Part shown: positions 1-64,000 of the stretch, piece after piece | How the letters are laid out: each line of letters opens with the position of its first letter | Numbering within the stretch: the first letter of the stretch is position 1 | Source: an uncultured Poribacteria bacterium | GTDB lineage: Bacteria > Poribacteria > WGA-4E > WGA-3G | Direction: 5' to 3' | DNA length: 64,000 nt | NCBI GenBank assembly: GCA_951812525.1 | Contig: OX638316.1 | Location: forward strand, 1,894,630 to 1,958,629 | The notes under the pieces: generated by a model | Databases searched by the model: none | What the model saw: only the letters and a program-made list of their open reading frames with translations | What the model was told of the DNA's origin: nothing | Made by a program: the position numbers and the translations under genes

Positions 1-58
1 GGGCAACGACGTAGTTATCCTCAGGATAAACGGGACCGCGAGTTTCAAACCATCTCAT
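1..58 (-). CDS. Partial AAA-like ATP-binding protein (N-terminus only)
   Basis: An ATG at 58-56 on the minus strand opens a frame that runs off the left edge of the window. It is preceded by a good AGGAG ribosome binding site nine bases upstream. The visible peptide begins MRWFETRGPVYPEDNYVVA. A start of the form [F/W]F-x-T-x-GPV-x-P-x-x-x-Y resembles, from memory, the N-terminus of AAA-like proteins (PF14516-type) whose Walker A follows about 30 residues later. The Walker A would lie outside the window, so the family call is a guess from the N-terminus; that a gene starts here is more certain. It is divergent from the aminotransferase at 441. Confidence 0.5.
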   Translation of the reverse strand, partial: MRWFETRGPVYPEDNYVVA

Positions 59-229
59 CTTTTTATGCTCCTTTCGAGTGCCTGCACGCGCACGGCATCC
101 AACATTTCACTGCATATTCTATCATATACAGCCTGAAAAGTCACGTGGAGAAAAATAAAAGTCAGCGCATTCAGTTTTCGGTTGTTGGTTTTCAGCGATT
201 GGCAGCTGACCGCCCACCCAAAAACCCAA

Positions 230-258
230 TTGACAAAAAGACCCCTATCTGCTAAAGT
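230..258 (+). promoter_or_regulatory. Candidate sigma70-type promoter before the DegT aminotransferase
   Basis: TTGACA at 230-235, a 17-base spacer and TAAAGT at 253-258 match a housekeeping promoter. It would give a leader of about 175 bases before the ATG at 441. Nothing else was recognised in the 382-base gap between the divergent genes. Confidence 0.4.
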
Positions 259-440
259 ATCCGCATATTCGCACGTTTCTAAGTGGACTTCCAAACGATG
301 CCCGGATTTAGTCTGGGAATAGACTAAATTTTGCCCCGCAGAATGCCACACGCGCATTCTGACGTTGATTTACGCGGCAAAATTTGTCTTTGCTTTACAT
401 TTCCATTCCTTGTATTACATTGATTTCTGGAGGAAACAAG

Positions 441-1700
441 ATGGCAGAACGTTTAGCAATAGATGGGGGAACCCCCGTTATCGCAGAACCCGTACCCAGC
501 GGAATGCACGGTCCCAGCGTCATAGATGAACGCGAGATCAACGCCGTGACCGAGGTCCTCCGCAGCGGGAAACTCTTTCGATTCGTTGAGGATTCAAATG
601 TAGCCAGTTTTGAGAAGGAAGCAGCCGGACATCTCGGTGCCAAGCACGCCTTGATGGTGAACTCAGGCACCTCGGCGATTATCTGCGCGTTGACCGGGGT
701 CGGTATCGGACCAGGGGATGAGGTGATTCTGCCTGGCTACACCTTTATCGCAACCGCCGCTGCCATTGTTGGCGTGGGCGCTATTCCGGTGATAGCGGAA
801 ATCGACGACTCGCTCGGCTTAGATGTCGCCGATGTCGAGCGGAAGATTACCCCACATACCAAAGCCATTTTACCGGTACACATGCAGGGTGTGCCGAACC
901 GGCTTGAGGCGATCACTGAACTCGCAAAGAAACATAATCTCTTGGTTGTTGAGGATTGCTGTCAGTGCGTTGGTGGGCAGTATAAAGGGCAATACGCAGG
1001 CACGTGGGGCGAAGCAGGGGCATGGAGTCTTAATTACTACAAGATCATCTCTTGTGGGGAAGGCGGACTTGTCTTTACCGACGACTACGATGTCTACGAG
1101 CGTGCAGCATTCGCTGCGGAACCCGGTCTACCGATGTGGATGAGCGATTCCGAATGGCAGAACAAACCCTTTTCACGGCAGTGCTACCGAACAAGCGAAA
1201 TTTTAGGCGCAATCGCACGCGTACAACTCTCAAAATTAGAAGGTATTCTGTCACACACACGCCGACTCAAAAAGGCGTTCATCGCAGAACTTGCTGAGAC
1301 ACCGAAAGGCTACATCCGGCAACATGTAGATGATCCGAGCGGAGAGTGCGGTATCAGTGCGGCGATTATCGTGAAAGATGTAGAGCTCGCCAAAAAATAT
1401 TCCGATGCGCTCAAGGCAGAAGGACTTAACGCTGGCACGGCTTACAATGACGGTTTCCCTGATCGGCATATTTACACGTATTGGGATTCGATCCTGTTCA
1501 AACATTCGCCGGATGCGTCGGGGTATCCGTGGAAAGACCCACGCTACACAGGCGATGTCGAGTATTCGCGGGATATGTGTCCGCAAACGCTCTCCATCCT
1601 TGGACGCGCTCTACGGTTCGGGTTCAACGTCAACATGCAAGAAGAGCACGCACGACTGATGGCAGCCGCTATCAATAAGGTGGACGACGTTCTCGGATAG
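441..1700 (+). CDS. DegT/DnrJ/EryC1/StrS-family PLP aminotransferase
   Basis: A 419-residue PLP-dependent aminotransferase of the sugar/aminocyclitol class, the usual length for the family. The frame is open from a TTG at 384, but GGAGG at 429-433 sits just ahead of ATG 441, so I use that start. The N-terminus has the L-A-I-x-GG-x-P stretch typical of these enzymes. The internal aldimine lysine is about residue 201 in NYYKIISCGEGG, followed by the family glycines and FTDD; VNSGTSAI (about residues 72-79) is the phosphate-binding region. Members transaminate keto-sugars for nucleotide-sugar or antibiotic-sugar synthesis, but no NDP-sugar genes stand next to it, so the substrate is unknown. It converges on the GNAT gene with an 8-base gap. 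Confidence 0.88.
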   Translation: MAERLAIDGGTPVIAEPVPSGMHGPSVIDEREINAVTEVLRSGKLFRFVEDSNVASFEKEAAGHLGAKHALMVNSGTSAIICALTGVGIGPGDEVILPGYTFIATAAAIVGVGAIPVIAEIDDSLGLDVADVERKITPHTKAILPVHMQGVPNRLEAITELAKKHNLLVVEDCCQCVGGQYKGQYAGTWGEAGAWSLNYYKIISCGEGGLVFTDDYDVYERAAFAAEPGLPMWMSDSEWQNKPFSRQCYRTSEILGAIARVQLSKLEGILSHTRRLKKAFIAELAETPKGYIRQHVDDPSGECGISAAIIVKDVELAKKYSDALKAEGLNAGTAYNDGFPDRHIYTYWDSILFKHSPDASGYPWKDPRYTGDVEYSRDMCPQTLSILGRALRFGFNVNMQEEHARLMAAAINKVDDVLG

Positions 1701-1708
1701 AGCATTTT

Positions 1709-2470
1709 CTATTCTGATAAAATGGGAATAACGTAGGTGCGCCGACCGACTTCAGTGAAGCCCAGTTTTTCTGCCACGCGGAGCGAAGCGTAATTATCTT
1801 CACCGCAACTCCAGGCTGGCACCTTGCCTCTCGCCTGAATCTCTTGAGCGACAAGAGATGCCGCCGCAGTGGAGAACCCTTTTTTCCGCCACTGCTCGAT
1901 TGTGGAAACACCAATATCGGCATGCAGATCGGTCTCAGCATAAGTATGGGCGATAGCGACAAGGTCGCCATCAACAATGGCACCAGCGGCGATGCCATCT
2001 GTTACCATCGCTGCGTGTGTTTCGTAGCCGTTGCCTTGGATTTCCGTAGGAGCTTTCGCCAGACGCTCGACATCTTCTACCGTCAAGAGGCGAACTGCCT
2101 CGTTCGGATAACGATGAACAGGTGCTAAGAGGGCGTGACAGACATCGCCGTAATAGCGGATAGACTTACCCGTGTCCGCTTCAATCAGCGCACCGAGAGA
2201 TGCGGCGCATGCGGTTTCGACGTTGACGCACCCCCAGCCATCCGTGGCTTTTAGCAGTTGCCACAGGGCATCGGCATCGGTGCCGAAACCGCACGGTTCG
2301 TCTGAGCAGTACGCATCAAAAACAAGCGAAGCATCAACATCCGGCAACGTACCAGCGACATAAGCATCGCACATTCCGTGCTGCAAGCGAGAGGCAGAGA
2401 TAATCGTCATCGGTGTATCGCCAATGACATCAGCCAGCGCAAGACATTCTTGGGACGTAAGTTTAGTCAT
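1709..2470 (-). CDS. GNAT-family N-acetyltransferase
   Basis: 253 residues. The C-terminal third carries a GNAT core: V-S-T-I-E-Q-W-R-K-K-G-F-S-T-A-A-A plays the part of the acetyl-CoA-binding R/Q-x-x-G-x-G/A loop, and W-S-C-G-E-D-N-Y-A-S-L-R-V-A-E-K-L-G-F is the usual last helix. The N-terminal 120 residues show no family I recognise; the whole resembles the PF12746 GNAT group. The acceptor substrate cannot be told. No Shine-Dalgarno lies before the ATG. The leader there is the 7-base tandem repeat at 2472-2506, so initiation may be weak or use an unusual leader. Confidence 0.75.
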   Translation of the reverse strand: MTKLTSQECLALADVIGDTPMTIISASRLQHGMCDAYVAGTLPDVDASLVFDAYCSDEPCGFGTDADALWQLLKATDGWGCVNVETACAASLGALIEADTGKSIRYYGDVCHALLAPVHRYPNEAVRLLTVEDVERLAKAPTEIQGNGYETHAAMVTDGIAAGAIVDGDLVAIAHTYAETDLHADIGVSTIEQWRKKGFSTAAASLVAQEIQARGKVPAWSCGEDNYASLRVAEKLGFTEVGRRTYVIPILSE

Positions 2471-2471
2471 T

Positions 2472-2506
2472 TAATAGTTATCAGTTATCAGTTGTCAGTT
2501 GTCAGA
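2472..2506. repeat. Heptamer tandem repeat (GTTATCA/GTTGTCA)
   Basis: Five consecutive seven-base units of the form (A/G)TT(A/G)TCA lie directly upstream of the GNAT start codon. Similar period-7 runs occur elsewhere in the window (21119-21148, 25441-25510, 27305-27355, 29578-29624). They resemble the short tandemly repeated sequences known from cyanobacterial intergenic DNA. Confidence 0.8.
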
Positions 2507-2590
2507 AAAGTAGGTTTTCTGACCCAAGACCAACAACCGAGAACCATTCCTCCGAGAAACCAAAGTTATTGAAAACCGAAAAGGAGTGAA

Positions 2591-3391
2591 ATGAAGATTA
2601 CAATTTTGGGTTCAGGCACCTCGACAGGCGTTCCTGAGTATAAATGTGACTGCGAAACTTGCGATGATGCACGGGATGTTAACTCAAAAAACTACCGGAC
2701 CCGTTCATCAGTCCATATCGAAAAAGACGAAAAACACCTTCAGTTCGACCTCGGACCCAACTTCATGGATCAGATCGTTCGGAATCGGATTGACTGGATA
2801 GATGCTGTCATCTTCACCCACTCTCACGCCGACCACGTCAGCGGGACGAACGACATCGTGATGCCGTGCCGAAAACAGCAGATGGATATGCCCATCTACG
2901 GTCCCGAACAGACAATGAGCATCTTACAACGTAACTTTGATTATATGTTCACAAAGGAGACGTTCCAAGGTGGAGGGGTCGGTCATCTGCTCCCGAATGT
3001 CATTGAACCGGATCAGCCGTTTGAGTTGCTCGGTTTTGACATTACACCCGTGCCAGTTGAACACGGAAATATCCCCACTTACGGCTACCGAATTGACGAT
3101 TTCGGGTATCTACCGGATGTCAAACGACTGCCGAAAGCGTCGCAAGACCTGCTAAACGGGATTGAGGTGTTGGTGATTGACGCGCTCAGTTTCAATCCGA
3201 GGCATCCGACGCATCTCTCAGTGGGTGAGGCGTTGGAGATTAGCGAGGCACTAAAACCGAGAGAAACCTATTTTACGCATATTATGCACCGGTTAGATCA
3301 TCGCTATTTCCCGGAGCAGTGCAAAGAGATGGACATTGAGCTTCCAGACGATGCCTACCTCGCCTACGATGGGCAGATTATTCAACTATAG
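2591..3391 (+). CDS. PhnP-like MBL-fold metallo-hydrolase
   Basis: 266 residues with a clear metallo-beta-lactamase fold. The N-terminus GSGTSTGVPEYKCDCETC is the PhnP-type glycine-rich strand with a cysteine cluster that may bind a structural zinc. The metal-binding signature THSHADH is at about residues 75-82. Further ligands are likely H-G-N-I (about 159), the D of LVIDALSF and the late TYFTHIMHRLDHR. PhnP is a phosphodiesterase for cyclic ribose phosphate, and relatives cut cyclic nucleotides; no phn genes are near, so the substrate is open. A strong AAGGAG site precedes the ATG. It converges on the adaptor/permease transcript. Confidence 0.82.
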   Translation: MKITILGSGTSTGVPEYKCDCETCDDARDVNSKNYRTRSSVHIEKDEKHLQFDLGPNFMDQIVRNRIDWIDAVIFTHSHADHVSGTNDIVMPCRKQQMDMPIYGPEQTMSILQRNFDYMFTKETFQGGGVGHLLPNVIEPDQPFELLGFDITPVPVEHGNIPTYGYRIDDFGYLPDVKRLPKASQDLLNGIEVLVIDALSFNPRHPTHLSVGEALEISEALKPRETYFTHIMHRLDHRYFPEQCKEMDIELPDDAYLAYDGQIIQL

Positions 3392-3405
3392 GATCATTTA
3401 GTTCC

Positions 3406-3432
3406 CTGTAGGAGGGATCTCCCGATCCCGAC
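3406..3432. repeat. Dispersed GGGATC hairpin repeat, copy 1
   Basis: Arms GGGATC and GATCCC surround TCCC, in a conserved frame that begins CTGTAGGA and ends CGAC. Copies with near-identical sequence also stand at 14031, 14079, 15393, 17688, 18452, 18512 and, inverted, 57981. All lie between genes. Confidence 0.85.
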
Positions 3433-3450
3433 TCTTAACCCATAACTCTT

Positions 3451-3481
3451 AAAAAATACGCCTCGATCTTTTGATCGAGGC
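3451..3481 (-). terminator. Rho-independent terminator of the adaptor gene
   Basis: A perfect 9-bp stem (GCCTCGATC with GATCGAGGC, TTTT/AAAA loop) at 3460-3481 is followed on the minus strand by TATTTTTT. It lies 16 bases after the stop codon of the adaptor gene. Confidence 0.85.
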
Positions 3482-3496
3482 AATAAACGCTTCGCT

Positions 3497-5383
3497 TTAC
3501 CTACCAAAGCCACCACCCGGGGGCGGTTTCCGTTGTTGCAGCACAACCCGGTCACCATCGGTTACACCGCCTGTGATAATCACCTGTGTCTCGTTCTGCA
3601 TCCCTGTCTCAATAGCTGTTCTCTTGCCTTTGGGACTCCTATCATCTAACATGACGAACTTCCCTTTTAAGAGATTCACCTGTGCACTAACACCATCGGC
3701 TTTCTTGTCGCCTCTGACGAGTAGTGATATAGTCGTCGGACCCGGCATAATGCCGCGCTGAGAGCCATCCAAACGGATGCTGACGCTACCGTTGCCGACA
3801 CTCTCAACTGTCCCAGCAAAAGTCTTCTCACTGATTGTCTGCATCACAATCGGTTGATTCGCTTTGAACGGCGATGTATTACCCACTTGTGCGTTGACGA
3901 TCGCGCCTTTTTCGTTGATGACTGCGTCAATCGGTGCAATCAGGACACCTTTCTCTTCGTAGGTAATAATGTCAACATCGGCACTCATACCCGGACGGAG
4001 TTCTTCCGGGGACCCAAGGACTTCCACCATCACCTCAAAGGAGATGATATTGTCCTGTTCTTGACCACTCGGTGAAATCTCGTAGACCCTACCATTGTAC
4101 GTTTTATTTTGGAAGGCATCCACAACGATTTCCGCTCCCTGATCCAAGCGTAGCCGTTCCATATCGACCTCGTTGATAAAGGTTTTGACAACCATTTTAG
4201 AGGGGTCAACGATAGTCATAATCGGTGGGCTTTGCGAGAATGCCGAGCGACCAGAAGTCACAATTTCACCCTCTTCTAGTTCAAGGAGTGTAACGACCCC
4301 TGCCATCGGTGCCTTGATCGTAGTCCACTCAAGCCGTTCTGCTTCGTTTTTCAGACTACTTTCCCTGCGCAATTTATTCGCGTCAGCACTAACTTTGGAT
4401 TGCTGTGTCAACAATTTCTCATTGTCGTAAGTAAGCATCAGTTCCTGCAACTGCGTTTCAGCATTGTCCCCCCGGATTTTAGCTTCTTCCTCGGCTTTCT
4501 GACGCATCTTTTTCAAGTTGTCAAGGTTCAGCCTCTGGTTTTGGAGTATTGCCTCTCGATTTGCTATAGAACTTTCGCGGACGTTAATCGTTCGTCGTTG
4601 TGAAACAATGGTCTGTTTCTGTGATTGGACCCGTGTTCCAGCAGTTTCATACTGTGCTTCCGCATTTGCGTGCGCTGCTTGTGCGTCTTCCAAAGCTTTT
4701 TTGGATACCAATCCCTTTTCAAAGAGTTCTGTATTTCGGTCGAGCTCCGATTTGGCGTTATCCATGGAAATCTTGGCAGATTTCAGCGATGTTTCCTGCT
4801 CAGACAATGTAATTTTTGCCTGTTCAAGCGCAATTCTGGCTTGCTCCAATGCTATGTTGTCTTGGTCAAGCGAGTTCTGCGTTGTCTGAATATCTGTTTC
4901 TGCTTGGCTGACATGTGTTATCGTTGTGGCTTGAACGGTTTCAAGATTCGCTTGCGCGATTTTCAAATCTGCGTCAGCCTGCGTCAATTGACTTTCAAGC
5001 CGTTCATTTTTAAGTTCGATATTTAATTCTGCTTGCCTGACTTGCGCCTTAGCAGCTGCGACATCCGCCTCCGCCTGTTTTTTCCCCTCTTGGTAAAGTT
5101 CCGGATCAAGTCTCAGCAGCACCTGATCTTTTTCGACGTAATCGCTATTTTTAACGAGGAGTTCAACGATCTCACCCTCGACGTTGGATTTGATCTCTAC
5201 GTCGATAAGCGGTTCTAAGTTACCGGTTGCACTGATGCGCATTTGGAAATCGCCGCGTTTAATAACCTCAATTTTCTGAGCTAATGCCGGATCGTCGCCG
5301 TTTCCGCCCCGTCCCAGGACAACCCAGCCGATTGTGACGACGAGTGCCAAAATAACGGCAACGGCAATAATTAGATTTTTCAA
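3497..5383 (-). CDS. HlyD/MacA-family periplasmic adaptor with very long coiled coil
   Basis: 628 residues, much longer than the usual 370-400 of MacA-type adaptors. The start is a TTG at 5383-5381 because AGGAGG lies 7 bases before it and the protein then opens with one membrane anchor (about residues 3-22); the upstream ATG at 5473 would add 30 unlikely residues. After the anchor come a membrane-proximal half, a lipoyl half (ISATGNLEPL, then E-I-V-E-L-L-V-K-N), then about 260 residues rich in Gln/Ala/Glu heptads, then the second lipoyl half (TIKAPMAGVVTLLELEEG) and beta-barrel. The long hairpin would span more periplasm or reach an outer-membrane channel. The tail KPPPGGGFGR is unstructured. 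It belongs with the permeases just upstream; no TolC-like gene is near. Confidence 0.88.
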   Translation of the reverse strand: MKNLIIAVAVILALVVTIGWVVLGRGGNGDDPALAQKIEVIKRGDFQMRISATGNLEPLIDVEIKSNVEGEIVELLVKNSDYVEKDQVLLRLDPELYQEGKKQAEADVAAAKAQVRQAELNIELKNERLESQLTQADADLKIAQANLETVQATTITHVSQAETDIQTTQNSLDQDNIALEQARIALEQAKITLSEQETSLKSAKISMDNAKSELDRNTELFEKGLVSKKALEDAQAAHANAEAQYETAGTRVQSQKQTIVSQRRTINVRESSIANREAILQNQRLNLDNLKKMRQKAEEEAKIRGDNAETQLQELMLTYDNEKLLTQQSKVSADANKLRRESSLKNEAERLEWTTIKAPMAGVVTLLELEEGEIVTSGRSAFSQSPPIMTIVDPSKMVVKTFINEVDMERLRLDQGAEIVVDAFQNKTYNGRVYEISPSGQEQDNIISFEVMVEVLGSPEELRPGMSADVDIITYEEKGVLIAPIDAVINEKGAIVNAQVGNTSPFKANQPIVMQTISEKTFAGTVESVGNGSVSIRLDGSQRGIMPGPTTISLLVRGDKKADGVSAQVNLLKGKFVMLDDRSPKGKRTAIETGMQNETQVIITGGVTDGDRVVLQQRKPPPGGGFGR

Positions 5384-5530
5384 AACTAATACCTCCTGAG
5401 GATGTTCGGTGGTGCCTGACGGTTCAACATTTCCCTGAAACAGGCACCTTCTCATCGGGGTAGATATCCACATAACAACCTACCCCGATTATGTGTTCAA
5501 TAATCCTTTTCAATAGCACATCTGGGCAAA

Positions 5531-6850
5531 TTAATCCGAACGGAGTGCATCAACAGGTGTGAGTTTCGCCGCCTTATTGGCGGGGTACAACCCGAAGAAA
5601 ACACCGATAGCAACTGAAACCAGTAAGGCAATCACCATTGTCCCGAATGAAACCACTGAGGGCCAATTGCTCCCTTCCCAGACAAACCTAGAGATGAGTG
5701 CGGCGGTGCCGCGTCCCATAAAGATACCTAAGATTGCACCGACAATACCTCCTGAGAGCGTCAGCACGGCTGCCTCAATCAGGAATTGTGTCAGAATATC
5801 GGCGCGGGTCGCACCGAGTGCCTTCCGCAATCCGATCTCCCTCGTCCGGTCAGTGACCGAGACGAGCATGATATTCATGACACCGATGCCAGCAACCATT
5901 AAAGCGATACCTGCGATACCACCCATCAAGGCTTTCATTACTAAGCCAACCTTATTCGCAGTTGCCAATTCCTCGGTAGCTGTCCAGTAGTTGTATTCTT
6001 CGCCCGTGTTATTGTGCTGTCTTCCTAATATCTGTTTGGCGTCCATGATCGCGATTGGAATTGTACTAACATCCGATGCTTCAATACGGATACGTTCCAC
6101 ATCTTCGCGTCCCTTGAAACGTTGTTGGAGTGTGGTGATCGGAATGACAAACCGGTCGTCCCAACCTGAGGTATCCATAGCGTCGCCTTTTTCTTCCATC
6201 ACGCCAATAACCTTGAGCCGGACCTCATAAAGTCCACTTCGGCTTCTCCACCGCGAAGATTGACGAGAGGCTTTAATCTCTTTTCCAACGGGATCTTCGT
6301 CAAGGAATACCTCTTCGGCAACTTTGTGACCAATCACAGCCACACTACTCGCCGCTTCCACCTCTTCAGCCGTGAAAAATCGACCACTTGCCGGATACCA
6401 ATTATGCGACTGGTCATATCCAGCGGTTGAGGCAACAATACGGGATTCCTTCGTGCGACCCTTGTAATTCACTGTCCAGCCCGGCATATCGTCTTCAGCC
6501 ACGACATTGATTACCCCGCGAGCATTCTTCAGAATCTCAAAAGCGTCCTCGGTTTCCAAATCCTCGGCGCGATTTCTTTGCCACCGTCCTTTGCCCCGCA
6601 CAGCAGACCCAGCTGCACGGCTCAAGGTTCCGGACTGTTTATCCCAATCGTCCTTATAAACCTCAATCATCTTCGTACCGCCTGTACGCTCAATCTCTCG
6701 CAAGACCATCGCACTCGATCCGTCCCCGACAGATACCATACTGACGACGGAAGCAACGCCTACGATAATCCCTAAAATCGTTAAGGCAGAACGGAGCGGA
6801 TTGCGCCGCAAACTGGAAATGCCTAAAATGATACATTCAAATATATCCAC
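5531..6850 (-). CDS. MacB/FtsX-type ABC transporter permease 1
   Basis: 439 residues: a first membrane helix (RSALTILGIIVGVASVVSMV), a periplasmic MacB core of about 230 residues, then three helices with the family signature TREIGLRKALGA before them. The start is GTG 6850, eight bases after AGGAGG. The ATPase half found fused in true MacB is missing. It is the most diverged of the four permeases here: its N-terminal signature differs and it has extra Arg/Ser-rich core sequence. Its start follows permease 2 by 12 bases and its end precedes the adaptor by about 150 bases, so it is likely in one transcript with both. MacB-type mechanotransmission drives export from the periplasm of lipoproteins, peptides or small molecules; the cargo here is unknown. 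Confidence 0.9.
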   Translation of the reverse strand: MDIFECIILGISSLRRNPLRSALTILGIIVGVASVVSMVSVGDGSSAMVLREIERTGGTKMIEVYKDDWDKQSGTLSRAAGSAVRGKGRWQRNRAEDLETEDAFEILKNARGVINVVAEDDMPGWTVNYKGRTKESRIVASTAGYDQSHNWYPASGRFFTAEEVEAASSVAVIGHKVAEEVFLDEDPVGKEIKASRQSSRWRSRSGLYEVRLKVIGVMEEKGDAMDTSGWDDRFVIPITTLQQRFKGREDVERIRIEASDVSTIPIAIMDAKQILGRQHNNTGEEYNYWTATEELATANKVGLVMKALMGGIAGIALMVAGIGVMNIMLVSVTDRTREIGLRKALGATRADILTQFLIEAAVLTLSGGIVGAILGIFMGRGTAALISRFVWEGSNWPSVVSFGTMVIALLVSVAIGVFFGLYPANKAAKLTPVDALRSD

Positions 6851-6862
6851 TTGGGTTTCCTC

Positions 6863-8167
6863 CTACTCACTACGAAGTGCTTCAATGGGGGAGAGCGCGG
6901 ACGCTTTTATCGCTGGATACAGCCCAAAAGAGATACCGATTATCGCTGAAAAAGACACCGAAATCAATATCCAGTTTGTTGAGATAACCGAGGGCCATTC
7001 GGGCACAATTTTGACGATGTTGACAGCAAGCATTGCCATCCCTTCGCCAGCGAAGAGGCCCACTAAAACACCCAGCGCACCACCTACACTACACATTACA
7101 ACCGCTTCTATTAAGAACTGCAACATAATGTCGAAACGTTTCGCACCCAGTGCTTTCCGCAAGCCGATCTCACGGGTACGCTCCGTTACTGCGACAAGCA
7201 TCATGTTCATAATCCCGATGCCACCTACAAGGAGCGAAAAACCTGCGATACTTCCTAAAGCGATTTTAATCACTTTACTAATCTTATCTAACTGCGCCAT
7301 ACCTTCCCGCATGTCCCAAATTGAGAAGAAATCGTCTTGACCTTTATGCATTTTTCGCAGGACGGTTTTCACCTCTTCAATCGCTTGCGGCACTTCCTCA
7401 ACGGTATGGGCGTGAACCGAGAGCATCACAATCCGATCATTGCCCGTGAAGCGTTCCTGGGTCGTTGTCAGCGGCATGAAGATCATGTCGTCTAAATTCC
7501 AACCGAAGCGGAGACTTCGCCCGCGGCTTGCCATTGTACCGACAACAACGAAACGTTCCGTGATCCGCTTCTGATCTTTTCTGCCATATCGGTCGAAGCG
7601 ACCCCCTGGACCTTTGCCAATTTTGATTTCTTTTCCTACGGGTGGTGTATTACCAAATAGAGCGGCAACCACGTCGGAGCCGATTACACAAACTTTTGAT
7701 TCATTGGTGATATCTTCATCCGAGATAAAACGACCTTGCTCAATGTTCCAATCCATTGCTTCGGCAAACGAAGCATTTACACCGTTATAGCCTGTTCGAT
7801 GCTCTGTACCTCCAGCAGCTTGGGCAAGAACGCCACGCCATTCGGGAATCCGTGGGACAACCAACTTGACGGATGGACATTCTGCCTCGATCGCCAACAC
7901 ATCTTCATACTCAAAATACTCGTTGCTCCGGTTCGGGACCCATCGGTTATTTACTCGCTTGTGGCTGCTCCGGTACATCGTAAACTGGTTCACGCCACCT
8001 AATTTCTGCGCATCTTGTAGCACAATCATCTTCGCACCGTCGCCAATAGCAATCATCGCAAGTACGGAGGCGACACCGATAATAATCCCCAGCATTGTGA
8101 GCAAGGAGCGCATCTTATTGCTACGAATCGCAGAAACGCCAACAGATAACCCTTCAAATATACGCAT
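6863..8167 (-). CDS. MacB/FtsX-type ABC transporter permease 2
   Basis: 434 residues with the same plan as its neighbours: helix 1 (SLLTMLGIIIGVASVLAMIA), periplasmic core, signature RTREIGLRKALGAKRFDIM, then three closing helices. GGGAGG precedes the ATG. Strong similarity to permeases 3 and 4 over the whole length shows recent tandem duplication; the periplasmic core differs most, which suits different partners or cargo. The likely transcript is permease 2, permease 1, adaptor. No ATPase domain is present. Confidence 0.9.
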   Translation of the reverse strand: MRIFEGLSVGVSAIRSNKMRSLLTMLGIIIGVASVLAMIAIGDGAKMIVLQDAQKLGGVNQFTMYRSSHKRVNNRWVPNRSNEYFEYEDVLAIEAECPSVKLVVPRIPEWRGVLAQAAGGTEHRTGYNGVNASFAEAMDWNIEQGRFISDEDITNESKVCVIGSDVVAALFGNTPPVGKEIKIGKGPGGRFDRYGRKDQKRITERFVVVGTMASRGRSLRFGWNLDDMIFMPLTTTQERFTGNDRIVMLSVHAHTVEEVPQAIEEVKTVLRKMHKGQDDFFSIWDMREGMAQLDKISKVIKIALGSIAGFSLLVGGIGIMNMMLVAVTERTREIGLRKALGAKRFDIMLQFLIEAVVMCSVGGALGVLVGLFAGEGMAMLAVNIVKIVPEWPSVISTNWILISVSFSAIIGISFGLYPAIKASALSPIEALRSE

Positions 8168-8554
8168 CTTCTGCCTCCCAATTAATTATATAGTTCTATT
8201 CTTAATAGATTAGACAGGCATAGGGTAAATAAAGTTCACTTTTTTGTAAAGTTTTTTATAGGCGCGGTCTGCGAATCAAATGTCCACTATTAAGTTCGGA
8301 CTATGCTATTGGAGTTAGACGCAATTTGGGGAAATAAGTTTAGTAGTGAGGGTTTGATAAAGGGACTTGTACCGCAAACTGTTAGTTTGCGTGCTGCCCA
8401 TGTGTTCCTGTAAATAGGTAGGTGCGGTTTCTAACCGTACGATCTCCGTAATAAAATAGGTAGGTGCGGTTTCTAACCGCACCGTATGTATCAATGAGAT
8501 GGTTCATTATTCACAGCGTTTTCGTACCGCAAACTGTTAGTTTGCGGGCTGCGT
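8168..8554. repeat. Gap with two REP palindromes and two GGTAGG hairpins
   Basis: This 387-base gap has no gene. REP palindromes (arms built on CGCAAACT and AGTTTGCG around GTT) lie at 8373-8391 and 8527-8547. Between them are two tandem copies of the hairpin GGTAGGTGCGGTTTCTAACC at 8416-8440 and 8457-8483. The second REP begins next to the stop codon of permease 3. Confidence 0.8.
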
Positions 8555-9856
8555 TTAATCCTTACGCAACGCCTCCATCGGTGCAAGCGATGATGCCTTC
8601 AGCGCAGGATACAGACCAAACGAAATACCGATGATCGCCGAAACCGATACCGAAATCACTATCCACTCCAAGGAGATAACGGCAGGCCATTCGGGAACAA
8701 TCTTAACGATTTTAACAGCCAGCAGTGCCATCCCTTCACCGGCGAGAATACCCAACCCAACACCGATTGCACCACCGACAGCACACATGACCACAGACTC
8801 TATTAAAAACTGCAGCATAATGTCCAGACGTTTCGCACCGAGTGCCTTCCGCAGCCCAATTTCACGCGTCCGTTCCGTTACAGCGACGAGCATCATGTTC
8901 ATAATACCGATACCGCCGACGAGGAGCGAGAACCCAGCGATGCTCCCTAAGGTGATTTTTATAATTTTACTGATTTTATCTAACTGTGCCATACCGGCGT
9001 GCATCTCAAAGATGCTAATGAAATCGTCTTGATTTCTGTGCCGTTTTCGGATGACAGATTTTACCTCTTCAACTGCCTTAGGAACATCGTCAACATTCTG
9101 TGCATAGACCGTAATGTTCGGAATCTGGTCATTGCCGGTGAAGCGTTGTTGTATAGTTGATATGGGGATAAACGCAAGGTTGTCGAAACTGACACCGAAC
9201 CGGAGACTTGTGCCTCTCGGTACGAATGTGCCAACAACCGTGAAACGTTCCGTGTACCGTCTCCCCTCTTTTCGTCCCCATTGGTTATAATACCCACTGT
9301 TTCGTGCGATTTTAATCTCTTGTCCCAACGGTGATTTGTCACCGAACAGGGTGGTCGCCACCTCATCTCCAAGCACACAGACTTTTGATGCATTTTTGAC
9401 ATCTTCATCTGTAATAAAACGTCCCTGTTTAACGTCCCAGTCCATTGCGGTTGTATAGGTAGCATCTACACCATTCCAGCCTGCGCGAGTTTCAGTGCCA
9501 CCGGGTGCCTGTATGAGCACACCGCCCCAGTTCCAGATTTGCGGTGTGACCGCACTGACCGTTGGGCATTCTGCCTCAATTGCCGACACATCTCCATATT
9601 TCAGATATTCATTGCTCCGTATACGGACCCAGCGGTTGTTTACCCGTTTGTACCAGGACCGGAACACAAAGAACTGATTTGCTCCGCCTAACTTCTGTGC
9701 ATCCCGCCGAACAATCTCCTTAGCACCATCACCAATTGCTATCATCGCTAGCACCGAAGCGACACCGATGATAATGCCAAGCATCGTCAACAATGAACGC
9801 ATCTTGTTGCTACGAATCGCAGAAATTCCGACGGACATCCCCTCGACTATACGCAT
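8555..9856 (-). CDS. MacB/FtsX-type ABC transporter permease 3
   Basis: 433 residues. GGAGG five bases before the ATG at 9856 favours that codon over an in-frame ATG four codons further upstream. The protein has helix 1 (SLLTMLGIIIGVASVLAMIA), a periplasmic MacB core with the conserved tract TAMDWDVKQGRFITDEDV, RTREIGLRKALGAKRLDIM, and three helices at the end. It is closest to permeases 2 and 4. Gaps with repeats on both sides suggest its own transcript. It lacks a nucleotide-binding domain. Confidence 0.9.
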   Translation of the reverse strand: MRIVEGMSVGISAIRSNKMRSLLTMLGIIIGVASVLAMIAIGDGAKEIVRRDAQKLGGANQFFVFRSWYKRVNNRWVRIRSNEYLKYGDVSAIEAECPTVSAVTPQIWNWGGVLIQAPGGTETRAGWNGVDATYTTAMDWDVKQGRFITDEDVKNASKVCVLGDEVATTLFGDKSPLGQEIKIARNSGYYNQWGRKEGRRYTERFTVVGTFVPRGTSLRFGVSFDNLAFIPISTIQQRFTGNDQIPNITVYAQNVDDVPKAVEEVKSVIRKRHRNQDDFISIFEMHAGMAQLDKISKIIKITLGSIAGFSLLVGGIGIMNMMLVAVTERTREIGLRKALGAKRLDIMLQFLIESVVMCAVGGAIGVGLGILAGEGMALLAVKIVKIVPEWPAVISLEWIVISVSVSAIIGISFGLYPALKASSLAPMEALRKD

Positions 9857-10161
9857 TTCATCCTCCAAACTTTTGTGAAATCTGTTTTTACCGATTCCCG
9901 GTTAGATTTTTTCTTGTTGTATCTTGAAAGAAATGTGGGTTTTAAATTTGACATAAGAAATCCAACACGCTCTACCCGATAATATAGATACAATTTAAAC
10001 CCCAAAGGGTTGCATTAATTTTTAAAATCGGTAGAAACCTGACATCGCACTCACGTTAAAGAGGGGAATTTTGGACGAAAAGGATTAAAGAAATTATTGA
10101 TGATTAGTGCCGTAGGTTGGGTTGAACGGATAAGGAGGCATTATTAGCATTCCAACGTAAA
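9857..10161. other. Gene-free gap upstream of permease 3
   Basis: About 300 bases with no credible gene. A fragment resembling the dispersed GTAGGTTGGGT motif is at about 10110-10130; the rest shows nothing I recognise. A promoter for permease 3 should lie here, but no convincing pair of boxes was found. Confidence 0.5.
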
Positions 10162-10192
10162 CAAAAAAAGGCGCGCTTAGAAAGCGCGCCTA
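10162..10192 (-). terminator. Rho-independent terminator of permease 4
   Basis: A 9-bp perfect stem GGCGCGCTT/AAGCGCGCC with a three-base loop is followed on the minus strand by seven T residues. It lies about 28 bases after the stop of permease 4, which separates that gene from permease 3. Confidence 0.85.
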
Positions 10193-10219
10193 CAGGGTCG
10201 TTGAATACTTCTATTTTGT

Positions 10220-11521
10220 TTACTCTTTACGTAATGCCACAATCGGTGGAACAGTAGCGGCTTTTATCGCCGGATACATACCAAACGAAATGCCGATCAC
10301 CGCAGAGAACGACACCGAAATCATGACCCACTCCATAGAGACAACCGAGGGCCATTCGGGAACGATTTTAGCAATTTTAACAGCGAGCATCGCCATGGCT
10401 TCGCCAGCAAAGACTCCCAATGCAATGCCGATCGCACCGCCGACAGCACACATGACCACCGACTCCATTAGGAACTGCGCCATAATATCCATAGGCTTTG
10501 CGCCGAGTGCTTTTCGCAACCCGATCTCGCGCGTCCGCTCAGAGACAGCCACCAACATCATATTCATGATGCCGATACCGCCAACGAGGAGCGAAAATCC
10601 AGCGATACTCCCCAAGGCGATTTTGATCATTTTACTAATCTTCTGTAGTTGCTCCATACCGGCGCGCATCTCGGAGATTCTGACGAATTCATCTTGGTTT
10701 TTGTGTCGTTTTCTGATGACCGTTTTCACCTCTTCGATCGCTTTCGGAACCACGTCAACACTATTCGCGAAAACCATAATATTCCGAACGCTATCGCTAC
10801 CGGTGAAACGTTCTTGTACAGTTGATACAGGGATAAACGCAAGATTATCGTAATTCCAGCCGAACTGGAAGCTTGTCCCTCTATAGGCGAGTGTGCCGAC
10901 CACGGTGAAGCGTTCGGTCAACCGCTCCCGTCGCCTTCTGCCCCATGGGTCGCGATAGCTGACATTTCTGCCGATTTTAATTTCTTGTCCCAACGGTGAT
11001 TTATCACCAAACAGCTCGAATGCGAGTTCGTCTCCGAGCACACAGATTTTTGTTGCGTGTTGAACATCTTCGTCTGTAATGAAGCGTCCCTCTTTAAGTT
11101 CCCAATCCATTGCGGTTGTGTAGGTAGCGTCTACACCGTTATAGCCTGCGCGGGCTTCAGTGCCGCCTGGACCCTGAAACAGAACACCGCGCCAATCCGC
11201 AAGTCTCGGCGTGACTGCCTTCACGGATGGACATTCTGCCTCGATCGCCCGGACATCTTCATATTCCATATATTCATTGCTACGGATACGTACCCACCTG
11301 TTATTTTCTCTTTTATAGGATGTTTGGTATAGTGTGATTCGGGTGGCACCCCCCATTTTCTGTGCATCTTGAATCACAATTTCTTTAGCCCCATCGCCGA
11401 TGGCTATCATTGCCAGGACCGCTGCGATACCGATGATAATTCCCAACATCGTCAGTAGCGAACGCATCTTGTTCGCACGAATCGCAGCGATCCCAATAGA
11501 CAGGCCTTCAACTAAACGCAT
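10220..11521 (-). CDS. MacB/FtsX-type ABC transporter permease 4
   Basis: 433 residues and the farthest upstream of the four paralogs. It has helix 1 (SLLTMLGIIIGIAAVLAMIA), a periplasmic core, SERTREIGLRKALGAKPMDIM, and three C-terminal helices. AGGAACC before the ATG is a fair binding site. A strong terminator follows it, so it is transcribed alone. Like the others it has no ATPase domain and no ATPase gene beside it; upstream is the RAYT/REP region. Confidence 0.9.
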   Translation of the reverse strand: MRLVEGLSIGIAAIRANKMRSLLTMLGIIIGIAAVLAMIAIGDGAKEIVIQDAQKMGGATRITLYQTSYKRENNRWVRIRSNEYMEYEDVRAIEAECPSVKAVTPRLADWRGVLFQGPGGTEARAGYNGVDATYTTAMDWELKEGRFITDEDVQHATKICVLGDELAFELFGDKSPLGQEIKIGRNVSYRDPWGRRRRERLTERFTVVGTLAYRGTSFQFGWNYDNLAFIPVSTVQERFTGSDSVRNIMVFANSVDVVPKAIEEVKTVIRKRHKNQDEFVRISEMRAGMEQLQKISKMIKIALGSIAGFSLLVGGIGIMNMMLVAVSERTREIGLRKALGAKPMDIMAQFLMESVVMCAVGGAIGIALGVFAGEAMAMLAVKIAKIVPEWPSVVSMEWVMISVSFSAVIGISFGMYPAIKAATVPPIVALRKE

Positions 11522-11718
11522 GGTTCCTCCTAAAGGTTCTTGCGTATCTATTGGTGTATTTTTTGATACATTATTGTAAAGTATCAGAGCGTTTGACGCG
11601 ATTAACGCAAATAGGTTTAATAAGTTTCATGCGTTTTGAATAATATGGAGATTTAGTGGAGGAAGCAGAAATTTTGTAAAAAAGGTAGGCGAGGTTAGAT
11701 TCTGGTGGGTATGTTGTA

Positions 11719-11798
11719 CCACAGACTGTTAGTTTGCGGGATGTGAGTAAGGTTCTGATTCTGGTGGGTATTTTGTACCACAAACTGTTAGTTTGTGG
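11719..11798. repeat. Two REP palindromes within duplicated segments
   Basis: REP-like palindromes at 11719-11739 (imperfect) and 11778-11798 lie in two similar segments of about 55 bases that share GATTCTGGTGGGTAT upstream, so flank and palindrome were copied together. They belong to the 11522-12049 gap, which holds no gene. Confidence 0.8.
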
Positions 11799-11890
11799 CA
11801 TACGAAGTAAACCTAGAAAGTATCACAAACTCTCCGGTCGAGACAAGTATGCAGCACAACGCCTCTTTGTGGAACTTACGTTACTTATAA

Positions 11891-12118
11891 TTTGTGCATC
11901 GTTGACCGCAAACTAACAGTTTACGGTACAAAAGCCTAAAAATCTTGGCTATGGTCAGGGGCTCGGTAATGGCTCCACTGCCACTTTTCCCACTCATCCA
12001 CTAATTTGTGCATCGTTGACCGCAAACTAACAGTTTACGGTACAAAAGCCTAAAAATCTTGGCTATGGTCAGGATCTCGGTGATAGCTCCACTGCCACTT
12101 TTCCCACTCATCCACTAA
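11891..12118. repeat. 114-bp tandem duplication of REP plus RAYT 3' end
   Basis: The unit 11891-12004 is repeated at 12005-12118 with only a few differences (period 114). Each unit has one REP (11906-11926 and 12020-12040) followed by the last codons of the RAYT gene. The second copy is the real gene end with its stop at 12050-12052; the first is a detached pseudo-end in the downstream gap. Confidence 0.92.
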
Positions 12119-12799
12119 ACCCGCTTTTATAGGGTTATTAAGAACGTAGGCTATAATCCGTTGCCATTCGCTTGCGTTCCGAACAACGTGATCGTAACTT
12201 TCATGATGCCAGAATGCGCCGCTACGGTCTAATAGACGATTGGCTTTCCACGCTGTGTAGCCTTTAAGCGATTGCATAATAGAGGAAAGTGTGTTGTAGC
12301 ACAAACTGTTAGTTTGTGCATCATTATCCAGCGAATCAACAGTGTCCGTTTCAGTGGACTGTATGGCGAGTGGAGCAAACACAACATGGACATGATTTGC
12401 CATGATACAGTAGGCATCCAAGCGATACACTTCTCCGTCTCGGTGGTGCAGACTCTCCGCCACTACTTTAGCGATCCGTTCATCTTTGAGCCATAGAGGT
12501 CCACTTTGTGCACTATCAAGCATTTTTTCAAATTTTCGGAACCACTGCCGTTTCCACTCACGATATTCTGGTTTCTGCTCAGATGTCATGTGTTCGGCTG
12601 CCGCGAAACGAGAAGCACTTTGTGACTTGAGTAGACGTAATTTTTCTGCTTCGACTTGATGTCTTTCCGCTTTCCACTGCTGCAAGACAGTTCGTGGTAC
12701 GGAACCTGATAAGTGAAATGTGACAAAGAAAGTTGCTCCGGGTAGTTGTATGTGTGGAAGGTTACGGCGATAGAAAGGTTTGTAGTCAAAGTGGTTCAT
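12050..12799 (-). CDS. REP-associated tyrosine transposase (RAYT, Y1 HUH family)
   Basis: 249 residues of the TnpA-REP class of single-strand transposases. The metal-binding HUH motif is HVH at 136-138 in IMANHVHVVF, and the catalytic tyrosine is Y218 in RIIAYVLNNPIKAG; the N-terminal YRRNLPHIQ-P-GATFFVTF is also typical. RAYTs are single-copy, lack IS ends and act on nearby REP hairpins. At least ten matching palindromes surround this gene. One lies inside the coding sequence (12299-12319) and encodes AQTNSLCY near residues 161-168, an insertion between the HUH motif and the tyrosine. The catalytic residues are intact, so the enzyme may be active. Confidence 0.9.
   Translation of the reverse strand: MNHFDYKPFYRRNLPHIQLPGATFFVTFHLSGSVPRTVLQQWKAERHQVEAEKLRLLKSQSASRFAAAEHMTSEQKPEYREWKRQWFRKFEKMLDSAQSGPLWLKDERIAKVVAESLHHRDGEVYRLDAYCIMANHVHVVFAPLAIQSTETDTVDSLDNDAQTNSLCYNTLSSIMQSLKGYTAWKANRLLDRSGAFWHHESYDHVVRNASEWQRIIAYVLNNPIKAGLVDEWEKWQWSYHRDPDHSQDF
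12299..12319. repeat. REP palindrome inside the RAYT coding sequence
   Basis: Arms GCACAAACT and AGTTTGTGC around GTT, a perfect 9-bp stem of the same family as the intergenic copies. It is read in frame and does not break the gene. Confidence 0.92.
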
Positions 12800-12853
12800 C
12801 TATTGTTCTCGTTTCCATAAGCATTTGGTGACAGGTGTGTTCGTATTATTATA

Positions 12854-13230
12854 GCATAAACTGTTAGTTTGTGACCTATTACCCGCAAACTAACAGTTTA
12901 CGGTACGAAGGTTTCGTGAATAGTGAATCTTCATTACTAAGTTGACCCATAATTATGGCTACACCTATCGCCGCTCTGGGACTGTATTTGTATCACAAAC
13001 TGTTAGTTTGTGCCGTCTCACATCTAAGTTATAGGCTTTATGTGTGTTTACTATATTGTATCACAAACTGTTAGTTTGTGCCATATCTCTTGGATTGTGT
13101 TTGTTGGGTGACGCGGATGGTTGGGTTGCGTCTGGGTGTTTTCCCGCAAACTAACAGTTTGCGGTACATAGTGACAAGCACCGAAAATTCTTCACGAGCA
13201 CGTGTTTTCCCGCAAACTAACAGTTTGCGG
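12854..13230. repeat. Cluster of six REP palindromes upstream of RAYT
   Basis: Copies lie at 12854-12873, 12883-12903, 12994-13012, 13062-13080, 13144-13164 and 13210-13230. They occur in both orientations: four-base-class arms CACAAACT in some, CCGCAAACT in others, always with a GTT or AAC loop. 12854/12883 and 13144/13210 form pairs like the two-REP mosaic elements of enterobacteria. The 12800-13254 gap holds no gene. Confidence 0.9.
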
Positions 13231-13254
13231 TACAAAAGGAGGCAAGATTATAAT

Positions 13255-14003
13255 TTATTGAAAACGCGAAACCGTTTTCTTATACCGAGCTGCCATCTCA
13301 GGTCCCTGTGCTTGCAAGTATTCCTGTTCCGAACGGCGTGCCGCTTCGGTTGAGGGTGGGACAGGAATATCAATACATGCCGTACTAATCTGATCGTTGC
13401 CCCATTTGTATGTAACGATCTCACCTTTGCTGATGATGAGGTTCATGCCGACGTTCGCTTCCACAATCGGCACACCATTTTCACGCGCCCTAGCAAGCAC
13501 AGTGTGATTCTGTGATTTTCCTTTCGAGCCGTAGGACGGGATGAGGAGGAACTGCGCGCCGTCTAAAACAAGCGTACGCGCAATCAGTAGATTCCACCGG
13601 TCATTACAAATTAAAATGCCGGCACGTCCGAAAGGTGTATCAAACGCACGGATCGTCTCGCCGATGCAATTAAAGTTCCACGACGGGTGCGTGCCTTCGG
13701 CAAACTGCGTTTTGTGATAGGTGCCGCAGATGTTGCCGTTCTCGTCAATAAACACGGCGGAATTATAGACAGACCGGCCGCACCGTTCAGCGAAACCGAA
13801 ACAGAGACAGGTTTTGAGCTGCTTCGCAATTCGATGACATCCATAACGACATAGCCTTCCAACACACCCTCAGTCGCCAGAATCAACTGTGGCGCATCCT
13901 TGGCGGCTTCAACGAAGAAAGCCTCCAGCTTTTCAGCATTAGAGGCTTTATCCCACTTGGTAGGTTTTAACGAAATTGCGGATACTTTGACTGAGCGGTA
14001 CAT
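13255..14003 (-). pseudogene. Frameshifted carbon-nitrogen hydrolase (nitrilase superfamily)
   Basis: Two overlapping frames make up one nitrilase-type gene. The first (ATG 14003) gives MYRSVKVSAISLKPTKWDKA and the catalytic-Glu region ATEGVLEGYVVMDVIE. The reading then shifts by one frame near 13828 to ...CFGFAERCGRSVYNSAVF, which continues through the Lys region YHKTQFAEGTHPSW and the nucleophile in ILICNDRW to the stop at 13255. Joined, it is about 248 residues against the usual 270-300, and the stretch between the Glu motif and CFGFAE is some 30 residues too short. So there is probably an internal deletion as well as a frameshift. Glu, Lys and Cys all survive, so the loss is recent or an assembly error. 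Confidence 0.75.
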
Positions 14004-14030
14004 ACGCTGCCTTTTGCGCAAATCTCTTCT

Positions 14031-14105
14031 TGTAAGAGGGATCTCCTGATCCCGACTCCTAACTATAATCACCAACGCCTGTAGGAGGGATCTCCCGATC
14101 CCGAC
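14031..14105. repeat. Two GGGATC hairpin repeats in tandem
   Basis: Copies at 14031-14056 (slightly changed) and 14079-14105 (consensus) lie between the nitrilase remnant and the squalene-cyclase-like gene. Confidence 0.85.
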
Positions 14106-14114
14106 TCCTAACTA

Positions 14115-15227
14115 CTACTTGGCGTACGCCGTATCAAGGGCAAGAATCACATAAGCCGTCACGAGTCTCGGATCTGCTTCCATCCAGCGACTCTCTTCAT
14201 TCACCCAGAATCCATCAGGTTTCTGCAACTCAATCATCTTTTCTGCGAATTCTTGGTACCAATCGTGCGAGACACCTTTCGCATCTACAAACGTGTTGTC
14301 GCCGTAAAGTCGTAGTGCCTTCGCCAATGTGTGATAGTGATAGAATAAACCCTGTGAACCCATACCGTAGTTTTCTTCAAGCGTGAAATGTTCCTTAATC
14401 CACTTGAAAGCAGCCTGGACGCGTTCATCGTCCTTATCAACATTGGCGTAGATGAAGCTCAATAACCCGGCGTAGGTCATGCTGGCGTAGGAGCGCGGAC
14501 TCCCTGCCGCATCCGTACCGGCTTTGCTTTCACCATCAGGCGAATAGATGAAACCACCATCGTTGCCCGACCACGATTGATCGTTGCTCTCACTCCGATT
14601 CTGTGTGCGTTCCAAGAATTTAACCGCTTTGTTCCAAACCTCCTGATCGTCCGAGCCACTCTCCTTGAGTGCTTGGATAGCGATATTCAGGTTGGATAAA
14701 TCCTTCACATCTTGACGGCTCCCGTAGCCGATCCCGCCGAAATAGACACTCTCCTCGTCTGTGACCTGCAAGCCCTTCAAGAAGCCTTGTGCCTTTGCAA
14801 TAACATCGGCGTATGCTGGATTGCCGGTTGACGAAAGTGCCATCACCGAGATAGAGGTATTGTAATTCGGTAGTGCAGGTTGCATCTCAACATTATAAAT
14901 AGCACCGTTCGGCTGCTGCAGTTCGACCAACCGCCGAATGCCTTTTTGAATGAATGTATGCTCTGCCTCTGGATATTTGTTTTCTGGGTGTCGTAAAAAA
15001 GCGGTGAGTACAAGTGCCGTTATCCCTGGATGGTTGGCAAACAATCCATCTTCTGCCTGCTGTCCCTTTAGCCATTCCAAGCCTTTGTCAATACTTGCGA
15101 CGACCTGCCCGTTCAATTCTGTGTATGCCGACATATCTGCTCCGTGATTGTCTGCCATACTGCTTTGTACAACAGCAAACATAAGGAGCAGTGCCAATAT
15201 AAATCCGTATTGCTTTTTCATTTTCAT
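14115..15227 (-). CDS. Secreted prenyltransferase/squalene-cyclase-fold (alpha-toroid) protein
   Basis: 370 residues. GGAGAGG six bases before ATG 15227 marks the start; the open frame goes on upstream to 15287 without a binding site. A signal peptide (MKMKKQYGFILALLLMFAVVQSSMA) is followed by a chain of helical repeats with QQAEDGLFANHPGITALVL, QQPNGAIYN, NDGGFIYSPDG, YASMTYAGLLSFIY and QKPDGFWVNE. These are QW-like repeats of the alpha-alpha toroid found in squalene-hopene cyclases and prenyltransferases. At 370 residues it has only one toroid, and the DXDD cyclase motif is not seen, so it is more likely a periplasmic binding protein than a cyclase. Such proteins are common in planctomycete-like and poribacterial genomes; role unknown. 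Confidence 0.8.
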   Translation of the reverse strand: MKMKKQYGFILALLLMFAVVQSSMADNHGADMSAYTELNGQVVASIDKGLEWLKGQQAEDGLFANHPGITALVLTAFLRHPENKYPEAEHTFIQKGIRRLVELQQPNGAIYNVEMQPALPNYNTSISVMALSSTGNPAYADVIAKAQGFLKGLQVTDEESVYFGGIGYGSRQDVKDLSNLNIAIQALKESGSDDQEVWNKAVKFLERTQNRSESNDQSWSGNDGGFIYSPDGESKAGTDAAGSPRSYASMTYAGLLSFIYANVDKDDERVQAAFKWIKEHFTLEENYGMGSQGLFYHYHTLAKALRLYGDNTFVDAKGVSHDWYQEFAEKMIELQKPDGFWVNEESRWMEADPRLVTAYVILALDTAYAK

Positions 15228-15392
15228 TTTCCTCTCCGTTTTAACAGATTTCTTTGTGTCTACATAGCAAATACGATGCCAATCCAAAACGCCGATTTTC
15301 GCCCAAATTCTTAGAAATTACGTCAAAAAATGAACACCACTGTCCATAATCTGAACAATTTGGCTATAATCGCGACGCATAACCCATAACCC

Positions 15393-15419
15393 CTGTAGGA
15401 GGGATCTCCCGATCCCGAC
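15393..15419. repeat. GGGATC hairpin repeat
   Basis: Consensus copy in the divergent gap 15228-15630, preceded by a short CATAACC heptamer run. Confidence 0.85.
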
Positions 15420-15464
15420 GCATAACTCTATTTTTCCTCGAATATCAGGCAGATCGTAGTTTAT

Positions 15465-15493
15465 TTGACTTATAAGTCATGTCTAAGTATAAT
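15465..15493 (+). promoter_or_regulatory. Strong promoter with a 14-bp palindrome over the -35 box
   Basis: TTGACT (15465-15470), 17 bases, TATAAT (15488-15493). The perfect palindrome TGACTTATAAGTCA at 15467-15480 overlaps the -35 box and spacer, where a repressor would block polymerase. The leader to ATG 15631 is about 130 bases. Confidence 0.7.
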
Positions 15494-15630
15494 TACATTA
15501 GTAAAATTTTAGAATATATAAGATTTACTGTGCCTTTATGTTTCTTTTCAATTGGATGCCCATTATGCTTAAGTGATAACTTGGTCAATAAAACACTGTG
15601 TTACATGTCCCTTTAAAGAATGGAGGCTGA

Positions 15631-16713
15631 ATGAAAAACAGGTTAATTCTGATTATTTGCTTACTAATCCTACCCATATCACAAGGATTCACACAAACGA
15701 GTTTCCGCAAGATGTCGATAGGCAAGAAGGCGATAGGTATAGGCTACCAACGCTACATTCCCCCAAAACGCACAACAACTCCGTTCCGTTTCCATGCCCA
15801 AACAATTTTAGGCGGTTTAGACTATGGTTTCAGTCGTGACTTAAAAATATCGCTGTTGCCGGGTGTCTCATTTTTTGAAACTAACACCCAAAATCCGTAT
15901 GAGATTGCACCAAGTCCATCAATTGACCTCCGGCTTTTGAGCGTCAACGATATGAATATGACCGGATTAGAATTTTTTATACTTGGCGGTTTTAGGACAC
16001 AGTATATGAACGTTGTTCGGACAGGGAATCTTCCATTACATTCTGTATATATGACACTCAGAGGCGGTGCTGGCTTTGTGCATACGCTTAATGCGAGCCA
16101 TGAATGGACACTGAAACCTTTTTTTGGTCTCTTCTATACACAGGCATGGAATAATGTCTCGACGACTGAAAAAGTCCATTTGAATACCTCGCAATATTTT
16201 TTCACGGGTGAAGCTGGGGTAGAAATAGATCTCTCTCCAACAACGAGCGCGATGGGTAGTATTGAGTTCTCGTTCGATAGATCTGAATTGTTATATCGCT
16301 TTAGCATGAATTTTTATCAGACACCAACGCTGAGTAGATCGAGTCAGGTACTGTCCCAAAGTAGCAGAATTGATACGAGTGAACCCGAAATCGTCAGCAG
16401 ACCGAGCCGTATTGAGTACGATCCACATATTGAGGTAGCCGGTGCCCTATATAAGTCCAAAGTTGATCCGGAGTATCCTGAGAGCGCAAAGGCTGCAGAG
16501 AAGGGTGGCGATGTCATTTTAGAAACGACTATCAATGAGGAAGGCATCCCCGTAGATATTGTCGCACTGACTCAACTCGGATTTGGTCTTGAAGAAGCGG
16601 CGATTGAGGCACTAAAGAAAACAACTTTCTATCCGGCTATATGGCGTGGAGAACCAATCTCCACTCGGGTTGTTATAACCTATACGTTTAGGATTCAAAA
16701 CATCAAACTTTAG
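15631..16713 (+). CDS. Signal-peptide protein with beta-rich N-terminal domain and TonB C-terminal domain
   Basis: 360 residues. A cleavable signal peptide (MKNRLILIICLLILPISQGFTQ) is followed by about 220 residues of alternating hydrophobic/polar strands resembling a small outer-membrane barrel, then a Ser/Arg-rich linker and a TonB C-terminal domain at about 265-358 (VDPEYPESAKAAEKGGDVIL ... PVDIVALTQ ... AAIEALKKTTFYPAIWRG ... VVITYTFRI). Ordinary TonB has an uncleaved N-terminal anchor and a Pro-rich spacer, both absent here. The TonB_C fold therefore seems to be used by an envelope protein that does not couple to ExbBD. ATGGAGG before the ATG is a good site. The lipoprotein gene follows 8 bases later. 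Confidence 0.8.
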   Translation: MKNRLILIICLLILPISQGFTQTSFRKMSIGKKAIGIGYQRYIPPKRTTTPFRFHAQTILGGLDYGFSRDLKISLLPGVSFFETNTQNPYEIAPSPSIDLRLLSVNDMNMTGLEFFILGGFRTQYMNVVRTGNLPLHSVYMTLRGGAGFVHTLNASHEWTLKPFFGLFYTQAWNNVSTTEKVHLNTSQYFFTGEAGVEIDLSPTTSAMGSIEFSFDRSELLYRFSMNFYQTPTLSRSSQVLSQSSRIDTSEPEIVSRPSRIEYDPHIEVAGALYKSKVDPEYPESAKAAEKGGDVILETTINEEGIPVDIVALTQLGFGLEEAAIEALKKTTFYPAIWRGEPISTRVVITYTFRIQNIKL

Positions 16714-16721
16714 GAGATCCT

Positions 16722-17579
16722 ATGTTATACAAGTTATTGTCTGTGTGTATGTTGATATGCTTGATTGTAGGATGCACGACGCAATCAACAGATGACGGCA
16801 GTGATTCAATATTCCCACTTCCACCAGTAGAGTCTGAAGAAACAACGGTTCCATCGGAACCGGTAATTATCCAACCCGTGCCTGTTCCAGAACCACAACC
16901 TATTATAGATGAACCCGAACCTGTTGAACCTCATGGCGGTGCTCGGGACTTGGTAGCTCCGAAACTCCTAAATAGTTCTATTGAGTCGGGTGCTATTGAC
17001 GTTGATGTAGATATAAATGCTGTGACGCTCACTTTTGATGAAACGGTCGCTAAATCTGATATTAAAATTACCGATCGACATAACCAGAGTCTACGCTGGA
17101 AAAGGATCGTTCATGATAAAGATGTTATACTCACACCTCTTGAAGGGGCGCGTGCGTTAAAATTAGACGAACAATACTCAGTAATTGGTATCGTCGAAGA
17201 TGCAGCGGGTAATGAGCGAGTTATTCTTATCACATTCACCACCGGTGTGAGGGAACCTGAAGATAATGTATCACCACGTCTCGTCGACACCACTGTAAGT
17301 CATGGGGATAAACATGTTAATCCGGATACAGATCATTTCGTTTTTACTTTTGATGAAGAAATTGGTGATGTAGAGATAAGCATCATAAATGAAAGGTCGC
17401 GAATTGATTTGGAATGGACACATCTGATACGAGGTGAAGAGGTTGTGCTTCACAAGCTTGACCAAGGTAAGAACTTGGTAGCAGAACGGACGTATGTAAT
17501 AAATATAACCTGGGCAGATAAAGCCGGCAATTGGGATCGAGGGGGCATTATTAGATTCACAACAGAAATCAAGGAGTGA
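16722..17579 (+). CDS. Lipoprotein with two bacterial Ig-like (Big_5-type) domains
   Basis: 285 residues. The lipobox LICLIVGC ends at C18. A Pro/Glu-rich linker to about residue 70 is followed by two tandem domains of about 95 residues that each begin with A/S-P-[K/R]-L-[L/V], carry V-T-L-T-F-D-E-T-V or F-V-F-T-F-D-E-E-I, and end with an ITFTTG/IRFTTE strand. This is the Ig-like pattern of PF13205. Its AGGAG site overlaps the upstream stop, so it is co-transcribed with the TonB-C protein. It may be an envelope partner; no enzyme motif is present. Confidence 0.82.
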   Translation: MLYKLLSVCMLICLIVGCTTQSTDDGSDSIFPLPPVESEETTVPSEPVIIQPVPVPEPQPIIDEPEPVEPHGGARDLVAPKLLNSSIESGAIDVDVDINAVTLTFDETVAKSDIKITDRHNQSLRWKRIVHDKDVILTPLEGARALKLDEQYSVIGIVEDAAGNERVILITFTTGVREPEDNVSPRLVDTTVSHGDKHVNPDTDHFVFTFDEEIGDVEISIINERSRIDLEWTHLIRGEEVVLHKLDQGKNLVAERTYVINITWADKAGNWDRGGIIRFTTEIKE

Positions 17580-17687
17580 GGGACAATTCTGAGGTGCTTA
17601 CGGATGTGAATTTAACAAATCAGTAATTAGTTGTCGGTTAAAGAGAGTCCTGCTGTCGTCTCAGATCTTATAACTGACAACCCCTCT

Positions 17688-17711
17688 TATAGGAGGGATT
17701 TCCAATCCCGA
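17688..17711. repeat. GGGATC-type hairpin repeat, variant
   Basis: Variant with arms GGGATT and AATCCC, in the convergent gap between two lipoprotein genes and followed by CATAACC heptamers to about 17742. Confidence 0.8.
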
Positions 17712-17733
17712 TGCATAACCCATAACTCGTAAC

Positions 17734-18390
17734 TCATAACCCATTTGCCTTCGTGGAAAATCTAATTGTAAACTCAGCTTCATTGCCTGTAGCATTCGCT
17801 ACTTTACCTATAATCATGTAGACCATATTGTTGCGAATCTCTCTGCCTTTAACGAGTTCAAGTGTGGCTTTATTGCCTTCAAATTTTCCAATCCAACCGA
17901 CATCCTCGCCCGCTTGGGTGATAAGACCGATTCCTCCGGTTACATCTTCAGAGAAGGTAATCTCAATCTTTCCAGCACTGTTAATAACTTCGGGATTGAC
18001 ATCCGTGTCCCCATCTCTGATGGACCCACCCGTGACGATAGGCGGCGTGCAGCAAGGAGCGGAAACAATATAGGTAAGCGTCTGAGTTCCATCAGCCCAG
18101 AAAACTGTTAGGTTGAGACGACCAGGGATGAATGGACCCAAGATGGTTACCGTTTTACCGGAAGGCACAGCGACACCGACACTTACCCTGACATCATCAA
18201 GTGCCTTGTCGAAGGTAAGCGTGATACTTCCGTTAGCGGCAATGTTTGAACCACTTGGCGGAGTTACGGTTACGAAGTTAGCTGGGACAACTTCTTCAAC
18301 GGTATCGTCGTCACCACCACAGCCAACGAGCATAGAAATAGTTAAGAAACTTGCCAGTAATAATCCTAAACTTCTAAATAACTTTCTCAT
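17734..18390 (-). CDS. Ig-like-domain lipoprotein
   Basis: 218 residues. The signal peptide ends in the lipobox ISMLVGCGGDDD, whose Asp run after the Cys may hinder outer-membrane sorting. Two Ig-like units follow: one with SGSNIAANGSITLTFDKAL and one with DTDVNPEVINSAGKIEITFS, ending AEFTIRFSTKANG. It shares the domain type and the final beta strand with the lipoprotein at 16722 and converges on it. Binding partner unknown. Confidence 0.8.
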   Translation of the reverse strand: MRKLFRSLGLLLASFLTISMLVGCGGDDDTVEEVVPANFVTVTPPSGSNIAANGSITLTFDKALDDVRVSVGVAVPSGKTVTILGPFIPGRLNLTVFWADGTQTLTYIVSAPCCTPPIVTGGSIRDGDTDVNPEVINSAGKIEITFSEDVTGGIGLITQAGEDVGWIGKFEGNKATLELVKGREIRNNMVYMIIGKVANATGNEAEFTIRFSTKANGL

Positions 18391-18451
18391 GCCTTCTTAT
18401 GTCTTAGTTTTACACTTCTGTTCCTTAACCTGTAACTTATAACCATAACGC

Positions 18452-18538
18452 CTGTAGGAGGGATCTCCCGATCCCGACGCATAACTCATAACCACCAACG
18501 CCTGTAGGAGGGATCTCCCGATCCCGACTCTTAATCTT
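18452..18538. repeat. Two consensus GGGATC hairpin repeats
   Basis: Identical copies at 18452-18478 and 18512-18538, 60 bases apart, in the gap between the RidA gene and the Ig-like lipoprotein. Confidence 0.88.
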
Positions 18539-18582
18539 AAGGAGTTAACGATATTCAGTAATCAGTCGTCGGTGAGAGATGT

Positions 18583-18975
18583 CTATTCTGCCACGACTGC
18601 GTCTGCCTCAATTTCGACCAGCATCTCCGGGGCAATCAAGCGACTGACTTCGACCATGCTGGTAGCCGGACGAATTTCGCCAAAGAATTCACCGTGTGCG
18701 ACCCCAACCTTCTCCCAATCGTTGATGTCCTTAACATAGATACGCGTACGAACCACATCTTTCAGACTGGCACCCGCCAAGCTGAGCGCATTCTCTATAT
18801 TGCTTAGGGTCTGCACTGTCTGCCTGTAGGCATCCCCCACACCAACGATTTCGCCGTTGTTATCAGTCGCTGTCGTTCCTGACACATGGATATATTGACC
18901 TATCCGGACAGCCCGTGAGTAACCTATAATCGGTTCCCATTTTGTTCCTGTTGAAATATTTTTTCTTTCAATCAC
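18583..18975 (-). CDS. RidA (YjgF/YER057c/UK114) family protein
   Basis: 130 residues. The start is most likely GTG 18975, seven bases after AGGAGG; a TTG one codon upstream is too close to it. The family pattern is clear: [18 protein letters not shown] near the start, [21 protein letters not shown] in the middle, and [12 protein letters not shown] at the end, with the arginine that binds the substrate carboxylate. RidA deaminates reactive enamines/imines from PLP enzymes. Relatives differ in substrate, so detoxification is likely but not proven. It is the last gene of a DUF547, oxidoreductase, RidA operon. Confidence 0.9.
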
Positions 18976-18986
18976 CAATCACCCTC

Positions 18987-20021
18987 CTATATCCGCACCG
19001 TCTCCCCAGTCTCCGAAGACAACATCGCCGCATCATACACCTGCATCAACTTCCGAATCTCCGCAGGCTTAACAGCCAACTCCGCCCCATTATTCAGCAC
19101 ATCAGCGATATTCTGATAATAAGACTTCCAGGTCGTCTGAACGCTTTCGATGACGAGTTCACGACTTTCACCGCCTGCTTCCGTCCAAACCTTCGCGTAG
19201 TTTGCGGGATCTTGTTGCGCGGCGTCGATATTACCAGCAACCATCGGACCCTCTTGTGGGTCTAAACCGGTTTTAACCAGTCCACCGAGATCCCCGACGA
19301 TATACCATCTCGGCTTTTCTGCTTTGGCGAGGTTCCCGACTTCAATCTGGTATCGCACATCGTTCTCGAACTTAATGATAAGGTTAGCGTAGTTGCCGAT
19401 ATCGATGTCCCATGTTGAGCCGTAGTGAACGTCACAGAACACAGATTCAACGGGTGCCGTTACGAGTTGCAGTGCCTGATCGACGAAATGTGCGGGCCAA
19501 TCGTAAAGGATACCACCGCTCTGGCTCTTGACACCGCGCCAACCGCGAGGCGGTCCGTAACGCATAATCGCCACCTGATAGAGGTAAGGCGTTCCGAGCA
19601 AGCCGTCGTCAATAATCTTTCTGACGGTGTTATAATCCCAATCCCATCTACGGTTATGGAAGACACTCAGCATGACATTGTTTCGCTCACTTGCTGCAAT
19701 CATCGCGTCCGCTTCAGCGGTATTCATCGCCATGATTTTGTCCGTCACGACGTGCTTACCGGCATCCATCGCTTTGATAGAAAGCTCGGCGTGCGTGTCG
19801 TGCGGTGTGGCTAATACAACAAGGTCAACTGCATCGTCTGCGATGACTTCATCAATCGTTTGGTACATCCGTACGTTCGGATACGCCTCACGTGCGGCTT
19901 CGCGGCGTTCGGCATCCCGCGTCGCAACGGCATAGAGATTCAGTCCATCTGCCAAACCGACAAGATAGGTATGAAAAGCGCGTCCGGCATATCCGTAACC
20001 AATAACGGCAGTATTCATCAT
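18987..20021 (-). CDS. Gfo/Idh/MocA-family NAD(P)-dependent oxidoreductase
   Basis: 344 residues. Rossmann start NTAVIGYGYAGRAFH, then VDLVVLATPHDTHAELS and AGKHVVTDKIMAMN. The usual Glu-Lys-Pro is Asp-Lys-Ile here, keeping the catalytic lysine. SVFHNRRWDWDYNTV matches the YceM-like group. AAGGAG eight bases before the first of two ATGs fits 20021. Members oxidise or reduce sugars, inositols and related compounds; no substrate can be named. Its stop overlaps the binding site of RidA, which indicates translational coupling. Confidence 0.88.
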   Translation of the reverse strand: MMNTAVIGYGYAGRAFHTYLVGLADGLNLYAVATRDAERREAAREAYPNVRMYQTIDEVIADDAVDLVVLATPHDTHAELSIKAMDAGKHVVTDKIMAMNTAEADAMIAASERNNVMLSVFHNRRWDWDYNTVRKIIDDGLLGTPYLYQVAIMRYGPPRGWRGVKSQSGGILYDWPAHFVDQALQLVTAPVESVFCDVHYGSTWDIDIGNYANLIIKFENDVRYQIEVGNLAKAEKPRWYIVGDLGGLVKTGLDPQEGPMVAGNIDAAQQDPANYAKVWTEAGGESRELVIESVQTTWKSYYQNIADVLNNGAELAVKPAEIRKLMQVYDAAMLSSETGETVRI

Positions 20022-20035
20022 AAAAAATGCTCCTT

Positions 20036-20836
20036 TTATTTTTTTTGATCATTCAAAGTCCAGTCGTAATCCAAATACCGGAACCTAACATCCGTCGATA
20101 ACAAATATTCTGCATCTTCGGAGGGCAGGTAATCGGCGAGAAAGTCCGCTGTGCCGTCGTAACCCTCCTTGAAATCATCTTCATACCACTTGAAGATCTT
20201 CGAGACGTAAACCTCGCCATTCGCACGATCAATCCGAACTTGCGCAGGATTCCGAATAAAGTTAAAAGTCACGGTCTCAAGACTCTCCTCAATCGTCTCG
20301 GCAGAAAAAGCACGGTTTCCTATAGGCGGACAGCTGGTTGAGGCGCACACAAGCGCAAAGTGAGCGCGTGGGTCCACAAATTCCTCGCGGATAATCCCGT
20401 GCTCAATCTGATTCGGTGTATACGTTTCACCCGCCACTTGGAACTTGAGCCGATAGAAAAAACCTCTGAAGAGTTTGACTTTTCGCACACTCGTAGTCGG
20501 GTAGTGATCAATGACACCTTTAATGACGACGGCATTGTAAGCGTTAATCCAAAATACCAATTGTTCGTTATACGACCATTCCGTAGGGTTCGCAACAGCC
20601 AACAGGTCCAAATACGCCTCGAATTTCGCTGGGTTCGCCTTCAGTTTTGTATAGTTGAGCCGTCCATTTTCATTGACGTGTTCCTGTAGCACCTGATCAA
20701 ACAGATCGTGAGAGAAAACAGCACCTTCCGCAGGCTGCGCCGTCCGCAAATCCGTTTCAACACGGAAGTGGTAGAGAAAAAGAACGCAACATACAGATAA
20801 GAGTAAGAGACATACAATTAAAACACGTTTTTTCAT
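20036..20836 (-). CDS. DUF547-domain membrane-anchored protein
   Basis: 266 residues from ATG 20836; a GTG seven codons upstream would put extra residues before the signal anchor. After the N-terminal membrane segment (VLIVCLLLLSVCCVLFLYHF) comes a DUF547 domain: LVFWINAYNAVVIKGVIDHYP, LNQIEHG-type PNQIEHGIIREEFVDPRAHFA, and LVCASTSCPPIGNRAFSAET. The C-S-T-S-C-P and conserved His suggest a hydrolase or transferase site, but the family's activity is unknown. A TGGTATAAT extended -10 lies at 20858-20866 on this strand, giving a short leader. It heads the operon with the oxidoreductase and RidA. Confidence 0.85.
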   Translation of the reverse strand: MKKRVLIVCLLLLSVCCVLFLYHFRVETDLRTAQPAEGAVFSHDLFDQVLQEHVNENGRLNYTKLKANPAKFEAYLDLLAVANPTEWSYNEQLVFWINAYNAVVIKGVIDHYPTTSVRKVKLFRGFFYRLKFQVAGETYTPNQIEHGIIREEFVDPRAHFALVCASTSCPPIGNRAFSAETIEESLETVTFNFIRNPAQVRIDRANGEVYVSKIFKWYEDDFKEGYDGTADFLADYLPSEDAEYLLSTDVRFRYLDYDWTLNDQKK

Positions 20837-20908
20837 ACTTGAAATCCCAAATACCACATTATACCATCATAGACTTAGTGAAACCCAACTTCATGCCTGC
20901 CTTCATAT

Positions 20909-21046
20909 AGGGTCATTTAGTTTTAAGAATATATGGAGTTTTACGCCTTTTTTCTCGTTTCCGGCACGGTTGGGAAACCGTGCCTACCGGGTTGGATGGG
21001 TAAAAAAGGGCGGAAAATATTCACAGATATAAATTAAATGACCCTA
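20909..21046. mobile_element. MITE-like element with AGGGTCATTTA terminal inverted repeats, copy 1
   Basis: Left end AGGGTCATTTAGTTTTAA at 20909, right end TAAATTAAATGACCCT at 21031-21046; these are inverted repeats with one or two mismatches. Inside is the hairpin GGCACGGTTGGGAAACCGTGCC. No ORF of its own. A 150-bp relative is at 42665 and a 141-bp one at 49505. Confidence 0.75.
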
Positions 21047-21147
21047 GCCTTCATAGGAAATCACTGTTATCCTGAAAATCCTAAAATCCTGCGAATCTTG
21101 ATTCAGACAATCCAACCACTCTTAACCCACAACCCATAACCCATAAC

Positions 21148-22227
21148 TCACGCATATTCTTCCAAAACATCCCGATCAATCTCAATGCCCAAACCGGGTG
21201 CTTGTGGAACATCAACGTATCCGTCAACGGCGCGTATCGGCTCCTGTGCCAACGCTGTACGTAGGCGATTCTCCGTCATATCAAACTCCAAGAGCGACGG
21301 AATCGGATTGAGTGCTTGTGGCGCATCTGGGAGCGTCGCTTGCCAGTGGAGCGTCGCAGCGAGGCGGATACTACCGCCCCACATGTGGGGCAGCACTCGG
21401 ACGTAATTTGCACTCGCCATCGCAGCGATTTTTCGGCATTCCGTGAAGCCACCGGCGATACTTACATCGGGTTGCACAATATCCAGTCCGCGTTGCTGTA
21501 TCAGATCGCGAAACGCCCAACGTCCTTTCAAAGCCTCACCGCCAGCAATCCGAACCTTCAGTGCGTGTCGGATCTCGCGGTAGCCTTCCACATCGTCGCT
21601 CGTAATCGGTTCCTCATACCAGAAGAGGTCGTTGTCTAAAATCTTTTGCCCAACATCAATCGCAGTCCCGGCATCGTAGCCACAATTCGCATCGACAGCA
21701 AAGAGGGTATCGTCGCCAATCGCACGACGGACAGCAGCGACATTTTTCACATCGTAAGCCTCGCCGAACCCAATCTTCATCTTGACAGCGGGGAACCCGG
21801 CATCCACGTACCCTTTCGCCTCATCCATCAACGCTTGGGTGATGTCGGGTTTATCTTTCTTAAAAAGCCCGCTTGCGTAAGCCGGAATCTTGGTGCGGAA
21901 CGCGCCGCCGAGGAGTTGATAGATTGGTATATCCAACCCCTTGCCCATGATGTCCCACAAAGCGATGTCAACGCCACTCAGTGCGCCGATGTCTCCACGC
22001 ATCGCCTCCCAGATCCGTTCCGTCTCAAAAGGCGATTGCCCAATCAGATGCGCTTCAACCGCACCAGCAGACGGGACACTCACACCTTCACCCCAGCCTG
22101 TAATCCCAGCATCCGTGCGAATCTCGACAACAACCGCAGTGCGCGTTCCCGTCCAACCGCGTGAGTTGGCAAACGGTTCGATGAGCGGATAGCGTAAGTT
22201 GTAACTTTTAACGTCAGTAATTTTCAT
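21148..22227 (-). CDS. Mandelate racemase/muconate lactonizing enzyme family protein
   Basis: 359 residues from ATG 22227 with GGAG five bases upstream. It has the enolase-superfamily capping domain (TDVKSYNLRYPLIEPFANSRG) and barrel. The general-base K-x-K is in FPAVKMKIGFGE; metal ligands are likely the D of FAVDANCGYD, the E of WYEEPI and the E of IAGGEALKGR; DIVQPDVSIAGGFTE follows. That pattern suits the MLE/dipeptide-epimerase/galactarate-dehydratase side of the superfamily; the acid-sugar or cycloisomerase substrate cannot be decided. It stands alone between a DUF547 operon and the restriction gene. Confidence 0.87.
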   Translation of the reverse strand: MKITDVKSYNLRYPLIEPFANSRGWTGTRTAVVVEIRTDAGITGWGEGVSVPSAGAVEAHLIGQSPFETERIWEAMRGDIGALSGVDIALWDIMGKGLDIPIYQLLGGAFRTKIPAYASGLFKKDKPDITQALMDEAKGYVDAGFPAVKMKIGFGEAYDVKNVAAVRRAIGDDTLFAVDANCGYDAGTAIDVGQKILDNDLFWYEEPITSDDVEGYREIRHALKVRIAGGEALKGRWAFRDLIQQRGLDIVQPDVSIAGGFTECRKIAAMASANYVRVLPHMWGGSIRLAATLHWQATLPDAPQALNPIPSLLEFDMTENRLRTALAQEPIRAVDGYVDVPQAPGLGIEIDRDVLEEYA

Positions 22228-22237
22228 AACACTCCAA

Positions 22238-22262
22238 GGTAGTCGAGGTTTCTTACCTCGCC
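22238..22262. repeat. GGTAGG hairpin (variant)
   Basis: GGTAGTCGAGGTTT with TTACCTCGCC, a member of the dispersed GGTAGGNNCGGTTTC family, lies just upstream of the enolase-superfamily gene. Confidence 0.7.
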
Positions 22263-22320
22263 GGTCTTCCCTAACAAAACTCACCAATCCTGTAAATCCT
22301 ATAATCCTGCAAATCCTGAT

Positions 22321-25300
22321 TCAGACAATCCCCGGTAACCCCCCAACAATCTCCACCGTCCGCAAACTCACATGAATAACCCGCCCAATCAGATCCACAA
22401 TATATCGCGGCTGATCCGCACGGTTCGGGTTATTCATAATCCCACTCCGTTTGTCCACCTTCACGCGATACTGATCCACCACCCACTCCAACGCAGAGCG
22501 GTTGCCAAGTTTATATTCATACGCTTCTGGCGGAATACCGTCGAGCGTCAGGAAGTCGTTATATTTCAGCTGCGTCTTATCCTTCGACAACCGCATCTTC
22601 TCAACGTTCCAATCTATCGGCATACCGTCCGTCTCAATAGATCGCAGCCCATCATATTTCGGCGCGGATTCATAGTTGACGTGAAGGTCTGCCAATTCCG
22701 CACCCGCCTTAGCGAATCCCCAGAAGTCCTCAGCGAACGGAATATGCGGCAGGTCGCGTTTGAGGTTCATCTCATACTTCTCGCGATAGGCAGGATGGTG
22801 CAAGAGTGCGTAGTTATAGTGGAAGATGTCCCACTTGGAGATGGTATCATCGCCGTAGTGTTCTCGGTATTCCGCCAACGCCCAATCGGTGATGTTCTCG
22901 CGTCGGTTTGTGCCGTCTTCGTTGTAGGTGTAGAAGGGGAAACATTGAGAGTCACCCGTGATATGAAGATCTGGAATTACATCAACTATTAGAGCATGAA
23001 AGGGTAATTTTGTTCCCGGAGGACTAAGACAAATCACCCGATTTTCTGTTTCTGTATCAGGTGTGGGAAAAATTGATGGGAACACAAAAACACGTTGATT
23101 CAAAATTCGGTCAAAGAACAAATGAGTCTTTGTAAATGGTCGATAGGCGGAGTATCGGAGTTTTGCATCTGAAAACTCGGCGAATTCGCCTGCTTTCAAC
23201 TTCTGTTTTAAACCCGAACTCCAACTGATTTTCGTGTTATCATACGCCACGAAATTATCAATATTCACAATTGATTTCTCTTGTGTGGTGAGCCACTTCA
23301 GCACCTGAGTATTGTAGAACTCCGTTGTTCGCTGAATGTTCTCGGTAAGGGTGTTTCGATTAAAGTTATAAGCCCATGCGTCACGGTTTGTACTGACTCC
23401 GAGGCTGTAGGTTTTGAAAATTACGTCTACCGCTGTGCCTTTTACCGACTTTGCTTCTTTAGTTCCCATTGGGATAAAAGTGTCAAACTCAGCATGAAGT
23501 CCTTCGGTAAGCCATGTATATCGGTTGTCGGGTGTCAGCTGCTGCCATTCAATATTTTGGTAGTGTTGCTTTGAGTCAAGGTAATGATACTTCTCTTCCT
23601 TCCGCCAAAATTTATCCACACGCGCATAGAAGATTTCAGCCTGTTTTGGATCGGTCCTCACGGCATTTTTCTTGATAAGGAAACTAACGCTCACGCCAAC
23701 CTGAATCCCGAAAACATTGTGTTTTGTTCCTGACAACTTCGGATTCTGTCGGACATTCCCACCCAAATCTAAAATGTAAATCACATCAAAATCTTCTGCA
23801 AGATGTTTCCGCATGCCGTCAAACGCGGCACTATCGAGAAAACTATTATTTGTCACAAACGTGACAATTCCTCCCGCCCCAATCCGTTCTGATGCCCACA
23901 AAATTGCCTTCACATACGGATCAGAAAGAGCATTTTTGTTTGTCGCTTTTGAGTCTTGCGAATACGTTTCCTGCAGCAGTGTATCTATGGTTTTATATTT
24001 CCGGTTTTTGTTATTGTCGTTCTCATTCACCTGCCAAGCGTTATAGGGCGGATTGCCGATAACGACAAACATATCCGTCGCCTTCTGTCGTTCTACCCGT
24101 TCTGTATTCTCGCGCGTGAAGAGTTCTCCCTGTTCTTTCTCAAGCAGCTCAAATGTATCCGCCAGCGCAATTCCTTCAAACGGCAGATACGTCCCCGTCC
24201 GTTGAAAGAACTCCTGCTCGATATTCAGACTCGCAATGTAGTAGGGCAGGAGCATCACCTCGTTACAGTGCAACTCGTGGCGGTATTTCTCCTCCAACGC
24301 CGTGCCTTGGATGTCCTGCATCAGCCGCACAATGAAATTCCCCGTCCCGACGAACGGGTCGATGATATGCACACCCCTATCCGACAGCGACCGACCGAAC
24401 TCGGTTTCTAAGATGTGGTCGACGCTTTTCACCATGAAATCGACAATCGGCTGCGGCGTATAGACGATGCCGTGCGTGTCCGCAACGTCCTCAGAGAACC
24501 CCTGAAAGAACTTTTCATAAAACGTATTGAGGAAATGCTGTTTCTGGGAGAAGTCTTTACAGAGCGTCGCTGCCTGTTCAATAGCAAGGTAGAATCGGTT
24601 GAGGCGTCCGAGAAATGCATCGCGACTTATGTGGTTCCGCATCAGTACATCGCTGACGTTTTCAATCTCACGTGCGATAATATTTCGGCGGGTAAAATCC
24701 GACCGCTCAAAAACCGTGCGGAAAATACGTTCAGTGAGAATGTGCTGCGTCAGCATCTCCTCAACGGCTTCTTGTGAGAGTTCGGGGTTAATTGCGGTCT
24801 TGCAAGTCTCGTAGAAATCGGCGAATGCCGTCTTGAACACCGGATCCGTCTCGTGGCATTCCTCGATGAGTTCTTTCAGTTTGTTTGCGAGGTCTGGCAC
24901 GTGTTCCCTGAAATCCGCAACCGCAACCTCCCAGTCGTGAAGTGCCGGTGGCACATAAGAGAACAGGTATTGGAGTGCCGAAATCAGGTTCGCAGGTGTT
25001 GTGATGTCGAGATCCAGTGCGACCTGTCCGTTTTGGTATAAGATAACGCGCTGTGGGTTTTGGAAGAGGATATTATCGAGTGGATAGCCAGCGTCCCGTT
25101 TATCTTCGACGGCTTTAAGGAGGTCATCATCTATATCTTTCGCCTCCCAATACGCGAAGGGGAGTCCGAATTCATCGATTATCCCACCGTCGATGACGAT
25201 ACGTTTTCCCGCATCTGTCCGGAGTGGATATTGTGGGACAAGTGTGGCGTTCAGCTGTTTTGCGCAGCTTTGCAGGAGCGTATCGAAAGGCGAACTCACC

Positions 25301-25398
25301 GCGCCCTCGTGTCTGATACCTTGCTGTTTGTATGTCTGCAGCGTGGCGTAATAATCTCGGATTGCTTTATGATTCGGTTTAAGATTCAGTCGTGGCAT
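22321..25398 (-). CDS. Single-chain restriction-modification enzyme (type IIG/ISP-like, no helicase)
   Basis: 1025 residues. The start is ATG 25398, on the predicted transcription start of the promoter at 25405-25433; there is no binding site, so the message is probably leaderless. The N-terminus holds a PD-(D/E)xK nuclease core with D of VIDGGIIDEFG and E-A-K at about residues 83-85. A helical connector leads to the N6-adenine methylase: motif I DPFVGTGN at about 345 and motif IV NPPY at about 449. The last 400 residues should form the target-recognition part (Type_ISP_C-like). No DEAD/DEAH helicase lies between nuclease and methylase, so it is closer to type IIG than to translocating type ISP. 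No specificity subunit or partner gene is near. Confidence 0.85.
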   Translation of the reverse strand: MPRLNLKPNHKAIRDYYATLQTYKQQGIRHEGAVSSPFDTLLQSCAKQLNATLVPQYPLRTDAGKRIVIDGGIIDEFGLPFAYWEAKDIDDDLLKAVEDKRDAGYPLDNILFQNPQRVILYQNGQVALDLDITTPANLISALQYLFSYVPPALHDWEVAVADFREHVPDLANKLKELIEECHETDPVFKTAFADFYETCKTAINPELSQEAVEEMLTQHILTERIFRTVFERSDFTRRNIIAREIENVSDVLMRNHISRDAFLGRLNRFYLAIEQAATLCKDFSQKQHFLNTFYEKFFQGFSEDVADTHGIVYTPQPIVDFMVKSVDHILETEFGRSLSDRGVHIIDPFVGTGNFIVRLMQDIQGTALEEKYRHELHCNEVMLLPYYIASLNIEQEFFQRTGTYLPFEGIALADTFELLEKEQGELFTRENTERVERQKATDMFVVIGNPPYNAWQVNENDNNKNRKYKTIDTLLQETYSQDSKATNKNALSDPYVKAILWASERIGAGGIVTFVTNNSFLDSAAFDGMRKHLAEDFDVIYILDLGGNVRQNPKLSGTKHNVFGIQVGVSVSFLIKKNAVRTDPKQAEIFYARVDKFWRKEEKYHYLDSKQHYQNIEWQQLTPDNRYTWLTEGLHAEFDTFIPMGTKEAKSVKGTAVDVIFKTYSLGVSTNRDAWAYNFNRNTLTENIQRTTEFYNTQVLKWLTTQEKSIVNIDNFVAYDNTKISWSSGLKQKLKAGEFAEFSDAKLRYSAYRPFTKTHLFFDRILNQRVFVFPSIFPTPDTETENRVICLSPPGTKLPFHALIVDVIPDLHITGDSQCFPFYTYNEDGTNRRENITDWALAEYREHYGDDTISKWDIFHYNYALLHHPAYREKYEMNLKRDLPHIPFAEDFWGFAKAGAELADLHVNYESAPKYDGLRSIETDGMPIDWNVEKMRLSKDKTQLKYNDFLTLDGIPPEAYEYKLGNRSALEWVVDQYRVKVDKRSGIMNNPNRADQPRYIVDLIGRVIHVSLRTVEIVGGLPGIV

Positions 25399-25404
25399 AG
25401 GGGT

Positions 25405-25433
25405 ATGATAACAGGTTGTGGGAGATACGTCAA
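25405..25433 (-). promoter_or_regulatory. Promoter of the restriction-modification gene (leaderless)
   Basis: On the minus strand TTGACG, 17 bases and TATCAT end six bases before ATG 25398. Transcription would start at or next to the A of the start codon. Confidence 0.65.
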
Positions 25434-25440
25434 GGGAAAG

Positions 25441-25510
25441 AGTTGTGGGTTGTGGGTTGTGGGTTGTGGGTTGTGGATTGTGGGTTATGGGTTGTGGATT
25501 GTGGGTTAGT
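25441..25510. repeat. Heptamer tandem repeat (GTGGGTT)
   Basis: About ten units of GTGGGTT or one-base variants. It lies just upstream of the promoter of the restriction gene. A longer in-frame reading from ATG 25569 would translate it as T-H-N-P-Q-P-T repeats, but I regard it as noncoding. Confidence 0.9.
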
Positions 25511-25544
25511 AGTTGTCTGAAGCAGGATGAGAGGTGCGTGTGGT

Positions 25545-25576
25545 GAATCTTTAATTTCACAGTTTTCATAGTAAAG
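25545..25576. repeat. 32-bp dispersed repeat, copy A
   Basis: Matches the reverse complement of 29477-29508 with a single mismatch. Contains CAGTTTTCATAGTAAAG. Confidence 0.88.
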
Positions 25577-25665
25577 TGTAAAATGTGGTTGGTTTGGAAA
25601 AGGGCTATGCATATAGGTGGTGACTGGGTTTTTGGCGGTTTTGATGGGAGGTTAGTTTCATGGTT

Positions 25666-25684
25666 ACTATGAAAATTTCATAGT
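25666..25684. promoter_or_regulatory. 19-bp palindrome, candidate operator
   Basis: ACTATGAAA, one base, TTTCATAGT: perfect 9-bp arms. The half-site also occurs in the 32-bp repeats at 25545 and 29477. Confidence 0.5.
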
Positions 25685-25733
25685 TGTTAGGGATTGTCTG
25701 GACGCTTTGTTGGGTCGGTATAGGTAGTCGTTG

Positions 25734-25880
25734 GGGTTCAGAAAGGCGTTCAGAAAAGGGTTCAGAAAGGTATACAGAAAGGTATACAGAAAGGGGTAGG
25801 GAAAGTAGGGGAAAGTAGGGGAAAGTAGGGGGAAAGTAGGGGGGAAAGTAGGGGAAAGTAGGAGGAAAGTAGGGGGAAAT
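25734..25880. repeat. G-rich tandem repeats, 10-mers (GGGGAAAGTA) after 12-mers
   Basis: From 25793 about eight units of G(3-6)AAAGTA follow four units of GTTCAGAAAGG/TATACAGAAAGG. The plus strand has many spaced G3-G6 runs, able to form a G-quadruplex; the minus strand is a polypyrimidine tract. No credible gene is present from 25399 to 26254. Confidence 0.85.
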
Positions 25881-25909
25881 CTGTGAAGTTTCATGGAAAT
25901 TCTCTTTAA

Positions 25910-25933
25910 AAATGTTACACTTGTGTAACATTT
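25910..25933. promoter_or_regulatory. 24-bp inverted repeat, candidate operator
   Basis: Perfect 11-bp arms AAATGTTACAC and GTGTAACATTT with TT between. It lies between the promoter at 26127 and the restriction gene. It has the form of an operator for a dimeric helix-turn-helix regulator; no regulator gene is adjacent. Confidence 0.6.
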
Positions 25934-26126
25934 GGTGTCCAACAGAAATTGGCAGAGAACCCAGTGTCCGTGAGGGTTTATGGGCAATTTGTTTTGTGAT
26001 TTTCTGTTTGTAAAAAAAATAATTTGGGGAAGTGTAAAATTTCACTTATGGAAAAATAATTTTTCCGATATGTTAATTTTCGTAGATTTGGATGATGTTC
26101 CGCTCGTTCAGTAAGCGTATAAATAT

Positions 26127-26155
26127 ATTATACTATTTTTATTAACATAAGTCAA
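26127..26155 (-). promoter_or_regulatory. Strong promoter firing into the repeat region
   Basis: On the minus strand TTGACT, 17 bases, TATAAT. The transcript would run through the 24-bp palindrome and tandem repeats towards the restriction gene, about 730 bases away, or make a noncoding RNA. Confidence 0.6.
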
Positions 26156-26254
26156 GTAAAAAATAGCACGGTTATGAATGCAGATTGCATTTTGTCGAGT
26201 ACGCCGCAAAACCGTGCCTACCGACAACAACATTTTTATAGTAACCTTCAACTG

Positions 26255-27250
26255 CTACCTTTTCACTTCTGCCCAGGTCGTGGTTAGCAGGTGCGGTTGT
26301 GGCGAGACCGGCAGCGCGTACGCAGGATCAAACCAATCCCCTAAGCTATACCATCCAGGCGGTCCCACCTCAACCGGTTCCCCGCCTATCGCAGCAATTT
26401 TGAAGATTTGCCACCGTTTTTTTTCCAATGCTTTATCCATTATCAGCTGTTGGTAAAACAGGACACTTCCATCTGGCGACCACATTGGATTCACTGCCCG
26501 TAACCCCGCCTCAGGCACGATTTGCTTAAGACCGCCACCGTCTCGGTTCACGGTATAAATTGTCTGCGTCTCAAGGAAGTCCTCTAACGGCACGCGGTGC
26601 AGCCATGAAAACGCAAGTCTATCTCCATTCGGAGACCACGCCATTTTCTCCATCCATGAAGGCTGTGCTTTTGGCGGGAAGAAAAACTTATAACGACCTG
26701 TTTCGACGTTGAGTATACTGATTCTCATACCTTTAGGCCCACCGGAAGTAAAGGCTAACTCTCTACCATCAGGAGACCACACCGGACCACATCCAATTGC
26801 GACGCGTTCCTCTTTTTTGCCGTCTATCGTTCCTATATAGAGGACGGACTGTCCTTGTTCCCGTGAACAGTAAGCAATCAGTTTTCCATCGGGTGACCAT
26901 GCCGGTGCGCCTCTATCCTTTGATTTTCCGAAGACGCGACGCACATTTGAACCGTCTGGATCCATCAGATAGAGATCAACACTCCCTGGAAACATATCGC
27001 GGTCTGACGAGAAAAGAATCTGTTCACCCGTTGGAGACCAAGCCGGATAATAATCCAGTGCTGCATTGTTGGTAAGATTTATCTGCTCGGATCCATCTGG
27101 ACTCATCAATAAGATGTCCCAATCTCCGCTTGGTGTCGCTGAAAGTGCTATTTTAGGGGTCGTCGGTGCTTTCGCAAAAACCAGAGATATACTCACATTC
27201 AGCACCAATACGCTAACTGTAACAATAACGAACAGTCTCACTATTTTCAT
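26255..27250 (-). CDS. TolB-like beta-propeller protein with C-terminal TTTW tag (paralog 1)
   Basis: 331 residues from ATG 27250 with GGAGG eight bases upstream. A signal peptide (KIVRLFVIVTVSVLVLNVSISLVFA, cut near AKAPTTPKI) precedes a six-bladed propeller of WD40-like PD40 repeats. These are seen as MSPDGSEQINLT, YPAWSPTGEQILF, APAWSPDGKLIAY, PVWSPDGRELAF, MAWSPNGDRLAF and NPMWSPDGSVLFY. It lacks the N-terminal domain of true TolB, and no tol or pal genes are near. The end is AYALPVSPQPHLLTTTWAEV plus KR, shared with five other propellers here. It is probably an exported or envelope protein of unknown binding role, and the last gene of the sigma/propeller operon. Confidence 0.88.
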   Translation of the reverse strand: MKIVRLFVIVTVSVLVLNVSISLVFAKAPTTPKIALSATPSGDWDILLMSPDGSEQINLTNNAALDYYPAWSPTGEQILFSSDRDMFPGSVDLYLMDPDGSNVRRVFGKSKDRGAPAWSPDGKLIAYCSREQGQSVLYIGTIDGKKEERVAIGCGPVWSPDGRELAFTSGGPKGMRISILNVETGRYKFFFPPKAQPSWMEKMAWSPNGDRLAFSWLHRVPLEDFLETQTIYTVNRDGGGLKQIVPEAGLRAVNPMWSPDGSVLFYQQLIMDKALEKKRWQIFKIAAIGGEPVEVGPPGWYSLGDWFDPAYALPVSPQPHLLTTTWAEVKR

Positions 27251-27355
27251 ATAAGCAACCTCCGACAAGTCCCCTGATAAGGGTAATCTGTGCAATCTGT
27301 GTAACCGACGCTTCAAACAACCAACCGCCAATCGCCAACTGCTAATTGCCAACTG

Positions 27356-28375
27356 CTACTTTTTCACTTCTCCCCATGTCGTGGTGAGCAGGTGCGGTTG
27401 TGGCGAGACCGGCAGTGCATACGCCGGATCGAACCAATCTCCGCCAGCATTCGCTTGAAGCGGACCTTCAATATGTGTTAACTGTGTCTGAACACTACTG
27501 TTTATATCCAGTTTGAAGATTTGTAGATGTCCATTAATTTTCTGTGTATAGAGGACTTCTTTTCCATTCGGTGATAATTTAGGACTCGTTGCCTTCGGAC
27601 CCGCCTCATCTACAAGCTGCCGGAGATCGGTACCATCGCGATTGACCATGTAGATCGTTTGTTTATCAGCCCATCCCTTTGGCAATGCCTTGCCTGGCTC
27701 GAAGTCTGGCGGCAACCGATTCTTATTCCAAGAAAAGGCAAGTTTATCCCCTTCAGCGGACACGGACACCCGCGTTTGCCCACCTCTCAGTTTTCTGGGT
27801 AGTACCAGTTTTTGTGCCTCTGTGCGAACGTTGATAAATCCGATTCTGCCACCACTTAGTGAACAGACGATTTCTGTCCCATCCGGCGACCATACTGGGT
27901 AAAAGCCCTCAAAGATGAGTTCTGCCTCTTCTTGTTCCACAAGCGTCGCAATATAGATAGCGTATATATCCTTATCCCAGTTGATGTGCATGTAAGCGAT
28001 CTGTTTGCCATCGGGGGACCATGTCGGATAATCGCGATAAGTGCTCCCCTTCAGCTCTTTCTTGAAGACGGGTCGGACATTGGATCCATCGGTGTCCATC
28101 AAGTAGAGATCTCGCTTACCGCTGCGATCAGAGATGAACAGAATCTGTTCGCCTGTTGGGGACCAGACAGCGCTCATATCGTTTGTGGGATTTTGTGTAA
28201 GGCGCATCTGTTCAGAACCGTCGGGATTCATAATATAGACTTCGCGATTGCCATCGCGTGCGGAGGTGAACAGGATTTTGGGTGTTGAGGGTGCCTGTGC
28301 GGAAGCAGGGAAAAAGTATAGAGCGATTAGGAAGAAACTGAGAATGGAAAAAAGAAAACAGAATGTCCGTTTCAT
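27356..28375 (-). CDS. TolB-like beta-propeller protein with C-terminal TTTW tag (paralog 2)
   Basis: 339 residues. Signal peptide RTFCFLFSILSFFLIALYFFPASAQA, then ILFTSARDGNREVYIMNPDG and PD40 blades with MSAVWSPTGEQILF, YPTWSPDGKQIAY, YPVWSPDGTEIV and SPKLSPNGKEVLY. The C-terminus is QPHLLTTTWGEVKK. AAGGA precedes the ATG, and the upstream paralog ends only 15 bases before, so they share a transcript. Compared with paralog 1 it has Asp-Gly repeats that may bind calcium. Ligand unknown. Confidence 0.9.
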   Translation of the reverse strand: MKRTFCFLFSILSFFLIALYFFPASAQAPSTPKILFTSARDGNREVYIMNPDGSEQMRLTQNPTNDMSAVWSPTGEQILFISDRSGKRDLYLMDTDGSNVRPVFKKELKGSTYRDYPTWSPDGKQIAYMHINWDKDIYAIYIATLVEQEEAELIFEGFYPVWSPDGTEIVCSLSGGRIGFINVRTEAQKLVLPRKLRGGQTRVSVSAEGDKLAFSWNKNRLPPDFEPGKALPKGWADKQTIYMVNRDGTDLRQLVDEAGPKATSPKLSPNGKEVLYTQKINGHLQIFKLDINSSVQTQLTHIEGPLQANAGGDWFDPAYALPVSPQPHLLTTTWGEVKK

Positions 28376-28390
28376 GAGAGTTCCTTTACA

Positions 28391-29455
28391 TCAATTTTGT
28401 GTTTTCATTTTTCCCCAAGTCGTAGTAAGCAGATGTGGTTGCGGTGCAACCGGGAGCGCATACGCTGGATCGAACCAGGCACCACCGGCATTCGCTTGGA
28501 GAAGAGATGCACCGATAATATGCGTGAGCTGCGTCACAATGCGATTGTTCACGTTGACTTTGAAGACTTGGAAATATCCATTAATCTCCTGTGTATAAAG
28601 GACTTCCTCGCCATTTGGCGATAACGCTGGATACTGTGCATAAGGACCTGCTTCATCGACGAGTTGTCGAAGATCGGTGCCATCGCGATTGACAATATAG
28701 ATTGTCTCCTTATCACGCCATGCAGGTGGGAAACGATCTATACCGGGTCTGTGATTCGGCGGTAGTGGATTCTGATTCCAAGAAAAAACGAGTTTGTTTC
28801 TCGTAGCCGACCAAGATGGTCCATTTTGCCAAGAAGTTGCTTTCCTGGGTAGCAGGCGTTCTGTCTTCTTTGTGCGGATGTCAATCAGTGCCACTCGGCG
28901 AGCATCTAAGATATAAGTGACATAAGCGAGTTCTGTCCCATTCGGCGACCACACGGGGTCGAAGCCTTCTACGATGCGTTCCTCCTCTTGTTCACCTAAG
29001 GTCGCAACATAGATATGGGATTCTCCAGCGTCCCAGCTTATGTTATTGTAAGCGATCTGTTTGCCATCGGGGGACCACGTTGCATCCTTTCTAAAAGTTT
29101 CTTTCTTGAAGACGCGTCGGACGTTTTTTCCATCAGGGTCCATGAGATACAAATCCCAAGAGCCCCAAACCTTATGCCCTCGGTTGGAGGAGAAAAGAAT
29201 CTGTTCACCTGTTGGAGACCAGATAGCACTTTGATCATCTGCGGGATGCTGTGTCAGGTTTACCTGTTCAGAACCGTCAGGATTCATGATGTAGATGTCG
29301 CGATTGCCATCGCGTGCAGAGGTAAACAGGATTTTAGCGGTCGTTGGTGCCTTTGCGAAAACAGCCGTGACGCTTGTCAACAATAACATCAAACTGAAAA
29401 TGTGTAAAATCCAAAAAGGTTTACCCCATAGATTTCTCGTGTAAGCCTCTCGCAT
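28391..29455 (-). CDS. TolB-like beta-propeller protein with C-terminal TTTW tag (paralog 3)
   Basis: 354 residues with AGGAGG before the ATG. The signal peptide follows an N-terminal extension (REAYTRNLWGKPFWILHIFS), with cleavage near VFAKAPTT. PD40 blades appear as QSAIWSPTGEQILF, DATWSPDGKQIAYN, DPVWSPNGTELAYV, GPSWSATRNKLVFSW and YPALSPNGEEVLYT. The end is QPHLLTTTWGKMKTQN. It is closest to paralogs 2 and 4. A TATAAT at 29471-29476 (minus strand), next to the 32-bp repeat, may give it a promoter of its own. Confidence 0.9.
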   Translation of the reverse strand: MREAYTRNLWGKPFWILHIFSLMLLLTSVTAVFAKAPTTAKILFTSARDGNRDIYIMNPDGSEQVNLTQHPADDQSAIWSPTGEQILFSSNRGHKVWGSWDLYLMDPDGKNVRRVFKKETFRKDATWSPDGKQIAYNNISWDAGESHIYVATLGEQEEERIVEGFDPVWSPNGTELAYVTYILDARRVALIDIRTKKTERLLPRKATSWQNGPSWSATRNKLVFSWNQNPLPPNHRPGIDRFPPAWRDKETIYIVNRDGTDLRQLVDEAGPYAQYPALSPNGEEVLYTQEINGYFQVFKVNVNNRIVTQLTHIIGASLLQANAGGAWFDPAYALPVAPQPHLLTTTWGKMKTQN

Positions 29456-29476
29456 CTTGTAACACCTCCTATTATA

Positions 29477-29508
29477 CTTTACTATGAAAACTGTAAAATT
29501 AAAGATTC
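29477..29508. repeat. 32-bp dispersed repeat, copy B
   Basis: Inverted copy of 25545-25576. On the minus strand it sits directly ahead of a TATAAT at 29476-29471, upstream of TolB-like paralog 3. Confidence 0.88.
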
Positions 29509-29577
29509 TCGTAGGTTGGGTAGAGCGGAGCGAAACCTAACGCTCTACTAAATGCAACGTGCGTTCAAACGATTCCT

Positions 29578-29624
29578 ACCAATTGCCAATTGCCAACCGC
29601 CAATTGCTAACCGCCAACCGCTAC
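29578..29624. repeat. Heptamer tandem repeat (GCCAATT/GCCAACC)
   Basis: Six to seven units next to and over the stop codon of paralog 4. A matching run stands at 27305-27355 after paralog 2, and a short one at 42819-42840. Confidence 0.85.
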
Positions 29625-30631
29625 TGTTTCACCTCTCCCCACGTCGTGGTGAGCAGGTGTGGCTGTGGTGCAACCGGCAACGCATACGCCGGATCAAACC
29701 AGTCTCCGCCAGTATTCCAACTGATATGCGTTAACTGTGTTTGAACCCCGCTATTTACATCCAGTTTGAAGATTTGGAAATCCCCATTAATGTCTTGTGT
29801 ATAGAGGATTTCTTCTCCATTCGGCGATAACACCGGAGATGCTGCTCTCGGACCGGCTTTATCAACCAATTGTTTGAGACCCGTGCCGTCCCGGTTTATA
29901 ATATAGATTGTATATTTGTCCTCCCATCCCGGAGGAAACGCATCGCCCGGCTTGCGGTCGGGTGGTAACGGGGTATTATTCCAAGCAAAGACAAGTTTGT
30001 CGCCTGCAGCAGACCATGATGGGCTGTATTGATAAGCCATTGCTTTTCTCGGTAGGAGTCGTTTTTGTCCGTGTGTACGGAGGTTGATAAATGTAATTCG
30101 ACCCCATATCATGCAAGCGATTTCTGTTCCGTCCGGCGACCATGCTGGAAATAAGCCATCCATGCCGAGTTCCTCTTCATCTTGTTCTCCAAGGGTTGCG
30201 ATGTAGATAGGGTACTTGTTAGCGTCCCAATTGTTGGATCCATACGCGATTTGTTTTCCATCTGGCGACCATGTTGGATGGTTTCTATCAATTTCTGCTT
30301 TTCTCTTGAAGACGCGTCGGACATTGGATCCATCGGGATCCATGAGATACAAATCCCATGAACCCCAAACAGGACGCTCTCGGTTGGATGCGAAAAGAAT
30401 TTGCTCGCCAGTCGGGGACCAGACGGCTTCTTGATCATCTGCGGGATGCTGTGTCAAGTTCACCTGTTCAGAACCGTCGGGATTCATGATAAAGACGTCG
30501 CGATTGCCGTCGCGTGTGGAAGCAAACAGGATTTTAGCAGTCGTCGGTGCTTTTGCGAAAACCGAAGATATACTTACATTCAGCATCAACAGGTTCGCTA
30601 TGGCAAAACCTAACAGTTTCGTTGTTGTCAT
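29621..30631 (-). CDS. TolB-like beta-propeller protein with C-terminal TTTW tag (paralog 4)
   Basis: 336 residues. Signal peptide KLLGFAIANLLMLNVSISSVFA followed by KAPTTAKILFASTRDGN and PD40 blades (EAVWSPTGEQILF, HPTWSPDGKQIAYG, FPAWSPDGTEIACM, SPSWSAAGDKLVFAW, SPVLSPNGEEILY). The C-terminus is QPHLLTTTWGEVKQ. The sigma/propeller fusion gene ends 24 bases upstream on the same strand, so this is the second gene of that transcript. The signal peptide is nearly the same as in paralog 1, which points to gene conversion or recent copying. Confidence 0.9.
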   Translation of the reverse strand: MTTTKLLGFAIANLLMLNVSISSVFAKAPTTAKILFASTRDGNRDVFIMNPDGSEQVNLTQHPADDQEAVWSPTGEQILFASNRERPVWGSWDLYLMDPDGSNVRRVFKRKAEIDRNHPTWSPDGKQIAYGSNNWDANKYPIYIATLGEQDEEELGMDGLFPAWSPDGTEIACMIWGRITFINLRTHGQKRLLPRKAMAYQYSPSWSAAGDKLVFAWNNTPLPPDRKPGDAFPPGWEDKYTIYIINRDGTGLKQLVDKAGPRAASPVLSPNGEEILYTQDINGDFQIFKLDVNSGVQTQLTHISWNTGGDWFDPAYALPVAPQPHLLTTTWGEVKQ

Positions 30632-30655
30632 ATATGTCTCTCACGTATGTAGGTT

Positions 30656-33600
30656 CTAATTTACATGTTCTGCTTCAAGGGAAACATGAAACATCCCGAT
30701 CCGTTCTGTAGAGATGTAAAGTTTGTTGTTATTGACAATAAGAGCAGCTATCTTACTCGGAACGTTTGGCAAAATCTGTTCCCACTTGCCACGAGTATCC
30801 AAGCGATAGACACCCGTATCGCCAGCACCATAAACGCTAACATGATCGACAGTGAGTCTGTCTATAAGCGTCCGTTCCCCAGCACGGTCAGTAAGCACGC
30901 GCCAATGTTCGCCGTTCTGCGAAGCCAAAACTCCTTTGTCGGTTGCGACGTAAACTGTTGAACCCGCAAAGAGGATCTCCTTGAAACTCTCAAAATGAAG
31001 CGGTAGGGTGAGTGTTATGTCTTTCCAACTGTTTCCATCATCAAACGATTGAAACAACTTGCCATCCCGCATACCGACATAGACCGTCCCTGCTGAAACT
31101 GCTAACTTGAAGCCACTATCGTTGTATATATTATTAACATAGGTGCTATCGGTGTCCATTAATCCGGTATGTGTCCACTGTGAATCACCGGGTTGCCATT
31201 TAAAAAGCCCTCGCTGGTATTCCACGTAGAACGTCCCATCACTGACAGTGAACCCACCGGTACTCGCATAGGTCTCAATGGGACGCAGATCCTCTGTCAA
31301 CTTAGGATCGTTTACTATATTATCAAACCGGTAAATCACTTTCAATTTTAAGAGAGTTGTCCGTAATTCGGTGGGCAGCATTTCATAATCAAGCGTGGGC
31401 ATTCCTTGAACAGGAATGAGTGCATTCGCGTCCATAGATAAACGGAAAATATATAAATTTTCTTTTTTAATCGTGAGTCCATACAGGTTCCCGTCTGCGA
31501 CCGCTAACTTTGCGTCAGGAGATAGATTAAAACGAGTTTGCGCTTTTCCCCATGATTCGGCATTAATCTGAACGCTTTTCCATGATTCACCATCATCGGA
31601 TGATTGGGCAAAGTTGCGATCGGTATATGTATAGAATCTGTCATTAAGCACTACCAATTCCTGTGTGCGCGTTCCTATGATCCCGTCTGTGAAGAGTTGC
31701 CACGAGTCGCCAGCATCGGTTGTTCGATGAATGCCGTATATGCCGACTGTGTAAAATGTCCTTTCGTTCACCGCTAAATTTTCCCAAATACCGTACATAG
31801 TCAGATTCGGATCAGTCCCAAGCTTTGTCCAAGTTTGCCCTGCATCCGTAGAACGAAAACGTTCGGTCCCTCGTACTAAGAACGTCTCACCAGCAACCAA
31901 AAATTGCATAAGGGTTCTTGAATTAAAAAAGAGTGGTTCATTTTTAGGCGTTATCTCAGTCCATGATTCACTCAAATCGGCTGAGTGGAAAATCCGACCC
32001 GGCACGGATTCGGTGCCCGCGATTACCCGCTCGGGCGTTTCAGGTGTTCTCCACATATACAGATTGGGACCCATTGCGACATAGAGGTTATTTTCAAAGG
32101 TCTCCAAAGAATAAACAGCGTTGAGGGCTTCCACCGGTACTGGCTCCCAACCCCCGGCGTTCGGGCGGTAGAAACCTGTGTCTGTATCAGCAGACCGTGC
32201 ATTTTCAGAGGATTGTGGAGTTTTAAAGGCATCAATCAGGACTTGTTCCCAACCCCCGGCGTTGAGACGGTAAAGTCCTTCATTCGTGCCAGCAAATACA
32301 GTGTTTCCAATCGCTGCGACTGCATAAATACGTTTGCCTGCCAGTCCATCGTTAAGGAGGTCCCAGTGTGCACCAGCATCCGTAGATCGAAAAACGACTT
32401 TATCTATCACGTTATCTTCCAAAGTAAGATACATTGTAATATTTGCTTGCGAACCGGTTGCCTGTGTTGCGTCTGTAATGATGAGTCCAAGAGCGTTTCC
32501 TTCTGGTTTTGGACAAAAGGCGTTCCATGTTTCACCATTATCAGTTGAGGCGAAAATTTCATTTTTAGCGACAATGTAAAGAGTGCCAGTATGCTCTGCC
32601 ATTGCTATCTTGCTGCCGGTTCGGATATCGGTATTCATCGGTGTCCACGCTGTCGCATCTGTTGGCAATCTGTAGACACCTGTTTGTGTAGAAACGTAGA
32701 GGGTCCCCGAGGCGGTCTCAAAAATGTCATAGGTAGGACTCCCTTGCGGACCGGTTGCCTGTGTCCACTGCGCCGTAGAAAATTGAGAGACATCTACTTC
32801 TGCATCAGATGTTGAGACGTTATTAGAAATCTGCGAACCCGCATTGCCAGCATTGTCGTTGGAGGTGGCACGCCCAATCTGATTGCGGATATCGGGTTTT
32901 GAATCAACATCAAGGATAATCGGGGCATCAATGATTTCAATGGTGGGTTCAGATTGTGCCTCGAAACTATAGGGTTCTTGGAAACGGAGAAAGTATAGCT
33001 TGCTGATACCGAGCATTAATAGGAGTGTCAGAACAGCTGCTGCACCAAAAGCGCCCCACGGAATCAAGTGTTTCGTAGCAGACGGAGGTTGTATAGGATT
33101 CAAGTCAGCAACTTGCCGCATGATATTCTGGCTTATACGCACTGGTATCTGCACGCCGCCGAGGACTTCTTGAATGAGGAATTCCTGATCCTTGCGTAAA
33201 CGCTCACGTCCCCTATGGAGCCGACTTTTGATCGTATTCGCCGACACACCCAAGAATTTGCTTATTTCCCGGATCGTCATTTCACCGAGATAGTGGAGTG
33301 TGACAACGGTGCGTTCACTCTCTGGAAGTTTCGCAAGAAGTTTTTTGACAATATCGTGGCGACGCTCACTGGTGTCTGCCTCGCGCTGCTCCGAGAGATA
33401 ACGTTCATAAGTGAAACTATCTATCTCTTTCGGGGATGTGTCATCGAGCGATCGCATCGCAGGTTTTTGCTTTTTGAGCCAATTAATGCAGCGCCGGTTT
33501 GCGATGACGTAGAGCCAGCCAGCAAACTGGTTCGGATTCCTGAGCGTTGAGAGTTTCTTGTATACTTGAAGGAAGGTGTCTTGGGTAATCTCTTCAGCAT

Positions 33601-33733
33601 AGTGGAAATCCCCAGTCTTTCGCCATACGAGCGCGTGAACTTTCCTCTGGTATTTTTCGACCAGCGTGCTAAATGCCGCATCGTCGCCTGACAAAGTATC
33701 CTGAATCAATTGAACATCATTTTTTTTTTCCAC
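30656..33733 (-). CDS. ECF sigma factor fused through one TM helix to a BNR beta-propeller
   Basis: 1025 residues. GTG 33733 follows AGGAGG by seven bases and gives a normal sigma N-terminus. Residues about 15-88 are sigma region 2 (FSTLVEKYQRKVHALVWRKT, AEEITQDTFLQVYK, FAGWLYVIANRRCINWLKKQ). About 128-182 are region 4 (LPESERTVVTLHYLGEMTIR, GVSANTIKSRLHRGRERLRK). A single helix at about 226-247 follows. From about 300 to the end come eight or more Asp-box/Ycf48-type repeats such as STDNGETW, STDAGQTWTKLG, SSDDGESWKSV and SFDDGNSWKDI. ECF factors are usually about 190 residues with a separate anti-sigma. Here the sigma seems tethered to the membrane with a sensor-like propeller outside. It heads the operon of four TolB-like propellers. 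Confidence 0.92.
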   Translation of the reverse strand: MEKKNDVQLIQDTLSGDDAAFSTLVEKYQRKVHALVWRKTGDFHYAEEITQDTFLQVYKKLSTLRNPNQFAGWLYVIANRRCINWLKKQKPAMRSLDDTSPKEIDSFTYERYLSEQREADTSERRHDIVKKLLAKLPESERTVVTLHYLGEMTIREISKFLGVSANTIKSRLHRGRERLRKDQEFLIQEVLGGVQIPVRISQNIMRQVADLNPIQPPSATKHLIPWGAFGAAAVLTLLLMLGISKLYFLRFQEPYSFEAQSEPTIEIIDAPIILDVDSKPDIRNQIGRATSNDNAGNAGSQISNNVSTSDAEVDVSQFSTAQWTQATGPQGSPTYDIFETASGTLYVSTQTGVYRLPTDATAWTPMNTDIRTGSKIAMAEHTGTLYIVAKNEIFASTDNGETWNAFCPKPEGNALGLIITDATQATGSQANITMYLTLEDNVIDKVVFRSTDAGAHWDLLNDGLAGKRIYAVAAIGNTVFAGTNEGLYRLNAGGWEQVLIDAFKTPQSSENARSADTDTGFYRPNAGGWEPVPVEALNAVYSLETFENNLYVAMGPNLYMWRTPETPERVIAGTESVPGRIFHSADLSESWTEITPKNEPLFFNSRTLMQFLVAGETFLVRGTERFRSTDAGQTWTKLGTDPNLTMYGIWENLAVNERTFYTVGIYGIHRTTDAGDSWQLFTDGIIGTRTQELVVLNDRFYTYTDRNFAQSSDDGESWKSVQINAESWGKAQTRFNLSPDAKLAVADGNLYGLTIKKENLYIFRLSMDANALIPVQGMPTLDYEMLPTELRTTLLKLKVIYRFDNIVNDPKLTEDLRPIETYASTGGFTVSDGTFYVEYQRGLFKWQPGDSQWTHTGLMDTDSTYVNNIYNDSGFKLAVSAGTVYVGMRDGKLFQSFDDGNSWKDITLTLPLHFESFKEILFAGSTVYVATDKGVLASQNGEHWRVLTDRAGERTLIDRLTVDHVSVYGAGDTGVYRLDTRGKWEQILPNVPSKIAALIVNNNKLYISTERIGMFHVSLEAEHVN

Positions 33734-34200
33734 GATATTCCCTCCTAATGAATGGATGAGGTATATCCACATCTACCGAAAGGCTTAATCAAAACACTTT
33801 CACATACATTATAGAATCATTAAAGATTTTTTTACATACATAGACACAATTTTAGGGCAGAAAGTGTGCATAATTTGAAAAAAATGTCAGAAATCCGAAT
33901 TTTTATCTATCTATTTATTAACGTGAGTTGACTTAAGCCCGTAGGGAATCAACGCCGAGTGCGTCTGTGGCATTCGGTGGGGTAGAGCGGAGCGAAACCC
34001 AACAATCTGCGTAATCTGTATAATCTACGTAATCTGCGATTTGCTGCGTACTGGGTTGGATGGATAAAAAAGCACGGAAAAGATTCACAAATATAAAGTA
34101 AATATATAAACTAAATGCCCTGCCCTGTCCCGAACAAGTTCGGGCGTCCAGATATAGATTATTGAAAAACTGAGTGACCCTGAACACCGAAACAAAAAAC
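33734..34200. repeat. Gene-free divergent gap with mixed repeat fragments
   Basis: The gap holds a GGTAGAGCGGAGCGAAACCC repeat at about 33979-34000 (also near 29520), a 9-base repeat of AATCTGCGT form at 34004-34039, and pieces of the MITE family: TAAACTAAATGCCCT near 34107-34121 and a right end ACTGAGTGACCCT at 34169-34181. A promoter for the sigma/propeller gene must be here, but I could not identify it. Confidence 0.6.
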
Positions 34201-34228
34201 TTGACAATTTTTTAACTTTAATTATAAG
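34201..34228 (+). promoter_or_regulatory. Promoter for the DUF1800/DUF1501/NHL operon
   Basis: TTGACA at 34201-34206, a 16-base AT-rich spacer, TATAAG at 34223-34228. Leader of about 115 bases to ATG 34351. Confidence 0.6.
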
Positions 34229-34350
34229 ATATGCGTAACTTTATCGTGATTTTCTCCGAATGTAATTTAATGACCTTATCGTGAAAACGGTATTCCATCG
34301 AAATTTACTAACGTGAGGTCCCACCTCACAGTGAATAATCGGAGGTGAAC

Positions 34351-35736
34351 ATGTCCAACAATGATGTTGCGTTAATGGCGCACCTCATGCGCCGCGCAGG
34401 GTTTGGAGCAACCCGCACCGAGTTGGAAGCCTATGCCGAGAAAGGCTACGAGAGCGTTGTTGACGATCTCGTCCATCCTGAACGCGGAACCCCCATTGAT
34501 GAAGATATTTTAGAACGCTACTTTGGCGGTGAAGGTGCCTATGTCGGTATCTGGGTCTATCGGATGCTGAACAGCAGATGTCCTCTTCAGGAGAAGATGG
34601 CACTCTTCTGGCACCATGTCTTCGCGACCGGACTCGGCAAGAACCAGCATATCCTTGCATCTTCGGACCAGATTGATATGCTTCGGCGCGTCGGTATGGG
34701 AAAAATGCGAGACATACTGCTCGAACTCTCCAAAGATCCGGCGATGATCTTCTGGCTTGATAATAACGAAAATCTCAAGGGCGAACCCAATGAGAATTAC
34801 GGCAGAGAACTCCTTGAGCTGTTCTCATTAGGCGTGGGAAACTACTCAGAGGACGACATAAAGAATTGTGCCCTCGCTTTTACAGGCTGGACATTTGGGC
34901 AGCCCATTCCCTTGTATCCACATGGGTACTACTCACCGCCATTCTTGTTCGATGAAGAAGTACACGACGACTGTGAGAAAACATTCTTAGGGCATACTGG
35001 GCATCTCAACGGCGATGACATCATCAATATCATCGTTGAACAACCCGCTTGCGCCAAATTTATCTCCAGACACCTCTACAACTTCTTCGTCGCAGATGAA
35101 CCGCAAGTGCCGTCTTGGAATGTGACGCCACCGCAAGACCCGGATGCCATTGAGACGCTCTCAAACGCCTTTATGGAGTCCGATGGACATCTGGCGCACG
35201 TCTTGGAGGTCCTTTTCAATTCTGATTTCTTCAAAGAAGCCCAATTCAAGAAGGTAAAGAGCCCGACAGAACTCGTCCTTGGAATCGTGAAGCTGACGGC
35301 TACTTTCCAATCTCCGCAACCCGGCGTGGCACAATATGCAGGGGCTACCCAATTAATGGGGCAAAAACTCCTCGACCCACCCACGGTCGAAGGTTGGCAC
35401 ACCGGTAAAGAGTGGATTGACGGTGGGCTGCTGACTTCTCGTGTGAATTTTGCCGTTCGTGAGGTGAGTGACGCGTCTAAACCCGGTATCCAGGATCTCA
35501 TCAGTCGCTTGAAAGATAACGGGGACTCCGTCTCGCCTGAAGAGTTTGTGGACAAATGTCTCGACTATGTCGGTCCGCTACCAGTGGGCGATACCACACG
35601 TCAGTATTTAACCGAATTTGCAGAGGCGAGTGGTGAACTCAATCTTGGAGATGACGACGCTGCAGAGGAGAGTCAAGAACGGGTCGTGAGTATGCTCCAG
35701 TTAATTGTGGCTTCAAGAGAGTATCAACTTGGCTAA
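34351..35736 (+). CDS. DUF1800-family protein
   Basis: 461 residues. ATG 34351 follows GGAGGTG by three to four bases; a GTG two codons upstream lies within that site. The family opening is present (ALMAHLMRRAGFGATRTELE), as are LQEKMALFWHHVFATG, NENYGRELLELFSLGVGNYSEDDI, ALAFTGWTF and LDPPTVEGWHTGKEWID. DUF1800 and DUF1501 proteins are usually encoded side by side in planctomycetes, proteobacteria and others; their activity is not known. No signal peptide is visible, unlike many relatives. First gene of a three-gene operon. Confidence 0.9.
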   Translation: MSNNDVALMAHLMRRAGFGATRTELEAYAEKGYESVVDDLVHPERGTPIDEDILERYFGGEGAYVGIWVYRMLNSRCPLQEKMALFWHHVFATGLGKNQHILASSDQIDMLRRVGMGKMRDILLELSKDPAMIFWLDNNENLKGEPNENYGRELLELFSLGVGNYSEDDIKNCALAFTGWTFGQPIPLYPHGYYSPPFLFDEEVHDDCEKTFLGHTGHLNGDDIINIIVEQPACAKFISRHLYNFFVADEPQVPSWNVTPPQDPDAIETLSNAFMESDGHLAHVLEVLFNSDFFKEAQFKKVKSPTELVLGIVKLTATFQSPQPGVAQYAGATQLMGQKLLDPPTVEGWHTGKEWIDGGLLTSRVNFAVREVSDASKPGIQDLISRLKDNGDSVSPEEFVDKCLDYVGPLPVGDTTRQYLTEFAEASGELNLGDDDAAEESQERVVSMLQLIVASREYQLG

Positions 35737-35822
35737 CTTTTTGTTGGGTCGGCACGCTTGTGTAAGGATGGAATTTAAGGGACGATGTTATTGAAGCGTG
35801 CCTGCCTATAGGAGAGATTGAC

Positions 35823-36956
35823 ATGAGTACTACGAAGAAACCCCCGGTCCTTGTCGTTGTCCAGCTCAGTGGCGGCAACGACTTCATGAATACGCTCATT
35901 CCGTACACGGCGGGGATTTACCACGATTCCCGACCTGTTGTAGGCATCAAAGCCGAAGATGTACTACCGCATGACGATACCTTGGGATGGAATCCGAGTG
36001 CTGGACCGCTGAAGGAGATGTTTGATGCTGGTGATGTCGCCGTTGTACAGGGTATCGGCTATCCAGATTCAAACCGCTCCCACTTCCGGGCAATGGATAT
36101 TTGGCATACCTGTGAACCGCTGAAGATCGGCGATGAAGGTTGGGTCGCTCGACTCGTCCGCGAACTCGATCCGCAGAGCCAAAACGTCCTTACCGCTGTA
36201 AGTTTCGGACAAGGACTCCCGCGTGCGTGTGCCCTTTCTGGTGTTCCTGTTACTTCTATCGGCGATTTGGATAACTACGGTCTGATGACCAGTATCGGCG
36301 ATGAAACACACCGGACAAAAGCACTTGAGATATTCAAGGCGATGTATAGCAGCACAGTCGGCAGCGGTATCGTGATGGATTACCTCAGCCAGACCGGGTT
36401 GGATGTGATTAAAGGTGCCGATGAGCTCAAGAAAGCACCAGCGCTGTATCAGTCTGATGTGGAATACCCAGACAACGCCATCGCGAAAAGCCTGCGGGAT
36501 GTCGCTCGCGTCCACTTCGCCGACCTCGGCACGCGCGTCTTTTACACGCAGCACGGCGGGTATGATAACCACGCCAACGAGGTCCCGACGCATCCACGAC
36601 TCCTTACCGAGCTATCGGGAGCCATCCAGGCGTTTTTCACGGATTTACGGGCACACGATGCCTCTGAGGAGGTCGTCATGTACGTCTTCACGGAGTTTGG
36701 CAGACGCATCCGAGACAACGCCAGCGGTACCGATCATGGAACCGGCGGTGGTGCCTTTATCATTGGTGATCGGGTAAAAGGCGGACTCTATGCAGAATAT
36801 CCCTCCCTCGACCCCACACGTTGGGCACACGGCGAAGACCTTGAGCACACCATCGACTTCCGTGGTATCTACGGAACGCTCCTTGAGCAGTGGATGGGTG
36901 TAGACCCAACTCATATCGTCGGCGGGAATTTTGAACAGATCCACCCATTTTCTTAG
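35823..36956 (+). CDS. DUF1501-family protein
   Basis: 377 residues with GGAGAG before the ATG. The start PPVLVVVQLSGGNDFMNTLI is the family's metal-site-like GGND. Further on are GIGYPDSNRSHFRAMDIWH, THPRLLTELSGAIQAFFTDL, VVMYVFTEFGRRIRDNASGT and DHGTGGGAFIIG, a layout like alkaline-phosphatase-fold sulfatases. Most DUF1501 proteins start with a Tat signal; this one has none, so either the domain works in the cytoplasm or the export signal was lost. It pairs with DUF1800 upstream. Confidence 0.9.
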   Translation: MSTTKKPPVLVVVQLSGGNDFMNTLIPYTAGIYHDSRPVVGIKAEDVLPHDDTLGWNPSAGPLKEMFDAGDVAVVQGIGYPDSNRSHFRAMDIWHTCEPLKIGDEGWVARLVRELDPQSQNVLTAVSFGQGLPRACALSGVPVTSIGDLDNYGLMTSIGDETHRTKALEIFKAMYSSTVGSGIVMDYLSQTGLDVIKGADELKKAPALYQSDVEYPDNAIAKSLRDVARVHFADLGTRVFYTQHGGYDNHANEVPTHPRLLTELSGAIQAFFTDLRAHDASEEVVMYVFTEFGRRIRDNASGTDHGTGGGAFIIGDRVKGGLYAEYPSLDPTRWAHGEDLEHTIDFRGIYGTLLEQWMGVDPTHIVGGNFEQIHPFS

Positions 36957-36979
36957 AGACAACGGCAGGAGGCTATATT

Positions 36980-37993
36980 ATGGGTAGACCTTACGGTTTG
37001 CTGCGTGCTGGGTATCCATTTCACAAGACCCTGAGCATGCGGCGTACGACAAACTTTCCGGTTGACATCGCAACCGGAAAAGAGGGACGTTTGTATATCA
37101 TGTGTCGTAACGACGGCACTGCGATGATTCGGAAATATCACGTTGATGACGAAGACCTCGGTACAATGGGCGGCTATGGTCAAGGTGATGGTCAATTCAC
37201 ATGGCCCGTGACAATTACCGCTGACAGTGAGGAGAACCTCTATATCTCCGATGAATACTTGCATCGGATTGTTGCCTTCAATAGTGAAGGTGAACACATC
37301 GGTACATGGGGTGAGCACGGTACCGATCCCGGGCAACTCAATGGACCCTCTGGTATGGATTTCGATCCTGACGAGAATCTCTACATCGCCGACAGTTTGG
37401 GGCATCGCGTGCAGAAATTCACCAAAGACGGCAAGTTTCTCTTAGAGTGGGGCAGTTTTGGCGACGGGGAAGGTGAATTCAACATGCCGTGGGGCGTTGC
37501 TGTAGACGAACTCGGTGATGTCTACGTTGTTGATTGGCGAAACGACAGGGTGCAGAAGTTCAATGCCGAAGGCGAATTCCTTTTTGAATTCGGTAAGTCG
37601 GGCAGCGGTAACGGTGAACTCAACCGTCCCGCCGGTATTGACGTTGACCTGAACGGCGACATCTATGTTGCTGACCGTGGAAACAACCGCATCCAGCTCT
37701 TCAACGAAGAAGGACGGTATGTGCAGAAATTCCTCGGAGACGCTACGCTGTCAAAGGTATCACTGGCTTATATGATGACGAACGGCAGTCCAAATCGGAT
37801 GCGAGACATGGCGGACTTAGAACCGCAGAAATACCTGCGTTCACCCAAATCTGTCGCCGTCAGCGAAGATGGGTTGATGTTCGTGCCAGACTTTGGAGCC
37901 TACCGGGTTCAGGTTTATCGGAATATGGCGGTACCGCTGACACCGCAGGAGCTTAGCCCGCCGCGTCGGTCGGTTACATTGCATCAGGAATAG
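36980..37993 (+). CDS. NHL-repeat beta-propeller protein
   Basis: 337 residues with about six NHL blades. The pattern G-x-F-x-x-P-x-G-I/V-x-V-D then N-I/L-Y-V-x-D-x-x-N-x-R-V/I-Q-x-F is seen in NGPSGMDFDPDENLYIADS, FNMPWGVAVDELGDVYVVDW and LNRPAGIDVDLNGDIYVADR. The N-terminal GRPYGLLRAGYPFHKTLSMR is not a signal peptide. AGGAGG precedes the ATG. It closes the DUF1800/DUF1501 operon and may be a binding or scaffolding partner; NHL propellers also occur as lyases, but no catalytic residues stand out. Confidence 0.88.
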   Translation: MGRPYGLLRAGYPFHKTLSMRRTTNFPVDIATGKEGRLYIMCRNDGTAMIRKYHVDDEDLGTMGGYGQGDGQFTWPVTITADSEENLYISDEYLHRIVAFNSEGEHIGTWGEHGTDPGQLNGPSGMDFDPDENLYIADSLGHRVQKFTKDGKFLLEWGSFGDGEGEFNMPWGVAVDELGDVYVVDWRNDRVQKFNAEGEFLFEFGKSGSGNGELNRPAGIDVDLNGDIYVADRGNNRIQLFNEEGRYVQKFLGDATLSKVSLAYMMTNGSPNRMRDMADLEPQKYLRSPKSVAVSEDGLMFVPDFGAYRVQVYRNMAVPLTPQELSPPRRSVTLHQE

Positions 37994-38020
37994 GCTTTAA
38001 CGCGAATTCGACACATTGTA

Positions 38021-38085
38021 GCATAAACTGTTAGTTTGTGCTGTGCGGAGTGAACCTCAGGCGCATCGCAAACTAACAGTTTGCG
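38021..38085. repeat. Two REP palindromes downstream of the NHL gene
   Basis: Copies at 38021-38041 and 38067-38085 in opposite sense. A third is at 38267-38286 before the TonB receptor. They match those around the RAYT at 12050, some 25 kb away, and fill much of the 37994-38359 gap. Confidence 0.88.
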
Positions 38086-38136
38086 GTACAGGTCCTCTTT
38101 ATTGATACGTGTGATTTAGACGAATACGAAACACAG

Positions 38137-38170
38137 AAAAGCCGAGCATATCTATGTGCTTGGCTTTTTT
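38137..38170 (+). terminator. Rho-independent terminator after the NHL gene
   Basis: Stem AAAAGCC with GGCTTTT, extended by AGCA/TGCT pairing with a wobble, followed by TTTTTT. Confidence 0.7.
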
Positions 38171-38266
38171 GCGTACGGGTAAGGATAGATTTTATGTCAA
38201 CTGAAAAGCCGAGTGAGCGTTGAATCATTATGTTGAGAATAATTCATTATTTTCAAACGTTTCGTA

Positions 38267-38286
38267 CCGCAAACTGTTAGTTTGCC
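38267..38286. repeat. REP palindrome upstream of the TonB-dependent receptor
   Basis: Arms CCGCAAACT and AGTTTGCCGG around GTT, with one extra base in the right arm. Confidence 0.8.
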
Positions 38287-38359
38287 GGCTGCCAAATCCA
38301 GCATAGTAGCAGTAACATAATTTATATTAACACCGAAGCGGAGGTTCCAAAACAACTGA

Positions 38360-40753
38360 ATGAAACCACGATTCATCACGGTTCTACTTGTGTTCGCCAT
38401 CCTACCTGTAGCTGCTTTAGCGCAAACTGGCGATATTCAAGGAACCGTCTATCAACGGAGCACTGGGAGACCTCTCACAAGTGCTGATGTTCACATTCTT
38501 GAGACCGATCAATACCAAAAAACCGATGAAACCGGTATCTTCCGCTTCACAGAACTCCCCGAAGGCACGTATACTTTTGTGGTAACGCATCCCGACGTGC
38601 GATTCTCCGCAGAGATCTCTGTTGACATCAGCAGCGGCGATACTACCGAAGTGAAAATATCACTCGGTCCAGCAGTTGAGTTGGAAACCATCATTGTAGA
38701 AGGGCAACGCCTCCCACCGACAATCAGCCGAATCGACATCCGCGGGAGCGAACTCCTCCGTATCCCCGGTACCTTCAACGATGCGCTCAAAGGACTGATG
38801 ACCCTTCCAGGCATCGGTATCCCAAACGACTACTTCGGCGTTCTCTATATCCGTGGCAGTGAACCCGGTGCTAACCTCTACTATCTTGACAGGACACCGC
38901 TCGGTTACCCTTTTCACTGGGGCGGCTTGCTTTCGACTGTTAGTTCGGAAACCCTTGAGAAAATTGACATCTATGCGGGCGGCTACGGTGCCGAATTCGG
39001 GCTGGATTCAGAAGCCGTGCTTGACATTCACGCGCGGGATAGCATTGAAGAACGGCTAAACGGAAAGTTTAACCTGAATATCATCTATTCTGAAGGATTG
39101 CTTGAAGGCAGGATTGGAGATAAGGGCTATATCTCTGTCTCTGGACGGCGGAGTTACTTAGACCTCATCGTTGAACCCATCATTGAGCGGGAGATAGGCC
39201 AGGAACAGCAGTTCCCCTATTTCTCGGACTATCAGTTAAAATCCACCTACGCATTGACTGAAAAACATCATCTCACACTCAACGCTTTTGCGGCTGCAGA
39301 CCGTTTTAGGATTGTGGGACCAGTGGAAGCTGACGAGAACACCACATTCGGTGATCAAGACGAGTTACCGCGTAATACCGCGATTTTTGAGAACGGGTTT
39401 ACCGGACAAGGTATCCACCTTCGTTCAAACTTCACCGAATACCTCCGTTCCGACTTATCGCTTACCCGTTCCGACAATTTCCTCAATATCGACCTTAAGG
39501 CGGTTGCTGAGACCCAGTATGTTGTGGGATCTGACGGTAGAACGGAATTCTTAGGTGCGAACTACACCCACTACGAAATACAAGTGAATGCTCCTGTCTA
39601 CACACTTCGTGAAGATGTTTCTTATACACTAACACCAGCACTTCAATTGGAGTCGGGTTTCCTCTATACTTTCAGCCCGGCTGCAAGTTCTGAAAACGGT
39701 TGGCTTGAGGAGAATCTTGAGGTGGATCAAGAACCGGAGTTTACGTTAGAGGAACAGGACGGTGAAGTTCTCCGTGAATCGACTTTCGAGGAAGTCTACG
39801 ACGAATTCGGACACGACTTTTATCGGACTGAAGGGTATGTGCAAGGACGCTATGATCCGCTTTCGTTTCTATCGGTAGCACTCGGTGTTCGACTCGATTA
39901 TCTGAATGTGGTTGAGCAGATCTCTGTTCAACCGAGGGCAAGCGTAAGTTTTGTGTTACCGAATAGTGCCAACCTCCGTTTCGCCTATGGACACTACGAG
40001 CGGAGTCCGCAACCGGTCCGTCTGTTAGGGGAGAAAGGCAATAGTGCATTGGAATCAAGTCTGACACGGCACTATATCATGGAGCTCGAATACCCACTCT
40101 CATCACGGACTGAACTCAAGTTCGCCACGTATTACAAAGACGCGCAGAAATTGGTAACGCCGGATGCGTTTTCAAACTACCTCAATCAAGGGAACGCGTA
40201 TGTCGGCGGTGCGGATGCGTTTTTACGGCATCGCATCCCGGACAAGTTTTTCGGTTGGATCTCGTATGCCTATACGCACGCTGAATGGCGTGAGACCCCG
40301 GACGTTACTTATCAACCTTACCTCTTCGATAACACACACATCGTCAGCATTGTCGCTAACTATAACATCACACGGAATTTGGAAGTTGGTGCGAAGTGGC
40401 AGTATCTCAGCGGCACTTCCGAAGTTCCTATCAGTTCTATCGTTCTCATCCAGGATCCAGTAACGCGTGGATTCAATCCGCTCTTAGTGAGTGTTGACGA
40501 ACAATTAAGTACAGAGTTGCTACCTTATCACAAATTAGACTTGCGGGTGAGTCATAAATGGAACGTATGGGGAATGCGGGTAGGCGGTTTCCTTGATGTT
40601 TTGAATGTATACAACCGCGAGAACAAGATAAAGTTCGTTCTTGAAGAAGCGGTGCTTGACGTACAAGGTCAGGAGGTTGGCGTTGAACGTGAAGTTTTTG
40701 ACGCGCCACAATTGCCTCGGATAATCTATTTGGGATTGACGCTTGAGTTCTGA
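38360..40753 (+). CDS. TonB-dependent outer-membrane receptor with N-terminal carboxypeptidase-like domain
   Basis: 797 residues. Signal peptide KPRFITVLLVFAILPVAALAQ. Residues about 23-100 are a CarboxypepD_reg-like domain (GDIQGTVYQRSTGRPLTSAD, FRFTELPEGTYTFVV). A plug domain follows at about 110-230 (VLYIRGSEPGANLYYLDRTP, IDIYAGGYGAEFGLDSEAVL), then a barrel ending in IIYLGLTLEF with the terminal Phe needed for BAM assembly. An acidic surface loop of about 30 residues (EENLEVDQEPEFTLEEQDGE) stands out at about 440-470. GGAGG is 15 bases before the ATG, farther than usual. The receptor takes up an unknown large substrate; no partner SusD, TonB or ExbBD genes are near. Confidence 0.9.
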   Translation: MKPRFITVLLVFAILPVAALAQTGDIQGTVYQRSTGRPLTSADVHILETDQYQKTDETGIFRFTELPEGTYTFVVTHPDVRFSAEISVDISSGDTTEVKISLGPAVELETIIVEGQRLPPTISRIDIRGSELLRIPGTFNDALKGLMTLPGIGIPNDYFGVLYIRGSEPGANLYYLDRTPLGYPFHWGGLLSTVSSETLEKIDIYAGGYGAEFGLDSEAVLDIHARDSIEERLNGKFNLNIIYSEGLLEGRIGDKGYISVSGRRSYLDLIVEPIIEREIGQEQQFPYFSDYQLKSTYALTEKHHLTLNAFAAADRFRIVGPVEADENTTFGDQDELPRNTAIFENGFTGQGIHLRSNFTEYLRSDLSLTRSDNFLNIDLKAVAETQYVVGSDGRTEFLGANYTHYEIQVNAPVYTLREDVSYTLTPALQLESGFLYTFSPAASSENGWLEENLEVDQEPEFTLEEQDGEVLRESTFEEVYDEFGHDFYRTEGYVQGRYDPLSFLSVALGVRLDYLNVVEQISVQPRASVSFVLPNSANLRFAYGHYERSPQPVRLLGEKGNSALESSLTRHYIMELEYPLSSRTELKFATYYKDAQKLVTPDAFSNYLNQGNAYVGGADAFLRHRIPDKFFGWISYAYTHAEWRETPDVTYQPYLFDNTHIVSIVANYNITRNLEVGAKWQYLSGTSEVPISSIVLIQDPVTRGFNPLLVSVDEQLSTELLPYHKLDLRVSHKWNVWGMRVGGFLDVLNVYNRENKIKFVLEEAVLDVQGQEVGVEREVFDAPQLPRIIYLGLTLEF

Positions 40754-40770
40754 GTTATCTGCTCCCCCTC

Positions 40771-40795
40771 GGTAGGCGAGGTTTCCTAACCTCGC
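40771..40795. repeat. GGTAGG hairpin repeat
   Basis: GGTAGGCGAGG...CCTCGC stem with TTTCCTAA loop, 18 bases after the TonB receptor stop; it could help end transcription. Confidence 0.75.
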
Positions 40796-40904
40796 TCCTC
40801 TAAAGTTGTAAAATCTATATTTATGCATCCATCCGGTCGTAAAATTGTGTCTTTAATAGATAGCCAATACCCAAAGGATCTGTACGATAGTATGTGTTTT
40901 TGAA

Positions 40905-41095
40905 GAGACACCTGTTGCTTCTCTGGAGCTATGTTTTTCTGTATAGAAATGTGTCTGTCAAGGGGGTTGAGTCCCAGCGGGACGATAGGTGTGTAGAAAC
41001 GTGCCTGTCAAGAGTATTGAGTCCCAGCGGGACGGTAGGTGTATAGAATACGATGGAAAAAATAAAACAAGCCCCAGCGGGGCGACAGGTGAACA
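40905..41095. repeat. Hairpin array upstream of the IS200-type transposase
   Basis: Four hairpins in succession: CTCCTCTGGAGC-like at about 40918, GTCCCAGCGGGAC at about 40971 and 41024, and GCCCCAGCGGGGC at about 41075. Each is followed by A(T/C)AGGTGTATAGAA-like sequence. The array leads directly into the gene and fills the 40796-41113 gap. Confidence 0.88.
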
Positions 41096-41113
41096 AATTA
41101 CAAAGGAGACACT

Positions 41114-41587
41114 ATGGCTGATACCTATACCCAACTTTACATACATATCGTCTTTGCCGTCAAAGGTAGGCAATCGCTAATTCCAAAACAGCATAAAGAA
41201 GCATTACATCAGTATATTACCCGCATTATCACAAACAAAAAACAAACCGTCATCCGCATTAATTCAATGCCAGATCATATTCATGTCCTTATTGGCATGA
41301 CACCCGATATGGCTCTTTCTGATTTGGTCAGGGATATAAAAGCAAATTCGTCAAGGTTCATTAACAAAAAGGCGTGGATTGCGGGTAGGTTTGAATGGCA
41401 GACAGGTTTTGGTGCATTCTCCTATTCTCATTCTCAGTTGGATGGTGTTGTTCGTTATATTAAAAATCAGGAGGCGCATCATTCGCGTCAGACATTCAGA
41501 GAGGAATATCTTACGTTTCTGAAGCGTTTTAATGTTCCATATAATCCGGAGTATATATTTGATTTTGATGATACGTTAGGGACCTGA
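41114..41587 (+). CDS. IS200/IS605-family TnpA (Y1 HUH transposase)
   Basis: 157 residues, the normal length. HIH at 55-57 in MPDHIHVLIG is the HUH metal site and Y115 in GVVRYIKNQEAHH the catalytic tyrosine. The opening YTQLYIHIVFAVKGRQ and WQTGFGAFSYSHS are typical of the IS200 branch near TnpA-REP proteins. GGAG lies 11 bases before the ATG. There is no TnpB. The gene sits within two hairpin arrays; those downstream contain copies of its own 3' end, so it may be a REP-type domesticated enzyme or an IS200 whose ends were amplified. The catalytic residues are intact. Confidence 0.92.
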   Translation: MADTYTQLYIHIVFAVKGRQSLIPKQHKEALHQYITRIITNKKQTVIRINSMPDHIHVLIGMTPDMALSDLVRDIKANSSRFINKKAWIAGRFEWQTGFGAFSYSHSQLDGVVRYIKNQEAHHSRQTFREEYLTFLKRFNVPYNPEYIFDFDDTLGT

Positions 41588-42660
41588 AACACCTGTCGCT
41601 CCTCTGGAGCTATGTTTTTTTATAGCTGTGTTTCTATACACCTGCCGTCCCGCTGGGACTCAAGACGCTTCATTGAGGTGTCAAGTTCTGTAGGTTGTAT
41701 TGCGTAAAGGATTTGAGAGATCTGTCGCTCCTCTGGAGCTATGTTTTCTGTATAGCTGTGTTTCTATACACCTACCGTCCCTCTGGGACTCAAGCCGCTT
41801 TCATTGAGGTGTCAAGTTCCATAGATTGTACTGAGTTTCTATACACCTATCAATGTAAAGCAAAGACAAATTGTGTTTTGATGACACAATTTCCTCTGGG
41901 ACTCAGGAGCGTTTTATCGGTGTTGTTTTCGATGGATTTATTCTGATTATGGTGGTTATGAATGTATGTAAATATCTCAATATATATTTGGTTTTGATGA
42001 TACGTTAGGGACCTGAAACACCTGTCGCTCCTCTGGAGCTATGTTTTTCTCTGTGGATATGTTTCTATAGACCTACCAATGTAAAGCAAAGACAAATTGT
42101 GCCTTAATGGCACAATTTCCTCTGGGACTCAGGAGGGTTTTATCGAGGTGTCAAGTTCTGTAGGTTGTACTGAGCTTCTATACACCTATCAATGTAAAGC
42201 AAAGACAAATTGTGTTTTGATGACACAATTTCCTCTGGGACTCAGGAGGGTTTTATCGGTGTTGTTTTCGATGGATTTATTCTGATTATGGTGTTTATGA
42301 ATGTATGTAAATATCTCAATATATATTTGGTTTTGATGATACGTCAGGGGCCTGAAACACCTGTCGCTCCTCTGGAGCTATGTTTTTCTCTGTGGATATG
42401 TTTCTATACACCTACCGTCCCTCTGGGACTCAAGACGCTTTCATTGAGGTGTCAAGTTCCATAGATTGTACTGAGCTTCTATACACCTATCAATGTAAAG
42501 CAAAGACAAATTGTGTTTTGCTGACACAATTTCCGCTGGGACTCAGGACCGCTAATAGTCTACACGATTTCAGCCCCAGCGGGGCGGTATGTGTATAGAA
42601 TATGATTAGAAAATAAGACAAGCCCCAGCGGGGCGGCAGGTGTATAGAAATATGCCAATT
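41588..42660. repeat. Long hairpin array with copied tnpA 3' ends
   Basis: About 1.07 kb built from a few modules: the CGCTCCTCTGGAGC hairpin (at about 41603, 41728, 42026, 42365); CGTCCCTCTGGGAC or CGTCCCGCTGGGAC; an AAATTGTG...CACAATTT stem preceded by CAATGTAAAGCAAAGAC (at about 41849, 42079, 42190, 42493); and GCCCCAGCGGGGC at the far end (42571 and 42621). Segments 41940-42060 and 42279-42400 each hold ATATATTTGGTTTTGATGAT plus the tnpA stop context, period about 339. No gene is present. Confidence 0.9.
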
Positions 42661-42664
42661 GCCT

Positions 42665-42814
42665 AGGGTCATTTAGTTTTAAGGATTTATCAGGTTTTAC
42701 GCTCTTTTTCTCGTATCCGGCACGGTTGGGAAACCGTGCCTACCGGGTTGTAGGAGTAAAAAAGTGTGAAATATATTCACAAATATAAAGTAAATATATA
42801 AACTAAATGCCCCT
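42665..42814. mobile_element. MITE-like element with AGGGTCATTTA ends, copy 2
   Basis: Left end AGGGTCATTTAGTTTTAAGG, right end TAAACTAAATGCCCCT, and the inner hairpin GGCACGGTTGGGAAACCGTG. Similar to 20909-21046 almost throughout. It starts a few bases after the tnpA array. Confidence 0.75.
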
Positions 42815-42834
42815 GACCAATCACCAACCGCTAA

Positions 42835-42863
42835 TTGCCATTTAAACACGCTCTTGGTATAAT
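42835..42863 (+). promoter_or_regulatory. Promoter of the lipoprotein trio
   Basis: TTGCCA (42835-42840), 17 bases, TATAAT (42858-42863) with an extended TGG before it. The start codon is 34 bases further on. The -35 box lies in a GCTAATTGCCA heptamer-repeat remnant. Confidence 0.75.
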
Positions 42864-42896
42864 ACTGTAGTGAGATTGGGAATAAGGAGAGAGCGT

Positions 42897-43541
42897 ATGA
42901 AACTATTAACCCTCTTGGGTATCTGTGCGTTGATATGCGTTGGCTGCACCAGTGCCGAATACCAGAAGATGCAAGCGGAACGCGATCAACTCCTCAAAAA
43001 TTATGAAAACCTCCGCGAAGAGCATAGTGAACTCAAAGTCAAAGGCGACATAACCGATACACTCCTGGGAAAGTGGAAGTTCCTAAACCTTGAGGTCGAG
43101 GAAGGCACTGCCATCGAAGATGTGGCGAAGACACGGACTGCACTGCGTGCACTGGATTTGGAAGACCTCACACTCGAATTCTTTGAGGAGAAAGATATCT
43201 ACCACTACCGAGGTGAAAATAGCGGCACAGAGGTTTTCGGTCAATTTAGCATCTTCACCGTCCGATATGGCGACGAACCGTTCCCGTTCATTCGTTTTAT
43301 CAGACGCTCCGGTCCAGAGATGTCGCAACTCCTTTTTGCCATAAGTCGGGATAGGCAGTCGTCTGGACCTTTGGGGCTTTCAGATCCGCAAGGACTCGCA
43401 ACAGCAAAAGAAATCAGCATTTCGGTTACAGCGGACAGGTTATATCTCACGATGCACGGTAAGATGCAATCAGGACCGGTCGGTTGGGTGCAAAGCGGTG
43501 GAATGCACTGCTACTTTGAGAGGAAGGAGGATGAGCAATGA
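42897..43541 (+). CDS. Lipoprotein paralog 1 of 3, unknown family
   Basis: 214 residues from ATG 42897 with AAGGAG upstream. The lipobox LICVGC is at the end of a short signal peptide. A heptad-rich stretch after the Cys (YQKMQAERDQLLKNYENLRE) looks like a coiled coil. The core has LLGKWKFLNLEVEEG, LEFFEEKDIYHYRGENSGTE and FPFIRFIRRSGPEMSQLLFA and ends VGWVQSGGMHCYFER. All these blocks recur in the next two genes. The core looks like a small beta barrel or lipocalin-like fold, but I do not recognise the family. Its stop overlaps the next start (ATGA). Confidence 0.8.
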   Translation: MKLLTLLGICALICVGCTSAEYQKMQAERDQLLKNYENLREEHSELKVKGDITDTLLGKWKFLNLEVEEGTAIEDVAKTRTALRALDLEDLTLEFFEEKDIYHYRGENSGTEVFGQFSIFTVRYGDEPFPFIRFIRRSGPEMSQLLFAISRDRQSSGPLGLSDPQGLATAKEISISVTADRLYLTMHGKMQSGPVGWVQSGGMHCYFERKEDEQ

Positions 43542-44452
43542 AAATGCTAACGATGCTTGGTGTTATGCTGGTGGTATTTACTAGTTGTGCGGTGCTAACG
43601 CCGCAAGAGATACAGCAGGAGCGACTTCGTCTGCTTGAGGCTTATGATGAAGCACGCCAAAGACACAACCCAGAGAAGGTTAAAGGGGCTGTAAAAGACC
43701 TGCTCATCGGCAAATGGCAGTATGTCGGATTGGAGGTCGAAGGGGGCAACACTACAGTGAAGGTGGTTAAACCGACACCCGATCAGCAGAAAAACGTACC
43801 CGACTCCTTTGCAGAACGCGTTTTCAAGGGTGCTATCAGTAAACAGGCAACAACATCCAATGCACCTGAACAAACGGCATCACCAAACTCGCCGGATTCA
43901 GAAGCAGACGAGCAGAACCCAGAAGAAAATGCAACTCGCTTGCCGCGTATTGAAGTTACCGATGATAAATCGAGCCAACAGATACTGGGTGCAAAAACGG
44001 CGCTTGTTGCATCCACGCGTCAAAATCTTACAGTCGAGTTTTTCGAGGACCGCGGCTCGTACCATTACAGCGGTAGCAATAGCGGCAGGAATGTCACCGG
44101 GCAGTGTTATGTTACCACCAAACAATACCAAGACGATATTTTTCCGTTTATCCGTTTTAATCAGCAAACCGGACCAGAGATGCTTGCGTTCCTATTCGGT
44201 TCTGAACCCGTGAAACAGATAGCTGCGAAGCAAAAACAGGAACTGGCTACTATGGTACAGAATCGCAGAATGGGCATAAAAGCTGCGCGCCGCGCCGCTG
44301 CAAAACGGAACTCCTTCTCAGCGGCTTCGATGGCAGGAATTACGGTGACGGAAGATACCCTTTATCTGGTCCTGTACGGAGATATGAAACTCACTGCCAA
44401 AGGTTGGATGCGGACCGGCGGACTGCGATGCACTTTTAAGCGGGTTGAGTAG
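43538..44452 (+). CDS. Lipoprotein paralog 2 of 3, with a long insertion
   Basis: 304 residues, start overlapping the previous stop and AAGGAGG just upstream. Lipobox LVVFTSC. It shares LLIGKWQYVGLEVEGG, LTVEFFEDRGSYHYSGSNSG, FPFIRFNQQTGPEMLAFLFG and the end KGWMRTGGLRCTFKR with paralog 1. It differs by about 75 extra residues after the first block, rich in Gln, Asn, Ser, Pro and Glu (SNAPEQTASPNSPDSEADEQ), probably disordered, and by an Arg/Ala-rich helix near the C-terminus. The function is unknown. Confidence 0.8.
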   Translation: MKMLTMLGVMLVVFTSCAVLTPQEIQQERLRLLEAYDEARQRHNPEKVKGAVKDLLIGKWQYVGLEVEGGNTTVKVVKPTPDQQKNVPDSFAERVFKGAISKQATTSNAPEQTASPNSPDSEADEQNPEENATRLPRIEVTDDKSSQQILGAKTALVASTRQNLTVEFFEDRGSYHYSGSNSGRNVTGQCYVTTKQYQDDIFPFIRFNQQTGPEMLAFLFGSEPVKQIAAKQKQELATMVQNRRMGIKAARRAAAKRNSFSAASMAGITVTEDTLYLVLYGDMKLTAKGWMRTGGLRCTFKRVE

Positions 44453-44453
44453 A

Positions 44454-45035
44454 ATGAAAATTTTAACGTCTCTCAATATCCTGATTCTTATATTCACGAG
44501 TTGTACTTCCGCGAAATATCAGCAGATGCAGGATGAACGGGACAAACGGCGGGCGGCGTATGAAGATGCCCGCAGAAAAAGCGACTGGCAGACGCTCAAA
44601 ACTACCCTTGGGCGTGAGGTGCTCGGTACATGGCAGTTTCTTGACATAGAGGTATTAGAAAGCGATCTGAGCAACGAGATTCAGACAGCAGCCGTCGCAC
44701 TCGCCGCTTCAAGTCGCAAACACCTTACGATCCGCTTTTTTCAAGAGAACAACGTCCACTTTTATGAGCTAAAAAACGGCAATATCGACGCTTCGGGTGA
44801 ATTTACTATCAGGATTGAGCGTCTCGCTGAGACGTTGGTGCCTTTGATTAAATTGAATCGTGATAAGGGCATCGCCCCGGAAGAGGTTATATTCAGTCGT
44901 CCGGTACTTAGGAGAACCTTGATTGAAATAGAGCAGGACAGGCTCTATCTGACAACCGGCTACGGACAATTGTTGACCCCCGCAGGTTGGGCTCAGATTG
45001 GTGGGTCCAGATATTCCTTTAAACGGATTGAATAG
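44454..45035 (+). CDS. Lipoprotein paralog 3 of 3
   Basis: 193 residues. ATG 44454 is chosen over a TTG three codons earlier because it starts the signal peptide MKILTSLNILILIFTSC directly; its ribosome binding site is weak and it follows the upstream stop by one base, so it is probably coupled. It keeps the coiled-coil YQQMQDERDKRRAAYEDARR, VLGTWQFLDIEVLESD, LTIRFFQENNVHFYELKNG and the end AGWAQIGGSRYSFKR. It is the shortest and most diverged of the three. The TolB-like gene begins 21 bases later. Confidence 0.8.
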   Translation: MKILTSLNILILIFTSCTSAKYQQMQDERDKRRAAYEDARRKSDWQTLKTTLGREVLGTWQFLDIEVLESDLSNEIQTAAVALAASSRKHLTIRFFQENNVHFYELKNGNIDASGEFTIRIERLAETLVPLIKLNRDKGIAPEEVIFSRPVLRRTLIEIEQDRLYLTTGYGQLLTPAGWAQIGGSRYSFKRIE

Positions 45036-45056
45036 TTTGCTACAGGAGAAAATCTA

Positions 45057-46025
45057 ATGAGAATGACACGCTTTTTCCTTTTTTCTTGTATCGGTTTGGT
45101 TTTCACGTTTGTAAGTATTTACGCTGTCGACGCAAGGGCACCGAGGACCGAGAAGATCGTATTTTCATCAAATCGGCGTGGGAATTGGGATATCTATGTG
45201 ATGAACCCCAATGGCAGCAATCAGCTCAGACTCACCCAAAGCCCTTTAATCGATGTCAGTCCGGTCTGGTCGCCGACAGGGGAACAGATTCTTTTTGTCT
45301 CTGGTCAGAGTGGTGCGAGGGATCTCTATGTGATGGATGCCAACGGTAAACGCCTACGGAGAGTTTTTGGAAGTCCGGCACATAGGATCGAACCGGCTTG
45401 GTCTCCCGATGGAGAAAGGATAGTATTTCACGCCCAATTGCCGCAATGGAGCATCCAAACCGCTACGATACACGGCAGAGATCTGAGAATAGTGGCTGCA
45501 GCCGACCCACGAGGTGGTAATCCTTCGTGGTCACCCGATGGAAAAGAGATAGCATACGTTGACAATATTAATAACTCCCGCCGTATCCGAATTGTTACAC
45601 TCAGTTCAGGTGCTATACGAACGTTCCTCCCCAATGAATCCTCATGGATGTATACACCGGCATGGTCGCCAGATGGTGAACAGCTTGCGTTTACTTGGTA
45701 CAAGTGGGGTGTAGGGGATAAGGACGCACTTTTCGTCGCCAATCGTAATGGAACCCGTTTGAAGCAGATTGGAAAAGCCATACCCGGTACGTCCAGTCCT
45801 GCTTGGTCACCCGCAGGAGATAAAATCGCTTATATGGAAGAAGCCGCGGAGGGAAATCGTCAAATCGCCATAATTGATGTAAACACAAAAAGGAATAAGG
45901 AACTCACGCATCGCGGCTGGAACATTACACCCTCTTGGTTCGATCCAGCGTATGTAACATTGCCCGTCGCACCGCAACCGCACCTGCTAACAACTGTGTG
46001 GGGTAAAGTCAAAGGTCAAGACTGA
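45057..46025 (+). CDS. TolB-like beta-propeller protein with C-terminal TTVW tag (paralog 5)
   Basis: 322 residues, AGGAG eight bases before the ATG. The signal peptide is RFFLFSCIGLVFTFVSIYAV with cleavage near DARAPRTEK. PD40 blades: SPVWSPTGEQILF, EPAWSPDGERIVF, NPSWSPDGKEIAY, TPAWSPDGEQLAFTW, SPAWSPAGDKIAY. It ends APQPHLLTTVWGKVKGQD. It is co-transcribed with the lipoprotein trio, so here the propellers are linked to lipoproteins and in the other cluster to a sigma-propeller fusion. Confidence 0.9.
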   Translation: MRMTRFFLFSCIGLVFTFVSIYAVDARAPRTEKIVFSSNRRGNWDIYVMNPNGSNQLRLTQSPLIDVSPVWSPTGEQILFVSGQSGARDLYVMDANGKRLRRVFGSPAHRIEPAWSPDGERIVFHAQLPQWSIQTATIHGRDLRIVAAADPRGGNPSWSPDGKEIAYVDNINNSRRIRIVTLSSGAIRTFLPNESSWMYTPAWSPDGEQLAFTWYKWGVGDKDALFVANRNGTRLKQIGKAIPGTSSPAWSPAGDKIAYMEEAAEGNRQIAIIDVNTKRNKELTHRGWNITPSWFDPAYVTLPVAPQPHLLTTVWGKVKGQD

Positions 46026-46045
46026 GACATAGTAAGGAATCACCG

Positions 46046-47065
46046 ATGAACCGCCCCATTATCACGTCTTGTTCAGAAAATCGAGGTTTAAGCAAACTTA
46101 CGATACTCAGTTTCGCTGTCAGTGCGTTTTTTGTATTCGGCAGTATCTCTACTATTTGGGCACAAGCACCGATGACCGAGAAGGTAGTATTTACTTCATA
46201 TCGAGATGGAAATGCTGAGATCTATACGATGAATCCAGATGGAAGTAAGCAGGTTAACCTGACTCGAAACAATGCAGCGGACTATGATCCGGTCTGGGCA
46301 CCTAATGGAGAACAGATTCTATTCGTCTCAGATCGGGATGGACCTTTTGATTTGTACGTTATGGATGCCGATGGCAGCAGCGTCCATAAAGTGTTCGGAA
46401 GCAGGGAATTTAGGTGGAATCCAACTTGGTCGCCCGATGGCAGAAAGATTGGCTACGTGCAAGGGAAGGAAAAGGACAGCATTATCTACGTTGCCACGAT
46501 AAAGGGTGGACTTGTTGAAAGGTTGACTAACGGATTTATGCCGAGTTGGTCGCCCGATGGGCGCGAGATAGTTTTTTCTGCTGTTAGCCCAAACAGCGCG
46601 CCGCTCGGTGTTTTCAACCTCCGAACCCGTACCAAGAAAACGCTGCTCTCAAACAAGATGCCGTGGATAGTGTCTCCAGCATGGTCGCCGCGGGGTAGCA
46701 AAATCGCCTTTTCGCAAATTGACGGGAAGTTCAATCAAGGCTTTCTGGAATGGACAAGGGCGAACATTTACGTTGTCAATCGCGATGGCGCGGGACTTCA
46801 TCAGATTATCAAAAATGAAGGGGCAGTTGCTATGGATCCCACTTGGTCCCCACAAGGCGATGAACTCATTTACATAGATGCAGTTATCCGAGCCGGACAT
46901 TTCTCTATGCACCTCTTTAGAACCGATTTGAGCGGTCACAGCCCGACGCAGCTTACACACGATGGAGACAATTACGATCCGGATTGGTTTGATCCTACAA
47001 CTTTAGATGTCTCTCCTTCGGAACACTTGCTAACAACCGTTTGGGGAAAGATCAAAGCCGATTAA
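46046..47065 (+). CDS. TolB-like beta-propeller protein with C-terminal TTVW tag (paralog 6)
   Basis: 339 residues. An N-terminal extension (NRPIITSCSENRGLSKLT) precedes the signal helix ILSFAVSAFFVFGSISTIWA, then QAPMTEKVVFTSYRDGNAEI. PD40 blades: DPVWAPNGEQILF, NPTWSPDGRKIGY, MPSWSPDGREIVF, SPAWSPRGSKIAF, DPTWSPQGDELIY. The final part is diverged (TTLDVSPSEHLLTTVWGKIK) yet keeps the LLTTxWGxxK core. It is the last gene of the lipoprotein/propeller operon; its stop overlaps that of hrpB in the convergent sequence TTAA. Confidence 0.9.
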   Translation: MNRPIITSCSENRGLSKLTILSFAVSAFFVFGSISTIWAQAPMTEKVVFTSYRDGNAEIYTMNPDGSKQVNLTRNNAADYDPVWAPNGEQILFVSDRDGPFDLYVMDADGSSVHKVFGSREFRWNPTWSPDGRKIGYVQGKEKDSIIYVATIKGGLVERLTNGFMPSWSPDGREIVFSAVSPNSAPLGVFNLRTRTKKTLLSNKMPWIVSPAWSPRGSKIAFSQIDGKFNQGFLEWTRANIYVVNRDGAGLHQIIKNEGAVAMDPTWSPQGDELIYIDAVIRAGHFSMHLFRTDLSGHSPTQLTHDGDNYDPDWFDPTTLDVSPSEHLLTTVWGKIKAD

Positions 47066-49446
47066 GGACGTACCGTCCGTACCTGCCCACGGAGATCAAG
47101 CTCCACCTTCCAATTATTCCAGCGCGGTAGCAATATTGTAGTCAACGCCGGTTGACGGATACCGCGCTGCCAGTGCAACGTAACCAATTTTTGGGCAGGA
47201 TTGTATTCCACATCGAATTTAGCACCGTTGACCGAGAATTCTTTCGGATATTGTCCCTCAATTTCGGCTATAGTTCCAGCGTCTATCTCGGTAAATGTTA
47301 GGTCTTCAGCAGAGAGGAGTTGCCACTCTTCGGCAGCCTCTACGCCCAACGTGGTGAGCCGTGAAACTAACCATGCTTGCGGTGTCATCGTTTCTGTTTC
47401 CGATGTTTGGGCATCAGGATTGAGTGCGCAATGCAATAGCCAAGCGTCAATCGCGCGTGTGAGTTTCTCACCGACACCGGGAAACACAGATCCAGAGAGA
47501 ATGAGAGATGCTAACGCCTCTCTTAACAATGTTCCGCTGAGCGGTCGGCGCTGGCGTCCGATCTCCCGTCCTGCGTATTCGGTCACTACTTCCGCAACGA
47601 TGTCATCACCTTCGCGTCTGGGAGCGGTGAGTTGAGAGGTTCCGATACCCGCTCTCACCAGATCCTCAAAAGTACAAGGCATCGCCGTGCGTCCCATTAA
47701 TTGTACGCGTGTGCCTTTTGCGATACCGACGGTCTCCAAAATGAGTGCAGCGTGCCGCTCATCGGGTAGGAGAGAATCGGAGTCGAGTAAAACTTCTTCC
47801 TGTCCGTTTCCCCATCCTTTACCTCTCCGTCTTCGGACGTAAGCGCAAGCATCCCACTCACGTAGGAGATAGGCAATCAACGCGGCGCGGTTGGGTTGTA
47901 AGGGTGCTTTGTCTTTCGTCACGGGTGGCAGTTCAAAGAAGTCCCTGAGTTGCGTCGCGATTCTGCGGCATTCGGCGAGGGCGATTTTGTGGAGATGGTG
48001 GCGTTTCACATCGCCGCAGCGTAATGTCCGGATCGCTGCTGTCGCATCGCATCCATCCCGGAAAAGATCTTTTTGCCGGGCTTTCTGTGCGGTTTCCTGC
48101 TGTTCGATTGACATGCTGTTCATGCGTCGCCATAGGGGTGCGGGACGTTCCAGTGTGGCGATTAGATCTATCAGGTCGCATCGGACGGTAGGAGATGCTT
48201 TAACCAACAATCGAGCGTGGAGCGGATTGACAGGCAACGCACAAATCCTTGCCCCTGCTGTTGTAAGTGTGCCGTCATTGGATAGCACGCCCCAATTTTT
48301 CAATTCCGTTTGTGCCCGTTCCACTGCAAAATCAGGGGGTTCGTCAAGGAACGTCAGGTCTTGGGGACGATAACCGGTTGAAGCGACGGTCAGCACGAAT
48401 TGTGTCAGATCCTCCCGCAGAATTTCGGGAGGTGTTTCCTGTTCGAGTTGTGCGTGTTCTTCCCAGAGCCTATAGCAAATTCCGGGTGCGAGACGACCCG
48501 CACGCCCGCGGCGTTGTTCGGCTGAGGCTTCAGAGATCGGACGCAGTGCCAAAACGATGCGCCGATTTTGATGGATACGCTGACGCACTAAGCCTGTGTC
48601 TACTACTGCCGTGATGCCTGGGAGCGTGACGGACGTTTCTGCCACGTTGGTTGCGAGGATAACGCGACGGCGTTGCGATTGTGGATCAAATGCCAAGTCT
48701 TGGGCACCCGGAGGTAGGTCGGCGTACAATGGGAGAAGTTCAACGTTGTGGATCCTACGTAGTGCGTCTTGACACGCATTGATTTCACCTTTGCCGGGCA
48801 GGAAAACCAAGATGTTTCCCTCGGTCTCTTTGAGGGCACGCTTAATCCCTCTTTCGACGCGTTCCTCTAAATGGTGGGCGGTCGGCACGACTGTACCGCC
48901 GAGGTAACGCACTTCGACGGGATAGAGGCTTCCTTTTGAACGTACGACCTGTCCGCCGATAGATCGGGCGAGTTGTTGGGCAGCTATCGTGGCAGACATG
49001 ATAACGAGCCTGGCATCACGCCGTTTTTTTCGGCAGATAGCGAGAAACAGGTCTGCTTCTACACCGCGTTCGTGAAATTCATCTAAAATGATGGTTCCAT
49101 ATTGATCCAACTCCGGTCCGGCGGCATATCGCAAGGCAACACCGGGCGTAACAAAACGGATGCGGGTCCGACCCTCCGAACTGACATCCTCAAAGCGGAC
49201 GGTATAACCAATCGAGTGTCCTAACGGTTCGCGGCGTTGTTGTGCCACCCACCGTGCAAGCGAACGGCACGCGACGCGTCTCGGTTCGACAACTAACACT
49301 GGGGTATCTGATAGTGCTGCGCACCACGGCGGAATTTGCGTCGATTTGCCGCTACCCGTCGGTGCGACGACCACCACTGGACCCTTTGCAATGGCGTCTT
49401 GGAATGTTTGCTTTAATTCTGTGATTGGAAGTGTGGTTTCGTTCAT
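47062..49446 (-). CDS. hrpB: ATP-dependent helicase HrpB
   Basis: 794 residues, normal for HrpB. Walker A is APTGSGKSTQIP at about residues 28-39; DEFHERG (about 120) is the DEAH-type box II of this family; SATIAA is motif III; QRRGRAGR is motif VI. The HrpB-specific C-terminal part follows (YAGREIGRQRRPL, GKGWGNGQEEVLLDS). Its biological role is not well defined in any species. The ATG at 49446 follows a promoter by about ten bases, so the message is nearly leaderless; frames upstream to 49512 are not needed. It overlaps the convergent TolB-like gene by four bases. Confidence 0.92.
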   Translation of the reverse strand: MNETTLPITELKQTFQDAIAKGPVVVVAPTGSGKSTQIPPWCAALSDTPVLVVEPRRVACRSLARWVAQQRREPLGHSIGYTVRFEDVSSEGRTRIRFVTPGVALRYAAGPELDQYGTIILDEFHERGVEADLFLAICRKKRRDARLVIMSATIAAQQLARSIGGQVVRSKGSLYPVEVRYLGGTVVPTAHHLEERVERGIKRALKETEGNILVFLPGKGEINACQDALRRIHNVELLPLYADLPPGAQDLAFDPQSQRRRVILATNVAETSVTLPGITAVVDTGLVRQRIHQNRRIVLALRPISEASAEQRRGRAGRLAPGICYRLWEEHAQLEQETPPEILREDLTQFVLTVASTGYRPQDLTFLDEPPDFAVERAQTELKNWGVLSNDGTLTTAGARICALPVNPLHARLLVKASPTVRCDLIDLIATLERPAPLWRRMNSMSIEQQETAQKARQKDLFRDGCDATAAIRTLRCGDVKRHHLHKIALAECRRIATQLRDFFELPPVTKDKAPLQPNRAALIAYLLREWDACAYVRRRRGKGWGNGQEEVLLDSDSLLPDERHAALILETVGIAKGTRVQLMGRTAMPCTFEDLVRAGIGTSQLTAPRREGDDIVAEVVTEYAGREIGRQRRPLSGTLLREALASLILSGSVFPGVGEKLTRAIDAWLLHCALNPDAQTSETETMTPQAWLVSRLTTLGVEAAEEWQLLSAEDLTFTEIDAGTIAEIEGQYPKEFSVNGAKFDVEYNPAQKLVTLHWQRGIRQPALTTILLPRWNNWKVELDLRGQVRTVRP

Positions 49447-49456
49447 GGCGGGTATT

Positions 49457-49485
49457 ATTATAGCCGATAGGGGCTTTGGCATCAA
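49457..49485 (-). promoter_or_regulatory. hrpB promoter, nearly leaderless
   Basis: Minus strand TTGATG, 17 bases, TATAAT; the -10 box ends 10 bases before the ATG, so the leader is about 4 bases. No Shine-Dalgarno is visible. Confidence 0.65.
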
Positions 49486-49504
49486 GCAGTGTTTAGTGTT
49501 GTGT

Positions 49505-49645
49505 AGGGTCATTTAGTTTTAAGAAATAAGTTTGCCTATGTGAAGGGTTTTTGTTGATGGATGCCCGAATTTATTCGGGGTGCGTGCATTGTCCCGAACA
49601 AGTTCGGGCGTCCGGATATAAATTATTGTAAAACTGAATGACCCT
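49505..49645. mobile_element. MITE-like element with AGGGTCATTTA ends, copy 3
   Basis: Left end AGGGTCATTTAGTTTTAAG, right end TAAAACTGAATGACCCT. The middle differs from copies 1 and 2: it holds the palindromes CCCGAATTTATTCGGG and CCCGAACAAGTTCGGG. Part of it has been amplified to the right. Confidence 0.75.
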
Positions 49646-49935
49646 AAGCGGACCTCAAACGATCTTGACATTTCACTGCATTACATTCTTGTTAGGGATA
49701 CGTGCATTGTCCCGAACAAGTTCAGGCGTCCGGATATAAATTATTGTAAAACTGAATGATCCTAAGTGGACCTCAAACGATCTTGACATTTCACTGCATT
49801 ACATTCTTGTTAGGGATACGTGCATTGTCCTGAACAAGTTCAGGCGTCCGGATATAAATTATTGTAAAATTGAATGCCCCTACATAGACCCCAAACCGTC
49901 TTGACATTTCACTGTGTTTCTGGTATTATAACCTG
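49584..49935. repeat. 118-bp tandem repeat, about three units
   Basis: Units start at 49584, 49702 and 49820 with the shared GTGCATTGTCC(C/T)GAACAAGTTC. Each runs through the MITE right end and the following CTTGACATTTCACTG segment. The last unit diverges into the promoter at 49901. Confidence 0.92.
49901..49929 (+). promoter_or_regulatory. Promoter of the TPR/propeller gene
   Basis: TTGACA (49901-49906), 17 bases, TATTAT (49924-49929) with a TGG extension. The same -35 element occurs in the first two 118-bp units at 49665 and 49783 with a poorer -10. The start codon is 38 bases on. Confidence 0.8.
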
Positions 49936-49967
49936 CAATATATCAATCTATGTTTTAAAGGAAAATT

Positions 49968-52097
49968 ATGTTGCATCAGACGCTCGAAAAAAATACACGA
50001 AGAAAAAAACAGAAGATTTTCCATCTATTTGCGCTAATAATATCCGTTGCTCTGTTCGTCTATCAACACCCGGTTTATAGTGAACAGTACGTCGTTGTTG
50101 ACACAGAAAACGGCGATAGAATAACCGGCACTTGGCGCGGTGCGACCGACACCCATTTTGAAATTGAGTATCAAGGACAGGTTTTACGGCTACCCTTGGC
50201 AGGACATAGTATTAGTTTCACATCAAACCTTTCACACGTCGCCGATCGAACCGCCGCAAAGTACTATAGAAACGGACTTCAACTCTTAGAGTTAGGACTC
50301 CCAGAAAGAGCAAAAAGCCGCTTTGAAGCCGCCATTGAGGAACTTCCGAAATATCCAGCTGCCCATTATCAACTTGGATTGCTTCATAAAGCGGACGGCG
50401 ACAACGCGAACGCCTTTGAACGCTTCCGGTCTGTGGCAATCCTTGATGCCGCCAATTATGATTTGGTGCCGTTCTTTCAGGAGCTTGGCGATGCTGCATT
50501 CGCCAGTGGTGATTATGCTCGAGCAGTGGATAACTATCAGTTGATTCTAACCTATTACCCAGGACACTCAGTCATTCCTGGGTTGAGTTATCTCACCGGA
50601 TTTCTTCTCGTCGAACAATTGGAGAACACGACTGCAGCATTGCCGCTCCTTGAATCGGCGGTCAGCCAGTACCCGGACAGATCCGAACACGAACGGGCAT
50701 TTTTCCTGATAGGTAAACTACAAGCGGCGACCGATCAGTTAGAAGAAGCACTCTACACTTTACAGGGATTTGTTGTGCGTTACCCGGTGAGTGAGTGGGT
50801 TTATGAGGCGCGCCTCATTCGTGCTGAGGTCAATTTGAAACTCGGTAGAGTGGTAGAGGCTGCGAGTGAAGCAGGTCTCATCTACGAGTCGAGTATAGAT
50901 GAGACTGTGCGGGAACGCGCAAAACAGATTCTGGATCAGACGCGGTGGATAGTCTACACAGATGCAGATGGGCTTCCAGACAACCAGATCCAAGCGATTG
51001 CCAGTGATAACACACGTCTGTGGATAGGCACTCCGAAAGGTATTATGCTGTTTGAGACCGCCTATGATAAATGGCTACCTATCGAAGATGAACCGCAACT
51101 CATTAACAGTGCTGTTGAGGCGGTTCCAGATGTCAGATCTATTGCAGTAAACTCACAAGAGATATGGATAGGTACTCGCTCACAAGGTGCCATCCACTAT
51201 AATAAGTTAACAAACGAAATTCAGACGTATTCACCTATCGACGGACTTCCGGGTTGGGTCAGGGACATCAGCGTGGACGAGACGGAGATCTGGTTCGCAA
51301 CTGATATTGGAATTATACGCCAAATTCGCGGTAGTGTTGATCCGCCACTTGTCTACAACACACAGAACAGCCATCTTCCGGCGAACGATATTGAAACGTT
51401 GATTCTTACACCTACCAGGGTTTGGTGTATCTCGGTGGAAGGGATTGTCGGGACATTTAACCGAGAAATCGAGGAGTGGTATACCTATCATTCGACCGGG
51501 CTTCGAGAGGGTATGACAATCGTCGGGGTTGATGTTGCGGCAGATCAACTGCTCTTTACATGGTTCAATGCCGATGAAAAGTCCAACGGTTATTTCCGAG
51601 CGGATTTGGATGGCGGAAATGGAAGACCGACAACGCTCCATACCGGCGTAGACGATGAAAGTAAGTTAAGGAACATTTATATTAGAGGCGATCTCGATAC
51701 TTCGCCTATTCCCGTCGTTGAAGAAGCGTCTGTAGACGAGGAAGGTATTGAAGAAGGGATCGAAGAAGGTATTGAAGCAGAGATGGTGGAAGAGATTGTG
51801 GTGGTGCCGGAAGAAGAAGTAGAGATGGAAGACCCTTCGGAATCCGAATTCTTTCCTGAAATGGAAGTGATAGAAGAGGAACCGCTGCCTCCTATACCGG
51901 AAGTGCCTTTAGTGTTATGGATAGCGACGAACGATATGTTTTATACACATCAGACCCGCGCTGCTGATGCGTGGACGTATACAACCACGCCTCGGATAGT
52001 CGCCGGTGGATTGATGGCAATACAGGCTTTCGTTGTGGCGAATAACAGAGCATGGATAGCCACCGCCAACGGTTTGGTAACCATGAATGTCCAATGA
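49968..52097 (+). CDS. Envelope protein with TPR domain and ligand-binding-type beta-propeller
   Basis: 709 residues. A basic N-terminus and one hydrophobic segment (IFHLFALIISVALFVYQHPV) anchor or export it. Residues about 40-85 form a small beta domain, about 90-320 carry six TPR-like repeats (YYRNGLQLLELGLPERAKSR, AAHYQLGLLHKADGDNANAF, ALYTLQGFVVRYPVSEW), and the rest is a propeller of Reg_prop type (GLPDNQIQAIASDNTRLWIG, GTRSQGAIHYNKLTNEIQTY, GLPGWVRDISVDETEIWFAT). An acidic insertion of about 60 residues (repeats of EEGIE) lies before the last blade. Reg_prop propellers usually belong to hybrid two-component sensors; here no kinase is attached or nearby. Confidence 0.82.
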   Translation: MLHQTLEKNTRRKKQKIFHLFALIISVALFVYQHPVYSEQYVVVDTENGDRITGTWRGATDTHFEIEYQGQVLRLPLAGHSISFTSNLSHVADRTAAKYYRNGLQLLELGLPERAKSRFEAAIEELPKYPAAHYQLGLLHKADGDNANAFERFRSVAILDAANYDLVPFFQELGDAAFASGDYARAVDNYQLILTYYPGHSVIPGLSYLTGFLLVEQLENTTAALPLLESAVSQYPDRSEHERAFFLIGKLQAATDQLEEALYTLQGFVVRYPVSEWVYEARLIRAEVNLKLGRVVEAASEAGLIYESSIDETVRERAKQILDQTRWIVYTDADGLPDNQIQAIASDNTRLWIGTPKGIMLFETAYDKWLPIEDEPQLINSAVEAVPDVRSIAVNSQEIWIGTRSQGAIHYNKLTNEIQTYSPIDGLPGWVRDISVDETEIWFATDIGIIRQIRGSVDPPLVYNTQNSHLPANDIETLILTPTRVWCISVEGIVGTFNREIEEWYTYHSTGLREGMTIVGVDVAADQLLFTWFNADEKSNGYFRADLDGGNGRPTTLHTGVDDESKLRNIYIRGDLDTSPIPVVEEASVDEEGIEEGIEEGIEAEMVEEIVVVPEEEVEMEDPSESEFFPEMEVIEEEPLPPIPEVPLVLWIATNDMFYTHQTRAADAWTYTTTPRIVAGGLMAIQAFVVANNRAWIATANGLVTMNVQ

Positions 52098-52132
52098 ATC
52101 TCGTTCTTGAATGTATGCGGATCTGAGAAACC

Positions 52133-52969
52133 ATGCAACCGACATCCACAAAACTTATTACACGCTGGGCGTATGCCGAACCTACCAAAGTTGAAGACGA
52201 GTTGGTTGTTGAGGAACCGCTTGAGGTCAGGGTAGGGCAACAGAGTTTGATCGTTGTCATGCGGACGCCCGGACACGATTTTGAATTGGCGGCGGGTTTT
52301 CTCTATACAGAAAGCCTCATAGCTTCCTGCGATGACATTGAGATCATCGCGTACTGTGATGAAGAGGTATCTGATGCAGCGTCTAATGGTTTCTCATCGT
52401 TGGAAAACATTGTCAACGTCCACCTCACGGAAGGGTTGGATCTTGAGACACAATCAGGTTGGCAACGGAATTTCCACGCGAATGCAAGCTGCGGACTCTG
52501 TGGCAAGATGACGATTGAATCTGTTAAGCATCAAGTGCCGCCGCTGAATTCAGGGTTCCACGTGAACCAAGCCGTCTTTTATCAGCTCAACGATCGGTTA
52601 AGAACAGCACAATCCGTTTTTGAGAGGACGGGTGGACTTCACGCCGCCGGACTATTTGATGAATCCGGTGAACTCCTGATTGTTAGAGAGGATATAGGCA
52701 GACACAACGCTGTTGATAAAGTGATAGGACATGCGCTGCTGGCGGATCTACTGCCACTTGACCGACATATCTTGATGGTAAGCGGTCGGGCAAGTTTTGA
52801 GATTGTCCAAAAGGCACTTTTTGCCCGTATCCCTATTGTTGTTGCTGTTTCTGCTGCATCCACACTCGCCGTTGACCTTGCACAGGAAGGCAACCTCACA
52901 TTGGTCGGCTTCATGCGCGGGAAGAGCATGGCGGTTTACAGCTGTCCAGAACGGGTTTGCCTTGGATAG
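52133..52969 (+). CDS. fdhD: FdhD, sulfurtransferase for formate dehydrogenase
   Basis: 278 residues, the normal size. The N-terminal DELVVEEPLEVRV, MRTPGHDFELAAGFLYTE and the CxxC active site NASCGLCGK at about residues 118-126 are all present. So are GGLHAAGLFDESGELLIVRE, DIGRHNAVDKVIG, LMVSGRASFEIVQKAL and PIVVAVSAASTLAVDLA. FdhD carries sulfur from the desulfurase IscS to the molybdenum cofactor of formate dehydrogenase or related bis-MGD enzymes. No such dehydrogenase or moa/mob gene lies in the window. The start is 35 bases after the TPR/propeller gene. Confidence 0.95.
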   Translation: MQPTSTKLITRWAYAEPTKVEDELVVEEPLEVRVGQQSLIVVMRTPGHDFELAAGFLYTESLIASCDDIEIIAYCDEEVSDAASNGFSSLENIVNVHLTEGLDLETQSGWQRNFHANASCGLCGKMTIESVKHQVPPLNSGFHVNQAVFYQLNDRLRTAQSVFERTGGLHAAGLFDESGELLIVREDIGRHNAVDKVIGHALLADLLPLDRHILMVSGRASFEIVQKALFARIPIVVAVSAASTLAVDLAQEGNLTLVGFMRGKSMAVYSCPERVCLG

Positions 52970-52976
52970 TGATATT

Positions 52977-53077
52977 CTCTTTTTATTTGGTAGGCGCGGT
53001 TTCCTGTCTCTTTTTATTTGGTAGGCACGGTTTCCTGTCTCTTTTTATTAGGTAGGCACGGTTTCCTAACCGTGCCT
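52977..53077. repeat. 31-bp tandem repeat (three units) of the GGTAGG hairpin family
   Basis: Units at 52977, 53008 and 53039 read CTCTTTTTATTTGGTAGGCR followed by CGGTTTCCT. Only the last carries the second arm (AACCGTGCC) and can form the hairpin; the two before it are half elements. Confidence 0.9.
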
Positions 53078-53174
53078 TGAGCAACGATCCAAATAAACCA
53101 ACGATTTTTTACTATCTTTTTCAGATGGCGCGTCTCTACAATAGCAAGTAAAACTTAAAGGGAGTAAAATTCTC

Positions 53175-53462
53175 ATGTTAAGCATTTTAAACAGCATTCA
53201 AGGGCTTGTTAATTTCCTGTTTTTGGTAGCGATTGTAGGGACTATAGGTGTTTCGTGGTTATATGCGCATCGATTGAAGAAACAGTACAACGCCGATTTT
53301 CCGTGGGGCAAGACATTATCCATCGTCGGGATCGAGGTTCTGCTTTGGATAGGATTCAACTTTTTCTGGGAGATTTTTGAAGCATTCTGGCTGCCTATTC
53401 TTGTTGTTGCTATAATTGCGATTGTCATCGTTTTCTCGCGAAACAGGCGGAAATATGTCTGA
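53175..53462 (+). CDS. Small membrane protein, unknown function
   Basis: 95 residues with three hydrophobic segments (about 8-30, 48-65, 70-86) and a basic tail (SRNRRKYV). The middle loop RLKKQYNADFPWGK is polar. GGGAG lies about ten bases before the ATG. I do not recognise the family; it stands alone, with no partner gene suggested by overlap. Confidence 0.6.
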   Translation: MLSILNSIQGLVNFLFLVAIVGTIGVSWLYAHRLKKQYNADFPWGKTLSIVGIEVLLWIGFNFFWEIFEAFWLPILVVAIIAIVIVFSRNRRKYV

Positions 53463-53596
53463 ATGAAGACGAACGCGGGGTGTTGGTATGCTTACCTTCT
53501 GACACCTCCACCAAAAATATATAAACTTCTGTCGGTGGACGTGCTTTGTAAGTTCGCTGATCGAAGGTGTATCGTTAGTTGTAGGATTTACTATTG

Positions 53597-53833
53597 ATGC
53601 GAGTCAAGCATTCAAATAAGCATATTCGTGATGCGATTCGTTATGCTGAAAGTAAGGGCTGGAGAGTCACAAAATCGGGTCCTCGAGCGCATATTTGGGG
53701 TAGGATATGGTGCCCGCAACGCGCCCGCGATGGCTGTCGCACTCAAATCCTATCAACGCCGAGTAATCCTGAATTACACGCGCGGGACATCCGCCGCTAC
53801 GTTGACCGTTGTCCACATAAGAGTGATAATTGA
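53597..53833 (+). CDS. HicA-like small protein (first gene of a two-gene module)
   Basis: 78 residues: basic, with HIRDAIRYAESKGWRVTKSG, AHIWGRIWCPQRARDGC and ILSTPSNPELHARDIRRYVD. The order of helix, short strands with a conserved His, then TP-x-NP-x-x-HA-x-x-I-R-R resembles the dsRBD-like HicA fold, but it is not close to known HicA toxins. I recall this protein paired with a partner like the next gene in many bacteria, without a defined function. ATG 53597 is preferred to the TTG just before it; AGGA lies ten bases upstream. The two cysteines and histidines might bind metal. Confidence 0.65.
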   Translation: MRVKHSNKHIRDAIRYAESKGWRVTKSGPRAHIWGRIWCPQRARDGCRTQILSTPSNPELHARDIRRYVDRCPHKSDN

Positions 53834-53870
53834 AAGGGTTGATTAACAGTTGATAACGGAGAAAATTACT

Positions 53871-54143
53871 ATGAAAGTGCATGAGTTTACGCTTATTCTA
53901 ACGACTGAACCTACTGAAGAAGAGGCTGATAAATTATTTAGCTTTTTTGATGACGCTACACTTGCTACAAGTGTTGGTGTGCCGCAAATTCACTTTCACC
54001 GTGAAGCCGCGTCGTTGGAGGAGGCTATTGATTCCGCACTGATACATGTTAGAGAATCAGGCTTTGAGGTTATCCGCGTCGAAATTGAGCCTGAGGTAGT
54101 GCTCCAAAAGACGCATCGGCCACAAAGCCAAATCGCTACCTAG
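53871..54143 (+). CDS. Small acidic partner of the HicA-like protein
   Basis: 90 residues from ATG 53871, nine bases after GGAG; a TTG at 53850 is less likely. Sequence highlights are KVHEFTLILTTEPTEEEADK, HREAASLEEAIDSALIHVRE and FEVIRVEIEPE: a beta-alpha-beta fold rich in Glu and with no DNA-binding motif that I can see. It begins 37 bases after the HicA-like gene. An acidic small protein next to a basic one suggests antitoxin and toxin or regulator and effector, but the gene order (basic first) is all that supports it. Confidence 0.65.
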   Translation: MKVHEFTLILTTEPTEEEADKLFSFFDDATLATSVGVPQIHFHREAASLEEAIDSALIHVRESGFEVIRVEIEPEVVLQKTHRPQSQIAT

Positions 54144-54245
54144 ACTTCTAGGCGGACTGCTATTATCTCGACGCAAAATGAGCGATGGTATAGCACTAGT
54201 CGGGTTTCTTACTGGTCCCCGAAACTCAAGAGAGGAAGGAAATAT

Positions 54246-55298
54246 ATGAGTCGAACAGGGAGAGCCGTGGTTGCACACGGTCAAGATTTTGAAATTCGTG
54301 AATATCCAGTCCCTGATCCAGAGCCTAACACAGTTCTGCTCCGTCAGGAGTTAGCAGGTATTTGTGGAACTGACCTGCATAACTGGCAGAACGGTTTCCA
54401 GCAGGAAGTGCTGTTGGGACATGAAAATGTCGGTATCGTTGAGGCGATCGGTGAAGGTGTTGAGACGGATTATGTCGGAAAACCGATTAAAGAGGGCGAT
54501 AGGGTTATCTTCGCACCCGGGACAAACTACGGTGCTTATGGATTCCAGTGGAATCCGGACGAAGCACCACATTTTCGTGGCGGGTTCGCCGATTATATGT
54601 ATCTCAACTATCCGAACACCTGCTTTATGAAAACCGATGCATCGCCTGAGGTGGCAGTGCTCACAGAGCCTTTTACTGTCGGCGTTCATGCTGCAATGCG
54701 GGGTCAAATAAAACTCGGCGATACTGTCGTTGTGCAGGGTTCCGGTGCTATCGGGCTTGTAACGCTGGCGTGTGCGAAATTGAGCGGTGCTGCAAAAGCG
54801 ATTATGGTAGGCGGTCCTGCCGGACGGTTGGAACTCGCCAAACGGCTCGGTGCTGACGTAACGATTGACATTGAGGAAGTAACCTCTGTTGAAGCGCGGA
54901 CTGAACTTGTGATGGCGGAAACACCGCGTAAAGAGGGTGCGGATGTTGTCTTTGAATGTGCAGGTTTCCTCCCGGCAACGCCAGAGGGGTTAGGATATAC
55001 CCGACGTAGCGGCACCTTTGTTGAGGTCGGTCACTTCGTGGATATGGGTTCAATCGACTTCAACATTAACCAATTGCTGATGCGCAAAAATCTGCGTGTT
55101 GAAGCGATTTGGGGTAGCAGTTACGAGCACTTCGTCCGCGGCTTACCACTTCTTGAACAGAGCGGACTCCCCTTTGCGGACATGATTAGCCATCAGCTTC
55201 CACTCTCACAGGTTGGAGACGGATTTCACGCACTCAACGGCGACTACCGTATTAAGGGTGAAACAGCGATTAAAATTGCGATTCGGGCTGAGGAATAA
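54246..55298 (+). CDS. Zinc-dependent alcohol dehydrogenase (MDR family, threonine/polyol dehydrogenase-like)
   Basis: 350 residues. The catalytic-zinc cysteine is in GICGTDLHNW (about residues 37-46), the zinc-site GHE in LLGHENVGIVEAIGEGV (about 58-74), and the cofactor loop is VVQGSGAIGLVTLACAKLSG (about 162-180). The four-cysteine structural-zinc lobe is absent, as the CAPGTN... loop (IFAPGTNYG) lacks the cysteines. Members oxidise threonine, sorbitol or other polyols. GAGGAAGG precedes the ATG. It opens a likely operon with an oxidoreductase and an isomerase, which points to sugar or inositol breakdown. Confidence 0.88.
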   Translation: MSRTGRAVVAHGQDFEIREYPVPDPEPNTVLLRQELAGICGTDLHNWQNGFQQEVLLGHENVGIVEAIGEGVETDYVGKPIKEGDRVIFAPGTNYGAYGFQWNPDEAPHFRGGFADYMYLNYPNTCFMKTDASPEVAVLTEPFTVGVHAAMRGQIKLGDTVVVQGSGAIGLVTLACAKLSGAAKAIMVGGPAGRLELAKRLGADVTIDIEEVTSVEARTELVMAETPRKEGADVVFECAGFLPATPEGLGYTRRSGTFVEVGHFVDMGSIDFNINQLLMRKNLRVEAIWGSSYEHFVRGLPLLEQSGLPFADMISHQLPLSQVGDGFHALNGDYRIKGETAIKIAIRAEE

Positions 55299-55357
55299 AC
55301 AAATTCAAAGAGATCGCAAAATTGTAGCGGCGCGTTCCGTGCGCGCACACATTGCGC

Positions 55358-55377
55358 GCTAATATAGCGCGCCTATA
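55358..55377. repeat. GCGCGCTA hairpin
   Basis: GCGCGCTA and TAGCGCGC with two bases between, followed by CTATAGGAGG, which is the binding site of the next gene. Similar in form to the stem at 10169-10192. Confidence 0.75.
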
Positions 55378-55388
55378 GGAGGCAATTA

Positions 55389-56408
55389 ATGTCAAAAACG
55401 TATCGCGTTGGCTTCGCGTCCCTCGTGCATGACCATGTATGGGGTGAACTTCGTCATTGGAAGGCACATCCGAACGTTGAAATCGTCGCGGCAGGCGATG
55501 TCAATGCGGAACTACGCACACAATTCAGCAACGAAGCTGGTGTTGAGAATGTCTACGACTCTTGGCAGGAGATGTTGGAAAATGAGGAATTAGACATTGT
55601 TCAGGCGGCATCAGAGAATAACGCCGGTGCCGACATTGTTGAGGCTGCAGCGGCGAAAGGTTGCCATGTCGTATCTGAAAAGCCGATGGCAGCGCGGCTC
55701 TCACAAGCCGATCAGATGCTTGCGACCGCAGAGAACGCCGGGATCCAACTCATGGTGAATTGGCCCACAGCGTGGAGTCCGACACTCAATACCGCAATGA
55801 ATCTCATCAAAGACGGAGCCATCGGAGACATTTTCTATTTCAAATGGCGTTCTGCACACAACGGACCGATGGAGATCGGGTGTTCCCGCTACTTCTACGA
55901 GTGGCTCTACGATGAAGAGAAAAATGGTGCGGGTGCTTTGATGGATTACTGCTGTTATTGTGCGGATATGTGTGCTTACCTCCTCGGTTTGCCACAGCAG
56001 GTGACAGCCTTCCGTGGCACCTTCGTCAAAGACTACCCGATTCCTGACGATAACGCCGTCATCGTCATGAAATACGGCAACGCCTTCGGCATCACGGAAG
56101 CGTCTTGGACCCAAAAGGTCGGCTATATTACGCCGAACCCAGTGGTCTACGGGACTGAGGGTGCGTTGATGGTAGACGGAAACGATGTCCACCTCCATCC
56201 AGCGGGTGGTGATGCCAAAGTGGTAACTCCAGAACCACTGCCAGAGGGTAAACGCAACGCCGCGGAATATCTCATTCACTGCTTAGAGACAGGCGAACCG
56301 ATCGAAGGGCTGTGCAATGCCAAAGTGAGTCGGGATGCCCAAGAGATCCTCGAAGCCGGTTTGGTGTCGGCAGATAGTGGACAGGTCGTGAATTTGCCGA
56401 TGTCATAG
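55389..56408 (+). CDS. Gfo/Idh/MocA-family oxidoreductase
   Basis: 339 residues with GGAGG seven bases before the ATG. The Rossmann part starts YRVGFASLVHDHVWGELRHW, unusual in having S-L-V in place of the glycine-rich G-x-G. The catalytic lysine is in GCHVVSEKPMAARLSQADQ, and NWPTAWSPTLNTAMNLIKDG and GALMDYCCYCADMCAYLLG belong to the C-terminal sheet domain. The altered glycine motif may weaken or change cofactor binding. It lies between the dehydrogenase and the sugar isomerase and most likely acts on the same substrate. Confidence 0.88.
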   Translation: MSKTYRVGFASLVHDHVWGELRHWKAHPNVEIVAAGDVNAELRTQFSNEAGVENVYDSWQEMLENEELDIVQAASENNAGADIVEAAAAKGCHVVSEKPMAARLSQADQMLATAENAGIQLMVNWPTAWSPTLNTAMNLIKDGAIGDIFYFKWRSAHNGPMEIGCSRYFYEWLYDEEKNGAGALMDYCCYCADMCAYLLGLPQQVTAFRGTFVKDYPIPDDNAVIVMKYGNAFGITEASWTQKVGYITPNPVVYGTEGALMVDGNDVHLHPAGGDAKVVTPEPLPEGKRNAAEYLIHCLETGEPIEGLCNAKVSRDAQEILEAGLVSADSGQVVNLPMS

Positions 56409-56415
56409 AAGATGA

Positions 56416-56440
56416 TAGGCGCGGTTTCAGACCGTACCTA
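56416..56440. repeat. GGTAGG-type hairpin fragment
   Basis: ATAGGCGCGGTTTC followed by AGACCGTACCTA in the short gap before the isomerase gene. Confidence 0.65.
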
Positions 56441-56459
56441 CGGAACTTTAGGAGGATTT

Positions 56460-57218
56460 ATGAGCGATAGAATCCCGATTGCATTACAACTGTATTCCGT
56501 CAGAGACGATTGCGCTGGCGACTTATCTTTGACGCTACAAGCCGTCGCACAGATGGGTTATGAAGGCGTTGAGTTTGCGGGTTACTATGACCGAACCGCC
56601 CAAGAATTGCGCGATATGTGTGATGATCTCGGACTGAAAATCGCCGGTACACATACCGGAATAGACACACTTCTCGGCGACGAACTCGCCAAAACGGTCG
56701 AGTTCAACCAGATTCTCGGCAATCCGTATCTGATTGTACCCGGATTATCTGATGAATACCGCGGCTCTCAGCAGGCGTGGCGCGACACAGCGAAACTTTT
56801 CAACGACATCGCTGACCAAATCGCTGACCAAGGGATGTTTACTGGTTACCACAATCACACGGGTGAATTTGAGCCACTGGAAGGTGGATTGCCGTGGGAT
56901 ACGTTCGGTAGTAACACCCGCGACGATGTCGTGATGCAGATTGATGTCGGTCATGCGCTTCGCGCTGGTGCCGACCCTGTATCGTATATTGAACGCTATC
57001 CGGGCAGGGCAAAACTCGTGCATATTAAAGAGTATTCCGCCACGAATGATGAGGCAAACGTCGGTGAAGGCGATGTCCAGTGGGATGCCGTGTTCAATGC
57101 GTGTGAAACCGTTGGCGGTACCGAATGGTACATCGTTGAACAGGAGCGTTATGCCTATCCGCCGCTTGAGTGTGTGGAACGCTGTATTAACAGTCTAAGG
57201 AAGATGGGGAAAATATAA
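56460..57218 (+). CDS. Sugar phosphate isomerase/epimerase (AP endonuclease 2-type TIM barrel)
   Basis: 252 residues from ATG 56460 with AGGAGG six bases upstream; the frame goes back to 56412 without a site. The pattern is PIALQLYSVRDDCAGDLSLT, YEGVEFAGYYDRTAQELRDM, TGYHNHTGEFEPLEGGLPWD, VVMQIDVGHALRAGADPVSY, LVHIKEYS and WYIVEQERYAYPPLECVERC. The E, H, D, H and E residues in these blocks form the usual metal site of xylose-isomerase-like barrels. Such enzymes act in inositol and keto-sugar pathways. Same operon as the two oxidoreductases. Confidence 0.88.
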   Translation: MSDRIPIALQLYSVRDDCAGDLSLTLQAVAQMGYEGVEFAGYYDRTAQELRDMCDDLGLKIAGTHTGIDTLLGDELAKTVEFNQILGNPYLIVPGLSDEYRGSQQAWRDTAKLFNDIADQIADQGMFTGYHNHTGEFEPLEGGLPWDTFGSNTRDDVVMQIDVGHALRAGADPVSYIERYPGRAKLVHIKEYSATNDEANVGEGDVQWDAVFNACETVGGTEWYIVEQERYAYPPLECVERCINSLRKMGKI

Positions 57219-57220
57219 GT

Positions 57221-57946
57221 TTGCCTGCGTCTGACACCTCGCGAGATACTCTTGATAAAACCCTCTTACTCTGGTGGGAAGATTTCTATCTTCCCATTTT
57301 CGAGTACATTCTGCCGAAGATGGGGCAATTGGAAGGGAAGAAGGTATTGGAATTAGGCACAGGCACGGGTGGGACTGCGGCACTACTGGCGAGGCGAGGT
57401 GCATCTGTTGTCGGCATAGACTTACTTCCGTTTCGACTTACTGAAGCGAAGACGCGGGCGGCGGAATATGACGTTGATAAGTCAGTCGAATTCGCACTTA
57501 TGGATGCGATGCACCTCGCCTTTCCAGACAATACCTTCGATTTCATTATCTCGAAATCTGTGCTGGTGTTTACTGAGCACACGCAAACCGCTCAAGAGTG
57601 TTATCGCGTTCTCAAGCCGGGCGGGAAAGCGATTTTTATTGAGAATATGCGACACCACCCCGCAGTGTGGTTCTATCGCAAAGCGTTTTTGAAATACTCC
57701 GGTAAGCTTCACTACTTTTCACTTGGCGATGTTGAGACAGTCGGTACAGAGTTTGAAGGATTGGAGCATCAAGAGTTTCATCTCTCCGCCGTGAGTGCCC
57801 TGTTCTGGCAGAAATGCATTTCTATCCCACTGTTTTATAGGTGGACCTTCCGCGTTCTCAACGCTATTGATACCTTTCTCCTCAAATGTCTTCCGTTCCT
57901 CAAGCGATTCTGTTGGATCACGGCGATGATTTGTCATAAAGGTTAG
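57221..57946 (+). CDS. Class I SAM-dependent methyltransferase
   Basis: 241 residues. The TTG at 57221 is two bases after the upstream stop and suggests coupling; an ATG inside (MGQLEGKK) would lose an N-terminal helix. Motif I is VLELGTGTGGTAALLARRGA, motif II VVGIDLLPFRLTEA, the post-motif FDFIISKSVLVFTEHTQ, and LKPGGKAIFIENM is motif IV/V, so it is a Methyltransf_11-type enzyme. The C-terminal third (FHLSAVSALFWQKCISIPLF) is hydrophobic and may contact membranes or lipid substrates. Substrate unknown. Confidence 0.82.
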   Translation: MPASDTSRDTLDKTLLLWWEDFYLPIFEYILPKMGQLEGKKVLELGTGTGGTAALLARRGASVVGIDLLPFRLTEAKTRAAEYDVDKSVEFALMDAMHLAFPDNTFDFIISKSVLVFTEHTQTAQECYRVLKPGGKAIFIENMRHHPAVWFYRKAFLKYSGKLHYFSLGDVETVGTEFEGLEHQEFHLSAVSALFWQKCISIPLFYRWTFRVLNAIDTFLLKCLPFLKRFCWITAMICHKG

Positions 57947-57980
57947 GGTTTTATCGGTGTTAATTTTTCGGGACGTAAAG

Positions 57981-58007
57981 GTCGGGATTCGGAAATCCCT
58001 CCTACAG
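57981..58007. repeat. GGGATC-type hairpin repeat, inverted variant
   Basis: GTCGGGATTCGGAAATCCCT followed by CCTACAG: the inverted form with arms GGGATT and AATCCC, in the convergent gap before the PhyH gene. Confidence 0.8.
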
Positions 58008-58033
58008 TTTGGAAGATGAGTTACGTGCTGTGG

Positions 58034-58828
58034 TTATCCATATTTCAACCAGTTATCAAACAACGGTTTAAGCCTCGGTGGGAGATTGTCCAAAAACGCC
58101 GGTTCGTTAAGCCATTCTTGGCTCGTTGGGCTTTCTGGGTTTGCGGGTTCGTCTGCCGGTGGTGCGACGACAACCGCATAGTGGAGCGTCTGTCGTTTTA
58201 CGTCATTGGGGTTATGCCCTTTATGGAGTAGGCTTGAGTTGTAAAAGACGATGTCGCCGGGTTTCAACTTTACTGCGAGTTGGTTAGGCATCGCTGCTTT
58301 CGGTGTCTGCTGTATAACAACACGCTCAGCATCGGTGAGCTCTCGCCGGTGGCTACCCGGCACAATGTAAAGCGTTTCGTCGTCATAGAGTGCACCGTTG
58401 AGTTGTACGTGGCTTCTGAGCCGACTGAGAAGGGTTTCAAGCGGTACTTCTCCATCGGGTGCGGAATCCCGATGCCAGTTGATGTGATACGGTTTGCGTT
58501 CGGAACTAACGAGCAGGGTGCAGAGGTGATACCTTAATCTTTCCCCGATAAGTGCTTCGATAACATCCAATATCTGTGGATGTGCCAGCGCGTCTACGAG
58601 TGCTTGCTCGCGAATGCTTGGGTGAAAAATGTTATTAACGCCCCAGATGTCGTCGCGTTCGCTGTCTATATAGCGCAGTTGATCGGCGTGTAGACCTTCA
58701 ACGCGGCACTTGTGGAGTATACGGTCAATGGCACTTCGATAGGTTTGGATGTCAGTTTCGGAGAGCGCACCCTTACGAATGATATAGCCGTTTTCAACAA
58801 AAGCGTTGATTTCTGCACGGGTTAGCAT
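58034..58828 (-). CDS. Phytanoyl-CoA dioxygenase (PhyH) family protein
   Basis: 264 residues with GGAGG before the ATG. The iron facial triad is H and D of YHINWHRDSAPDGE (HxD) and the second H in NSSLLHKGHNPNDV. The 2-oxoglutarate-binding arginine is likely in VKRQTLHYAVVVAPP. The opening RAEINAFVENGYIIRKGALS is typical. Members hydroxylate many small molecules, so the substrate is open. The VOC gene is just upstream on the same strand. Confidence 0.88.
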   Translation of the reverse strand: MLTRAEINAFVENGYIIRKGALSETDIQTYRSAIDRILHKCRVEGLHADQLRYIDSERDDIWGVNNIFHPSIREQALVDALAHPQILDVIEALIGERLRYHLCTLLVSSERKPYHINWHRDSAPDGEVPLETLLSRLRSHVQLNGALYDDETLYIVPGSHRRELTDAERVVIQQTPKAAMPNQLAVKLKPGDIVFYNSSLLHKGHNPNDVKRQTLHYAVVVAPPADEPANPESPTSQEWLNEPAFLDNLPPRLKPLFDNWLKYG

Positions 58829-58843
58829 TTTGGGTTTCCTCCA

Positions 58844-59230
58844 CTAAGTCGGGTTGTCTGGACAGTAGAGGTCGTTAAACTCAATTTCGTTTCCATCCGG
58901 ATCAAATATAAAAAAAGCCCGACATTTGCCGCGCGGATCACCAAAATCGAAGGGTCCACGCGTCCGATAAGGCAAGGAAGCGAATTGTTCAACAAGTTGC
59001 TCAATCCGTTCGGTGCTTGTCACAAAGGCGAAATGCATCGGTCCCCCTGCATCGTGTCCAGGGCTTCCGTCTTCTTTGAGGACGAGGTGTCCGTTCTCTA
59101 AGTAGATGTAAAGCTGCCGATTGTTGCGTTCGATGACTTCAAATCCGAGCAGGTCCCGATAAAATTCTGCTGCACGCTCAAGGTCGGCGACTTTAACAAA
59201 TACCTCTCCAATACCGTAATAACCTTGCAT
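58844..59230 (-). CDS. VOC-family (glyoxalase/bleomycin resistance) protein
   Basis: 128 residues from ATG 59230 with AAGGAG nine bases upstream; the frame continues to 59293 but lacks a site there. Two beta-alpha-beta-beta-beta modules: GEVFVKVADLERAAEFYRDL and GPMHFAFVTSTERIEQLVEQ, ending FFIFDPDGNEIEFNDLY with the conserved C-terminal Glu ligand; H of MHFAF is a second ligand. Such proteins are glyoxalases, extradiol dioxygenases or binding proteins. The gene ends 15 bases before PhyH and is probably co-transcribed. Confidence 0.87.
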   Translation of the reverse strand: MQGYYGIGEVFVKVADLERAAEFYRDLLGFEVIERNNRQLYIYLENGHLVLKEDGSPGHDAGGPMHFAFVTSTERIEQLVEQFASLPYRTRGPFDFGDPRGKCRAFFIFDPDGNEIEFNDLYCPDNPT

Positions 59231-59290
59231 CGTGTATCTCCTTGAATACAGAAGTTTGTAGAGCGAACTTTTAATTTTCGTTTTGACAGC

Positions 59291-59309
59291 CACAATCTAA
59301 CAGATTGTG
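59291..59309. repeat. Diverged REP palindrome
   Basis: CACAATCT, AAC, AGATTGTG: like the RAYT-associated family, but with T for A in the arms. It lies upstream of the VOC gene. Confidence 0.65.
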
Positions 59310-59344
59310 CTACAAAGGTAGCAGCTTGAGTTATCCCATAAACA

Positions 59345-59380
59345 AAAAGGCTCTGGATTCATAAAATCCGGAGCCTTTTG
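59345..59380 (-). terminator. Rho-independent terminator of the LamG 1 gene
   Basis: Long stem AAAAGGCTC(C/T)GGAT with its complement around an eight-base loop, with T-rich sequence after it on the minus strand. It lies 18 bases after the LamG 1 stop. Confidence 0.85.
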
Positions 59381-59397
59381 TTTCAGATTAATAATCG

Positions 59398-60243
59398 TTA
59401 GGGTTTCTTGATATGTGCCCATGTAGTAGCGAGTTTGCCTTGCGCTTCCACAGCGACGGGATCGATGAGCGCACCATCGGCGAGTTCCTCTACTTCGTCT
59501 GCGCTGAGAGCACGATCCCAGAAGTAGATCTCGTCAATCATACCGTCAATCCAGTTGTCGTTACCAAGGTTGCCGCCGACTTGGCGTCCAACACCGATTT
59601 CAACAGGACGTTCTGGGAATGTCAACAGTGGTGCCTCCATCGGTCTCGGATTCTGCTGTCCGCTTGCGGGTACCTCAGTGCCGTCTGTAACGGACGAGGT
59701 TACATACGCCGTGGCTTCGGCGCCATCAGCAACATAAGCGACGTGAACCCATTCCTCTTCTGCGTAAACATCACCTGTGGCGAACCAACCTTCGGTGCCT
59801 TCCCAGCAGCTGCCCCATGTCATGCTGGTAGCATCTGTGGTACACATCCGAACCATGAAAAGGGCACCCCAACCGACCTTTTCACCTTTCCAGAACATCG
59901 CAGCATGGTCTCTACCACCGCCGGTCCTGACATTCACCCACAAGGAGACGGAAAAGACTCCATCTTCTTGTTCAAGGCTTGCGGATGATGGAACTTCGAC
60001 ATACTGTCCGGTGTTCTCACCCGTCGCCGGATTTTCCGGGTTCTCAAGGTTGAGTGCCATGCCGAATTCAGCGTTTGTCGTGCTGGCGCCGTTCATGAAT
60101 GCGCCGTCGTTACTTCCGATGGAGTCATTCGCCGAACCGTCGTTAAAGTTCCAAACAGAGACGAGTCCATCTGCGAGCTCGGCGTGACTATTGGTGCCGA
60201 GTATCATAAGTGCTAAGATGAAAAACAGACCAATTTGCTTCAT
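59398..60243 (-). CDS. LamG/concanavalin-fold secreted protein 1 with TTW C-terminal tag
   Basis: 281 residues. Signal peptide KQIGLFFILALMILGTNSHA followed by ELADGLVSVWNFNDGSANDS, the start of a LamG (Laminin_G_3) jelly roll that runs to IDEIYFWDRALSADEVEELA. VEVPSSASLEQEDGVFSVSL and WKGEKVGWGALFMVRMC lie in the middle. The end is VAVEAQGKLATTWAHIKKP, whose LATTW-x-x-x-K matches the end of the TolB-like propellers. LamG domains bind glycans or calcium; no catalytic residues are seen. Its own terminator follows. Confidence 0.88.
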   Translation of the reverse strand: MKQIGLFFILALMILGTNSHAELADGLVSVWNFNDGSANDSIGSNDGAFMNGASTTNAEFGMALNLENPENPATGENTGQYVEVPSSASLEQEDGVFSVSLWVNVRTGGGRDHAAMFWKGEKVGWGALFMVRMCTTDATSMTWGSCWEGTEGWFATGDVYAEEEWVHVAYVADGAEATAYVTSSVTDGTEVPASGQQNPRPMEAPLLTFPERPVEIGVGRQVGGNLGNDNWIDGMIDEIYFWDRALSADEVEELADGALIDPVAVEAQGKLATTWAHIKKP

Positions 60244-60331
60244 GATAAAGCTCCTTATCGTTTTGACCCTAACTTAGCGGGTTTGCGATAGGGTTCACAA
60301 ACCCGCTATATTTTTTGATTGTCAATTAGAT

Positions 60332-61174
60332 TTAGCGGCGGTTATCACGGTGGTGATAGGATTTAACCGTTCCCCATGTGGTGGCTACTTTGCCTTCCGC
60401 TTTGACTGCAAGCGCTTTCTCTGGACGGGTCCCGCTTGCGAGTTCCTCTACTTCGTCTTCCTCGAGTGCGCGATCCCAGAGGATGACATCGTCAATTATT
60501 CCGTCAAGGAATGTATCATTGCCATCATTGCCACCGATGCCTCGACCCGCACCGAGTTCCAAGGGACGATCTGGGAATAGATGGTAGGGTGCCGATGAGG
60601 GTTTCGGGTTCCCTTGACCACTGGCAGGTATTTCGACTTTACCATCTATTCCGACGTATCCTATGGCTTCCTCACCATCTACCGTCTGAATGCAGTAGAT
60701 CCACTTATCGGGTTCAATAGCACCATCCGTAGCGAACCAGTTTTCGGCGCCGCCACTGCATGTGCCCCAAGTCATATTGGTGCTACTGGTTGTGACCATC
60801 CGAAAGGTGAAGTTTGGACCCCAACCGACCTTTTCGCCTTTCCAAACGCCGGAGTGGTCTCTACCCTCTCGAACAAAGAGCCAATAGCCGACGGTGAACT
60901 CTTGTTCAATGACTTTCTCAAGAGCGGGGGTAAACTCAATATCCGCTCGCGAATCATCGTTCCCATCAACATCCAATGCCTTGCCAAATTTACCGTCGTT
61001 GGTGATTGAAGCTCCCTTAAAGAGTTCGCCGTGTACCTTACCAATGGAATCTGTTACCTTGCCATCATCAAAGGTCCAGGCGGCAACGACACCATCATTT
61101 ATGTCCGCGTTCGCAGACGTTGTTATGCAAATCGCAAATATAGCGATAGTAAGTATTGAAATAAACAGTTTCAC
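60332..61174 (-). CDS. LamG/concanavalin-fold secreted protein 2 with TTW C-terminal tag
   Basis: 280 residues. GTG 61174 is favoured because AGGAGG lies about ten bases upstream and the protein then begins directly with a signal peptide (KLFISILTIAIFAICITTSA); ATG 61204 has no site. The LamG domain opens DINDGVVAAWTFDDGKVTDS, has WKGEKVGWGPNFTFRMVTTS and closes IDDVILWDRALEEDEVEELA. The end AEGKVATTWGTVKSYHHRDN has the TTWGxVK core followed by a His/Arg-rich extension. Clear paralog of LamG 1, 88 bases downstream. Confidence 0.88.
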   Translation of the reverse strand: MKLFISILTIAIFAICITTSANADINDGVVAAWTFDDGKVTDSIGKVHGELFKGASITNDGKFGKALDVDGNDDSRADIEFTPALEKVIEQEFTVGYWLFVREGRDHSGVWKGEKVGWGPNFTFRMVTTSSTNMTWGTCSGGAENWFATDGAIEPDKWIYCIQTVDGEEAIGYVGIDGKVEIPASGQGNPKPSSAPYHLFPDRPLELGAGRGIGGNDGNDTFLDGIIDDVILWDRALEEDEVEELASGTRPEKALAVKAEGKVATTWGTVKSYHHRDNRR

Positions 61175-61269
61175 TTTAAATTGCCCTCCTTTACCGATTT
61201 TCATCGAATAAAAACAAACGGATTACATAATGAACGCTCATGATTTTGCGTTATCTATACTATTTTTCC

Positions 61270-61297
61270 ATTATACATAATTATACTTTTTTTTCAA
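61270..61297 (-). promoter_or_regulatory. Candidate promoter of LamG 2
   Basis: Minus strand TTGAAA, 16 A-rich bases, TATAAT, about 95 bases before GTG 61174. Confidence 0.5.
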
Positions 61298-61314
61298 GAA
61301 AAAAAATAAAATTC

Positions 61315-62997
61315 TTACTTTAAAATAATTCCCTTACCCTCAACTACAATAAACTGTTGGTTCACCGAAAGATTCGTCGCAGTATCAACAGTCCCACTGA
61401 GCCAGCGAATTTCTAATAGATCAACATTCTCAGCATCTTTCAGCCCAAAATGGACGCGTAAATCGCTGAATGCGAGGTAGCTGCCACTACTTTTGACCTC
61501 TGCGTACTGTGTGCGTTCACCAGCAACGACTTTAATACGCGCACCGATAGCCGAACGGTTGCTTTTCGTCCCGATTGCTTTCACCTGTATCCAATTGTTC
61601 TGATTGCCACCCTCATTTCTCAGCAGATCGACGGTTTGATTCCAGTTCGTGACGAGGATATCGATGTCGCCGTCATTATCATAGTCGCCAAAAGCCGTGG
61701 CACGTCCCGTCTTCTGTAGTGTAAAGCCTTCACCCATCTGTGCCGTGACGTCCTCAAATTCCCCATTGCCTAAATTCCGAAAGAGGAGATTCTGCTGCGG
61801 GGTCGTCGTGGAGCGATCCACCTCAGCGATGTTGTCCATCGTGTGCCCGTTTGCGACGAAAATGTCTTTGTATCCGTCGTTATCGTAATCCAAAAAGCCG
61901 ATGCCCCAACCGAGATAGCGATGCGTGTGTTCGGCGATACCCGCAGTGATTGTGGTATCAATGAAGAAGTTGTCTCCTTGATTGTGGTAGAGGGTGTTGG
62001 TCTCGTTCTGGAAATTGCTGACTGTGATATCTAACTTGCCGTCGTTGTCGTAGTCTGCGAGAACGACACCCATACCGGCTTCTGCTTTCCCCATATCGCT
62101 ACAACTGACACCGGAGAGTAGTCCGATTTCTTCAAAGGTGCCGTCGCCCTGGTTTTCAAAAAGGTAGTTGAAATCCTGATCGTTGGCAACGTAGATGTCA
62201 ATATCGCCGTCGTTATCGGTGTCTCCGACCGCAACACCGAGACCGTGCGCAGCCGGAACGCTCAGCAGACCGCTTTGTTCGGTTAGATTCGTAAAAGTGC
62301 CGTCGCCATTGTTATGATAGAGCAGATCTGGCTGAGGCGGATAAGAACTTGGACCGCAATAGACAGGGATGTCGTGTCGATAACACGTTTTGTGTGCGTC
62401 GAGGGTGTAGTTTGCGTAATTGGTTACATAGAGTTCAAGAAATCCATCGTTATCAAAATCAGCGAATGCACAACTCGTTCCCCATCCGGCATCTGCGACC
62501 TGTGCGGCTTCAGCGACATCGGTGAAAGTGCCATCTCCGTTGTTCTGATAAAGAACGTTGGGTCCAAAGTTGGTTAAGTAGAGATCCAGATCGCCATCAT
62601 TATCGTAATCGCCAGTCGTCGCACCGACACCGTAGCCGGTATCTCCAATCCCTGCGACACGGGTGACATCCGTAAATGATCCGTCTCCATTGTTATGATA
62701 GAGCACATTCGTAGGTGGTGCAGTGCCTGCCTGTTCTTCCTGTGGACGGGCATTGATAAGGTAGATATCGAGGTGTCCGTCGTTATCGTAATCAAAGAAG
62801 CCACCGCCCGATCCGTATTGCTCGTTAAAGAGACGTTTACCGCTCTCACCATCAGTATGCTTAAAGTCAATTCCAGACGCTTCAGAGACTTCAACAAACG
62901 TGACAGCCTGTCCCGCCAATGGACTGAGCGTTAGGCATATCAGAAGAAAAAAGAGGAACAACTGGAGTTTGTTAGGACGTAGGACGAAGGCTCTCAT
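61315..62997 (-). CDS. CRTAC1-like FG-GAP/VCBS propeller protein with ASPIC/UnbV domain
   Basis: 560 residues. Signal peptide NKLQLFLFFLLICLTLSPLAG, then a propeller of about eight FG-GAP/VCBS blades, each with a calcium-loop motif such as FFDYDNDGHLDIYLIN, TGDYDNDGDLDLYLTN, FADFDNDGFLELYVTN and FGDYDNDGDIDILVTN. The C-terminal 90 residues are an ASPIC/UnbV domain (NWIQVKAIGTKSNRSAIGAR, YLAFSDLRVHFGLKDAENVD, LEIRWLSG). It is secreted or on the surface; its role is probably binding. It is translated with the TPR gene: its ATG overlaps that stop in TAATG. Confidence 0.92.
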   Translation of the reverse strand: MRAFVLRPNKLQLFLFFLLICLTLSPLAGQAVTFVEVSEASGIDFKHTDGESGKRLFNEQYGSGGGFFDYDNDGHLDIYLINARPQEEQAGTAPPTNVLYHNNGDGSFTDVTRVAGIGDTGYGVGATTGDYDNDGDLDLYLTNFGPNVLYQNNGDGTFTDVAEAAQVADAGWGTSCAFADFDNDGFLELYVTNYANYTLDAHKTCYRHDIPVYCGPSSYPPQPDLLYHNNGDGTFTNLTEQSGLLSVPAAHGLGVAVGDTDNDGDIDIYVANDQDFNYLFENQGDGTFEEIGLLSGVSCSDMGKAEAGMGVVLADYDNDGKLDITVSNFQNETNTLYHNQGDNFFIDTTITAGIAEHTHRYLGWGIGFLDYDNDGYKDIFVANGHTMDNIAEVDRSTTTPQQNLLFRNLGNGEFEDVTAQMGEGFTLQKTGRATAFGDYDNDGDIDILVTNWNQTVDLLRNEGGNQNNWIQVKAIGTKSNRSAIGARIKVVAGERTQYAEVKSSGSYLAFSDLRVHFGLKDAENVDLLEIRWLSGTVDTATNLSVNQQFIVVEGKGIILK

Positions 62998-64000
62998 TAT
63001 TTTTTCGTGTTCTCCATCGCCGCTCGGATCTCATCCAAGCGTTCTTTGTAGGCAGCATTGTCGGGTGCCAAGGTAATCGCGCGTAAGATGGTCTGTTCCG
63101 CTTCAGGATACGCACCGTGGCGATAATATGCGTAGGCGAGCGTGTCCAAGCGAGAGGCGTTCGCGTCTAAAGCAACGGCGCGTTCTGCTAATTCAACGGC
63201 ACGCGCAAGTTCTTTGCCCTGATTTGCGTAAAGCCACGCCAGGTTGTTATGCGCATCTGCTGAGTTTTCATCAACCGCAATCGCTTTCGTGAAAGCGGTG
63301 ACAGCGTCCGAAATCTGTTGTTGGTTGAGATGTAGCACACCTAATCGCACCCACGGCTTCGCATCATCAGGATGTGCCTCTGTTAACTGCTGATAAACGG
63401 CAATTGCCTCCCCAAGTTGGCGTTGTTGCACATAAACTTCTGCGAGTCCATAATAGGCAGGGGTTAGCGTCCTCTCTCTCTGAATTGCGGTTTGTAGGTA
63501 GGTCTCAGCGTCGGTAAATTTACGTAGACGGGCATGCAACCAACCGAGGTGGAAGTACGCCTCAGCGTCGGTATCGTCGAGTTGCGTGAGACGTTGAAAC
63601 GCAGCAATCGCTTCGTTTAACTGCCCCATTTGCATGTGAAGACCACCTAAATTGTGGTAAAGCACAGGGACATCTGGGTGCAACGCCGTTGCGGTTTGAT
63701 AGACATGTATCGCTGCTTGATGGTTGCCAATTTCAAGGTGTACCGCTGCTAACTTGACGAGTGGCTCTAGCGCTGTTGGTTCGTCCAATAGGTTTCTGCG
63801 ATACCGGTTTGTCTGTTCGTTATAGGTTTTCACCCGTTGGAAGGATGCCATCAGGTTTTTTGCTTCTGTTATGTGCTGTGTCGCCGCATTCCCTTGCGTG
63901 TTTCCTCCCAAACGCCGATGCACAAGCGCAAGGTTATAGTGGGTTTCGGCGTGATACGGTGCGAGGGTGAGTGCTTTCTGGTAATACTGCACGGCTTCCT
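62997..64000 (-). CDS. TPR-repeat protein, 5' end beyond the window
   Basis: The frame stays open to the right edge: the first codons seen read EAVQYYQKALTLAPYHAETH. At least nine TPR units of 34 residues follow, for example AIHVYQTATALHPDVPVLYH, AYFHLGWLHARLRKFTDAET and AHNNLAWLYANQGKELARAV, ending in a basic tail. TPR and CRTAC1/ASPIC proteins are often encoded together, and here the stop overlaps the next start, so the two proteins probably work together, for example in complex assembly at the envelope. Confidence 0.9.
   Translation of the reverse strand, partial: EAVQYYQKALTLAPYHAETHYNLALVHRRLGGNTQGNAATQHITEAKNLMASFQRVKTYNEQTNRYRRNLLDEPTALEPLVKLAAVHLEIGNHQAAIHVYQTATALHPDVPVLYHNLGGLHMQMGQLNEAIAAFQRLTQLDDTDAEAYFHLGWLHARLRKFTDAETYLQTAIQRERTLTPAYYGLAEVYVQQRQLGEAIAVYQQLTEAHPDDAKPWVRLGVLHLNQQQISDAVTAFTKAIAVDENSADAHNNLAWLYANQGKELARAVELAERAVALDANASRLDTLAYAYYRHGAYPEAEQTILRAITLAPDNAAYKERLDEIRAAMENTKK

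What the first reader, a model, noticed from the sequence alone, without database searches (positions are those of the whole stretch)
59398..61174. The same tag on LamG proteins, a different fold
The LamG proteins end EAQGKLATTWAHIKK and KAEGKVATTWGTVK. The core L/V-x-TTW-x-x-[V/I]-K matches the propeller tails although LamG jelly rolls share no ancestry with TolB-like propellers. That makes a modular targeting signal more likely than a domain strand. Together eight tagged proteins lie within 35 kb.
Basis: partly seen in the sequence, partly recalled or inferred. Interest (0 to 1): 0.75.

Follow-up and report, generated by a model that had tools for sequence, protein, structure and literature searches.

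The report
Phylum-wide C-terminal protein sorting tag
Over a hundred exported proteins of unrelated shapes in this sponge-type bacterium (Poribacteria) end in the same roughly 15-residue label, which the whole phylum uses and no family library consulted here names, so it is most likely an address label that tells the cell where to send or attach these proteins.

Summary
Both LamG proteins and six TolB-like propellers carry the motif near their C-termini, and it occurs nowhere else in the window's six frames. In the 5.06-Mb genome the core TTW[GA]xxK has 92 exact matches (1 for the reversed pattern); 91 of 92 peptide matches lie within 12 residues of a stop. With the relaxed form, V-x-[PA]-x-x-K-[LA]-x3-W-[GA]-x-[LIV]-K-x(1-5)-COOH, I count about 135 tagged proteins, including nearly every LamG protein. 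Carriers span LamG, PD40 propellers, DUF1080-like, CBM4_9 and F5/8C-like domains plus unassigned families; 84 of 90 look Sec-exported. All 85 phylum genomes have it; named hits outside Poribacteria were chance. AlphaFold leaves the tail unpacked, and it is the best-conserved segment among orthologues. No Pfam/NCBIfam model covers it. The phylum also has a type IX secretion (T9SS) set (SprA-like, PorV-family, PorU-like sortases, type A CTDs), reported missing in 2014. In 53 genomes the tag also sits at near-fixed spacing just before such a CTD. Best reading: a short C-terminal sorting/attachment signal, probably served by the T9SS-type envelope machinery. Modularity and export are well supported; the reader protein is inferred.

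The parts
59398..60243 (-). LamG protein A (281 aa), N-terminal signal peptide-like helix, Laminin_G_3 78-251, tagged
59407..59451 (-). C-terminal tag V265-K279 (VEAQGKLATTWAHIK), 2 residues before stop
   Evidence: pLDDT below 50
60332..61204 (-). LamG protein B (290 aa), tandem paralogue of A (about 46-49% identity), tagged
60362..60406 (-). C-terminal tag V267-K281 (VKAEGKVATTWGTVK), followed by 9 residues
26255..27352 (-). PD40 propeller protein; tag at 26261-26308 (VSPQPHLLTTTWAEVK)
27356..28375 (-). PD40 propeller protein; tag at 27362-27409
28391..29455 (-). PD40 propeller protein; tag at 28403-28450
29621..30631 (-). PD40 propeller protein; tag at 29627-29674
45057..46025 (+). PD40 propeller protein; tag at 45966-46013 (VAPQPHLLTTVWGKVK)
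46046..47065 (+). PD40 propeller protein; tag at 47009-47056 (VSPSEHLLTTVWGKIK)

Best explanation
The tail is a phylum-wide, modular C-terminal sorting tag of Poribacteria: V-x-[PA]-x-x-[KR]-[LA]-x(3-4)-W-[GA]-x-[LIV]-K followed by 1-5 residues and the carboxyl end. Proteins enter the periplasm by Sec with a cleaved signal peptide. Their flexible C-terminal tag is then recognised by envelope machinery that carries them across, or fixes them to, the outer membrane. The most likely machinery is the T9SS-type system that every poribacterial genome searched appears to encode (SprA-like translocon, PorV-family shuttles, PorU-like sortases), with the tag acting as a minimal T9SS signal or as the sortase/attachment site. 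Shown by computation: the tag, its C-terminal position, its modularity, conservation, phylum-wide spread, an unpacked tail in the model, and its junction with type A CTDs. Suggested by a crude heuristic: Sec export. Inferred: recognition by the T9SS, surface location, any cleavage. PorV and PorU homologues were searched for in the own genome only.
For: 91 of 92 core matches are C-terminal; 92 matches against 1 reversed control in the own genome, and 85 of 85 genomes with a match. V(-8), P/A(-6), K(-3) and L(-2) are conserved although not part of the search pattern. Unrelated carriers. Nearly all LamG proteins are tagged in two distant genomes; a LamG protein without the tag carries a type A CTD instead (L300). 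Signal-peptide-like N-termini 84/90. Tag is the best-conserved segment in orthologues (0.96 and 0.95 mean majority-residue frequency, against LamG 0.90/0.88 and linker 0.81/0.84). Tail unstructured. T9SS parts: SprA family in 35 genomes, PorV family, three PorU-like proteins, CTDs above the TIGR04183 cut-off. Tag directly before a CTD at near-fixed spacing in 53/85 genomes, in UnbV/FG-GAP, WD40 and other cargo, in the low-confidence linker of that model, where cleavage sites lie in Prevotella cargo (PMC11969387).
Against: The link to T9SS is circumstantial. Tag and CTD profiles are not alignable. The tag is much shorter than any T9SS signal described in the papers read (40-82 aa, PMC11969387). 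PorV-family genes are not significantly near tagged genes. Tag and CTD counts correlate only moderately (rho 0.40, or 0.58 within the genus; not corrected for genome size). Only about 2% of CTDs are preceded by the strict tag. SprA matches stay below the curated equivalog cut-off except in one genome. The motor (GldKLMN) was not tested. Because all genomes have both tag and T9SS parts, phylogenetic profiling cannot separate them.
Confidence: 0.55

Rival explanations
1. A sorting or retention tag for exported proteins, read by machinery unrelated to T9SS (for example an unknown receptor in the periplasm, outer membrane or extracellular matrix, or an S-layer-like lattice).
For: Most tagged proteins have no CTD and most CTD proteins have no tag; no sequence relation between tag and CTD; no clustering with PorV-family genes.
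Against: Recurrent fusion of the tag to the front of type A CTDs with near-constant spacing in several cargo families; a T9SS set is present in the genomes searched.
Confidence: 0.27
2. A special case of the best explanation: the tag is the recognition or attachment site of the PorU-like C25 sortases rather than a translocation signal. It sits where CTD cleavage would occur, and tag-only proteins already end near the mature C-terminus.
For: Position exactly before the CTD; low-confidence linker in the model; A, S or T in 42 of 91 at the residue after the invariant K, against a favoured small +1 residue in Bacteroidota (PMC11969387); three PorU-like proteins.
Against: Most CTD proteins lack the tag, so the sortases cannot need it; no cleavage data.
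Confidence: 0.2
3. A structural element of each fold: the last strand or cap of the LamG or propeller domain, similar by descent or convergence.
For: Nearly all LamG proteins have it; it lies directly after the domain.
Against: Shared by many unrelated folds; unpacked in the model; conserved more than the linker; also found between cargo and CTD.
Confidence: 0.04
4. A degradation, chaperone or quality-control signal at the C-terminus (degron-like) rather than a sorting signal.
For: Short, terminal, unstructured, with the distance to the carboxyl end restricted to 1-5 residues in most cases.
Against: Carriers look like exported carbohydrate-binding proteins, and the tag is present on essentially all members of a family, which suits localisation better; also found internal, before CTDs.
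Confidence: 0.05

Closest known systems
T9SS type A C-terminal sorting domain (TIGR04183 / PF18962)
   Same: C-terminal, on Sec-exported proteins, shared by unrelated cargo, dozens per genome; present in the same genomes; conserved Lys near the end (in type A CTDs a near-invariant Lys contacts PorV, PMC10994853).
   Different: About 15-20 residues against about 70-100; no beta-sandwich, no GxY motif; profiles do not align; W is near-invariant.
Short T9SS CTDs of Prevotella intermedia (PMC11969387)
   Same: Shortened C-terminal signal in an organism that also has long ones.
   Different: 40-55 aa, three strands, motifs B/D/E kept; the poribacterial tag has none of these.
Tripartite CTERM tags (PEP-CTERM, GlyGly-CTERM, MYXO-CTERM; PMC1569441, PMC3237569, PMC11980579)
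   Same: Short lineage-restricted C-terminal tag on many unrelated exported proteins; MYXO-CTERM is universal within one phylum, as this tag is.
   Different: No transmembrane helix after the signature, no basic cluster on the cytoplasmic side, no membrane sortase implied.
HBP35 CTD C-terminal 22 residues (PMC3120885)
   Same: A terminal stretch of about 20 residues was required for T9SS surface translocation and glycosylation of a GFP fusion.
   Different: Part of a folded CTD with motifs D and E; different sequence.

Membership tests
T9SS type A CTD | match to TIGR04183 or Pfam Por_Secre_tail, beta-sandwich of 70-100 aa | tested here: not met
   No NCBIfam/Pfam match in the tails; hhalign of tag against poribacterial CTD body 0.3% probability; tail pLDDT below 50
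T9SS type A CTD | C-terminal position on proteins with a Sec signal peptide | tested here: met
   91/92 at the C-terminus; 84/90 signal-peptide-like by heuristic
T9SS type A CTD | export depends on SprA/PorV | not testable with these tools
   needs genetics or binding data
Short CTD of Prevotella type | 40-55 aa with motifs B, D (GxY) and E | tested here: not met
   tag is 15-20 aa and its logo shows no GxY pattern; definition from PMC11969387
Tripartite CTERM tags | hydrophobic helix plus basic cluster after the signature | tested here: not met
   only 1-5 mostly polar residues follow the signature in most proteins
T9SS present in the organism | SprA/Sov translocon | tested here: met
   TIGR04189 E 2.7e-41 for the 2248-aa protein, four stretches; match in 35 of 35 genomes searched (only a fragment in G007); only G006 exceeds the curated cut-off; no PDB match by sequence
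T9SS present in the organism | PorV shuttle | tested here: met
   NF033709, seven places at or above cut-off, best E 2.9e-66; PDB PorV 6h3i_F E 0.00087
T9SS present in the organism | PorU-type C25 sortase | tested here: met
   three C25 proteins; NF033707 E 4.9e-114, 382 bits against cut-off 420; PDB PorU 6za2 E 1.4e-33
T9SS present in the organism | GldKLMN/PorKLMN motor and ring | not tested
Laminin_G_3 (PF13385) | score above gathering cut-off | tested here: met
   58 and 46 bits against 27.6

The most novel reading that the evidence does not exclude
A new class of outer-membrane sorting signal: a C-terminal peptide of about 15 residues without fold or membrane helix, universal in one phylum, that by itself routes well over a hundred secreted proteins per genome through or onto a T9SS-type machine, alongside and interchangeable with the classical folded type A CTD.
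Probability: 0.4. Interest if true: 0.85.

Novelty: new variant of a known kind. Interest (0 to 1): 0.7.

Why it matters
Poribacteria are dominant uncultured sponge symbionts, and how their very large set of carbohydrate-binding proteins reaches the surface is unknown. Kamke et al. 2014 (PMC3909097) noted T9SS-type C-terminal domains but stated that the secretion genes were not found. Here SprA-like, PorV-family and PorU-like genes are detected, and a second, shorter and more frequent C-terminal signal appears next to them. The tag lets the sorted proteome be listed from sequence alone, and a minimal 15-residue signal would be a tractable probe of what T9SS shuttles and sortases actually read.

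Tried and rejected
My first DNA pattern was off by one base; repeated correctly. The named-collection pattern also lacked one N, so it covers only proteins whose [LI] codon is TTA; it still shows the taxonomic restriction but undercounts. Tag as a fragment or last strand of the CTD: rejected by hhalign. Tagged genes clustering with PorV-family genes: 4 of 15 within 3 kb, 2.2 expected, p 0.16, rejected. Phylogenetic profiling of tag against T9SS: uninformative, since both are universal; G009 with one strict hit turned out to carry relaxed tags. Earlier description of the tag in the literature: none found in the held library.

Full report
Observation. The two LamG ORFs and six PD40 propeller ORFs are as described and all end in the motif. 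In six frames of the 64-kb window the motif occurs eight times, always 1-9 residues before a stop of a long ORF and never elsewhere. One LamG protein has nine further residues after TTWGTVK, so 'ends in' is slightly loose for that one.

Genome scale. The window lies in a 5.06-Mb single-contig genome. The DNA pattern for TTW[GA]xxK has 92 exact matches and 1 for the reversed pattern. I took the surrounding stretches of the exact places listed: 91 of 92 distinct peptide matches are at most 12 residues from a stop, usually 1-4. The codons differ freely at third positions, so the constraint is on the peptide, not on a DNA element. The fuller motif is [AP]-V-[ED]-[PA]-x-[GD]-K-L-[TAS]-T-T-W-[GA]-x-[LI]-K; V, P, K and L were not part of the search pattern and are conserved nonetheless. 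In propellers the spacing V to W is one residue longer.

Relaxed form and true number. I took the 97 Laminin_G_3 matches of the genome as an independent list. Among the 36 fetched because they lacked a strict tag, 34 end in a relaxed tag (W[GAS]x[LIVM][KR] near the end); the others are a fragment with an internal TGA and one domain of an 813-aa protein. Of the further cases seen, one 499-aa LamG protein has no tag and one large LamG protein has a type A CTD instead (L306, L300). Together about 135 tagged proteins are located in this genome; this is a minimum, since families other than LamG were only searched with the strict core. G009, a distant genome with one strict match, tags most of its LamG proteins in the relaxed form.

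Spread. All 85 genomes of the phylum that are held have strict matches (1-131 per genome, 5462 in all, reversed control 0-4 each). A named scan of 84,980 species gave 99 stretches; 72 of the 80 listed are titled Poribacteria. The eight others are not plausible C-termini of long ORFs, while 68 of 74 poribacterial matches pass a simple C-terminus test and the rest are cut off by contig or stretch ends. This scan covered only a codon subset by my error.

Carriers. Pfam over 86 tagged proteins: Laminin_G_3 50, PD40 10, 3-keto-disaccharide hydrolase (DUF1080) 4, F5/8 type C 2, CBM_4_9 1 and others; several have no match. These are different folds, so common descent of the whole protein cannot explain the tail. 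84 of 90 have a signal-peptide-like N-terminus by a home-made hydrophobicity test, against 83 of 166 other ORFs in the same stretches; this is not SignalP and the background includes non-genes.

The tail itself. AlphaFold2 with 51 sequences gives a LamG jelly roll, but residues 265-281 have pLDDT below 50 with two marginal helical turns; Foldseek finds carbohydrate-binding jelly rolls such as domain 4 of the arabinanase AbnA. In 16 and 17 orthologues of the two window genes within the genus, which mostly remain a tandem pair, the tag is the most conserved segment (0.96 and 0.95) against LamG 0.90/0.88 and linker 0.81/0.84. No Pfam or NCBIfam model matches the tail; the weak 0.14 hit of one tail is noise.

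Relation to T9SS. The single own-genome strict match that is not terminal is followed by AAEVFQNYPNPFNPETW..., a T9SS type A sorting domain (TIGR04183 above cut-off). The same arrangement, W[GA]xxK followed at near-constant spacing by NYPNPFNPETW, occurs in 53 of 85 genomes, in UnbV/FG-GAP proteins, WD40 propellers and others. In a model of such a C-terminus the tag lies in the low-confidence linker before the confident CTD. All 85 genomes have CTDs. Kamke et al. 2014 reported such domains and said the structural genes were not found (PMC3909097). I find a SprA-family match in 35 of 35 genomes searched, including a 2248-aa protein in the own genome, and in the own genome PorV-family proteins and three PorU-like C25 proteins, two of which end in a CTD themselves. 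SprA is below the curated equivalog score except in one genome and has no sequence match in the PDB, so it is a divergent relative.

Mechanism. Shown by computation: a modular, conserved, C-terminal peptide in a phylum that has a T9SS-like gene set. Suggested: Sec export. Inferred: the tag is read by that machinery, either as a minimal translocation signal or as a sortase/attachment site; a wholly different reader remains possible (0.27). Precedents from the papers: the last 22 residues of the HBP35 CTD are required for translocation (PMC3120885); Prevotella has 40-55-aa CTDs, and the cleavage sites lie in the flexible linker before the CTD, with small residues usually favoured at +1 in Bacteroidota (PMC11969387); a near-invariant Lys near the end of type A CTDs contacts PorV (PMC10994853). 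The tag is not a member of the CTD family.

Verdict. It is a new variant of a known kind, C-terminal sorting tags, distinct from the tripartite CTERM tags because it has no membrane helix, and from T9SS CTDs because it has no fold.

Noticed in passing
L273:6074-12820 (-), own genome about 1.481-1.488 Mb; L374, L375, L373; L370: A T9SS gene set (SprA-like, three PorU-like C25 proteins, PorV family) is present in this poribacterial genome, although a 2014 single-cell paper reported that structural genes were not found.
   Followed up: partly
window 30656-33772 (-): A 1038-aa ORF joins an ECF sigma factor (Sigma70 r2 and r4) to a sortilin/BNR-like beta-propeller region, directly upstream of the four tagged propellers; possibly a sensing sigma factor.
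   Followed up: no
L273:14258-15094 (+): A tagged LamG protein lies near the SprA-like gene, in divergent orientation with one ORF between.
   Followed up: no
own genome, whole: Tagged genes cluster in tandem: 22 gaps of at most 1.5 kb among 135 tags, 5.3 expected by random placement.
   Followed up: partly
window 42870-45035 (+): Three consecutive related lipoprotein-like ORFs stand directly before the two plus-strand tagged propellers; no family assigned.
   Followed up: no
L076-L105 (one search places): 66 places encode a YPNPFNPET-type CTD in this genome, most preceded by a conserved P-K-E-T-x-LL-x-N neck whose K occupies the same place as the tag's last K.
   Followed up: partly
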